Origin: Deltaproteobacteria bacterium ADurb.Bin151
Lineage (GTDB): Bacteria; Desulfobacterota; Syntrophia; Syntrophales; Smithellaceae
NCBI GenBank assembly: GCA_002070455.1
Contig: MWDG01000019.1
Span: 1 to 40,209, forward strand
Direction: 5' to 3'
Length of the DNA stretch: 40,209 nt
Under the pieces are notes generated by a model. That model was not told where the DNA came from. It was given only the letters and a program-made list of their open reading frames with translations, and made no database searches. Position 1 is the first letter of the stretch. Each line of letters opens with the position of its first letter. Both the position numbers and the translations under genes were made by a program. Positions 1 to 40,209 of this stretch are shown piece after piece.

Positions 1-2
1 CT

Positions 3-266
3 TTTATCCCCTGGGTGGGCGCTCATCTCGAGAACATCCTTTGCGAACATCATGAACGGACCGTTACCCCGGATAACTGTGTCAGCTTTGAGGGGATGAC
101 TCTCCAGATTCCACCGAACAAGTATCGTTGTCATTATGTTCGGGCAAGGATCCATGTCCACCGTTATATGGACGGTTCCCTGGCCATCTTCCATGGTCCG
201 AGAAAACTGGCCGATTATGAGTCAAATGGACAATTAAAGAAAAAGAAAAATAACAAGGCAGCGTAA
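3..266 (+). CDS. ISNCY-type transposase, C-terminal fragment (runs in from the window edge)
   Basis: The reading frame is open from base 3, so the gene starts before the window; the GTG at 15 is probably internal. The 87 or so visible residues contain the C-terminal beta-rich tail that follows the DDE integrase-like catalytic core in this family: an ERTV...NCVSFEG...LQIP run, then HYVRARIHVHRY and DGSLAIFHGPRKLADY, ending in a basic KKKK tail. The catalytic acidic residues are upstream and unseen. The matching N-terminal region of such a transposase is found as a separate truncated fragment at 37902-38102 on the other strand. It acts on DNA during transposition of its own element. Whether this copy is functional cannot be decided here. 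Confidence 0.7.
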   Translation, partial: FIPWVGAHLENILCEHHERTVTPDNCVSFEGMTLQIPPNKYRCHYVRARIHVHRYMDGSLAIFHGPRKLADYESNGQLKKKKNNKAA

Positions 267-287
267 GTCCGCCGCTCGCCGAAACCG

Positions 288-328
288 AAGGAAAGGGGCT
301 CCGGGCTACGCCCTCCGCCCCTTTCCTT
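288..328 (+). terminator. Strong hairpin after the transposase gene, likely terminator
   Basis: Two perfect 12-base arms, AAGGAAAGGGGC (288-299) and GCCCCTTTCCTT (317-328), flank a 17-nt loop just downstream of the transposase stop. A stem this strong should end transcription leaving the element and may also protect epmA, which ends 84 bp further on in the opposite orientation. The T-run after the stem is short, so efficiency is uncertain. Confidence 0.6.
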
Positions 329-411
329 AAACATCGTTAAAAGCGGACATATCATGTGCTACAAAATAGGACTTTTCTATTTGCTACTAACATACCTCTT
401 TTTCCCGGACA

Positions 412-1350
412 TCAGAGGCTTTCCGGTGGAAAGGCCGTGATATCGTCAATCTGTGTTGTGTCGCCCATCAGCATGATTATCCGGTCAATTCCGAGTGCGA
501 TGCCGGCACTGGGCGGCAGGTTTTCCAGGGCTGTTAGAAATTTTTCCGGCATGGGATAGTTTTGCCAGTTTTTGGTAGCCCGGGCCCCGGCTGCTTTTTC
601 GAAACGCCTTCTTTGTTCGGCCGTATCGGTCAGCTCGGAAAAACCGTTGGCCAGTTCAAGACCTCCTATATACAGTTCAAATCTTTCCGCCACCGATGGA
701 TCACTCTTTTTGATTCTGGCCAATGCTGCCAGTTCAGGCGGGTAATCATAAAGGAAAGTCGGTCGGTTGATTCCCATGCGGGGTTCTATATATTGAACCA
801 GTGTTTCATCAAAATGATTCTGATTCAGCGTTTCGGAAAGACTCACCGGGGAGTATCGGGCAAAGGCGTTTGCCACGGTGATTCTTTCCCAGGGACTTTC
901 CAGATGGATTTTTTTGTTTTGCCAGGTGATGTCCCGGGGGTATCCCATATTTCTGAAAGCATCAAGTAGCATGGCTTCACACTGATCCATGAGATCTTGA
1001 TAATCAAAGTGTGCAACATACCATTCCAGCATGGTGAATTCGGGTAAATGTTTTTCTCCTCTTTCCCGGGCCCGGAAGCATTTGCAGATTTGAAAAATCC
1101 TGGGGTAGCCTGCGGCCAGAAGACGCTTCATGCAGAGTTCGGGGGAGGTTTGTAAAAACCAGTTGCCCGAGGGGATGGCTTCGATATGTTCTTCTGGGGC
1201 GGGTCCGGGTATCCGGAGAGGTGTTTCGATTTCCAGAAAATCATGTTCGTTAAAGAAATGCCGGACACTTTGCATGAATTTGGCGCGAAGGCGAAGGTTT
1301 TTGGCCTTACGCGCCAGATAGAATTGATCGTCCTTTTGAGATGTATTCAT
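412..1350 (-). CDS. epmA: EF-P--(R)-beta-lysine ligase (EpmA/PoxA/GenX)
   Basis: This is a class II lysyl-tRNA synthetase-like enzyme without the N-terminal anticodon-binding domain (about 312 residues, the usual EpmA size). It activates beta-lysine with ATP and joins it to the conserved lysine of elongation factor P. Visible class II signatures are the motif-2-like FRARERGEKHLPEFTMLEWY block and the C-terminal GLELANGFSEL and GIALGIDR (motif 3) segments. The family identity is supported by efp and epmB directly upstream in the same orientation. The frame opens at a TTG (1368), but that lies inside a palindromic repeat; the ATG at 1350 is preferred because the protein then begins just before the conserved part. 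No good ribosome binding site precedes it, so its translation may be weak or coupled. Function is known from E. coli; here it is inferred from sequence and context. Confidence 0.92.
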   Translation of the reverse strand: MNTSQKDDQFYLARKAKNLRLRAKFMQSVRHFFNEHDFLEIETPLRIPGPAPEEHIEAIPSGNWFLQTSPELCMKRLLAAGYPRIFQICKCFRARERGEKHLPEFTMLEWYVAHFDYQDLMDQCEAMLLDAFRNMGYPRDITWQNKKIHLESPWERITVANAFARYSPVSLSETLNQNHFDETLVQYIEPRMGINRPTFLYDYPPELAALARIKKSDPSVAERFELYIGGLELANGFSELTDTAEQRRRFEKAAGARATKNWQNYPMPEKFLTALENLPPSAGIALGIDRIIMLMGDTTQIDDITAFPPESL

Positions 1351-1356
1351 TTTTAT

Positions 1357-1479
1357 GCAGCTTTTCAAAATAATTCAGAGGCAAGGCGCGCGAAGCGAGA
1401 AGAGCGAGGCGTATTTTACATACGCTGCAGCGATGATGGCTGAAGCGCAATGCAGCATATGGATATTTTGGAAAGCTGC
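1357..1479. repeat. ~123-bp imperfect palindromic repeat between efp and epmA
   Basis: Outer arms of 16 bases at 1357-1372 and 1464-1479 are inverted copies of each other with one mismatch. A central hairpin, GCGTA at 1409-1413 and TACGC at 1421-1425, shares the same midpoint (about 1418), so the element is symmetrical as a whole. The right arm supplies the last base of the efp stop codon and the left arm reaches to 7 bases from the epmA ATG. It resembles the intergenic palindromic repeats scattered through many Desulfobacterota genomes; that is from memory. I found no second copy in this window. Confidence 0.65.
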
Positions 1480-2042
1480 TAGCCTTTGACGCGGGTCAAA
1501 TACTCTCCCGTTCTTGTGTCAATACGGATTTTTTCGCCTTCCGAAATAAAAGTCGGTACCAGAATAGTATATCCTGTCTGCACCTTGACCGGTTTGGTTG
1601 CGCCGGAAACCGTGTCACCCTTGGCCCATGGTTCTGCTTCTGTAACAATCACCTCAACGAAATTCGGAAGACTGATTCCGATGGGACGGTCTTCGAAAAG
1701 CAGAATTTCCACCTCTATGTTGTCGAGCAGGAAGTTTACCGAATCTCCGACCTGATCTTCCGTCAGATAAACCTGTTCGTAGCTTTCATTGTCCATAAAG
1801 CAGTATTTATCGCCCTCTTTGTAAAGGTACTGCATTTTCTTTTCACGCAGATCGGCTGGTTCAAAGACATCAACGGAACGGAAAGTTCGTTCAAACTGAT
1901 TGCCGTTGATCATGTTTCTGAGTTTGGTGCGATACAGGGCCTGTCCCTTGCCCGGTTTGACAAAATTGAATTCAACAATGACATAGGGTTCGTTGTCAAT
2001 CTTCAGACGCAGCCCTTTTCTTAAATCGCTGGCGGTGTACAT
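1479..2042 (-). CDS. efp: Translation elongation factor P
   Basis: EF-P (187 residues, normal length) binds ribosomes stalled between P and E sites and speeds peptide bond formation at polyproline stretches. The N-terminal KOW-like domain contains the loop FVKPGKGQA, in which Lys32 corresponds to the lysine that carries the beta-lysyl group in E. coli EF-P (Lys34). Two OB-type domains follow, ending with the typical GEKIRIDTRTGEYLTRVKG tail. The ATG at 2042 has a strong AAGGAG ribosome binding site. The gene lies between epmB and epmA, all on the minus strand, so the modifying enzymes and their substrate form one unit. A Lys at the modification site plus EpmA/EpmB strongly implies the beta-lysylated form rather than rhamnosylation (Arg) or the unmodified type. 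Confidence 0.97.
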   Translation of the reverse strand: MYTASDLRKGLRLKIDNEPYVIVEFNFVKPGKGQALYRTKLRNMINGNQFERTFRSVDVFEPADLREKKMQYLYKEGDKYCFMDNESYEQVYLTEDQVGDSVNFLLDNIEVEILLFEDRPIGISLPNFVEVIVTEAEPWAKGDTVSGATKPVKVQTGYTILVPTFISEGEKIRIDTRTGEYLTRVKG

Positions 2043-2114
2043 AAAAATTCCTTCTCCTTCATTCCTGGCAATCTATTAATTTAGTTTAAATTATTCGTGT
2101 TCTTCCTAATCTAA

Positions 2115-3206
2115 TTATTCGAAATTGTCAAAAAAATCTTGATGTTTCTGCAAATCATTTTTTAACGATCTCGACAGGGCCAGGATAGGCACTTTTCCTG
2201 ACTGTCCCGGCAGATCTGCAACGTACTGGGGCATCGCCAGGCCGGAACAATTTTTAAGGAGGTTTTCCATCATGTTGAGCCCTTCAGTCATTTCCGTGCG
2301 TAAATGGTAGCAGCCTTTTACCGGATCGCAGTGAAAAAGGTAATAAGGACGGACAGATATCTTCTGTAATCCGTATAAAAGGCGACGCATAGTGTCTTCG
2401 TTGTCGTTTACTCCTTTCAGAAGTACGGACTGATTGGAAACGGGAATGCCGGCTTCCTGAAGCATATTGCAGGCCCGCCCGGCATCCGGAGTGATTTCGG
2501 ATGGGTGGTTGAACTGTGTGTTGAACCACAGAGGCCTGTATCGTTTCAGCATTCGGCAGAGTTCTTTCGTGATGCGCATGGGCATGACGACCGGTACGCG
2601 GCTTCCGATCCGCAAGACTTCCAGATGCGGGATAGCTGCAAAAGAGGACAGGATCATCTCCAGGTGATGATCATCATACGTCAGCGGATCGCCGCCGGAT
2701 ATAATCACTTCCCGGATTTCAGGAGAATCGGCCACATATCGGACCATTTTATCCAAACGGTTCTTTAATGTGGACGGGTCTTTTTTGTCCCAGAATCGTT
2801 TACGGTTGCAGTGCCGGCAATTTGTGGCGCAGGACCGGGTGACCATCGCCAGAACGCGGTCGGGATAGCGGCGTATCAGCCTTGGTACCGGCATGGAGTC
2901 ATCCTCATTCAGCGGATCATCCGAGCAGTGAGGCGAAACAGAGACTTCCTTTTCATCAGGGATGCACTGCAGTGTCAACGGATGGTTTTCATCATCCGGT
3001 TCAATCAATGACAGAAAGTAAGGTGTGATCGCCATCGGATAGGTACAGAGCACGCGGTGCAGTTTTTCCTGCCGGGGCATCAGTATTTCAGTAATTTCGG
3101 CCAGTTTTTTCAGGGACGTGACACGATTTTGAAACTGCCAACGCCAGTTTTTCCAGTCTTTTTCAGAAGCATCAGGATAGTGAGAAAGAATGATTTTCTT
3201 ATTCAT
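2115..3206 (-). CDS. epmB: Lysine 2,3-aminomutase-type radical SAM enzyme for EF-P (EpmB)
   Basis: EpmB converts (S)-alpha-lysine to (R)-beta-lysine, the group later placed on EF-P by EpmA. The 363-residue protein has the radical SAM cluster motif Cys126-x3-Cys130-x2-Cys133 in SCATNCRHCNRKRFW, the following GGDPLTYDD segment, and a C-terminal LPGQSGKVPI whose Lys338 aligns with the PLP-binding lysine of lysine aminomutases. It lacks the extra C-terminal region of clostridial KamA, fitting the shorter EpmB. It is the first gene of the three-gene minus-strand module, 72 bp upstream of efp, and is divergent from the cation transporter (148 bp between starts), so the promoter of the module should lie in 3207-3354. 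No EpmC hydroxylase gene is visible nearby. Confidence 0.9.
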   Translation of the reverse strand: MNKKIILSHYPDASEKDWKNWRWQFQNRVTSLKKLAEITEILMPRQEKLHRVLCTYPMAITPYFLSLIEPDDENHPLTLQCIPDEKEVSVSPHCSDDPLNEDDSMPVPRLIRRYPDRVLAMVTRSCATNCRHCNRKRFWDKKDPSTLKNRLDKMVRYVADSPEIREVIISGGDPLTYDDHHLEMILSSFAAIPHLEVLRIGSRVPVVMPMRITKELCRMLKRYRPLWFNTQFNHPSEITPDAGRACNMLQEAGIPVSNQSVLLKGVNDNEDTMRRLLYGLQKISVRPYYLFHCDPVKGCYHLRTEMTEGLNMMENLLKNCSGLAMPQYVADLPGQSGKVPILALSRSLKNDLQKHQDFFDNFE

Positions 3207-3354
3207 AAAATTTAAACCATTTATGGCAAGCTGCGTATCACAATTTCATGCTCATGCAAAGGAAATCCATCTTTTTTTGGGGTAAAAAATATAGGAAATC
3301 ATACGCTGATCGTGATATGTTTAGAAACAAAATCAAAATCCGGGAGTATATCCG

Positions 3355-4335
3355 TTGTCATCTGTCCAGCAGCGTAAAGAACGTGTGGCGATGTTGTCCG
3401 TTGCATCCAATTCCACATTGGTGGTCTTTAAGGTCATTGTGGGAATACTCATCGGCTCGGTTTCCATCATTTCCGAGGCGATTCATTCAGGGATGGATTT
3501 GCTCGCGGCTATCATTGCAATGTTCTCGGTTAAAAAATCACATCTTCCGGCAGACGATGTCCACCCTTTTGGTCATGGCAAAGTTGAAAGTATATCCGGA
3601 TTGATTGAAGCCGTCCTGATTTTCATTGCCGCTTTCTGGATTATTTTTGAGGCGTTTAAAAAATTAACTTCTATGCAAGAAGTGGAGTCACCCGGTTGGG
3701 GTGTTGCGGTAATGCTTTTGTCCGCTGTGCTCAATTTTTTTGTGTCCCAGCGGCTTTTTGCGGTAGGGAGGGAAACGGATTCCATCGCACTCACCGCTGA
3801 CGCCTGGCATTTACGAACCGATGTGTTTACTTCCGCAGGGGTTATGGTCAGTCTGGGCATTATCTGGGTCAGTCACTTCTTTTTTGAAGATCCCCGTATT
3901 CACTGGCTGGATCCGGTGGCGGCAATATTCGTGGCAGTATTTATCCTGAAAGCGGCCTATGATCTAACGGCACAGGCACTGGGCGACCTAATGGATGTGA
4001 AGTTGCCGCTGGACGAAGAGGACTGGATTCGCAGCGTGATTGTCGGACACAGACCGGAAATTCATGGATATCATCAGTTGAGAACGCGCAAAGCCGGCAA
4101 TTTCCGTTTTATCGAATTTCATATCAAAGTGGATCCGCGTATGACGGTGGAAACATCCCACGGCATTACCAGGGATCTCAAGTTTCAGATCATGGAAAAA
4201 ATTTCCAACTCGACGGTTACCATTCACATCGAACCGTGCGACGGCAACTGCACGGAAGTCTGTCTTTCCGGTTGTCTGCTGCCGGAAGACCAGAGAAAGC
4301 GTTTATCCATGGTGGATACAGGACGGGATCATTAA
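3355..4335 (+). CDS. Cation diffusion facilitator family metal transporter
   Basis: This 326-residue inner-membrane antiporter exports divalent metal ions (zinc, iron or manganese; specificity not readable). Family marks are the early SEAIHSGMD segment, the HPFGHGK motif between TM2 and TM3, and DAWHLRTDVFTS in TM5, which together supply the transport-site His/Asp residues; a cytoplasmic ferredoxin-like C-terminal domain follows. The start is a TTG at 3355, preceded by GGGAG at a suitable distance; no better in-frame start is visible. Odd feature: the extreme C-terminus has a cysteine cluster, CDGNCTEVCLSGC, beyond the usual domain end, possibly an extra metal-binding patch. It stands alone, divergent from epmB and convergent with the HD-domain gene. 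Confidence 0.9.
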   Translation: MSSVQQRKERVAMLSVASNSTLVVFKVIVGILIGSVSIISEAIHSGMDLLAAIIAMFSVKKSHLPADDVHPFGHGKVESISGLIEAVLIFIAAFWIIFEAFKKLTSMQEVESPGWGVAVMLLSAVLNFFVSQRLFAVGRETDSIALTADAWHLRTDVFTSAGVMVSLGIIWVSHFFFEDPRIHWLDPVAAIFVAVFILKAAYDLTAQALGDLMDVKLPLDEEDWIRSVIVGHRPEIHGYHQLRTRKAGNFRFIEFHIKVDPRMTVETSHGITRDLKFQIMEKISNSTVTIHIEPCDGNCTEVCLSGCLLPEDQRKRLSMVDTGRDH

Positions 4336-4404
4336 TCTTCATTGCGATTCGTGATCTTATGAAATCCCGCAACGGCGGTACCGTCAATTCTGTCTATTGA
4401 AAAA

Positions 4405-5361
4405 TCATTTTCCCTTGTACAGATAACGTTCAAAAAAGCGGTTGTAAGTTGTCCATTCCGAATCCGAATTGACGGCATCCGCTTCAACAAAGCTTTGAAA
4501 GGCATTGAGCTTGGCATCCAGGTCGTCTATAAAATGGATGACCATTGCCTCCATAGTCTTCGGACGTTTGGGAGACCCGTATTCAAACTCGCCGTGGTGG
4601 CTCAGAATAATATGGCGCAACGCCAGTGCCGTCTGCGGAGGAAAACCGGGAATCGCCTCTATTTTTTTGTTGATCATTTCCACGCCCATGACCAGATGGC
4701 CGATCATACGGCCTTCGTCGCTGTATGCAATGAGGCTGTCATAGGAGAATTCATAAATTTTGCCGATATCGTGCAGCATTCCGCCGGCAATCAAGAGATC
4801 CCTGTTCAATTGCGGGTAGTGATCCGCAGTCTTGTCCAGCAGGCGAACAACGGAAAGCGTGTGTTCAAGCAGACCGCCCAGGTAAATGTGGTGGAAACCC
4901 TTGGCTGCCGGCGCCCGCCCGAAAAGATCAGCCGTTTTTTCATCATGAAAGAAAGCGGCAAGCAGCTTTTTTAAAGGTTCTGATGAAAGGGTGTCGATAA
5001 AAGCGATGAGATCGCGAAACATCGAGTGGGTATCCAATTTGCTGACCGGCAGATAATCCGACGGGTTAATGTTTTCCGGGGCGCAGAGTTTAATATTCAC
5101 AATGGATATCTGAAGCGCGTTGCGGTAACTTTGCACCCTCCCTTCAATATCAATAATGTCACCTTTTTTAAATATTTGATCCATTTCCGCCGCATGATCC
5201 CAGACCTTGCCGTCCATTTCGCCCGTCTTGTCTTTCAGGCGGACGTTCAGGTAGGCTGAGCCTTTCTGGGAGAAAGCCATGCTTTTTTCCGCGACTAAAA
5301 AGGTGGAAGCAATTTTATCGCCCTGTCTGATGTCCTGAAGATAAATTTCTTTGGTTTTCAA
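4405..5361 (-). CDS. OB-fold plus HD-domain protein, YhaM-like 3'-5' exoribonuclease
   Basis: The N-terminal ~95 residues form an OB-fold nucleic-acid-binding domain (KDKTGEMDGKVWD, GDIIDIEGRVQSYRNALQISI). The rest is an HD phosphohydrolase domain with the metal ligands in LEHTLS (His167) and MLHDIGK (His197-Asp198). This layout and the length of 318 match YhaM of Gram-positive bacteria, a Mn-dependent 3'-5' exonuclease acting on RNA and single-stranded DNA. Function in this lineage is inferred. The start is TTG at 5361 with GGCGG five bases before it. It follows selB by 28 bp on the same strand and is probably cotranscribed with it. A cyclic-nucleotide phosphodiesterase role cannot be excluded from the HD motif alone, but the OB domain argues for a nuclease. 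Confidence 0.82.
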   Translation of the reverse strand: MKTKEIYLQDIRQGDKIASTFLVAEKSMAFSQKGSAYLNVRLKDKTGEMDGKVWDHAAEMDQIFKKGDIIDIEGRVQSYRNALQISIVNIKLCAPENINPSDYLPVSKLDTHSMFRDLIAFIDTLSSEPLKKLLAAFFHDEKTADLFGRAPAAKGFHHIYLGGLLEHTLSVVRLLDKTADHYPQLNRDLLIAGGMLHDIGKIYEFSYDSLIAYSDEGRMIGHLVMGVEMINKKIEAIPGFPPQTALALRHIILSHHGEFEYGSPKRPKTMEAMVIHFIDDLDAKLNAFQSFVEADAVNSDSEWTTYNRFFERYLYKGK

Positions 5362-5389
5362 AAGGACCGCCTTTCTGATGAAATCGTGT

Positions 5390-7303
5390 TTAAAGTTTTT
5401 CTCTCAATACACGGTGATCTCCTACACGCACCGTGAGTTTGCTGGTATCGAAATATTCCATGAGCGGAATAATGTATTTCCGGGAGAGTCCGGTCAGTTC
5501 CTTGAACGTGGCCGGTGTCGCCTGACCTTCCCGGGCAAGCTTAGCCTTGTAATCTTCGCGCAGCTTGTCCAGTACAGTGTGTGCAAAGCACAGGTCTTCA
5601 TTAATCTTGACAAGCTCACCGTCTTTCAGCATCAGCTTGATGATATTCTGCGCCTTTGCTTTCCGGTCTGGAAAGCTGTTGAGGACATCCGAAAGAGAGG
5701 GAGGCGTCAGTCCGGCTTTCACATAGGTTGAGGCAATGGATTGATGCAAGGCATCCTCTTCTCCGGCCAGCAGTACCTGATGGGTTGCCAGTCTTACATT
5801 GTCCTGGTTGATGACGATTTTTTCTTTTTTCCCAAGACTGGTCGCCAGCATATTAAAGAGTTTAACGGACACCGTGCTAGGCATTGCCGCTTTGAGCTCT
5901 TCCTTGGAGACGCCTTCTTTTAATGGATTCTTTTTGTGGTAGCCGGTGAGGCTTTTAAGAATCAGTTCTTCCATCTGAGAGTACAAATGAACGGAAAGAA
6001 CCGTAGTGTCTTCGCTTGAAAGCAGGATGGCCTGGCGGCTGGAAAGTAACTTATCCAGTACATCCCTGATTTTTTTTGTATGAACACCCAGCCGAAAGGA
6101 AAGTGACCGGATAGAAATACCTGTAAAACCGGCCCGTTCCAGAAGAACCATAATTTTTTCAGGCAATGTGCCGTCGAGCAGTGTGCGATAATCAGAGAGA
6201 ATTTTATTCTGGTTTCTTTTGTGCTTGCCCGGCAGCGGATCGAGAATAAGCCCACCGCCAATCGTGGTTACCGGTGAATAGCTGCGCAGTACGAAATGAT
6301 CACCCGATACAACGACGTCTTCATTGGCCAGTATCAGCTGGGCAAAGGTGTTTTCGCCGGGAGACAGTTCATCCGCATCCATGAGGATGATCCTTGTCAT
6401 GATTTCCGCCGTACCGGTGTGCAGGCGAACCAGCGCCCGGTTTTTCAGCTTCCGCGTATTGGTTGCCAGGTATTCAAAAAAAACGTCAAGTCTTTGCGTG
6501 GGCCAGACGGTTCCTGGCCGCACGAGAACATTACCTCTTTCGAGAGTTGATTTTTCTATTCCCTGCAGGTTGATAGCAGTCCGCTGACCGGAGAAAGATT
6601 CTTCCACTGGCAAACTGTGAACCTGAATTCCGCGGATGCGGGCGGAAATGTTTTCGGGAAGAATCTGAATGTCCTCACCCACCCTGATTTTATCGGAAAT
6701 CAGGGTTCCGGTGACCACGGTGCCGAAGCCCTTCATCGTGAAGATACGGTCCACCGGCAGGCGAAAAATGCCGTCATCGGTTTTTTCTTTCAGCTGAATG
6801 ACGGTTTTGTCCAATTCGGCGAGAAGCTCCGAAATTCCGCTTTCTGTAGCTGCTGACACCGGTATGACAGGCGCTCCGCAAAGAAATGTGTCTTTCAGAT
6901 AGTCGGTGACTTCGGATTGTACAAGATCCAGCCAGTCTTTTTCCACCAGATCTGTTTTGGTCAGGGCAACCAGGCCCGCCTTGATGCCCAGGAGGGAGCA
7001 TATCTGCAGATGTTCCCTGGTTTGCGGCATAACGCCTTCATCTGCGGCGATGACCATTAATACAAGGTCAATGCCGGCTGCTCCGGTCACCATGTTTTTG
7101 ATAAATTTTTCATGTCCCGGCACATCAACAATGCCGAGAGTATTTCCGGACGGAAGCCCCAGGGAAGCGAATCCCAGTTCAATCGTGATGCCTCTTTCTT
7201 TTTCCTCCTTGAGGCGGTCTGTGTCAATGCCTGTCAGGGCTCTGATTAAAGATGTTTTCCCGTGATCTACATGACCGGCTGTGCCTAAAACAAAATGTCG
7301 CAT
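5390..7303 (-). CDS. selB: Selenocysteine-specific elongation factor SelB
   Basis: SelB is the EF-Tu-like GTPase that delivers selenocysteyl-tRNA to UGA codons marked by a SECIS hairpin. The N-terminus shows [11 protein letters not shown] (P-loop), [12 protein letters not shown] (G3) and TKTDLV (G4), followed by translation-factor beta-barrels and a C-terminal array of winged-helix domains (roughly the last 250 residues) that bind SECIS RNA. Length is 637 residues from ATG 7303, which has AAGGG upstream; the frame runs open to 7384 but the added residues are not part of the family. No selA, selD, selenocysteine tRNA or obvious selenoprotein gene is in this window, so the rest of the system must be elsewhere. 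Its presence says the organism makes selenoproteins, typically formate dehydrogenases or hydrogenases in such anaerobes. Confidence 0.95.
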
Positions 7304-7442
7304 GTTTTTCCCTTTATTGAAATTACAAGGTACTTTGAGATAACAAACTCCATTCATTTTCACAACATTATATTTCTGATGCAACGTTACTAATGTTCGG
7401 ATTCCCCTGCAAAATGCAAAAGATTCACCATGATTTTTAGCC

Positions 7443-7471
7443 TTGAAAATAAGCCCCGGAATTGTTAAATA
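7443..7471 (+). promoter_or_regulatory. Candidate sigma-70 promoter for ruvX-mltG
   Basis: TTGAAA at 7443-7448 and TAAATA at 7466-7471 are 17 bp apart, ending 21 bp before the ruvX start. The 189-bp region 7304-7492 separates divergent selB and ruvX, so it must hold promoters for both; I see no equally good match for the selB side. Confidence 0.45.
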
Positions 7472-7492
7472 TCAGCGGAAACGAGGTGTTTA

Positions 7493-7924
7493 TTGCGCAT
7501 TCTGGGTTTGGATTATGGCGAGAAAAGAATTGGCGTTGCCGTCTGTGATGAACTGGGCATAACCGCTCAGGGATTGCCGACGCTGATTCGCCAAACCCAA
7601 AAACATGATCTGGAAGTTTTAAACCGTTGGATTCAGCAATATTCCATACAAGAAATTGTCATTGGGTATCCTTTGCGTCTGGATGGTTCCGAAGGCATTC
7701 AGTGTGAAAAGGTGAAACGTTTTGCACTTTTGCTCGAAAAAAAATTTATGTTGCCGGTGATCAAATGGCCGGAAACGCTTTCGACCAAAGAGGCAGAGGA
7801 AATATTAATTACATCGGGTGTCCGCTGGCGAAAAAGGAAAGAAAAAGTTGATCGGCTGGCCGCTTGCCTGATCCTGCAAAGTTATCTGGATCAAATCAGT
7901 AAATCAGGAGCGGGGCGGGTGTAG
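7493..7924 (+). CDS. ruvX: RuvX/YqgF-family putative Holliday junction resolvase / pre-16S rRNA nuclease
   Basis: An RNase H-like fold protein of 143 residues, the normal length. The family is annotated as a Holliday junction resolvase, and in E. coli YqgF processes the 5' end of 16S rRNA; which applies here is unknown. The N-terminal ILGLDYGEKRIGVA carries the first catalytic Asp (Asp7), IVIGYPLRLDGSEG is the central conserved loop, and VDRLAACLIL near the end holds the last Asp. The start is TTG at 7493 with GAGGTG four bases upstream. It is followed after 54 bp by mltG, the usual partner of ruvX in many bacteria. Confidence 0.92.
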   Translation: MRILGLDYGEKRIGVAVCDELGITAQGLPTLIRQTQKHDLEVLNRWIQQYSIQEIVIGYPLRLDGSEGIQCEKVKRFALLLEKKFMLPVIKWPETLSTKEAEEILITSGVRWRKRKEKVDRLAACLILQSYLDQISKSGAGRV

Positions 7925-7978
7925 ATCCCATCCCCCATCCTGAAATTCCGTTTTTCAGAAATATCCGTGGGACAGGGA

Positions 7979-9154
7979 ATGAAGGAAAAAATCATAAAAA
8001 TATGCCTCTATGTTCTTCTGGTGCCGGTTATTCTTGCTCTTGTTTTTGGCACCTGGTTGTTTATTTACGCAAGAACCCCGATTGACCCGGGAAAAGACGC
8101 AACGGTACTGGTTGATATCCCGACAGGCACCAGTTTTGTTAACGCAACAAAAATTCTCAGCGATGCCGGATTAGTTAAAAACCGGTTTTTCTTTTACGCT
8201 TTGGTCGGCGTCAAAAGAGCCACACGTACCATTCGGGCAGGTGAATATGAATTTTCCACCTGTCTTTCCCCGTCTGAACTGGTGAAAAAACTGATTCATG
8301 GAGACATTAAAAGCTACCGTGTAGTGATTTACGAGGATTCTTCCCTCAGACAAATTGCGGCCCGTTTTAAAGAATACAAATTGGTTGATGAAAAAACCTT
8401 TTTTGAACTGTCGGAAGACCCGGTATTCTTGTCCTCACTGGGTGTTCTGGGACCTTCGATTGAAGGATATCTTTTCCCGGATACGTATTTGTTCAATCGT
8501 TCCATGAGCACCCGTCAAATTATGCGTTCCATGGTGGATCGTTTCTGGAAAAAAATATCACCGGAGATGATTAACCAGGCTGCGGCAAAAGGTCTCGATC
8601 CCCATCAATTTGTGACCTTTGCCTCCCTTGTGGGGAAAGAATCCTGGAAGACAGGGGAAAAACCTTTGATTGCAGCCGTTTTTTATAACCGGATGAGCAG
8701 GGGAATGCCTCTCCAATGCGATCCCACAGCGGTTTACGACCTGAAAGATTTTGACGGGAAAATTCTGCGTAAACACTACAGGAGGGAATCCCCCTATAAT
8801 ACTTACCTGATCAAGGGATTGCCGCCAGGACCCATAGCCAGTCCGGGACTGGATTCGTTTCAGGCGATTCTCAATCCCGCAAAAGTGGATTACCTCTTTT
8901 TCGTGGCCCAGAATGACGGCACGCACTATTTTTCCAGAAAACTGAGCGATCATATTGCGGCGACAAAGCGTATTCGCAGCGATGCCGCCGTGAATGCCGA
9001 CACCATCGATACTGATGATGAGGACGTTGTCAGAATTGATGCAAAAGGTGGTGAGGGTGAGCCTGTAAGCAAAAGCATTACCAGGCCTGATGTGACCGGT
9101 ACGACTGGGCAATCGAACCCAAACAGTAATATAGAAAAAAAGCCGCCGCAGTAA
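7979..9154 (+). CDS. mltG: Endolytic murein transglycosylase MltG (YceG-like)
   Basis: MltG is anchored in the inner membrane and cuts nascent glycan strands, probably setting their length. An N-terminal transmembrane helix (about residues 8-32, ICLYVLLVPVILALVFGTWL) is followed by a LysM-like region and the YceG catalytic domain with EGYLFPDTY, FASLVGKES, VFYNRM, LQCDPTAVY, PYNTYLIKGLPPGPI and YLFFVA. The Glu in GKES aligns with the catalytic Glu218 of E. coli MltG by my alignment. The residue two before it is Gly instead of the usual Glu. A ~50-residue low-complexity, partly acidic tail follows the domain. The ATG at 7979 is chosen; a GTG at 7967 is also possible (395 residues). It sits directly upstream of the dcw cluster but is separated by 271 bp containing that cluster's own promoter. 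Confidence 0.93.
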   Translation: MKEKIIKICLYVLLVPVILALVFGTWLFIYARTPIDPGKDATVLVDIPTGTSFVNATKILSDAGLVKNRFFFYALVGVKRATRTIRAGEYEFSTCLSPSELVKKLIHGDIKSYRVVIYEDSSLRQIAARFKEYKLVDEKTFFELSEDPVFLSSLGVLGPSIEGYLFPDTYLFNRSMSTRQIMRSMVDRFWKKISPEMINQAAAKGLDPHQFVTFASLVGKESWKTGEKPLIAAVFYNRMSRGMPLQCDPTAVYDLKDFDGKILRKHYRRESPYNTYLIKGLPPGPIASPGLDSFQAILNPAKVDYLFFVAQNDGTHYFSRKLSDHIAATKRIRSDAAVNADTIDTDDEDVVRIDAKGGEGEPVSKSITRPDVTGTTGQSNPNSNIEKKPPQ

Positions 9155-9351
9155 TATTTCCTATGTATTTGATTTTATTAGCATATGAATAAATTTCCTG
9201 TCTGCTTTACACGATTTTCCCCTCCGAATGGATGTCTTTTCTGAACCTTCTTAAAAAATTTTCGCGACCATTGCCCGAAACGGACCAGTCACATTTCCTT
9301 TTTTATGAGTAATTTTAAGTTACTTGACAGGAAAAAAACTGCATTTTTCCC

Positions 9352-9380
9352 TTGACAAAGGCAATTTCCCTCTCTATAGT
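9352..9380 (+). promoter_or_regulatory. Consensus sigma-70 promoter of the dcw cluster
   Basis: TTGACA at 9352-9357 and TATAGT at 9375-9380 are separated by exactly 17 bp, predicting a start site near 9387, about 39 bp before the mraZ ATG. It is the best promoter match in the 9155-9425 gap. The genes downstream are nearly contiguous to ftsZ, so this may drive about 17 kb, perhaps with weaker internal promoters. Confidence 0.85.
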
Positions 9381-9388
9381 TGAGCCAC

Positions 9389-9413
9389 GTGGAGTAAAGT
9401 GGATTGTTGTGGA
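9389..9413 (+). promoter_or_regulatory. MraZ operator: three GTGGA boxes phased by 10 bp
   Basis: GTGGA occurs at 9389-9393, 9399-9403 and 9409-9413, one per helical turn on one face, immediately after the predicted transcription start. MraZ of several bacteria is known to bind closely spaced direct repeats of a G-rich box upstream of its own gene. The third box runs into the ribosome binding site GGAGGG of mraZ (9411-9416), so bound MraZ would block transcription start or elongation at its own leader. Confidence 0.8.
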
Positions 9414-9425
9414 GGGATGTTTTAA

Positions 9426-9872
9426 ATGTCCGTATTTCGTGGAGAATATCAGCATACTATTGATGAAAAGGGAAGAATCATTTTCCCCGCCCGGTTTCGT
9501 GAATTATTTGCGGATGAACATGATAACCGCATGGTCATTACAAAATGGGACGGATATTTAATGGTTTTTCCTTTCGATGAGTGGCGCATCATCGAAGAGA
9601 AAGTATCGCATCAATCGATCCTGCGTAAAGAAATACGTTCATTTCAGCGCTTCTTTATGTCTGGAGCCGTGGACTGCAATCTTGATAGCCAGGGACGGGT
9701 GCTGATTCCTCCTGCGTTACGTGAATATGCCAATCTGGAAAAAGAAATCGTTCTGCTTGGCATGATTAAGGTCGTCGAGATCTGGTCGAAAGACCGGTTA
9801 GATACGGAAATGAAGAAAACCGGCGGCGATATTGCCCAGTTCAGTAATTACATGGCTGATCTGGGTATATGA
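9426..9872 (+). CDS. mraZ: Transcriptional regulator MraZ
   Basis: MraZ is a ring-forming DNA-binding protein of the AbrB-like swapped-hairpin type that represses (or, in some species, activates) the dcw cluster from its first gene. At 148 residues it has normal length. The two tandem halves each carry the family signature: [14 protein letters not shown] near the N-terminus and [15 protein letters not shown] in the second half; both DxxGR motifs are intact. ATG 9426 is preceded by GGAGGG at 8 bases. The stop overlaps the start of rsmH by 4 bases, so the two are translationally coupled. The repeated operator just upstream supports autoregulation. Confidence 0.97.
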
Positions 9873-10810
9873 CCATGAGCGCTGATTTTTCTCATCAGCC
9901 GGTGATGCTTGAGGAAGTTTTTTCATGGATTGTGGGAAAGAAAACAGGCGTTTATGTGGACGGCACGATAGGTGGGGCGGGACATGCCCACGCGATTCTG
10001 AAACGGACACAGGGTCGGCTGATTGGGATCGATTGCGACGCGGATGCCCTTTCGGCCGCCAGAGAGAAACTGGTGCCGTTCGGATCGAGAGTGACGCTGA
10101 TCAAGGCTAACTTTTCCGATCTGAGCTCTGTACTGAAAAAATTGCATATCGAGAAAGTTGATGGAGTGCTTTTGGATCTGGGGGTTTCATCCCATCAACT
10201 GGATACGGCGCACAGGGGGTTCAGTTTCAGTCAGTCCGCACCGCTGGATATGCGGATGGATCAGGATTTGAAGCTTCGCGCTTATGATATTGTCAACCAT
10301 TTTACGACAAATGAACTGGAAAAGATCATTCGACTATACGGGGAAGAAAAAATGGCTGCGCGAATTGCCAGGGCAATATCAGGAAAGAGAAAGTTCTCTC
10401 CGATTGAAACGACGGAGGAGCTGGCAGGTCTTATTGTATCAGTCATGCCTGCCGGCATGAGGCGACAGAAGATTCATCCCGCCACAAGGACATTTCAGGC
10501 ACTCAGGATAGCGGTTAACCACGAATTGGATTGCATTGTTCCGGCGATAGAAGGAGCGGTTGATGCTCTTTCGGCAGGGGGACGCATCGGTATTATCTCC
10601 TTTCATTCGCTGGAAGACCGGATTGTAAAAAATACCTTTCGCGATATGGCTGCAACCTGTGTCTGTCCGAAGGATATCCCATACTGTGTTTGCCATAAAA
10701 AGACTGTCTTGAAAGTTTTAACACGTAAACCGGTAGTGCCTTCTGAGGCGGAAACACTTCAGAACCCGCGTGCCCGCAGCGCGAAACTGCGCGTGGCGGA
10801 AAGGATCTAA
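9869..10810 (+). CDS. rsmH: 16S rRNA (cytosine-1402-N4)-methyltransferase
   Basis: RsmH (MraW) uses S-adenosylmethionine to methylate N4 of C1402 in the 16S rRNA decoding centre. Its 313 residues show HQPVMLEEV, the SAM-binding [45 protein letters not shown] and the C-terminal [15 protein letters not shown] block, all typical and uninterrupted. A four-cysteine stretch ([13 protein letters not shown]) lies near the C-terminus, as in many orthologs. The first ATG (9869) overlaps the mraZ stop; the second, at 9875, is equally plausible. It is the second gene of the dcw cluster. Confidence 0.97.
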
Positions 10811-10812
10811 CG

Positions 10813-11160
10813 ATGGCTCAGACAGCAGGAACACAGGCGATCGCGCGTGGCAGGCAGATGAAAGAAACGGCGGCCCCTTCTTTCGGGGTGAAGTATCCGA
10901 CCATTATAGTGGTGGCTCTGGTTCTGATGTTTGTTGCCGTAATCTACGTCGGTTCGCATATCCGCATGACCAAGCTGGAATATGAGATTGCGGCGACATT
11001 GAATGCCAAAGAAAATTTACTGGAAGAACAAAAAAAACTGAAGCTCGAATTGGCAATGCTCAAAGCACCTCAGAGGATCGAAGATATCGCAAGAAATAAA
11101 CTGCAGATGTGTTATCCCGATGCAGAACAGGTCATTGTTTTGAAGAAAACGGGGAAGTGA
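10813..11160 (+). CDS. ftsL: Cell division protein FtsL
   Basis: This is a 115-residue bitopic membrane protein: a short cytoplasmic tail, one transmembrane helix (about residues 31-51, TIIVVALVLMFVAVIYVG), and a periplasmic leucine-zipper coiled coil (MTKLEYEIAATLNAKENL and following). FtsL forms a complex with FtsB and FtsQ and helps activate the FtsW-FtsI septal synthase. Sequence conservation in FtsL is low; identification rests on the topology, coiled coil, the motif near RIEDIARNKLQM (typical of the FtsL end), and the position between rsmH and ftsI. The start lies 2 bases after the rsmH stop. Confidence 0.9.
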   Translation: MAQTAGTQAIARGRQMKETAAPSFGVKYPTIIVVALVLMFVAVIYVGSHIRMTKLEYEIAATLNAKENLLEEQKKLKLELAMLKAPQRIEDIARNKLQMCYPDAEQVIVLKKTGK

Positions 11161-11162
11161 GT

Positions 11163-13145
11163 ATGACGGCAGACTCAAAAAAATGGCTGAAATTCAGGCT
11201 GGCAAGCATTCTGGCGATTTTTTTGATTTTGTTTATCGCATTGTTGTCCAGGGCTTTTCAGTTACAGATTATGTCCGGCGAGAAATTAAAGACGCTGGCC
11301 CAGAGACAGCATATCACCACATTAAAACTTCACCCGGAAAGAGGAATGATTTACGACCGCAACGGAGAAAAGCTGGCCATGTCGGTTTTGGCCGATTCCG
11401 TTTGCGCCGACCCCACAAGAATAAACGATCCGGTAAAAGTGTCCCGGCAGATTGCGGCCATTCTCAAGACCAATCAATCCACGATCTATAAAAGAATCTC
11501 GGAGCCGAAAAGTTTCTGCTGGCTGGCAAGAAAAATATCTTCCCAGCAGGCGGCGCAGGTGGAAGCAGCCAACATCGAAGGGGTATTTTTGATCAAAGAA
11601 CCGAAAAGGTTTTATCCAAACGGGCCGCTGGCCGCGCATTTAATCGGATTTTCCGGATTTGACGCTGAGGGCCTGGAGGGACTCGAGAAAAAATATGATG
11701 CGTACTTGAAAGGAACTCCGGAGAAACTGACCTGGGCCAGAGACGCCAAAGGGAAAAAACTTTTCCTCCATGTGGAGCGTGATCGCTTCCCCAAGGAGGA
11801 AGGTGTCAATCTGGTTTTGACCATCGACAGCCGAATGCAGTATCTGGTGGAAACTCACCTGCGGGAGGCTGTGCTGGATAAAGGTGCGAGAGGCGGTATC
11901 GCGATTGTCATGGATCCGAAAACGGGTGAGATTCTGGCCATGGCAAACGAGAAAGGATTCAATCCTAACAACATCAAAGGGCTGAAGCCGGATTCGTGGC
12001 AAAACCGGGCTATTACAGAGTCCTTTGATCCCGGTTCAACCTTTAAGCCTTTTCTGGTTGCTGCCGCCCTGGAAGAAAAACTGGTCAGAGAGTCGGACAT
12101 GATTTATTGCGAAAACGGACAGTATACAGTTGCCAACCGGGTGATTCGTGAAGCTAACCGGAAACGTCACGGTTATTTGGCCGTTCGTGATATTCTGAAA
12201 TATTCGAGCAATATCGGTTCGGCAAAGATTGCGGAAAAACTTGGCCGTGAAAAGTTTTATGCCTACATTAAAAATTTTGGATTTGGTTCCAGGACGGGAA
12301 TTGATCTGTCCGGTGAAGCGGCGGGGTTGCTGAGGCCCGCGAACAGCTGGACAAGGGTGGATACGGCAAACATTGGTTTTGGCCAAGGCATCTCCGTCAC
12401 CGCTATTCAGATGATTACCGCCATGTCGGCGATTGCCAATGATGGTGTTTTGATGAAGCCCCGTGTTGTACGCGGACTGACAGACAAAAACAACAACCCG
12501 ATTAAAATGTATGCGCCGGAAATGGTACGACGGGTTGTTTCACCTGAAACGGCAAAACGGATGTCGGCCATGTTGACGCAGGTGGTCGGTGCCGAAGACG
12601 GTACCGGGAAAAGGGCACATATTGTCAATGTGGCTGTTGCCGGCAAAACCGGGACCGCACAGAAATTTGATTTTGCGCGCGGAATGTATTCGTCGGAAAG
12701 AGTTCGTACCTCTTTCATCGGTTTTTTCCCTTCCGAAAACCCGCAGGTTGTCATTGTCGTTATGCTGGACGAACCGCAGCGCGATAAATGGGGCGGTGTG
12801 GCCGCAGCGCCTGTTTTTAAAAACATCGGGGAACAGATTCTTAACTGCTACAAGACAAACATTCGCGAAACACCGGAGTTTGAGCCACGGGAGCCGCAAG
12901 ATTTGCAGCTGGTAACAGCGGACAGTTCCCTGGTCGACAGCGTGATCGAAGATCCGATCGATGATGAATCCAGGATGCCGGATTTCAAGGGTCTGACCAT
13001 TCGGGAGGCATTGAAGCTGGCGAAAACCAGATCGATCGATTTACATGTTTCGGGCAGCGGGTGGGCGATCCAGCAGGTGCCGTCAGCCGGCTCGATTTTA
13101 GATAATGAACGTGTGTGTAAAATTGAATTTACAATGAACCATTAG
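11163..13145 (+). CDS. ftsI: Septal peptidoglycan transpeptidase FtsI (PBP3/PBP2x-like) with PASTA domain
   Basis: This class B penicillin-binding protein crosslinks septal peptidoglycan together with FtsW. Of 660 residues, the first ~40 form a cytoplasmic tip and membrane anchor, followed by the dimerisation domain (ERGMIYDRNGEKLA) and the transpeptidase domain with the active-site STFK (Ser292), SSN (348-350) and KTGT (495-498) motifs, all intact. The last ~55 residues (MPDFKGLTIREALKLA onward) form a single PASTA domain. The PASTA tail is common in Gram-positive PBP2x/SpoVD and in deltaproteobacterial FtsI but absent from E. coli FtsI. ATG 11163, two bases after the ftsL stop, is chosen over an upstream frame opening at 11109 that would overlap ftsL. 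Confidence 0.95.
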   Translation: MTADSKKWLKFRLASILAIFLILFIALLSRAFQLQIMSGEKLKTLAQRQHITTLKLHPERGMIYDRNGEKLAMSVLADSVCADPTRINDPVKVSRQIAAILKTNQSTIYKRISEPKSFCWLARKISSQQAAQVEAANIEGVFLIKEPKRFYPNGPLAAHLIGFSGFDAEGLEGLEKKYDAYLKGTPEKLTWARDAKGKKLFLHVERDRFPKEEGVNLVLTIDSRMQYLVETHLREAVLDKGARGGIAIVMDPKTGEILAMANEKGFNPNNIKGLKPDSWQNRAITESFDPGSTFKPFLVAAALEEKLVRESDMIYCENGQYTVANRVIREANRKRHGYLAVRDILKYSSNIGSAKIAEKLGREKFYAYIKNFGFGSRTGIDLSGEAAGLLRPANSWTRVDTANIGFGQGISVTAIQMITAMSAIANDGVLMKPRVVRGLTDKNNNPIKMYAPEMVRRVVSPETAKRMSAMLTQVVGAEDGTGKRAHIVNVAVAGKTGTAQKFDFARGMYSSERVRTSFIGFFPSENPQVVIVVMLDEPQRDKWGGVAAAPVFKNIGEQILNCYKTNIRETPEFEPREPQDLQLVTADSSLVDSVIEDPIDDESRMPDFKGLTIREALKLAKTRSIDLHVSGSGWAIQQVPSAGSILDNERVCKIEFTMNH

Positions 13146-13150
13146 AAGGA

Positions 13151-16129
13151 ATGATGGAACTGCGGCTACTACTAAAAGGCGTCGATATCATCGAACATAA
13201 GGCTGATCAAAACGGCCACGTGTCATCGGTTTGTTATGCTGCAGATCAATGCAAGAAGGATTCTCTTTTCGTTGCGATCCAGGGGCTTGTCCATGACGGC
13301 CACGATTTTATCAGGCAGGCACTCGATAACGGGGCGCGTTACATTGTGCATCAAAAAGATATCCATGTGCCCGATGGGGTTACGTCAATCCGGGTGCCGG
13401 ACAGCCGACGTGCATTGGGCCTGCTGGCAAAAAATTATTTTGGCGATCCTTCTTCCCGGTTGACGCTGATTGGCATTACAGGGACAAGTGGTAAGACGAC
13501 CGTGGCCTACCTGCTCGAATCCATCCTCGCCGCCGCTGGATTTAGTTGCGGTGTTCTGGGAACCGTCAATTACCGCTATGATGGCAAGACCATCCCGGCG
13601 CCAAACACCACGCCCGAGTCTCTTGAAATGCAGAAAATTTTGAGCGAGATGCGAAGTTCCGGTGTGACGCATGTGATCGCGGAAATATCTTCGCATGCAC
13701 TGGATTTGAAGAGAGTTGATGATTGCGCCTTCGACCTTGGTATTTTTACCAATCTCAGTCCGGAACACCTGGATTACCATCACGACATGGAAGATTATTT
13801 CCGGGCAAAAAAAAGATTTTTTACCGAGATCCTGCCAAAAAGTAAAAAAGGCAATCCAAAAAAAATCGTAATCAACCGCGACGATCCCTGGGGACAAAGG
13901 CTGCTTGACGAAATCGAACTGCCCGCACTGTCCTATGGTTTGGAAAAAGGGAGTGAGGCGATCGCGGGCAGCGAAGAAATAACACTGGAAGGCATCCGGG
14001 CGAAAATCAGCCTGTCCGGTGGAGAAATCACCATGATGTCCAGGCTCATCGGCAGATTCAACCTGTCCAACATTCTGGCTGCCGCCTCCGCCGCTTCTGT
14101 TCTCGGAATTGCGCCTTCCGCCGTGGAAGCGGGAATTAAGCAGTTGCCCTTTGTGCCCGGCCGTCTGGAAAGAATCGATTCGACGGCCGGTGTCCATGTT
14201 TTTGTTGATTACGCACACAAACCGGATGCGTTGAAACAGGTACTGCAGAATCTGGACAGGCTCAGGCAAAAAAAAAGAATATTGACTGTTTTTGGTTGCG
14301 GTGGTAATCGCGACCGCGCCAAGCGGCCCTTAATGGGCGAAACGGCATCCGTTTACAGCGACCTGACCATTATCACTTCTGATAATCCTCGCAAAGAAGA
14401 TCCGCTGACAATCATCGATGAGATTGAAGCGGGGATCGACCGGCAAAAGACCGTTAAGGTCTCACCTGATCATCCGGAATTGCCGCAGGGCATGAACGCC
14501 TACACGGTGATTCCTGACAGGAAGTCTGCAATCACCGCAGCGATTAATCTGGCCGAAGCCGGGGATATTGTTTTGATTGCCGGCAAAGGACATGAGGACT
14601 ATCAGATTTTTGGAACAAAAAAAGTTCCGTTCGATGACCGGATTGTCGCAAAACAGGCGCTTCTTTCCAGGGAGGATGATCCTTCGGAAGATATGCACCC
14701 GGTGTTTTCTCTTGAGGATGTTCTGGCTGTGACCGGAGGACAACTGATTGCCGGCAACACAGAGAAGACGATTTACGGTATTTCCACAGATTCCAGAAGC
14801 ATTCAACAGGGCAATCTTTTCATTGCGCTTCAGGGAGAGAATTTTGACGGACATGCTTTTGTGCCCAGGGCGGTGGCTTCCGGGGCAGCCGGTGTGATCG
14901 TTCACGATGTCAGTCAAATCAGCCCGGAAGCAGTGGGGAGAACGGTCTGTGTTGTTGAAGTGAAAGATACCCTGAAGGCGCTGGGTGATCTGGCGCAGGC
15001 TTATCGCAGGCGTTTTTCCATCCCGGTGATCGGACTGACCGGTTCGTCCGGCAAGACAACGACCAAAGAAATGCTGTCATGTATTCTCCGGCAGGAAAGA
15101 AAGGTGCTCAAGACAGAGGGGAATTTTAATAATCTGATCGGTTTGCCGCACACTATCTTCCGAATGAACACTCGGCACGAAATAGCCGTCTTAGAGATGG
15201 GGACCAATGCACGTGGTGAAATCAGGAGATTAACGCAAATTGCCGAACCGGATATCGGAGTGATTACCAATGTCGGGCCTGCACATCTGGAAGGATTTGG
15301 TACGGTGGATGCCGTGTGCGAAGAAAAAGGAGATTTGTTTTTCCATATGCGTCCTTCGGGCACCGCGGTGGTCAATCTTGATGATGAAGCGGTTTACCGG
15401 GTCGCCGATCGATGGTCAGGCCGTCGTGTCACCTTCAGCATGAGTGCCAGCGCTGATGTGGGTGTCGGCGATATCCGGAAAAACGGCGCGAGAGGAACGA
15501 CGTTCAATCTTCTGATCAGCGGCGGGGCATACAAAGTGGATATGAAAGTGGCCGGCCTGCATAATGTCTATAATGCGATGGCTGCTGCAGCAACCGCCGT
15601 CGCCTGTGGAATAAGCCCCGAATCGATCCGGCAGGGACTGATGATGTTTCAGGCAGTAGGCGGACGAATGGAGATTATCAAACTCAAGAATGGGGTTTAT
15701 TTGATCAACGATGCCTACAACGCTAATCCTGCTTCTGTGCGGGAAGCTTTGCTGACCCTCAAGGACCTCAAGGGTGCGCACAACGCATTCGTTTTTCTAG
15801 GGGACATGCTGGAGCTGGGTGAGGCCGCCAGGGAAATGCATCGGCGCGTCGGGATGCTTCTGGCGACGATCGGCGTAACGACTGTTTTTCTGCAGGGGGA
15901 TTTTGCAGGCGTCACCGCGGCAGGCGCGCTTACCGGTGGATTGTCGGATGAACAAATTATTTTTTTAAGAGATGTTGAAGAACAGATTACCCGTTTGAAA
16001 AGGCAATTACGTAAAGGAGACTGGATTTTGGTCAAGGGATCCCGACGGATGCAAATGGACAGGATTGTAACGAGAATCTGTGAGGATATAGGTATCTACA
16101 AAACAGAAGGCAAACCCCAGACGGAATAA
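13151..16129 (+). CDS. murE/murF: Fused MurE-MurF: UDP-MurNAc tripeptide and pentapeptide synthetase
   Basis: One uninterrupted 992-residue frame contains two complete Mur ligases. Residues 1 to ~505 are MurE, which adds meso-diaminopimelate to UDP-MurNAc-Ala-Glu: P-loop GTSGKTT (111-117), TTPESLEMQ, the carbamylated-Lys region FRAKKRFF, and DNPRKED (411-417), the motif of DAP-specific enzymes. Residues ~515-992 are MurF, which adds D-Ala-D-Ala: DSRSIQQGNLFIAL, P-loop GSSGKTTTK (631-639), EMGTNARGEI, and NDAYNANP. The normally separate adjacent genes are joined without a stop. A Met codon at 14693 lies at the junction and might allow some free MurF. ATG 13151 or 13154 starts the protein after GAAGGA. 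It works in the cytoplasm on the lipid II precursor. Confidence 0.95.
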   Translation: MMELRLLLKGVDIIEHKADQNGHVSSVCYAADQCKKDSLFVAIQGLVHDGHDFIRQALDNGARYIVHQKDIHVPDGVTSIRVPDSRRALGLLAKNYFGDPSSRLTLIGITGTSGKTTVAYLLESILAAAGFSCGVLGTVNYRYDGKTIPAPNTTPESLEMQKILSEMRSSGVTHVIAEISSHALDLKRVDDCAFDLGIFTNLSPEHLDYHHDMEDYFRAKKRFFTEILPKSKKGNPKKIVINRDDPWGQRLLDEIELPALSYGLEKGSEAIAGSEEITLEGIRAKISLSGGEITMMSRLIGRFNLSNILAAASAASVLGIAPSAVEAGIKQLPFVPGRLERIDSTAGVHVFVDYAHKPDALKQVLQNLDRLRQKKRILTVFGCGGNRDRAKRPLMGETASVYSDLTIITSDNPRKEDPLTIIDEIEAGIDRQKTVKVSPDHPELPQGMNAYTVIPDRKSAITAAINLAEAGDIVLIAGKGHEDYQIFGTKKVPFDDRIVAKQALLSREDDPSEDMHPVFSLEDVLAVTGGQLIAGNTEKTIYGISTDSRSIQQGNLFIALQGENFDGHAFVPRAVASGAAGVIVHDVSQISPEAVGRTVCVVEVKDTLKALGDLAQAYRRRFSIPVIGLTGSSGKTTTKEMLSCILRQERKVLKTEGNFNNLIGLPHTIFRMNTRHEIAVLEMGTNARGEIRRLTQIAEPDIGVITNVGPAHLEGFGTVDAVCEEKGDLFFHMRPSGTAVVNLDDEAVYRVADRWSGRRVTFSMSASADVGVGDIRKNGARGTTFNLLISGGAYKVDMKVAGLHNVYNAMAAAATAVACGISPESIRQGLMMFQAVGGRMEIIKLKNGVYLINDAYNANPASVREALLTLKDLKGAHNAFVFLGDMLELGEAAREMHRRVGMLLATIGVTTVFLQGDFAGVTAAGALTGGLSDEQIIFLRDVEEQITRLKRQLRKGDWILVKGSRRMQMDRIVTRICEDIGIYKTEGKPQTE

Positions 16130-16144
16130 ACCGGGAGCAAAAAA

Positions 16145-17224
16145 GTGATTTACGAATTCATCTATCCTTTGCACACGATGTTTTCATCCTTCAACGTGTT
16201 TCGTTATATCACGTTTCGGACAATTTTTGCTTCGGTCACGGCGCTGCTGATATGTCTTCTTATGGGTCGCTGGCTGATTCGTAAACTGCAGCAACTGCAG
16301 ATTGATCAGCAGATCAGGGAAGACGGGCCGAAAACACATCTGGGAAAGAAAGGCACGCCCACCATGGGAGGGGTGCTGATGATCTTTGCCGTGGTGATTG
16401 CCACAGTGTTGTGGGCCAACCTTTCCATTGTTTACATCTGGATGGTGCTTTTGGTGACGGTCGGATTCGGCCTGATCGGATTTCTGGATGATTACAAAAA
16501 ACTGGCCGCAAAGAGTTCCCGGGGAGTTTCGGGGAAAAAGAGACTTGCCGCAGAAATCATCATCGCTCTTTTTATCGGCCTTATTTTATATTTCAAGCCC
16601 GGTTTTAACACACAGGTTACGATTCCGTTTTTTAAGACTGTTCTGCCCAATTTGGGTTGGGGCTATATTTTGCTTTGTGCTTTCGTTATTGTCGGGGCGG
16701 CTAATGCCGTTAACCTGACGGATGGGCTGGACGGTCTGGCGACCGGCCCGGCAGGCATTTGTTTTGCCACGTATTTGCTGTTTGCGTATTTTGCCGGCAA
16801 CGTGAAAGTCGCCCATTATCTGCAAATTCCGTATGTTCCCGGCGCCGGTGAGTTGTCGGTGTTTTGCGGGGCTTTGATGGGAGCTGCTCTGGGCTTTCTA
16901 TGGTTTAATGCCTATCCGGCGGAAATATTCATGGGAGATGTCGGATCGCTTTCAATGGGCGGAGCGCTGGGTACGGTGGCGGTGATTACCAAGCAGGAAA
17001 TTCTGCTGGCGATTGTCGGGGGCGTTTTTGTCATGGAAACTTTTTCCGTAATCTTTCAGGTCGGTTATTTCAAGCTGACAGGCGGCAAAAGGATTTTCAG
17101 GATGGCGCCGATTCATCATCATTTTGAACTCAAGGGCTGGGCGGAGCCAAAGGTCATTGTTCGGTTCTGGATTATTTCAATTTTGCTTGCACTTCTGGCC
17201 ATTGGTACGCTGAAGCTGCGTTAG
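16145..17224 (+). CDS. mraY: Phospho-N-acetylmuramoyl-pentapeptide transferase
   Basis: MraY transfers phospho-MurNAc-pentapeptide to undecaprenyl phosphate to give lipid I, the first membrane step. The 359-residue polytopic protein (about ten helices) shows the canonical [12 protein letters not shown] loop, LDDYKKL (catalytic Asp pair), [29 protein letters not shown] and [13 protein letters not shown], all intact. The start is GTG at 16145, giving an N-terminus (IYEFIYPL...[11 protein letters not shown]) that lines up with E. coli MraY; GGGAG lies before it. It sits in the standard place between murF and murD. Confidence 0.97.
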
Positions 17225-17231
17225 AGGACTC

Positions 17232-18575
17232 ATGGAATTGAAGGGAAAGAAAATTGTTGTCATCGGCATGGGGAAAACGGGCATCGCTACAGCATCGTTC
17301 CTGGGAGCCCGCGGTTCGGCCGTCGTTGCAGTTGATGAAAAGCCTTTCGGTCAGTGGGGAGATGGTTTTGAGCTGCTGGCCGGTCAGCCCTGGCTTAAAA
17401 CAGGCAACTACGATTCGACGGTCCTCGATGATGTTGATATGGTTGTGCCTTCACCCGGGATTCCGCCCGGTAATGATATTTTATCAGCCGCACAAAAAAA
17501 GGGGATCTTGATCATCAGCGAGCTTGAGCTGGCCAGCCGCTTTATCCGGGTGCCCATTGTTGCGGTGACGGGCACCAACGGGAAGACTACGGCAACTACT
17601 CTGCTGGGCAGGATACTGGCTTATTCGGGGAAGAAAATATTTATCGGCGGGAATATCGGCAATCCCCTGATTGAATATGCTGGTTTTCCGCAGAATGATG
17701 ATTTTATTGTAGCCGAAATTAGCAGTTTCCAACTGCAGTGGACCAGTACCTTCCGGCCACACGCTGCCGTTTTGCTCAATATCACATGCGACCATGTCAA
17801 TTATCATGGATCTTTTGAAGCATACAGGCAGGTCAAGGCAGGCATATTTAAGAATCAGCAGGAGGCGGACCTGGCCATTCTCAATGCCGAGGATGATGCG
17901 CAGAAGGGACTGGCTGCATCGATCCGATCACAGGTCGTTTTATTCAGTTCGAAGCGAAGTCTGAGCCCCGGAATTTTTGTGGGGGAAAAGACGATTGTTT
18001 TTTCAAGGCCGGATGGAACGGACGAGCATTATCCTTTGAGCATGATTTCACTTCCCGGTTTGCATAATGTGGAAAACGTCATGGCGGTAGTGGCGGCGGC
18101 ACGCTTCTGCGGCTGTTCACCCGAAAGCATTATCAACGCTGTGTCAGGTTTTCACGGGTTGCCCCATCGCATTGAATTTGCCGGAGAAAAAGGCGAAGTT
18201 AAATTCTACGATGACTCCAAGGGGACCAATGTGGATGCCGTTGCCCGTGCGCTTCAGACATTCCCCTTACCGGTTATTCTGCTTCTGGGTGGAAGGGATA
18301 AAGATGGAAATTTTGAAGCGTTGAAGCCGCTGCTTAGCGAAAAAACAAAGCAGGTCATCCTGTTTGGTGAGGCGCGAGAACGGATAGAGCCTCAAATCAG
18401 CCCGAGCTCACCGATCAGCAAGGAAGTGACATTGAAAGCGGCCATACAAAGTGCTTATCGTATTGCGCAGCCCGGAGACATCGTGCTGTTGTCGCCCGGA
18501 TGCGCCAGTTTTGATGAATTTGCCAATTACAAGGAACGGGGAAACTTTTTTAAGGAAGAGGTAAAGAATTTATAA
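17232..18575 (+). CDS. murD: UDP-N-acetylmuramoylalanine--D-glutamate ligase
   Basis: MurD adds D-glutamate to UDP-MurNAc-L-Ala in the cytoplasm. Its 447 residues start with the Rossmann-like UDP-binding domain (KIVVIGMGKTGIATA), then the ATPase domain with VTGTNGKTTATTLLG and AEISSFQLQW, and the C-terminal ligase domain with FYDDSKGTNVDA, ILLLGGRDKDG and LLSPGCASFDEFANYKERG. All key motifs are intact. It begins 7 bases after mraY and its stop is followed at once by the ftsW ATG, so these genes are translated as a chain. Confidence 0.97.
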   Translation: MELKGKKIVVIGMGKTGIATASFLGARGSAVVAVDEKPFGQWGDGFELLAGQPWLKTGNYDSTVLDDVDMVVPSPGIPPGNDILSAAQKKGILIISELELASRFIRVPIVAVTGTNGKTTATTLLGRILAYSGKKIFIGGNIGNPLIEYAGFPQNDDFIVAEISSFQLQWTSTFRPHAAVLLNITCDHVNYHGSFEAYRQVKAGIFKNQQEADLAILNAEDDAQKGLAASIRSQVVLFSSKRSLSPGIFVGEKTIVFSRPDGTDEHYPLSMISLPGLHNVENVMAVVAAARFCGCSPESIINAVSGFHGLPHRIEFAGEKGEVKFYDDSKGTNVDAVARALQTFPLPVILLLGGRDKDGNFEALKPLLSEKTKQVILFGEARERIEPQISPSSPISKEVTLKAAIQSAYRIAQPGDIVLLSPGCASFDEFANYKERGNFFKEEVKNL

Positions 18576-19685
18576 ATGGAATCGGCTGTTAAAAAAGAAA
18601 CCAATACTCCGGATGTTATCCTGCTTCTGGTCACCTTAATCCTGGTGACAGTGGGAACCGCGATGATTTATTCTTCAAGTTCTATTCTGGCCCTGGAGAA
18701 GTTCAAAGACGGACAGTTTTTTCTCAAGAAGCATCTGATTTTTGTTTTGGCCGGCCTGATCATGATGATTGTAATGACAAAAATTCCTTACGAACAGCTT
18801 AAAAAGGTGGCTTATCCCGGAGTCATCCTGTCCGTTATTTTACTGCTCGCACTCTTCATTCCCCATATCGGAATTCGAAGAGGGGGCGCGACACGATGGA
18901 TCAACATGGGGGTCTTTTCGTTTCAGGTTACCGAACTGGTGAAAGTGGCCATGGTCATTTTTCTGGCTCATCTCCTTACACGAAAAGTGCATCATCTTAA
19001 AAAATTCAGCCGTGGTGTCGCTGTTCCTCTTTCGGTGTCTGCTGTGATTATGGGATTGATCATTCTGCAGCCGGATTTCGGAACGGTGGTCATCATTGCG
19101 TCGATTCTTCTTCTGATGCTGTCGCTGGCCGGTTCGCGAATTACCCACCTGATGTTTCTGGGTGCAGCATTCGTTCCGATGGGCGTCTGGTTGATCATGA
19201 CCAAGGGGTATCGGATGGCGCGGCTTACGGCGTTTCTGGATCCATGGAAAGATCCGGACAATACCGGTTTCCAGCTGATCCAGTCTCTGATTTCCTTCGG
19301 ATCAGGCGGTGTGATCGGCACAGGCATTGGTGACGGTATGCAGAAGTTGTTCTATCTGCCGGAACCGCACACGGATTTTATCCTGGCAGTCATCGCGGAA
19401 GAAAGCGGTTTTATCGGAGTGGCGATCGTCATCTTCATGTTTATTTTCTTCCTGTTGCGCGGCTTCATGATTGCCTTTCGTGCGCCGGACCTTTTCGGGA
19501 CTTTACTGGCTGCGGGATTGACCATGCTGATCACCATGCAGGCGTTTATTAATATTGCCGGCGTGATGGGGCTTATTCCTTTAAAGGGACTGGCCCTGCC
19601 GTTTTTAAGCTACGGGGGTACGTCGTTCGTCATGAGCATGCTGATTGTGGGAATCCTGCTGAATATTTCCACGCAGCGGGCGTGA
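18576..19685 (+). CDS. ftsW: Septal peptidoglycan glycosyltransferase FtsW
   Basis: FtsW is the SEDS-family polymerase that builds septal glycan strands from lipid II with FtsI. The 369-residue protein has about ten transmembrane helices; visible SEDS signatures are GGATRWINMG near the large periplasmic loop region, QPDFGTVVII, YLPEPHTDFILAVIAEESG and LPFLSYGGTSF at the end. The catalytic region in the large loop before TM8 appears complete. The ATG starts directly after the murD stop with no gap. Short N-terminal cytoplasmic tail only. Confidence 0.95.
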   Translation: MESAVKKETNTPDVILLLVTLILVTVGTAMIYSSSSILALEKFKDGQFFLKKHLIFVLAGLIMMIVMTKIPYEQLKKVAYPGVILSVILLLALFIPHIGIRRGGATRWINMGVFSFQVTELVKVAMVIFLAHLLTRKVHHLKKFSRGVAVPLSVSAVIMGLIILQPDFGTVVIIASILLLMLSLAGSRITHLMFLGAAFVPMGVWLIMTKGYRMARLTAFLDPWKDPDNTGFQLIQSLISFGSGGVIGTGIGDGMQKLFYLPEPHTDFILAVIAEESGFIGVAIVIFMFIFFLLRGFMIAFRAPDLFGTLLAAGLTMLITMQAFINIAGVMGLIPLKGLALPFLSYGGTSFVMSMLIVGILLNISTQRA

Positions 19686-19722
19686 TGTAGATGGAATACC
19701 GTGCAGGGAGAGGAAAAAATTA

Positions 19723-20799
19723 GTGCGCATTGTTATTGCTGGAGGAGGAACAGGTGGTCATTTGTTTCCCGGCATTGCCGTCGCGGAGGAATTTCTGAGA
19801 CGTGATCCTCAAAACAGGGCGATTTTCATTGGAACAAAAAGGGGGATTGAACACAGACTGCTGGGACCGCTGGGTTACGAGCTTAAAGAAATTGATGTAG
19901 AAGGTTTAATGGGAAGGGGCATCAGAGCACTGATGAAAGGCGTTTATGCGATACCGAACAGCATGTTGCAGTCCAGACGGATCCTGAAGTCCTTCGGGCC
20001 GGATGTTGTCATCGGTGTAGGTGGTTATGCTTCGGGCCCCGCGGTGATGGCCGCCTGGTTGATGCGTATTCCCACCGCCATAGCCGAGCAGAACGCTCTG
20101 GCGGGAAATACAAATCGTATTCTCGGAAGGTTTGTGGATAAAATATTTGTTACCTATGAACAGAGCAAAAATCAGTTTTCAGCGGGCAAGGTAATGGTCA
20201 CAGGTAATCCGGTAAGGGCGGCTTTCACAGAGCGTTTGGGCAATCCGGTTTCCCGAAAATCCGGCCGTCAGATTCTGGTTTTCGGCGGTTCGCAGGGAGC
20301 GGCAGCCATCAATAAAACAGTGGTGGCCATGCTGCCTTATCTGCAGAAGATGAAAGATTCCCTGAAGATTGTTCACCAGACCGGGGAACGCGATCTGGTA
20401 ATGGTGAAGAAAGCTTATGAGCAGTATGGACTGGATGCCCGGGTGAGTCCGTTTATCGAGGATATGGTATCCGCTTATGAATCGTCCGATTTGATCATCT
20501 GCCGTGCGGGAGCAACATCCCTGGCGGAAATTACCGCGGCGGGGCGCGCTTCGATCCTCATTCCCTTTCCGTGGGCGGCAAATGATCATCAGACGCTGAA
20601 CGCACGAGCGATGGTTGAAGCGGGGGCCGCTGAGATGATCCAAGAGAGCGAACTTACTCCGGAGGCACTGTTTGCTTTGGTTCAATCCCTCCTGTTGGAT
20701 GAACGAAAACTGCAGGAAATGGAAGACAAATCCAAAAAATCCGGAAGACTGGATGCTGCTGCAAAAATTGTGGATGCCTGCCTTCAGTTGGCAGTCTAA
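19723..20799 (+). CDS. murG: Lipid II synthase MurG (N-acetylglucosaminyltransferase)
   Basis: MurG adds GlcNAc to lipid I at the inner face of the membrane. The 358-residue GT-B enzyme shows the N-terminal glycine-rich loop GGGTGGHLFPGIAVAEE, VGVGGYASGPAV, AEQNALAGNTNRIL, the second glycine-rich loop VFGGSQGAAAIN, and the UDP-GlcNAc-binding CRAGATSLAEITAAGRASIL with PFPWAANDHQ. The start is GTG at 19723 with GGGAGAGG upstream. The 37-bp gap after ftsW is one of the longest inside the cluster but holds no obvious promoter. Confidence 0.97.
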   Translation: MRIVIAGGGTGGHLFPGIAVAEEFLRRDPQNRAIFIGTKRGIEHRLLGPLGYELKEIDVEGLMGRGIRALMKGVYAIPNSMLQSRRILKSFGPDVVIGVGGYASGPAVMAAWLMRIPTAIAEQNALAGNTNRILGRFVDKIFVTYEQSKNQFSAGKVMVTGNPVRAAFTERLGNPVSRKSGRQILVFGGSQGAAAINKTVVAMLPYLQKMKDSLKIVHQTGERDLVMVKKAYEQYGLDARVSPFIEDMVSAYESSDLIICRAGATSLAEITAAGRASILIPFPWAANDHQTLNARAMVEAGAAEMIQESELTPEALFALVQSLLLDERKLQEMEDKSKKSGRLDAAAKIVDACLQLAV

Positions 20800-20838
20800 T
20801 AAACGGTTGAAAGACATTACATAGGAAGAAGGGAAGCA

Positions 20839-22251
20839 ATGGGAAAAGATCGGGAAACAGGGTTCATGCAGCGCAAAGTCAAGCGCATTCATTTTGTCGG
20901 CATCGGCGGCATCGGCATGAGCGGTATTGCCGAGGTGCTGCTGAACCTCGGTTATGGCATCAGCGGTTCGGATGTTCAGGTCTCCGATACAACGAAGCGG
21001 CTGCAGCAGCTAGGTGCGAAAGTTTCCGTCGGACACGCGGCAGAAAATATCGGTAACGCAGACGTGGTTGTAACATCGACAGCGGTCAAGACGGACAATC
21101 CGGAGGTGGTTGAGGCGCATGAGAAAAATGTCCCGGTCATCCCACGGGCAGAGATGCTCGCGGAGCTTCTGAAAATGAAATTTTCCGTCGCCGTTTCCGG
21201 AAGCCATGGGAAAACAACCACAACATCCATGGTGTCTACAATCCTTGCGCGGGGTGGTCTGGATCCGACCATGGTGATCGGCGGGAAACTGGCCAGTATT
21301 GGCTCCAATGCGCGTCTTGGAGACGGTGACATCATTGTTGCTGAAGCCGATGAGAGCGACGGTTCGTTTTTAAAACTGTCGCCGACGATTGCCGTGATTA
21401 CCAACATTGACCGTGAACACCTTGACTATTACCCGGGCATTGATGAAATCAAGGAAGCTTTCCTGAAGTTTGCCAACATTGTTCCCTTTTATGGCTGTGT
21501 TGTGATGTGCAATGACAACGAGCACATCCGCGAGATTGCGGGATCCATCAAGCGCCGGGTCATTACATACGGCATTGAGCATCCTTCGGACTATACCGCG
21601 AGGAACATTCGCTTTCTGGAAGCAAAAACCGTTTACCAATTATTTTATCATGAAGAGAAACTGGGGGATGTCGAATTGTTCGTCCCGGGGCTTTTTAATG
21701 TTTATAACTCGATGGCCGCAGCGGCGGTGGGGCGGGAGCTGGCACTGGATATGGAGACGGTCAAAAGAGGTTTACAGAGCTTTTCAGGAGTGCAGCGGCG
21801 GCTGGAAATCAAGGGCCGTTCCCGGGGGATCACGGTGGTGGATGATTATGGTCATCACCCGACGGAAATCATGGCGACACTGGCGGCCGCCCGGCAAATG
21901 TGGAAGGGACGGCTGATCGTGATTTTCCAGCCTCACCGCTTCACGCGCACCCAGGCGCTGTTTGATGAATTTACCCGGTCGTTTGGTGATGCAGACGTGT
22001 TGCTGCTCAACGATATTTATCCGGCGAGCGAAACACCGATTCCCGGAATCAATTCCGCAGCTCTCTGGGCAGCCATCAAGGAAAACGGCCACCCGCATGT
22101 GGAATATATCGGTCAGGCGCAGAACACGGTGGACTTTCTGCTGGCCAATACAAAACCGGGCGACACGGTGATCACCCTGGGTGCGGGCAGTGTATATAAA
22201 ATCGGTGAAGTATTTTTGGAGCAGCTGGACAGCCGGGGAGAGAAAAAATGA
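20839..22251 (+). CDS. murC: UDP-N-acetylmuramate--L-alanine ligase
   Basis: MurC adds the first amino acid, L-alanine, to UDP-MurNAc. The 470-residue protein has HFVGIGGIGMSGIAEVL (UDP-binding domain), the ATP-binding VSGSHGKTTTTSMVS, EADESDGSFLKLSP, TNIDREHLDYY and the C-terminal VVDDYGHHPTEI and IFQPHRFTRT segments. ATG 20839 is preceded by AGGAAGAAGG; a second ATG nine codons on (20866) would also keep the whole conserved fold. Its end overlaps the murB start by 4 bases. Confidence 0.97.
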   Translation: MGKDRETGFMQRKVKRIHFVGIGGIGMSGIAEVLLNLGYGISGSDVQVSDTTKRLQQLGAKVSVGHAAENIGNADVVVTSTAVKTDNPEVVEAHEKNVPVIPRAEMLAELLKMKFSVAVSGSHGKTTTTSMVSTILARGGLDPTMVIGGKLASIGSNARLGDGDIIVAEADESDGSFLKLSPTIAVITNIDREHLDYYPGIDEIKEAFLKFANIVPFYGCVVMCNDNEHIREIAGSIKRRVITYGIEHPSDYTARNIRFLEAKTVYQLFYHEEKLGDVELFVPGLFNVYNSMAAAAVGRELALDMETVKRGLQSFSGVQRRLEIKGRSRGITVVDDYGHHPTEIMATLAAARQMWKGRLIVIFQPHRFTRTQALFDEFTRSFGDADVLLLNDIYPASETPIPGINSAALWAAIKENGHPHVEYIGQAQNTVDFLLANTKPGDTVITLGAGSVYKIGEVFLEQLDSRGEKK

Positions 22252-23177
22252 CGGCACGCAGTCAGGCCATACAGGAAGCACTGAGTGGCATGAAAATCGG
22301 TAAAATCTGGTATGATGAACCGATGTCGCGTCATGCTTCCCTGAAGCTGGGGGGCAGGGTAGACGCGCTGGTCATGGTAGAGTCAGAAGGTCAGCTCGGG
22401 GAACTGATTCAAAGACTGAAAGCGGGAAGTATTCCCTATATGCCGGTGGGCAACCTCACCAATATCATTGTGCGTGACGGGGGATACCACGGGGTCATGT
22501 TGTGGATGCAAGGATTGGATCAGGTTGCCTGTGAGGCAGCGGAAGGAGGACAATATTTCATTCGCGCGCAGGCTGGCGTTGGACTTTCGCGGGTTGTGGG
22601 ACTCGCGGCTGCGGAAGAATTGACGGGCCTGGAGTTCTGCACAGGGATTCCCGGAAGTGTGGGTGGAGCCGTCTGGATGAACGCCGGTGCATATGGAACG
22701 GAAATCAAGGACGTCGTTTCCAGTGTGACGGTAATCGACGGTCGGGCGGGAAAGAAAATATTACGGCGCGAGGAAATTGCCTTTGCCTATCGCCGGTCAA
22801 ACCTGCCTGCGGATGTCATTGTGTGCGGAGCCTGTTTTGTGTTGAAAAAAGGCAGTGAAGCGCAAATTCGGGAGCGGATGGTCCAGATCATGAAATGGAG
22901 GCAGGAAAAGCATCCGTTGCAGTATCCCAGCGCGGGTTCGGTTTTTAAGAATCTGCCGGGGCTTCCCGCCGGTAAATTAATTGAAGAACTGGGCTTGAAA
23001 GGGATGAGGCGCGGTGATGCCCAAGTCTCGAAACAGCACGCCAATTTTATCATCAACAAAGGCCGGGGGACCGCTCAGGACGTGATCACACTGATCAAGC
23101 TGATTCAGGAGAAGGCCCGAAAAGAGAGAGGCGTCGAACTGGAAACAGAAGTGAAAATTATTGGAGAGAACCCATGA
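22248..23177 (+). CDS. murB: UDP-N-acetylenolpyruvoylglucosamine reductase
   Basis: MurB reduces UDP-GlcNAc-enolpyruvate to UDP-MurNAc using NADPH and FAD. The 309 residues are of the short type; intact marks include GIPGSVGGAVWMNAGAYGTE, AYRRSNLP, YPSAGSVFKN with the catalytic Ser, QHANFIINKG, and the C-terminal LETEVKIIG that supplies the catalytic Glu. One FAD-loop motif is unusual: the common GxGSNLLVRD appears here as PVGNLTNIIVRDGG. The protein is otherwise ordinary, so it is probably active. It overlaps murC and ftsQ by 4 bases on each side. Confidence 0.95.
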   Translation: MTARSQAIQEALSGMKIGKIWYDEPMSRHASLKLGGRVDALVMVESEGQLGELIQRLKAGSIPYMPVGNLTNIIVRDGGYHGVMLWMQGLDQVACEAAEGGQYFIRAQAGVGLSRVVGLAAAEELTGLEFCTGIPGSVGGAVWMNAGAYGTEIKDVVSSVTVIDGRAGKKILRREEIAFAYRRSNLPADVIVCGACFVLKKGSEAQIRERMVQIMKWRQEKHPLQYPSAGSVFKNLPGLPAGKLIEELGLKGMRRGDAQVSKQHANFIINKGRGTAQDVITLIKLIQEKARKERGVELETEVKIIGENP

Positions 23178-24019
23178 ATGGAAGAAGGAAAGTCAGCCTG
23201 GAAGCCAAAAAGAACCGGCTGCGCCGGCGTATCATCGGTGCTCTGGGGGAATCTCTGGGCGCGATAAGTCTGCTCGCCGCCGCGACTGTTCTGGGTGCCC
23301 TGTTTGTTTATGTCTATAGCACGATTTTGAGTTCTCCGTACTTTTCGATCAGGGAAATATCCGTGCGCGGGGTAAAAGAGCTGACGGAAAAGGACATTCT
23401 GGCCGCGGCAAAAATCAGGATGCGTTCGAATATCCTGTCCATAAATACGGATGCTGTGGCTAAACGAATATCCGTGAATCCCTGGATTAAAAGTGTTTAT
23501 GTCGGCAGGGAGCTTCCGGATCATCTTGTTCTGGAGGTCCGCGAGCGGACGCCCGTTGCACTGGTCAAGCAGGCAGGTGCTTTGTACCTGATGGATGTGG
23601 ATGGATTCGTTTTTAAGAAATTGTCCAGGGCCGATGAAGTGGACCTGGCCATTCTGTCGGGTGTGGACGTCCGGGCGAAATCAGCATCTGTGCTTGTTGG
23701 TGAAGCGCTGAAACTTCTGGAGAGGCTTTCCGCCGAAGATCAGCATACGTTTCTTGGGGAGGTTTCGGAAATTCACGTTGATGAGGTGTTTGGCTTATCC
23801 ATTTTGACGGATAAAGGTCTCCATTTGAAGCTGGGTCGGGAGAATTTTGCAGGCAAATTGAATCAATTGCAAGTTGTTCTGGCGGACCTGGAAAAGAGAG
23901 GGTTGAAAAATGGTCATTTGTTTGTTGATCTGGCCGATATTTCCAAGGTGACTGTGCAGCGCAAGGACACACTGGGAAAGGCGCAGGATAGGAAAAAAGG
24001 ACCTCAGTACAGTATATAA
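23174..24019 (+). CDS. ftsQ: Cell division protein FtsQ
   Basis: FtsQ is a bitopic inner-membrane protein that bridges FtsL-FtsB and other division proteins. The 281-residue sequence has a basic cytoplasmic N-terminus (SLEAKKNRLRRR), a transmembrane helix at about residues 34-55, a POTRA domain starting at YFSIREISVRGVKEL, then the FtsQ beta-domain with NPWIKSVYVGRELPDHL and VRERTPVALV. This is a typical deltaproteobacterial FtsQ in length. It is placed between murB and ftsA; no ddl gene intervenes. Confidence 0.93.
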   Translation: MNGRRKVSLEAKKNRLRRRIIGALGESLGAISLLAAATVLGALFVYVYSTILSSPYFSIREISVRGVKELTEKDILAAAKIRMRSNILSINTDAVAKRISVNPWIKSVYVGRELPDHLVLEVRERTPVALVKQAGALYLMDVDGFVFKKLSRADEVDLAILSGVDVRAKSASVLVGEALKLLERLSAEDQHTFLGEVSEIHVDEVFGLSILTDKGLHLKLGRENFAGKLNQLQVVLADLEKRGLKNGHLFVDLADISKVTVQRKDTLGKAQDRKKGPQYSI

Positions 24020-24054
24020 ATGAATGCCTGACGGCTGTGGAGAAGGGTGACATT

Positions 24055-25281
24055 ATGGGGAGAAAAAGCAACGTTCTCGTGGGGATTGATATTGGAACGA
24101 CGAAAACGACGGCGATAGTCGGAGAGATGAAGGAGACCGGCATCGACATCATCGGTATGGGAATCACACCGGCCAAAGAATTGAAAAAAGGCGGATTGGT
24201 TAATATTGACAATACTGTCGAAGCGGTCAAAAAGGCCGTGGAGGACGCCGAACGCATGTCCGGTTGCCGTATCAATTCTGCATATGTCGGTATTGCCGGC
24301 AGCCATATTAAGGGACAAAACTCGCTGGGGATCGTTGCAGTCAAAGGCCGGGAAGTCGGCGAAGACGATCTCTTGCGAGCGGTTGAAGCATCCAAGGCCA
24401 TTGCCATCCCCGTGGACCGGGAAATCCTGCACACACTGCCCCAGAACTACGTGGTGGATGGCCAGGATGGTATCCGCGATCCTGTGGGAATGTCAGGGGT
24501 CCGCCTGGAGGCGAAAGTCCATATCGTGACCGGTGCGTCTGCCTCCGTTCAGAATGTGGTGAAGTCCGTCAACCGTGTCGGACTGGATATCGAAGATGTC
24601 GTGCTGGAGCAGCTTGCGGCAAGTGAAGCGGTTCTCAGTAACGATGAAAAAGACCTGGGGGTGGCTTTAATTGACATCGGTGGATCCACCACCGGAATCG
24701 CCATCTTTGCGGAAGGCAGCATCAAACACACGGCCACCCTGCCGGTGGGAGGGAATTTCCTGACTTCAGATATTGCGACCGGTTTGCGCACACCTTTTGC
24801 GGAAGCGGAAAAAATCAAACTGAAATACGGTTGTGCACTGACATCGATGATTCCCAAGGAAGAGACCATTGAAGTGCCCAGCGTCGGTGGGCGTGAAGCC
24901 CGTATGGTATCCCGCCAGATTCTGGGAAGAATCGTTGAGCCCCGGATGGATGAAATTCTGAATATGGCTCTGAAGGAAATGGTCCGTTCCGGTTACGAGG
25001 ATCTGCTGGCGGCGGGACTTGTGCTGACCGGTGGTGCTTCGCTTTTGCCGGGATTAACGGAGATGGCGGAACAGGTTTTTGACATGCCGGTTCGCCTGGG
25101 CAATCCCGTGGGTGTCGGCGGATTAAGTGATGTGGCCAATTCACCGGCTTTTGCCGTCGGGGTTGGTTTGATTATTTACGGCAGTAAAAACCTGTCCAGC
25201 GATTCAGTTTATCGCAAGACGGGTAATGCTTTTAGTGAATTTTTAAAAACAGTCAAGAAATGGTTTTTGGAGTTTTTCTAA
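24055..25281 (+). CDS. ftsA: Cell division protein FtsA
   Basis: FtsA is an actin-like ATPase that tethers FtsZ to the membrane. From ATG 24055 (AGAAGGG upstream) it has 408 residues: phosphate-1 VGIDIGTTKTTAIVGE, domain 1C/SHS2 region with SAYVGIAGSHIKGQNS, phosphate-2 ALIDIGGSTTGIAIF, adenosine motif VLTGGASLLPGL, and a C-terminal amphipathic segment FSEFLKTVKKWFLEFF, the membrane-targeting helix. The frame opens earlier at a GTG (24037), but that lacks a ribosome binding site. It is followed by ftsZ 18 bp later. Confidence 0.97.
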   Translation: MGRKSNVLVGIDIGTTKTTAIVGEMKETGIDIIGMGITPAKELKKGGLVNIDNTVEAVKKAVEDAERMSGCRINSAYVGIAGSHIKGQNSLGIVAVKGREVGEDDLLRAVEASKAIAIPVDREILHTLPQNYVVDGQDGIRDPVGMSGVRLEAKVHIVTGASASVQNVVKSVNRVGLDIEDVVLEQLAASEAVLSNDEKDLGVALIDIGGSTTGIAIFAEGSIKHTATLPVGGNFLTSDIATGLRTPFAEAEKIKLKYGCALTSMIPKEETIEVPSVGGREARMVSRQILGRIVEPRMDEILNMALKEMVRSGYEDLLAAGLVLTGGASLLPGLTEMAEQVFDMPVRLGNPVGVGGLSDVANSPAFAVGVGLIIYGSKNLSSDSVYRKTGNAFSEFLKTVKKWFLEFF

Positions 25282-25299
25282 ACAAAGAAGGGGGTGCTC

Positions 25300-26451
25300 A
25301 TGTTTGAACTAACGGAGGTATGTATCGAAAATTCGGCAAGAATCAAAGTAATTGGCGCGGGAGGGGGCGGCGGCAACGCCGTCAATACAATGATTTCCTA
25401 TTCACTGCGGGGAGTCGATTTTATGATCGCGAACACCGACTCCCAGGCGCTGGGAGCATCGGATGCTCCGGTGAAAATTCAGATCGGCGCTGAGCTCACC
25501 AAGGGACTGGGGGCCGGTTCCAATCCGGACATCGGCAGACAGGCGGCGCTGGAATCCCGCGATGAAATCCGTCGTCAGCTGGAAGGCGCGGACATGATTT
25601 TCATCACTGCGGGCCTGGGTGGGGGAACGGGCACAGGCGCCGCGCCGATCATTGCACAGGTGGCCCGTGAAAGCGGAGCCCTGACAGTGGCCGTGGTAAC
25701 AAAGCCCTTTCAGTTTGAGGGCAAAAAAAGGAATCTGCAGGCCGAGGAAGGTATTGTGCAACTGCGCGACGTTGTGGATACCCTGATTGTTGTTCCCAAT
25801 CAGCGGTTGCTGAGCCTTGGCGGGCGAGGGCTTTCGCTTCTGGATGCTTTCAAAAAGGCGGATGATATTCTTTATCAGGCCGTCAAAGGCATATCTGATC
25901 TGATTGTTGTCCCGGGGTTGATCAATCTCGACTTCGCCGATGTAAAAAACATCATGTGCAACATGGGTATGGCGCTTATGGGCACGGGAACGGCAAGTGG
26001 CGAGAACCGAGCTGTCGAGGCCGCGCAGCGGGCGATTTCATCTCCGCTTCTGGAAGACAACACGATTCAGGGGGCGCAGGGGATCCTGCTCAGCATCACC
26101 GGCGGACCGGACATGAGCCTGTACGAAGTCAATGAAGCATCCTCGCTGATTCAGGCCGAGGCACATGAAGATGCAAATATCATCTTCGGTACCGTGATTG
26201 ACGAAAACATGAAAGATGAGATCCGGATTACCGTTATTGCAACCGGATTTGAAGATGCGATGAAAAGAAAGCAGGCGCCGTCCAATGTGGCTCATCTGGG
26301 CGGTTTCCGAAAAGAAGATTTATCGACGCCGGCGTATATGCGCAGAGAAAAATCCCGTGATCAGGCCAATGTGCTGACCATTGGGATCAACGATGAAAGT
26401 CAAAACGTCGATATCGATATTCCCACGTTCTTGCGCAGGCAGGCGGACTAA
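25300..26451 (+). CDS. ftsZ: Cell division tubulin homologue FtsZ
   Basis: FtsZ polymerises with GTP into the Z-ring that organises septation. The 383-residue protein carries [18 protein letters not shown], the tubulin signature [10 protein letters not shown], the VPNQRLL segment, the T7 loop region [14 protein letters not shown], and the C-terminal conserved peptide [13 protein letters not shown] that binds FtsA. ATG 25300 with AAGGGGG upstream is preferred to the GTG at 25294. It is the last gene of the cluster; the linker before the C-terminal peptide is short (about 50 residues). Confidence 0.98.
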
Positions 26452-26574
26452 AAGGCTGTTCGTGGTTTTCTGCCGGATGCCGTAAGGAATCCCCCTGGCC
26501 GGGAACACCGGTTAAGTTGTCATGGTGAAAGTGATATGACGTGAGTGCGGCAAAACAGAGGCCATGTTAGGCGC

Positions 26575-28284
26575 ATGAACTGGAAGCAGAAAAAACATTG
26601 TGAAGCCCTTTTGTCCCGGGAACGGGGTTTTGTTAAGAAAATATGGGGAACCTGTCATACCGTTTGCCTGGCGTATCCCAATATTTACCGGATCGGCATG
26701 GCGAACCTCGGGTTCCATGCCGTTTACAAGATATTCAACGAGTTGCCCTCCTTTCTTTGTGAAAGAGTGTTTCTGCCCGTGTCCGGTGACGACGCCGAAT
26801 TCGTCACCGGCGCGGCGGAAACGGTAAGCCTGGAAAATCAGAGGCCTGTCCGTGATTTTGACATTCTGGCCGTCTCCATCTCATTTGAGAACGATTATCC
26901 GTCCGTTTTAAAACTTTTGGAACGAAGCGGAATCCCGCTCACGTCGAAGGAGCGCGATAGCCGCCATCCACTGGTGATCGGCGGCGGAATCGCGTTGACG
27001 CTGAACCCTGAACCTCTTGCGGATTACTTCGATTTGTTCATCCTGGGAGAAGCCGAGGAAGCCCTGCCGCGATTTGCGGCCGCATTTTCCGAAGCCCGGC
27101 AGCTTGAACTGGACAAAAAGACATTGCTCCTTGAAGCGCAAAAGAAAGTACCGGGAGTTTACGTTCCTTCCCTTTACGCAGTAAACTATTCCCGCCAAGG
27201 GAAAATCCGGGATATTTTGCCCCTTGCGGATGGACTGCCCGGGAAAATTCAAATTTCTTCCATCAAAAATATCAATGCCTTTTCCACAACGGAAGTTATT
27301 TCGAGCCGTGATGCGGAAATGGGAGATATGTTTCTTGTTGAAGTCAATCGTGGCTGCCCTCACCGTTGCCGGTTTTGCGCAGCAGGCCATGTTTACGCCC
27401 CGCCGCGTTTTCGCAGCTACAAGGAGATTATTTCAGTTGTCGATGACGGGCTTCGCATCAAGAAAAAAATAGGACTGGTCGGCACGGCGGTTTCCGATCA
27501 TCCCGATCTGGTTAAAATTTGCCAGTACATCGTCAACCAGGGTGCTCAGGCAGGCATCGGTTCCCTTCGCCTGGACAGAATCAATGAAACCACTGTGGGT
27601 CTGATCAAAGAATGCGGCATCGAAACCGTCGCGCTTGCACCGGAAGCGGGAAGCCAGCGGCTGCGCGATTTTCTGCGCAAGGGGATATCTCTGGATGATA
27701 TCTTAAATGCCGCCCGATGTCTCATTGAAAAGGAAATATTCAATCTGCGATTATATTTTATGCTGGGCCTGCCGACGGAAGAAGAGGAGGATATTGACGC
27801 CATGATCGATCTGGTAAAAAAAATTCAGCACACGGTGATTGGTCACACCTCAGGGAAACGAAAATTCCGGCGCATTACGCTGAGCCTCAATCAATTCATT
27901 CCCAAAGCCCGCACTCCGCTGCAGTGGTGCGCGCTCGCGAATGTTCAGGACGTCGGGAAAAAAATTAAAAAGATTAACCGCGCTTTTCGTCAGGACAGGC
28001 AGATTCACGTGATTGCGGACGTACCGAAGTGGAATTACGTTCAGGCCCTTCTTTCTCTGGGGGACCGGCGCGTCGGCGATATTCTGCTGGCTGTTCATTT
28101 ACGAAACGGGAACTGGTTACAGGCGCTCAAAGACGTCAATATCCATCCCGATTTCTATGTATACCGTCAGAAAGATTTAGATGAAATCATGCCCTGGGAC
28201 ATTGTTGATATCGGCATGTCCAAAAAAAAGCTGTTGCAGGAATACGAAGAAGCGTTTTCTGCGCATCACGGGACCACGCTGTAA
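26575..28284 (+). CDS. B12-binding-type radical SAM protein of unknown function
   Basis: This 569-residue protein (from ATG 26575; a GTG at 26545 would add ten residues) resembles the radical SAM family often annotated as TIGR03960. The first ~190 residues look like a B12-binding Rossmann domain (YPNIYRIGMANLGFHAVY, GGGIALTLNPEPLADYFD, FILGEAEEALPRF), without an obvious base-off histidine motif. The radical SAM core has Cys261-x3-Cys265-x2-Cys268 in NRGCPHRCRFCAAG, then LAPEAGSQRLR and LYFMLGLPTEEEEDI. The second protein half found in some relatives (TIGR03936/DUF2344) is not present. Substrate and role are unknown. It begins 123 bp after ftsZ on the same strand and could be read through from it. 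Confidence 0.8.
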   Translation: MNWKQKKHCEALLSRERGFVKKIWGTCHTVCLAYPNIYRIGMANLGFHAVYKIFNELPSFLCERVFLPVSGDDAEFVTGAAETVSLENQRPVRDFDILAVSISFENDYPSVLKLLERSGIPLTSKERDSRHPLVIGGGIALTLNPEPLADYFDLFILGEAEEALPRFAAAFSEARQLELDKKTLLLEAQKKVPGVYVPSLYAVNYSRQGKIRDILPLADGLPGKIQISSIKNINAFSTTEVISSRDAEMGDMFLVEVNRGCPHRCRFCAAGHVYAPPRFRSYKEIISVVDDGLRIKKKIGLVGTAVSDHPDLVKICQYIVNQGAQAGIGSLRLDRINETTVGLIKECGIETVALAPEAGSQRLRDFLRKGISLDDILNAARCLIEKEIFNLRLYFMLGLPTEEEEDIDAMIDLVKKIQHTVIGHTSGKRKFRRITLSLNQFIPKARTPLQWCALANVQDVGKKIKKINRAFRQDRQIHVIADVPKWNYVQALLSLGDRRVGDILLAVHLRNGNWLQALKDVNIHPDFYVYRQKDLDEIMPWDIVDIGMSKKKLLQEYEEAFSAHHGTTL

Positions 28285-28315
28285 AAAAGAGGTGTTTTTC
28301 TGAATGAACAGCCCG

Positions 28316-29032
28316 TCAGGCCCGATTGGTTTTCAGGATGACGAGCGCGTCAACCGCCACGGGTTTGCCTTCCGTTATGATCAGGGGGTTGATGTCGATT
28401 TCGGCAATCTCATCGTACCTCATCCCAAGTTCTCCAATGCCGACCAGGGCTTTTACCAAAACCTTTTCATCAACAGCGCTTTCCCCCCGGAAAGCATCAA
28501 GCAGTCTGGATGCTTTGATTTCATAGATCATCTCTTGCGCGTCTTCTTCGGTAAGGGGCGCGACCCGGAAACTGACGTCTTTCAGGGCTTCCGTAAAGAT
28601 GCCCCCGATGCCGAACATCACACAGGGTCCAAACTGGGGATCGCGTGTGAGGCCGATGACGAATTCTCTGTTGCCCTTCACCATTTCCTGAACCAGAATG
28701 CCTTCCATATGAATTCCCTTATCCATTAGTTCATCATAAGCCCGGGCCACGTCCTGGTCATTTTTCAGATTCACGCGGACCATCCCCATTTCGGTCTTAT
28801 GCGTAAGGGCCGGGTCTGATCCTTTGAGAACAACCGGAAACCCGATCCTGGCGGCCTGACTCACTGCTTCTTCCCTGGAATGGACCAGCACCTCGCGTGT
28901 CACGGGAACGTTCGCGTTTGCGACAATCCGCTTGGATTCATATTCTGATAAAGCCTGGCTGCCTTCCTGAACAGCCTTTGATAATATTTCACCCGTGATT
29001 TTCTCTTTTTTCAAAATATTGCCCTTTGTCAT
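28316..29032 (-). CDS. acdB: ADP-forming acyl-CoA synthetase, beta (ATP-grasp) subunit
   Basis: This is the 238-residue ATP-grasp subunit of an acetate/acyl-CoA ligase (ADP-forming), which makes ATP from acyl-CoA, ADP and phosphate, releasing the acid. Seen: FPVVLKGSDPALTHKTEMG (nucleotide-binding start with the conserved His region), GILVQEMVKGNREFVIG, and the metal-binding end EIDINPLIITEG. Size matches the separate beta subunits of archaeal Acd enzymes rather than the ~700-residue single-chain form. Its start overlaps the acdA stop by 4 bases, so the subunits are coupled. The acid used (acetate, a branched or aromatic acid) cannot be told from sequence. Confidence 0.85.
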   Translation of the reverse strand: MTKGNILKKEKITGEILSKAVQEGSQALSEYESKRIVANANVPVTREVLVHSREEAVSQAARIGFPVVLKGSDPALTHKTEMGMVRVNLKNDQDVARAYDELMDKGIHMEGILVQEMVKGNREFVIGLTRDPQFGPCVMFGIGGIFTEALKDVSFRVAPLTEEDAQEMIYEIKASRLLDAFRGESAVDEKVLVKALVGIGELGMRYDEIAEIDINPLIITEGKPVAVDALVILKTNRA

Positions 29033-30471
29033 AGTGCGGCCTCCATCGTGCCTTTCATGATCCTGCGGTTATCCGTGTTTTCAAATTTTTCGTGATCACC
29101 GATAAAACCTCTTTTCCGAAGGGATTCACAAAACATATGGGAAACCGACAGGGCCCTTACGGATTGTTCCGGCGTTTCAAAAATAGGAATGCGGTGTTTC
29201 GCGCGGATAGCGATAGACTTGGCAACAGCATTCGGTGTGTAGATGGCCGCCGGTTTGTCGTAATGTTTACACATCTTCAACAATTCCTGGAGCGTGTCGA
29301 TCACAAAGGTCTGCCAGACACTCAGGAGGGGAAGAAGTCCGTCCACCTCATCAGCCCCCAGGAGAATTTCGAAGATGTCGAGATAGGTTTGCGGCGGCGC
29401 GGGACCGATATCCACGGGATTCTTGACGTTGAAGACCTGTCCTGCTTTTTTCAGTTTATCCTGCGTCTGCCCCGAGAGCCGAACCATCTGCAGACCTGCG
29501 TCCACCAGCAGATCGGCGGCAATGCTGCCAAACGCCCCGGAATTGGTGAACATGGCAACGCGGTTTCCTTTCAGAATGGGCATTTCCGTAAACATCTTGG
29601 GGAGAGAATGCAGTTCATTGATGGAGTTGAGCCGAATGATTCCTGCCTGTTTGCAGGCACTTTCAAAGATCAAATCGTTGCTGGCCATTCCGGCGGTATG
29701 AGACATGGCGGCCATGGCGCCTTCCGGGGTCCTGCCCACCTTGTAAATCAGAATCGGTTTGCGTGATTTCTGTGCAGCCTCCATCAGCTTTCGTCCGTCA
29801 GCCACATTTTCCAGGTAGATCCCGATGACTTCTGTTTCGTCTTTCTGGAAGTAATCAATGAGGTCCGCCTCATCCACATCGGACTTGTTACCGATGCTGA
29901 CGACTTTATTGATGCCGACAAGATCGTAATAGAGGGATTCCATCACCAGCACAACAACACCTCCGCTCTGGATGATGTAGGAAATGTTTCCCGGGGTTTC
30001 AAATATCTGGTTCATCTCGACCAGGCTGGGGTTGACGCCGTAGAAACTGCAGAACTTGTCTCTTGTGCTCAACGTGCCCAGGCAGTTGGGGCCCATAATG
30101 CGCATTCCGTTTTCTCTGGCGACTTCGTCGATCTCACGCTGCATTGCTGCACCGTTTTGACCGTCTTCGGCAAAGCCTGCGCTTTCGATTACAATTCTTT
30201 TAATTCCTTTTTTTGCGCAATCCTTGATGATACCGGGTACGTGGCGCGCAGCTACGATGATAATGGCCATATCCGGCGTCTGGGGCAGATCAAGAACCGA
30301 TGAAAATCCGGGGCAGCCGTTAACCGTTTCCGCTTTGGAATTTACAGTGTAGACCGGTCCCGTGTAATGAAGGTAATCCTTCAGCATATTACAGATGGTG
30401 GAGCCCAGATTAAAGGAGGAATTTGATGCGCCGACGATGACAACAGATTTTGGATTGAAAAATTTTTCCAT
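29029..30471 (-). CDS. acdA: ADP-forming acyl-CoA synthetase, alpha (CoA-binding, phosphohistidine) subunit
   Basis: This 480-residue subunit has an N-terminal CoA-binding Rossmann domain (SVVIVGASNSSFNLGST, AIIIVAARHVPGIIKDC, IMGPNCLG) and two succinyl-CoA synthetase-like ligase domains. The phosphorylated histidine is in MSHTAGMASND (His258, nearly the same number as His257 in the archaeal alpha subunit). With acdB it would conserve energy by substrate-level phosphorylation, or activate acids in reverse, in the cytoplasm. The ATG at 30471 lacks a strong ribosome binding site. The promoter and inverted repeat at 30582-30620 lie 110-150 bp upstream, and a TetR gene lies just beyond. Confidence 0.88.
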   Translation of the reverse strand: MEKFFNPKSVVIVGASNSSFNLGSTICNMLKDYLHYTGPVYTVNSKAETVNGCPGFSSVLDLPQTPDMAIIIVAARHVPGIIKDCAKKGIKRIVIESAGFAEDGQNGAAMQREIDEVARENGMRIMGPNCLGTLSTRDKFCSFYGVNPSLVEMNQIFETPGNISYIIQSGGVVVLVMESLYYDLVGINKVVSIGNKSDVDEADLIDYFQKDETEVIGIYLENVADGRKLMEAAQKSRKPILIYKVGRTPEGAMAAMSHTAGMASNDLIFESACKQAGIIRLNSINELHSLPKMFTEMPILKGNRVAMFTNSGAFGSIAADLLVDAGLQMVRLSGQTQDKLKKAGQVFNVKNPVDIGPAPPQTYLDIFEILLGADEVDGLLPLLSVWQTFVIDTLQELLKMCKHYDKPAAIYTPNAVAKSIAIRAKHRIPIFETPEQSVRALSVSHMFCESLRKRGFIGDHEKFENTDNRRIMKGTMEAAL

Positions 30472-30581
30472 AAATGACTCACTTTGAATTGAATTTGATG
30501 AAATGTAAAATTAAAATCCCCTATTTATAAATGCCTTGGCTTTTTACCGCTTTTTTATTCCAAGGTGTTTTTCATCATTGT

Positions 30582-30611
30582 AAACAATGTTTATATACAA
30601 GAACATTGTTT
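30582..30611 (-). promoter_or_regulatory. Inverted-repeat operator over the acdAB promoter, likely TetR site
   Basis: Perfect 10-base arms, AAACAATGTT (30582-30591) and AACATTGTTT (30602-30611), are separated by 10 bases. One arm lies in the spacer between the -35 and -10 boxes of the minus-strand promoter and the other just after the -10, the classical place for a repressor. The TetR-type gene directly upstream is the natural candidate ligand. Confidence 0.75.
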
Positions 30612-30620
30612 CGATGTCAA
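30592..30620 (-). promoter_or_regulatory. Consensus sigma-70 promoter for acdAB
   Basis: On the minus strand, TTGACA (30620-30615) and TATATA (30597-30592) are separated by exactly 17 bp. This predicts a transcript start about 110 bp upstream of acdA, leaving a leader in which I see no further clear element. Confidence 0.8.
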
Positions 30621-30656
30621 GATGTATTACAAGGATTTCATGAGGAAAGAAAAGAT

Positions 30657-31262
30657 CTAAACATTTCTCATTAATTTTGAAAGGTTACGCGCAATTTTTT
30701 GCCTGTGCGTCAGAACTTGCTGTGTATTTTTTTCGGGATGATTTCTGAACGTTGCGACAATGCCGATAAGAGCGGCAAAAAGTGTGTGGGAATGGTTTCG
30801 GATGTCTCCATCCGCGGTCATTTTTCTGAAGATGATGTCAAAATGACCGAGAATTTCGCGTTCGATTTTAGTTAATTTGTCAAAAAGCTCGGGGTCGATC
30901 GGCCCACCGAGAAGAAAATTCATCATCATCTGAAAGTATTGATCGTTGAAAGTAAAATATTCAATAAAATCTGAAATCACCTGTTCAATGGCGCCGTCAG
31001 GGGATTCATCAATCGTGACAAATATTTTTTCAAACACCTTGCCGATTCCTCTCATAAAGGCTTCGGCAAAAAGAGACTGCTGATCAGGGAAATGCCGGTA
31101 GATGAGGGCCGGTGAGATCCCCGCCCTCTTTGCAATGTCCCTCATGGTTACTTTCTGAAATGGTTTTTCTGCAAATTCCTTTTCTGCCGCGTCAATGATA
31201 ATTGTGCGCCGGGCCAGTTTTTCCTGCTCTTTTAATTTGGAAAGAACGGTTTGTTTATTCAT
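30657..31262 (-). CDS. TetR/AcrR family transcriptional regulator
   Basis: The N-terminal ~60 residues form a TetR helix-turn-helix: IIDAAEKEFAEKPFQKVTM followed by RDIAKRAGISPALIYRHFPDQQ. The remaining ~140 residues are the variable ligand-binding and dimer domain (with FTFNDQYFQMMMNFLLGG), from which no ligand can be read. ATG 31262 has AGGAG six bases upstream; the frame extends 28 codons further but without support. It lies upstream of acdAB on the same strand, 185 bp from acdA, with the inverted-repeat promoter between. This suggests it represses acdAB, possibly relieved by an acyl-CoA or an aromatic/fatty acid. Confidence 0.88.
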   Translation of the reverse strand: MNKQTVLSKLKEQEKLARRTIIIDAAEKEFAEKPFQKVTMRDIAKRAGISPALIYRHFPDQQSLFAEAFMRGIGKVFEKIFVTIDESPDGAIEQVISDFIEYFTFNDQYFQMMMNFLLGGPIDPELFDKLTKIEREILGHFDIIFRKMTADGDIRNHSHTLFAALIGIVATFRNHPEKNTQQVLTHRQKIARNLSKLMRNV

Positions 31263-31317
31263 TCGCAACTCCTGATCAGTTTTTATGTTTGGTATAAAGG
31301 CTTGCAGACTGTTTGGA

Positions 31318-31346
31318 AAAATAGCATCGATGACGCTGCCTGTCAA
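31318..31346 (-). promoter_or_regulatory. Candidate promoter of the TetR-type gene
   Basis: Minus-strand TTGACA (31346-31341) and TATTTT (31323-31318) are 17 bp apart, about 55 bp before the ATG at 31262. The -35 box lies in a small palindrome, CCTGT-CAA-ACAGG (31339-31351). The acdAB operator sequence is not repeated here, so autoregulation by the same site is not supported. Confidence 0.55.
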
Positions 31347-31350
31347 ACAG

Positions 31351-31394
31351 GATCATTTCACCGAAGGATTATTTTTCTGATAAATGAAATGATC
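31351..31394. repeat. Inverted repeat with 10-base arms between the tetR and cNMP-protein genes
   Basis: GATCATTTCA (31351-31360) and TGAAATGATC (31385-31394) are perfect inverted copies with a 24-bp spacer. It lies between the divergent TetR-type gene and the cyclic-nucleotide-binding gene. It may be an operator or a cruciform; it lacks the T-run of a terminator. Confidence 0.5.
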
Positions 31395-31535
31395 GTTTTG
31401 AGTGTATTTGTAAAACGGACCTGTCGAATGGAAGAAAAATGACTTCCGGCAACAAAAAATTGATGAACGAAGATCTGACGTGTGGTAGAGTTATGTTATA
31501 AAAATGAGTCCTTTTTTGAATGAATGGAGATTTTT

Positions 31536-31925
31536 ATGAGAAGACCAGATCCTGACTTTACAAAATATGCCGATTTTTTTGATAAAAAAAATATTAAAGA
31601 ATACAAGGCCGGTGAATATGTCTTTCAGAAGGGAGACAAGGGAGATTGCATGTTTGTTGTCCTTGATGGTCAGGTGGAGGTCGTAGCAGAAGACAGGGTT
31701 CTGTCGGTTATAGAAAAAGGGTATATCTTTGGTGAGATGGCGTTAATCGACAGTTCCCCGAGAAGTGCCGATGTAAGAGCGTTATCTGATTGCACGCTGG
31801 CTTCTATTGATGAGTACGCATTCAGATTTCTGGTGAAAAGAATGCCGAATTTTACACTGGATATTTTAAGCGTTATGGCAAACAGGTTGCGTTCTGTGAA
31901 TGCTTCACTGCATTTGCATCATTAA
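31536..31925 (+). CDS. Stand-alone cyclic nucleotide-binding domain protein
   Basis: The 129-residue protein is essentially one CRP-like cyclic nucleotide-binding beta-barrel: EYVFQKGDKGDCMFVVLDGQ, then the phosphate-binding cassette FGEMALIDSSPRSADVRAL with the expected Glu and Arg, then a C-terminal helix pair. There is no DNA-binding helix-turn-helix or enzyme domain, so it may act as a sensor that works through a partner protein. ATG 31536 is preferred (GGAG six bases upstream) over ATG 31524. A terminator follows. Neighbours do not reveal a partner. The cyclic nucleotide bound cannot be told. Confidence 0.85.
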   Translation: MRRPDPDFTKYADFFDKKNIKEYKAGEYVFQKGDKGDCMFVVLDGQVEVVAEDRVLSVIEKGYIFGEMALIDSSPRSADVRALSDCTLASIDEYAFRFLVKRMPNFTLDILSVMANRLRSVNASLHLHH

Positions 31926-31982
31926 AACGGTGTCTCTTACTATCAGAATCGATGTTTCCGGTTTTGACATATTCTGCGTGTC

Positions 31983-32002
31983 GTGCCTAGTCGGCACTTT
32001 TT
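31983..32002 (+). terminator. Rho-independent terminator after the cNMP-binding gene
   Basis: GTGCC (31983-31987) and GGCAC (31993-31997) form a short stem with a 5-nt loop followed directly by TTTTT. It lies 58 bp after the stop of the cyclic-nucleotide-binding gene and before the convergent 3D-domain gene. Confidence 0.65.
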
Positions 32003-32096
32003 GTAATCCAGAGCCTTCATGATCTTTCAGGAACCATTACCATCAAGAGGCGAGGAGTATATGCCCCTGGATGGTAAGGAACTGAAATGGATTCAA

Positions 32097-32525
32097 TTAC
32101 TCCAGAATACAAATATACTTTTTTTTGCCATTCGACAAATTGAGTTCTTCTTCGTTGTTTTGTATAAAAGTATATTTCTGTCTTCCGAATCGCATTGCCT
32201 TTGCGTGTGAATTCATGAAGATATCGATATTACTACGATTTCTTTTGCTGGTGCGGTCTTTGACGACAAAGGTTCCCATGCCGCTTATTTTAATTTTTGT
32301 TCCCAGTTTTAATCCCTGCGCCTCAAGATCCCTGGAAACGGCCACGATACCGGGTCGTACGTACTCTCCGGATGACGTTATGCCTTTATTCTGATAACAT
32401 TCTTTCAACGTGTATGCCGTTACCGATACTTTGATTTCCTCTGCCTGTACGCTGATTGCTGCGTTCAACAGGATGAAAATTCCTAAAAGTAAAACTCTAG
32501 TCACTAATAGGTTAATTCTCGTCAT
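32097..32525 (-). CDS. Secreted 3D-domain (RlpA/MltA-like double-psi barrel) protein
   Basis: A 142-residue protein with an N-terminal signal peptide (about residues 1-28, hydrophobic VLLLGIFILLNAAISV then QAEE). It has a 3D domain named for three conserved aspartates: Asp66 in VAVSRDLE, Asp90 in VVKDRTS and Asp101 in NIDIFM. The opening VSVTAYT and the GTKIKISGMGTFVV strand are typical. Related domains occur in lytic transglycosylases and in Gram-positive resuscitation/stationary-phase wall proteins, so a periplasmic peptidoglycan role is inferred. The start ATG has AAGGAGG five bases upstream. The preceding leader is highly structured (see that entry). No operon partner. Confidence 0.85.
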   Translation of the reverse strand: MTRINLLVTRVLLLGIFILLNAAISVQAEEIKVSVTAYTLKECYQNKGITSSGEYVRPGIVAVSRDLEAQGLKLGTKIKISGMGTFVVKDRTSKRNRSNIDIFMNSHAKAMRFGRQKYTFIQNNEEELNLSNGKKKYICILE

Positions 32526-32633
32526 AATGACCTCCTTGTGTTGAAAAGAGCATAATCGCTCTTTTGCACAGTTTGGGTTATGGCTACCTTGGCCTACCCT
32601 TATCTCCTCTATGGAAACACTCTTTAAAGAGTG
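32526..32633 (-). promoter_or_regulatory. Structured 5' leader of the 3D-domain gene, possible riboswitch-like element
   Basis: Reading the minus strand from 32633 toward the gene there are three hairpins. They are a perfect 16-base palindrome CACTCTTTAAAGAGTG (32633-32618); a GGGT...ACCC stem with inner GGC/GCC pairs (32599-32575); and AAAAGAGC-loop-GCTCTTTT (32565-32544), terminator-like, ending 6 bases before the ribosome binding site. The first and third hairpins share the sequences AAAGAG and CTCTTT, so each half of one could pair with the other, an arrangement that allows switching. I do not recognise it as a known riboswitch class. Confidence 0.5.
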
Positions 32634-32999
32634 GAATATGATTGTTTATACCTATTACCTCAATATCATTGTGATTTATTATTAGAATATCTCGGAAGAT
32701 ACAGAAAAATGATGTGATCTATTTCATAGCGTGCGGAACATACATAAAATGTTATGGTGTGTCAATTATTTTTTGGTCAGGCAGGTTGAATTAAGGCAGA
32801 AAGTATTAAATTTATTAAAGAAATATTTTAAAAACGCTCTGGTTGAGCAAAAAGACAGCCACAAGGCAGATCATGCGGTATCAGAAGCATGGTAAGTTGA
32901 ATGATTCAATGCATTAAAAAAATATGAATGCAGCTTCTTATTGTGGTAAATTCTCTTTATAGAAATAAAACGCCTAGGGGAACAAAAACGTTGCTTTGG
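32634..32999. other. AT-rich intergenic region upstream of two divergent genes
   Basis: About 370 bases without a credible gene between the 3D-domain gene leader and the sigma factor. It is clearly more AT-rich than its surroundings. On the minus strand TTGAGG and CATATT at about 32667-32639 are 17 bp apart and could be the promoter of the 3D gene. A small GCTC/GAGC hairpin lies at 32835-32847. I could not find a convincing ECF-type promoter for the sigma factor. Nothing else is supported. Confidence 0.4.
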
Positions 33000-33620
33000 A
33001 TGTCTAAAGCCATAGAACATGAAAAAGCCCAGGATGTCGATGAAGAAATGAAGCATGTCCGGGCCTGCCAGAAGGGTGATGCGGAAGCATTTGCCTTCCT
33101 GGTAGAAAGGCATTCCAAAAAAATGTTGAACATGGCTTACCGGATGCTGGGGGATTACGATGATGCCTGCGATATTACCCAGGAGGCTTTCCTGTCGGCT
33201 TTTCGTTCCATTACGGGGTTTCAGGGGGAGTCAAAGTTTTCAACGTGGCTGTGCAGGATTGTTATCAATTATGCCAAGAACCGTTTAAAGCAGCGACAGA
33301 GTCTGTCACGGCACGAAAGTGCGGCCCTTGATGAAAAAGCCGGGGAGCAGGGAGGATGTGCGGCCTGTCTTGCAGCATCCGATGATAATGATCCGGGAGA
33401 AATGTTGGAACGACATGAGCTTGAATACCGGGTGCAAAAATGTATATCGGGGCTTGATGAAGATTACCGGGAAGTGCTTGTGATGCGGGATATCCAGGGT
33501 TTCTCGTATGAAGAGATCCGGCAGACGCTGCAGATACCCGATGGAACCGTGAAGTCGCGGTTGTCGCGTGCGCGTCTGGCCATGAAAGATTGTCTGAAAA
33601 AAATTATTGGTGATTTATGA
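33000..33620 (+). CDS. RNA polymerase ECF sigma factor (RpoE-like)
   Basis: A group 4 sigma factor of 206 residues from ATG 33000. Region 2 is seen in AFAFLVERHSKKMLNMAYRM and GDYDDACDITQEAFLSAFR, with ...STWLCRIVINYAKNRLKQ. Region 4 is at the end: YREVLVMRDIQGFSYEEI and IPDGTVKSRLSRARLAMK. The start is uncertain: no strong ribosome binding site precedes 33000, and the frame is open to 32928; a later ATG at 33048 would cut close to region 2. The stop overlaps the anti-sigma gene by 4 bases, which shows that the two are a coupled sigma/anti-sigma pair. It would act once released from the membrane anti-sigma factor by an envelope signal. Confidence 0.92.
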   Translation: MSKAIEHEKAQDVDEEMKHVRACQKGDAEAFAFLVERHSKKMLNMAYRMLGDYDDACDITQEAFLSAFRSITGFQGESKFSTWLCRIVINYAKNRLKQRQSLSRHESAALDEKAGEQGGCAACLAASDDNDPGEMLERHELEYRVQKCISGLDEDYREVLVMRDIQGFSYEEIRQTLQIPDGTVKSRLSRARLAMKDCLKKIIGDL

Positions 33621-34696
33621 TCAAGTGCCACGACATACAAAAACTCCTTCCTCTTTATGAGGAGGGTATTCTTGCTGATGCTGAAAAGCAGGCGGTTGAG
33701 GATCACCTTGCGCAATGCGCGGATTGCCGCAGAGAAATGACTTTTCTACAAAAAGCGGACCAGCTTGTGAAGAATCTTTCCTCCGTGGACGAACCATCCT
33801 GGTTTCAACAGAGAATCATGGCGCAGGTACGGGAAGAAGCCGGCAAAAAGAGCTTCTGGCAAAAGTGGTTTTCCCCATTGGGGGTCAGAGTTCCCGTTCA
33901 GATAGTGGCGACGATTGTCATCGCGGTTCTGGCGGTCTATATTTACCGTTCAGGAGACGATCAGGTACAGAGGATTCTTCCCGGCGCCTTGCCGCCCGCG
34001 ATGGAAGATCAGGTGCAGCGAACTCCGGCACCGGCTCCCTTACCTGAAGTGACACCGCCGGCCAGTGAAGAAGTCTCAGCCACTGTTGGGCAGAAAAAGT
34101 CACCTGTTTTGGAAAAGCGCAAGAAAGACAAAGATACCGTGGTTCCTTCCGATGACCGCCGACTGCGGGAAAAAGAAATGCAGGAAATGAAATCTGAGGG
34201 CATTCAGGTGAAAGATGAATCCACCTCAAAAGGATCAGATAAAGCTGAAGAGCCCCTGTCTCCGGCGCTTCAGGATCGGGTAAATGAATTTAAATCTACT
34301 CCCGAACGTATGTCTGATTCAGAGAGAGCACCTGCGCATGGAGCTTCAACTGCCATGGAGAGGAAGAAAGAAGCTTATAAAATGGCCGCTCCTTCTGCGG
34401 TCGGTTCCATGGCTCCGTCGGCGCCTGCTCAGCCGCAGGCAAGAATTTTTCTGCTGGTTGACAATCCGGGTATAGTTGCCGAGGAAGTGGAGAGGATCCT
34501 TACCCGGCACGGTGCAGGCAAAGTGACAAAAAAGGTGATTCAGGACCGGATCGTGATAAGGGCCGAAATCTTCGGCAGGGAATGGAAAGAAATACTGTCG
34601 AAATTAAAAAGGATCGGGATTGTGGAAGAAAGAAGCAGCCCCGGAGATACCGGTGAACTCCTCGTTCCTGTATCGATAGAAGTATCCGATCACTAA
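33617..34696 (+). CDS. Membrane anti-sigma factor with zinc finger and periplasmic C-terminal domain
   Basis: The N-terminal cytoplasmic zf-HC2 domain has His30-x3-Cys34-x2-Cys37 in HLAQCADCRRE, the anti-sigma zinc-binding pattern, and should hold the sigma factor encoded just upstream. One transmembrane helix spans about residues 93-111 (PVQIVATIVIAVLAVYIY). Residues ~112-270 are a charged, Pro/Ser/Lys-rich linker, probably disordered. The last ~80 residues fold again (ARIFLLVDNPGIVAEEVERI to ELLVPVSIEV) in an alpha/beta pattern that I cannot assign with confidence; a DUF2275-like domain is possible. Length is 359. Its stop overlaps by 4 bases the stop of the convergent phospholipase gene. 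Confidence 0.87.
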   Translation: MIKCHDIQKLLPLYEEGILADAEKQAVEDHLAQCADCRREMTFLQKADQLVKNLSSVDEPSWFQQRIMAQVREEAGKKSFWQKWFSPLGVRVPVQIVATIVIAVLAVYIYRSGDDQVQRILPGALPPAMEDQVQRTPAPAPLPEVTPPASEEVSATVGQKKSPVLEKRKKDKDTVVPSDDRRLREKEMQEMKSEGIQVKDESTSKGSDKAEEPLSPALQDRVNEFKSTPERMSDSERAPAHGASTAMERKKEAYKMAAPSAVGSMAPSAPAQPQARIFLLVDNPGIVAEEVERILTRHGAGKVTKKVIQDRIVIRAEIFGREWKEILSKLKRIGIVEERSSPGDTGELLVPVSIEVSDH

Positions 34697-35628
34697 ACAG
34701 GTTTTCCGATTTTACGGAAGCGACGGGTAAAGCGTTCAAAACGACGCAACAGGGGAAGCGAGTCGTTGATTTTTTCCAGGGATTGACGTGCCGCTTCTTC
34801 TCCGACCCTGATGAGATGATCCGGTCGGCTGAAATCGGCCCAGTGAAGATCTCCAACGGAGGGCCGAATGACGACATCTGCATTCTCAAGTTCAGCCGCT
34901 TGCAGTGTGCTGGCGGTTATCTCACCTGCCCGGTATAAAACATCTTTTGCCGTTTCAATGCCGTTGTCGCCTGGTAGCTCACGATCCACCGTGACGGCGA
35001 TGACAACATCCGCGCCGGCTTTGCGGGCCGCGTTCACCGGTACGAGACTGGTCACGCCTCCGTCGGCAAGAAGCCAATTTCCCATCCGGGTGGGTGCAAC
35101 CGCTCCGGGAACGGAACTGCTGGCCAGCACCGCCTGGCGCAGCGAGCCATCCTTTAAAACAACCTGTTTGCCTGTAATCAGATCTGTGGATACGGCTATA
35201 AAAGGAATGCGTGTTCCCCGAATATCGATATCGGGAAGAAGGTAGTTGATGAGCGACTGGAAATCTTCAGAGGGGAGAATAGAAGGGCTAAACAGTGCCC
35301 GAAGAAGGTAATACCGGTTCCTCAGGAAGTTTTGGGTTTTTTGAAAAATATTTTTATTCTGTTTTGTTGAAAATGTTGCTCCAATGGCCTTAATGGTGGA
35401 ATCCCTGTATTCGGAACTCCTCAGGTAACCGTCCACTTTGGCCGTAATATTCCGGATGGACATGCCCGATGCGTAAGCGCCGCCAATCAGTGCGCCGGCA
35501 CTGGTCCCGACAATCAGGTCAACTCCGATGCCCTCCTGCTCAAGGACATTGAGTACGCCGATGTGAGCCAGACCGCGGACGCCTCCACCGCCCAGGGCCA
35601 GACCGATTTTCTTCCCCGTCCATTTCAT
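34693..35628 (-). CDS. Patatin-like phospholipase (RssA/NTE type)
   Basis: A Ser-Asp dyad lipid acyl hydrolase of 311 residues. Seen: the oxyanion loop LALGGGGVRGLAHIG, the nucleophile elbow GTSAG (Ser43), a conserved SSVPGAVAPT, and the catalytic Asp in LLADGGV (Asp189). No signal peptide or membrane helix, so it is likely a cytoplasmic or membrane-associated lysophospholipase/esterase similar to E. coli RssA; the substrate is unknown. The ATG at 35628 is used. It is convergent with and overlaps the anti-sigma gene by four bases; just upstream is the left end of the IS110-type remnant, so that insertion may have changed its promoter region. Confidence 0.88.
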   Translation of the reverse strand: MKWTGKKIGLALGGGGVRGLAHIGVLNVLEQEGIGVDLIVGTSAGALIGGAYASGMSIRNITAKVDGYLRSSEYRDSTIKAIGATFSTKQNKNIFQKTQNFLRNRYYLLRALFSPSILPSEDFQSLINYLLPDIDIRGTRIPFIAVSTDLITGKQVVLKDGSLRQAVLASSSVPGAVAPTRMGNWLLADGGVTSLVPVNAARKAGADVVIAVTVDRELPGDNGIETAKDVLYRAGEITASTLQAAELENADVVIRPSVGDLHWADFSRPDHLIRVGEEAARQSLEKINDSLPLLRRFERFTRRFRKIGKPV

Positions 35629-35653
35629 TCCAGGCAGCTCCCTTTAGACATAA

Positions 35654-36500
35654 TGGTTGTTAACTAACAAGATTGCAAAAAAGACCTGCCGACCTTGCAA
35701 ACGTGGGTTATGCTGTAGAGAAAAATAAACACTACGACGCAGAGCCACAACCAGGGAGGCAGGTCATGAAGAAGCATATCACATTTATTGGTTTCGATGT
35801 TCACAAAAATTCGATTAATGTTGCATTGGCAGATGGGGATCGTAATGGAGATGTCAGATACTATGGAGCCATCGGCGGCGTGCTTGACGATCTTGATCGA
35901 TTGGTTAAGAAACTGACATCTTCCTCAAGGGAGCTGCGCTTTGTATATGAAGCGGGCCCCTGTGTTTATGATATTTTTCGTTCTTTGACAGAGAAAGCGT
36001 ATGCCTGTGCTGTGGCTTCCCCTTTGCATATCGGCAAGAAACCCGCTGAGCGGATCAAGACAGACCGTGGCGATGCCGTGATGCTGGCCAGACTTTACCA
36101 TGCAGGGGAACTGACCTATGTATTCGTGCCCTGTGCGGAGGATGAGGCCATGCGGGATCTGACGCGTGCGCGGGAGGATGTGATCAAAGCCCAGCGTGTG
36201 GTTCGTCAACAGTTGGGCGGCATGCTGCTTCGTCATCCAGGGCATTTGCGGTATCAGAACCGCGTAAGGAGAAACCTCGTTCAGCCTATGGGATAAGGAT
36301 AACTGAACTCCCGGCTTTAGACAGAGGCAGCTCCGCGATGAAGACAGGTCTTGCGGTAACCAATCCGCGAATATCAGAATAATCAATCGTCGCTACTCAA
36401 GGTTCTGATCCGGCATATGCCCTGGTATATAATGAACAGCATAGCCACACAAAATTAGGTGGACAGGAGATACTCTTTTCCACTTGACAATTAACAACCA
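35654..36500 (+). mobile_element. Internally deleted IS110/IS1111-type insertion sequence remnant
   Basis: An 18-base imperfect inverted repeat bounds the region: 35654-35671 (TGGTTGTTAACTAACAAG) and 36483-36500, matching at 15 of 18 positions, with 10 perfect bases (TGGTTGTTAA / TTAACAACCA). Between them lie the 5' half of an IS110-family transposase and about 200 bp of non-coding DNA. IS1111-group elements carry subterminal inverted repeats of this kind, and IS110-family elements encode a guide (bridge/seek) RNA in a non-coding end. The element is about 850 bp against the usual ~1.3-1.5 kb, so several hundred bases of the transposase gene appear deleted near 36234. Bounds and subgroup are inferred. 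Confidence 0.6.
35766..36296 (+). pseudogene. IS110-family transposase, truncated (N-terminal DEDD domain only)
   Basis: From ATG 35766 the frame encodes the N-terminal RuvC-like DEDD domain: FIGFDVHKNSINVALADGD (first Asp), the VYEAGPCVYD Glu region, and KKPAERIKTDRGDAVMLARL with its acidic residues, then the coiled segment ending RVVRQQLGGMLLRH. After about residue 155 the family sequence stops abruptly. The remaining ~20 residues (PGHLRYQNRVRRNL...) do not fit the family, and the frame ends at 36296. The C-terminal domain with the catalytic serine is absent. A full-length transposase would have about 330-400 residues. It is not expected to be active. The frame is open upstream to 35673 but without family similarity. 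Confidence 0.8.
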
Positions 36501-36513
36501 TATCAGGTTATAC
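36484..36513 (+). promoter_or_regulatory. Promoter for agcS overlapping the right end of the IS remnant
   Basis: TTGACA (36484-36489) and TTATAC (36508-36513) are 18 bp apart, about 50 bp before the agcS ATG. The -35 box is inside the right inverted repeat of the IS110-type remnant while the -10 lies just outside, so the insertion may have created a hybrid promoter. Confidence 0.65.
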
Positions 36514-36559
36514 GCTTTTGAAATTTGAGTTTCACAATAAAAATTATTTAGGAGACTTT

Positions 36560-37900
36560 ATGCAACCCATAGAATCTTTTCTTCAGCAGATAAGCGATGT
36601 CCTCTGGGGCTGGCCTCTGATTGTTCTTCTGGTCGGAACGCATATCTTTCTGACGTTCCGTCTTAAATTCATTCAACGGTATATGTTTAAAGCCATCAAA
36701 ATTTCCTTTTCACGCAAGAGCGAAGGCGAGGGAGACATCAGCCAGTTCGGCGCGTTGACCACGGCTTTGGCCGCGACGATCGGGACGGGCAATATCGTTG
36801 GTGTGGCGACGGCCGTAGCTGCCGGAGGACCCGGAGCGGTACTGTGGATGTGGCTGACCGGTGTCTTCGGCATTGCGACAAAATACGGCGAGGCGGTTTT
36901 ATCGCTGAAATACCGCATCACCACGAAAGAAGGCTTAATGGCTGGCGGCCCGATGTATGTTCTGGAGCGCGGAATGAATGCCCGGTGGCTGGGGTTGATT
37001 TTCGCCGCGCTGACCGCGTTCGCGGCATTCGGTATCGGCAATATGGTTCAGGCCAATTCCATTTCTTCACTTATGCAGGAGACATTCAATGTCTCTCCAT
37101 GGGTTACCGGAATCATCATGACGATACTGATAGCGATCGTTATCCTCGGCGGAATTAAATCCATCGCAAAGGTTTGCGAAAAACTGGTGCCTTTTATGGC
37201 TGTCTTTTATGTTTTCGGATGTCTGATTCTATTGGGGATGCATTATGAGACGATACCGGAAACTTTCAAACTGATCTTTAAAAGCGCGTTTGCCGGTCAG
37301 GCTGTCATCGGTGGATTTCTCGGCGCGGGCATGAAGGAGGCGATCCGCTACGGTGTCGCCCGCGGATTGTTTTCCAATGAATCCGGAATGGGCAGCGCAC
37401 CGATTGTGGCGGCAGCGGCACAGACCAAGAACGCGATTCGTCAGGCACTGGTTTCTTCAACAGCAACCTTCTGGGACACGGTGGTTGTGTGCGCGATGAC
37501 CGGGCTGGTTCTGGTCAATTCCGGTGAATGGATTCACGGCTACAAAGGTGCCGCTCTTACCAAGGCGGCGTTTTCTGATATACCGGTTGTCGGACCGATT
37601 TTGCTTTCGATCGGTTTGCTGACATTTGTTTTTTCAACCATTCTGGGCTGGTCTTATTACGGGGAGAAAGCCGCGGAATATCTTCTGGGAACCAGAGCCA
37701 TTGTGCCATACAGATATTTATGGGTAGGCGCCGTTATGCTAGGTTCCGTGCTGAGTCTTCCCATTGTCTGGACGTTCGCGGATATCGCCAACGGATTGAT
37801 GGCTGTGCCGAATCTCATTTCACTGCTTGTCCTCAATAAAGTGATTATCAGCGAGACAAAGCAGTTTCTCTGGGACGATAAACTGGACGAATCCGCCTGA
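36560..37900 (+). CDS. agcS: Sodium:alanine (or glycine) symporter, AgcS family
   Basis: A 446-residue inner-membrane transporter with about 11 helices that imports alanine or glycine with sodium. Typical segments are ALTTALAATIGTGNIVGVA, GGPGAVLWMWLTGVFGIATKY, the GLMAGGPMYVLERG region, GVARGLFSNESGMGSAPI and WSYYGEKAAEYLLG. ATG 36560 has AGGAG six bases upstream; the frame opens earlier at 36518 without support. No glycine riboswitch is seen in front; instead the upstream DNA is an IS remnant that supplies the -35 box. Two bases after its stop begins the truncated transposase fragment on the other strand. Confidence 0.93.
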   Translation: MQPIESFLQQISDVLWGWPLIVLLVGTHIFLTFRLKFIQRYMFKAIKISFSRKSEGEGDISQFGALTTALAATIGTGNIVGVATAVAAGGPGAVLWMWLTGVFGIATKYGEAVLSLKYRITTKEGLMAGGPMYVLERGMNARWLGLIFAALTAFAAFGIGNMVQANSISSLMQETFNVSPWVTGIIMTILIAIVILGGIKSIAKVCEKLVPFMAVFYVFGCLILLGMHYETIPETFKLIFKSAFAGQAVIGGFLGAGMKEAIRYGVARGLFSNESGMGSAPIVAAAAQTKNAIRQALVSSTATFWDTVVVCAMTGLVLVNSGEWIHGYKGAALTKAAFSDIPVVGPILLSIGLLTFVFSTILGWSYYGEKAAEYLLGTRAIVPYRYLWVGAVMLGSVLSLPIVWTFADIANGLMAVPNLISLLVLNKVIISETKQFLWDDKLDESA

Positions 37901-37901
37901 T

Positions 37902-38102
37902 TTAAACGGAAGGCTTTCCTCTTTTTTTAGGCTTTGGCTTTGTAAACCGCTTATATCCTCTTAACCGCCGGATCGTATGTTTCCGGTGGTAACCACAAAC
38001 TGCGCAACATTCAATAATGATAACTGTTTTTTCTTTACGAGATGCTTCTTTATGCCGTTTATAAAGAACCTCAAAATACTCTTTCTTCGCCTGGGGACTC
38101 AT
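37902..38102 (-). pseudogene. ISNCY-type transposase, N-terminal fragment
   Basis: The frame gives 66 residues: MSPQAKKEYFEVLYKRHKEA, then a helix-turn-helix-like region with CAVCGYHRKHTIRRLRG and a basic KRFTKPKPKKRGKPSV. This is the conserved start of ISNCY-type integrase-core transposases. It ends at a stop (37904-37902) two bases from the agcS stop, so the whole catalytic core and C-terminus are missing. The family member whose C-terminus opens this window lies on the other strand, so these are two separate copies. Confidence 0.75.
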
Positions 38103-38226
38103 AGCTCAACCTCCGTTTCTGAACCTATCTTCGGTAACATTGGTTTATGAGTCAACGTATCCTCTTTACCAGTCCCTTCGGTAACATTTTATTTGAGGCA
38201 ATTCGCATTCGACAAAATGATTGACA
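37902..38226 (-). mobile_element. Left end of a truncated ISNCY-type element
   Basis: Upstream of the transposase fragment (38103-38226) the minus strand shows two direct copies of AATGTTACCGAAG (38188-38176 and 38141-38129), 47 bp apart, and a proposed outer end TGTCAA at 38226. Paired subterminal repeats of this sort are typical of ISNCY ends, where transposase binds. The other end of this copy is absent; truncation happened exactly at the 3' end of agcS. Confidence 0.55.
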
Positions 38227-38360
38227 TGCCATGGGAACTGCCCTATATTTTATACCGTTAAGCGGTAAAATCTTTATAAAAATCGTTGGATGCTGGCCGG
38301 TTGATAACTGAAGTCTGCTGTTATTCGTTCTGTCGCTTTTTTCGGACGGAGGTCTTTTGG

Positions 38361-39590
38361 ATGAACTGTAAAAGCCGTCTTTCACTTTTATTTCTTTTTC
38401 AGTTTCTTTTTTTGTCCATCCTTTTATTGATGCTGTTTATTCTTGCCGGGTGCGGCGGTAAGAAGGAGAGCGAGCAATCCGGTAAGGCCGTTGCCGTCAC
38501 GGTGATGACGGTTGTGCCCCGGGACATACCGGTTGAAATTCAATTTGTCGGAACAACAGAGAGTTCCCACCAGGTGGAAATCCGCTCCCGTGTGGAGGGA
38601 TTTTTGGAAAAGATCAGCTACGAAGAAGGCGGAAGAGTAAAGGCAGGCCAGACCATGTTCCAGATCGACAAGCGTCCTTTTGAAGCTGCTCTTCAACAGG
38701 CAAGGGGGGTTCTTGCACAGCAGCAGGCCAAGCTGGTCACCGCTGAAGCGACGCTCAAACGAGTTCGTCCGCTGGCTGAAAAAAACGCCGTCAGCAAGAA
38801 AGACCTTGACGATGCCATCGGCGATGAAAAGACGGCACGTGCCGCCGTGTTATCCGCCCAGGGGAGTGTTCAGGATGCCGAACTGAAATTGAGCTATACG
38901 ACGATCAAATCTCCAATTGAAGGGTTTGCCGGACGTTCAAAAAAACAGGAGGGAAGCTACATTTCCATCGGTCAGGACAGTCTGCTGACGTATGTTGCAA
39001 AGATTGATCCCATCTGGGTTGATTTCAGCATATCAGAAAACGAAAACCTCAAATTTGAAGATCGTCTGGCCAAAGGAAAGTTTAAAATGCCGAAAGATTC
39101 AAACTTCAATGTCGAAATCAACCTTGCGGACGGGTCCATCTTCCCTTACAAGGGCCGGGTCAATTATGCAGATCCTTCGTACAATTCCGAAACGGGAACC
39201 TATCAGGTTCGCGCGGAGATCCGCAACCCGGTTGATTCCCCGAAGGCCATCCGTCCCGGCCAGTTTGTCCGCGTTGACCTGCAGGGGGGGATCCGCCCCA
39301 ACGGCATCCTGATTCCCCGGACGGCCGTGACCCAGGGGGCCAAGGGCCATTTTGTCTGGGTGGTGGGGAAGGACGAAAGGGCGCAATTACGGGTCGTTGA
39401 AGTCAGTGACTGGCAGGGTGATGATATTTTTATTGAAAGCGGCCTTGCCGAAGGTGACCGTGTCATTCTGGATAACCTGATCAAAATGTCGCCCGATGTG
39501 CCGGTCCGGATCTCCGACGTGTCCGTGTCCACAGGAGGAAAGACAACCGGCATGAATCAGGAATCGCCGGTGTCACCAAAGAATCAATAG
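38361..39590 (+). CDS. RND efflux periplasmic adaptor (AcrA/MexA-like lipoprotein)
   Basis: A membrane fusion protein of 409 residues linking an RND pump to an outer-membrane channel. The N-terminus is a lipoprotein signal with lipobox LAGC (Cys31). Then come the beta-barrel/lipoyl region (VEIRSRVEGFLEKISYEEG, AGQTMFQIDKRPFEAAL), a coiled-coil hairpin (about residues 100-165), SYTTIKSPIEGFAGRS, and the beta-barrel with GTYQVRAEIRNP and IRPGQFVRVDL. ATG 38361 has GGAGG eight bases upstream; a longer frame from 38286 lacks the signal peptide at its start. The pump gene follows 13 bp later. No repressor gene lies upstream. Confidence 0.93.
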   Translation: MNCKSRLSLLFLFQFLFLSILLLMLFILAGCGGKKESEQSGKAVAVTVMTVVPRDIPVEIQFVGTTESSHQVEIRSRVEGFLEKISYEEGGRVKAGQTMFQIDKRPFEAALQQARGVLAQQQAKLVTAEATLKRVRPLAEKNAVSKKDLDDAIGDEKTARAAVLSAQGSVQDAELKLSYTTIKSPIEGFAGRSKKQEGSYISIGQDSLLTYVAKIDPIWVDFSISENENLKFEDRLAKGKFKMPKDSNFNVEINLADGSIFPYKGRVNYADPSYNSETGTYQVRAEIRNPVDSPKAIRPGQFVRVDLQGGIRPNGILIPRTAVTQGAKGHFVWVVGKDERAQLRVVEVSDWQGDDIFIESGLAEGDRVILDNLIKMSPDVPVRISDVSVSTGGKTTGMNQESPVSPKNQ

Positions 39591-39603
39591 GCGGATAATC
39601 AAG

Positions 39604-40209
39604 ATGATCTCTCATTTTTTCATTGATCGTCCCATCTTTGCCTCCGTGATTTCGATCGTCATTGTCATTGCCGGTCTGGTGGCCATGGCAAATCTGCCGG
39701 TTGCCCAGTATCCGAATATTTCACCGCCCGTTGTCACCGTTTACGCGACTTATCCCGGAGCCAGCGCCGATGTGATTTCCGAGAATATCGCCGCTCCAAT
39801 CGAATTGCAGGTCAACGGCGCCGACAACATGATCTACATGACCTCCACGAGTTCCAGCACGGGGATGATGATCCTCAGTGTATTCTTCAATATCGGCACT
39901 AATCCAGATCTGGCCCAGGTGGATATCCAGAACCGCGTTAACCAGGCCCTGCCACAGCTTCCCCAGTCCGTTCAGCAGCAGGGGGTTTCGGTCAGCAAGA
40001 GATCCGGAAATTTCCTCATGGTGGTTGGCGTTTACTCGCCCAATGACCGCTATGATGAACAATACGTTGCCAATTATACCAATCTTTATATCCTGGATGC
40101 CATCAAGCGTGTTCCGGGTGCCAGCCAGTCGGAGATCATGGGAATGCCCGACTATGCCATGCGCATCTGGCTGCGGCCGGACCGGCTCGTTCAGTTAGGC
40201 ATTACCGCC
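39604..40209 (+). CDS. RND efflux inner-membrane transporter (AcrB/MexB-like), 5' part
   Basis: The frame from ATG 39604 runs open to the window end (202 residues of an expected ~1,030-1,050). It matches the start of HAE1-type RND pumps: MISHFFIDRPIFASVISIVI, first transmembrane helix, then LPVAQYPNISPPVVTVYATY, the porter-domain start SADVISENIAAPIELQVNGA, MIYMTSTSSSTG, and DLAQVDIQNRVNQALPQLPQ. This pattern fits a proton-driven multidrug/solvent/bile-type exporter rather than a heavy-metal (HME) pump. With the adaptor just upstream it forms a two-gene efflux unit; an outer-membrane factor could follow outside the window. Confidence 0.95.
   Translation, partial: MISHFFIDRPIFASVISIVIVIAGLVAMANLPVAQYPNISPPVVTVYATYPGASADVISENIAAPIELQVNGADNMIYMTSTSSSTGMMILSVFFNIGTNPDLAQVDIQNRVNQALPQLPQSVQQQGVSVSKRSGNFLMVVGVYSPNDRYDEQYVANYTNLYILDAIKRVPGASQSEIMGMPDYAMRIWLRPDRLVQLGITA

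Follow-up and report, generated by a model that had tools for sequence, protein, structure and literature searches.

In this study, which compared one gene locus across genomes of Smithellaceae-like Desulfobacterota, we found that the gene of a likely secreted YuiC-like 3D protein lies between two conserved RNA structures, i.e., a leader with several hairpins and a hairpin behind the stop codon. The loop of the 3' hairpin, (G)CUCCUC, is complementary to an unpaired segment of the leader, GAGGAG(C), which lies between hairpin 1 and hairpin 2 and which we term the slot. On balance, we favour the interpretation that the whole is a lineage-specific cis-regulatory mRNA, the leader and the 3' hairpin of which pair with each other. 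The structures of the leader and of the 3' end are well supported, and the comparison of sequences lends moderate support to the slot-loop pairing as a predicted structure. The window, which is the whole stretch of DNA that was analysed, comprises 40,209 nt of contig MWDG01000019.1 (GCA_002070455.1) of Deltaproteobacteria bacterium ADurb.Bin151, and all of the coordinates are given on its forward strand.

The 142-aa ORF extends along the minus strand from the ATG at 32525 to 32097. A PDB sequence search with its product returned no meaningful match, the Pfam 3D family (PF06725) scored 16.1 bits, which is under its gathering cut-off of 23.8, and the NCBIfam matches were weak (the cell wall-binding EntB, EntA and EntD as well as histone-like proteins). 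The best solved match in Foldseek was YuiC of B. subtilis (4wlk/4wjt, E 3.4e-4 to 6e-4); for 4wlk_B, the comparison gave E 3.4e-4, a probability of 1.00, a TM of 0.45 and 24% identity over 88 columns, the input having been an AlphaFold model of moderate confidence (mean pLDDT 72.1). Because the weak Pfam and NCBIfam matches are joined by the match to the YuiC fold, the product is likely a secreted YuiC-like 3D protein and a putative wall enzyme, the signal peptide having been recognised by eye. This agrees with the initial annotation of a secreted 3D-type gene that is preceded by a structured leader, and the leader was indeed conserved in the orthologues. In the 3D proteins of L012, L037 and L039, there is a C-terminal insertion of ~31-34 residues that the other orthologues do not have.

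The three hairpins that had been described before the ribosome binding site are present on the minus strand at 32633-32537 and are followed by the Shine-Dalgarno sequence AAGGAGG (32531-32537), which was invariant in alignment A3, and by the ATG. Hairpin 1 (32618-32633; CACTCTTTAAAGAGTG, CACTC...GAGTG) consists of five pairs, for which 100% of the cells were paired in the 19 loci, and is mostly invariant with scant covariation. It is separated by the slot, GAGGAGA in the window at 32603-32609 (GAGGAGC in the family), from hairpin 2 (32575-32599), in which GGGU...ACCC encloses an inner GGC/GCC. Hairpin 3 (32537-32570) has the form UGUG/CACA around AAAAGAGC/GCUCUUUU, which reads TGTG/AAAAGAGC...GCTCTTTT/CACA in the window, and its loop-closing pair occurs as the C-G, U-G and U-A types. 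A comparison of orthologous leaders, as had been proposed initially, revealed conservation, and all three hairpins could be formed in 19/19 loci; in L041 and L043, which have the most divergent leaders, both hairpin 2 and hairpin 3 are rebuilt with different bases. Across the leader, 97.6% of the cells were paired and two-sided changes were found in 2 of the 22 pairs, this low number being due to the near identity of most of the loci. The minus-strand leader folds at -36.0 kcal/mol (z -3.60), which was equalled by 0 of 200 dinucleotide shuffles. The plus strand also folds well, as inverted repeats do (z -5.05 for a somewhat longer piece), and hence the strand is not decidable from the energy alone. 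It was assigned to the gene strand (minus) because G.U cells exceed A.C cells both in the leader (10 to 3) and in the 3' hairpin (13 to 2), these being counts of cells and not of independent events.

Upstream of the hairpins, a consensus scan combined with column conservation pointed to a promoter-like TTGACA-N17-TATGTT on the minus strand at 32737-32765. The number of such sites that the scan found in the window was not above that in shuffles. Among the 18 aligned loci, TTGA occupied the -35 column in all and the full TTGACA was found in 16. Based on this invariance and on the motif in the window, we infer that transcription probably starts near 32730 from a sigma-70-type promoter, which would give a leader of ~205 nt that includes all of the hairpins. 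Within this segment, pair counts suggested a long-range helix, P0 (32648-32719, minus strand; family form GUUCUUAU / AUAAGGAC), with 90.3% of 144 cells paired and two-sided changes in 3 of its 8 pairs; in the copy of the window, however, both strands are weak and P0 is not convincingly formed. The element is thus longer than the initial extent of 32526-32633, as it reaches back to ~32730, runs on past the ATG into codons of the 3D gene and is complemented by a 3' partner at 32077-32037. The initial annotation had noted neither P0 nor the constraint on the coding start, nor the 3' hairpin and its complementarity to the leader.

The conservation of the leader is far higher than that of the DNA upstream of a control gene. 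The 110 nt before the ATG showed a mean identity of 0.85 (120 pairs, 16 loci), and in pairs with a 3D protein identity of 0.6-0.7 the leader identity was 0.86, compared to 0.65 in the same band for the DNA upstream of the adjacent ECF sigma gene (231 pairs from 22 loci; L106, which has no upstream DNA, was left out) and 0.59 for random sequences with the same aligner. The difference between 0.86 and the control indicates that the leader is constrained in its own right. This constraint clearly runs from the leader into codons 2-16, in which same-residue codons were identical in 1243 of 1453 comparisons (0.855) as opposed to 4685 of 8724 (0.537) in codons 17-118, in both cases for 16 loci. RNAalifold predicted a fourth hairpin in this part of the coding region (32482-32511, minus strand), for which 97.2% of 180 cells were paired. 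Its covariation was not above that of shuffles and, despite the clear codon constraint, hairpin 4 is thus a prediction only. The RNA alignments were made without L045, which has a cut leader, and the leader analyses without L002, which lies at a contig end. On account of the shortness of its upstream DNA or of its additional C-terminal part, L037 was left out of the upstream alignment and the loop-partner search as well as of the codon, flanking-gene and leader-identity comparisons.

The 3' hairpin (32037-32077, minus strand; loop AUAUACUCCUC, with CUCCUC at 32057-32052) begins 19 bases past the stop codon and has 14 pairs, with one mismatch in the window. In the comparison of loci, from which L046 and L047 were left out because they lie at contig ends, 95.0% of its 238 cells were paired, 8 of the 14 pairs had two-sided changes, and 0 of 500 shuffles were as good. 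The covariation of the stem is thus strong, while the loop, (G)CUCCUC, is nearly invariant. A run of U directly after the stem is absent from the window and, among the 18 loci listed, was present only in L036; without it, the hairpin of the window is not a typical intrinsic terminator.

The two ends of the predicted mRNA match each other through this loop, for which the slot was the best partner anywhere in the transcript in 15 of 16 loci. Both parts are present in 17 loci, of which 15 pair at 7/7 positions, the window pairs at 6/7 as its seventh pair is lost, and L043 has no slot-loop complementarity at all, so the match can evidently disappear. Slot and loop are changed in exactly the same three loci, namely the window, L041 and L043, and in L041 the combination AAGGGGC/GCUCCUU preserves all seven pairs in a compensatory manner. 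The complementarity thus co-varies in a few lineages. When whole loops were shuffled among the leaders, the observed pairing was reached in a fraction of 0.0005, and the number of two-sided changes in a fraction of 0.0035, values that ignore kinship; L041 and L043 are close neighbours at the same locus. Of the 17 loci, 14 are identical to one another in both slot and loop, and these loci are therefore uninformative on co-change. Moreover, among the five pairing loci tested in this way, a shuffled leader matched the loop equally well in 1.6-2.3% of cases for L031, L036 and L038, in 10% for the window and in 24% for L041, so that the complementarity alone is weak evidence. The slot is also predicted to be partly paired elsewhere in nested folding (P unpaired 0.10-0.73). 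It precedes the Shine-Dalgarno sequence by ~66 nt. In each of the 16 pairing loci, the duplex of the loop with the slot (-9.7 to -14.5 kcal/mol) was stronger than that with the Shine-Dalgarno sequence (-7.4 to -7.9 kcal/mol). Taking these observations together, we consider the slot-loop pairing to be probably functional.

Orthologues of the 3D protein were found in 20 of the 51 family genomes and only in Smithellaceae-like Desulfobacterota, the 17 named orthologue records being labelled as Smithella, Smithellaceae, Syntrophaceae or (uncultured) Deltaproteobacteria. With strict filters, the leader model R1 matched 18 of the 51 family genomes, each at the 3D gene only. Out of 155 genomes in the order, it matched no others than these 18, and in the phylum sample it matched 5 of 395 genomes, all of which belong to the Smithellaceae-like family and have the match at the 3D gene. 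The leader occurs in three of seven genera and beside one gene only. Two genomes with the protein have no R1 match, i.e., G016, in which the gene begins at a contig end, and G050, in which both the leader and the gene are cut. G016 is the closest relative and has a changed 3' loop; its leader was searched for and not found. In G050 (Smithella sp. SCADC), the leader of locus L045 ends within hairpin 3, the gene is truncated at 103 aa and there is no 3' hairpin, so the locus is either a copy in decay or the result of a join in the assembly. In genome G045, the leader and the start of the gene occur twice (L037 and L046), with the second copy at a contig end. The 3' hairpin model R2 matched 19 of the 51 family genomes, 18 of them at the 3D gene, while the remaining match (L096 in G019) is an ordinary hairpin and was dismissed as a chance match.

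The genes around the 3D gene vary, and flanking genes were common to 4 of 120 locus pairs upstream and 5 of 120 downstream. A mobile cassette was considered and rejected as an explanation, as this low sharing was matched on the upstream side of the control ECF sigma gene (12 of 231 pairs), which indicates that the gene order is simply scrambled. In the window, the gene of the ECF sigma factor precedes that of a zinc-finger anti-sigma protein containing a DUF2275 part (32994-34696, plus strand), and this downstream side of the ECF sigma gene was common to all 23 family loci that were examined. A site lacking the 3D gene was looked for and not obtained, as the contig of the best relative ends at the ECF gene. 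An ORF at 35673-36296 (plus strand) resembles what we take to be the N-terminal part of an IS110-type transposase and is apparently truncated at 207 aa.

The ydaO c-di-AMP and GEMM c-di-GMP riboswitches are associated with the leaders of wall-lysis genes. The leader of the 3D gene resembles them in preceding a gene of this type, but differs in that it has no match in Rfam. An Rfam 15 covariance search that included both riboswitches yielded 0 matches in the window, and the search of 8 of 30 loci also yielded 0. Permissive searches returned only a plastid intron (E 6.1) for the leader and only mir-936 (E 3.7) for the 3' hairpin. The initial suggestion that the leader may be an undescribed RNA regulator is in agreement with these results as regards the lack of an Rfam match, and no published description of it was found in a search limited to open papers. 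A tie to c-di-AMP or c-di-GMP riboswitches, which the initial annotation had mentioned, was not supported, given the lack of an Rfam match and the confinement to one gene in one bacterial family.

A broader version of the sensor idea, in which the leader is a riboswitch or an autogenous site that senses a ligand or a protein through hairpin 2, the 3' hairpin is an independent stabiliser and the match between them is due to chance, appears unlikely to us. In its favour, hairpin 2 hardly varies in 17 of 19 loci, including the AAAGGUA loop and the AUA bulge, and in most of the loci that were tested ~2-10% of the shuffled leaders gave an equally strong match. However, the rebuilding of hairpin 2 in L041 and L043 would be unusual for an aptamer, and the conservation across distant hosts or several gene contexts that is usual, though not strictly required, for riboswitches was not found for the leader, which accompanies a single gene in three of seven genera. 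Chance would also leave unexplained why the 3' loop is nearly invariant and why changes of the slot coincide with changes of the loop. The positive evidence for a riboswitch would be the conservation alone, with nothing in the leader pointing to a ligand. Far less probable still is the switch that was proposed in the initial annotation, in which hairpins 1 and 3 would exchange complementary hexamers. The hexamers do exist in the window, with 6 bp each way, and at least 6 bp with the 5' arm of hairpin 3 are available in 11 of 19 loci, but the other eight can form at most 5 bp while each of their hairpins retains its own stem.

The loop could also act on ribosome binding, since CUCCU is complementary to the AGGAG of a Shine-Dalgarno sequence. 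The 3' loop would then be an anti-Shine-Dalgarno element directed at its own or other mRNAs, either in the manner of icaR or as a small RNA derived from the 3' end, with the slot serving as a decoy or a standby site in competition for the loop. In L038, L040 and L042, the second-best site of the loop is indeed at the ribosome site (-11.4), and the loop change in L041 suits its own Shine-Dalgarno sequence as well. Against this, the G that is conserved in front of CUCCUC has its partner in the C of the slot and not in the Shine-Dalgarno sequence, and the latter forms the weaker duplex in every pairing locus; we therefore regard this explanation as improbable, too. As the slot lies outside the ribosome site, with which the loop forms the weaker duplex, protection or shaping of the leader is favoured over blocking.

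In the mechanism that we propose, a single-gene transcript of ~0.7 kb would start near 32730 and would consist of the leader (P0 and hairpins 1-3), the constrained coding start with hairpin 4, the wall enzyme and the 3' hairpin. Pairing of the (G)CUCCUC loop with GAGGAG(C) in the slot would close the mRNA end to end, thereby stabilising it or setting its translation. Rather than blocking translation, such closure might protect the full-length mRNA or keep the leader in an active shape, and a protective effect can be put forward only tentatively. The transcript ends, the occurrence of the pairing in the cell and its effect are what we infer from the comparison. It is conceivable, though with some doubt, that this is an evolutionarily maintained closed-loop mRNA in which only complete transcripts are active or protected, with the constraint extending to codon 16. 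If true, it would add a conserved 5'-3' mRNA contact in a lineage of Desulfobacterota to the cases named in the cited part of a review, which are from Staphylococcus and Bacillus (PMC7821165). Both ends of the mRNA and their match persist across genera despite differing neighbour genes. If the pairing is real, the locus would offer a compact natural system in which to ask if the completion of transcripts is sensed by bacteria, and would represent an extra regulatory layer for a wall enzyme of hard-to-culture syntrophic bacteria.

RNAIII/hld of S. aureus also regulates in trans. Its likeness to the mRNA proposed here is the short long-range 5'-3' pairing within the molecule, as outlined in the cited part of the review (PMC7821165). 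The protein itself resembles the YuiC/Sps 3D-domain proteins (PMC4499186) in its small 3D (MltA-like) fold, but is remote from them with 24% identity. In the icaR mRNA of Staphylococcus aureus, a 3' motif pairs with the Shine-Dalgarno region and yields a substrate of RNase III, according to the cited part of PMC3868564. In the mRNA of the 3D gene, by contrast, the Shine-Dalgarno region is not the main partner of the 3' motif in any of the 16 pairing loci, the stronger predicted partner being the slot further upstream; moreover, the motif is part of a short hairpin loop, and its conservation spans genera. In the hbs mRNA of Bacillus subtilis, pairing of the 5' and 3' UTRs is reported, in the cited part of PMC7821165, to protect the mRNA against being cleaved by RNase Y within the 5' UTR. 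The mRNA of the 3D gene would share the pairing of the two UTRs with hbs but differs in the length of the pairing (14 nt in hbs compared to the 6-8 bp predicted here) and in the phylum. As the Shine-Dalgarno duplex is the weaker one, a contact that protects the mRNA as in hbs, or that shapes the leader, would be favoured over blocking of the icaR type.
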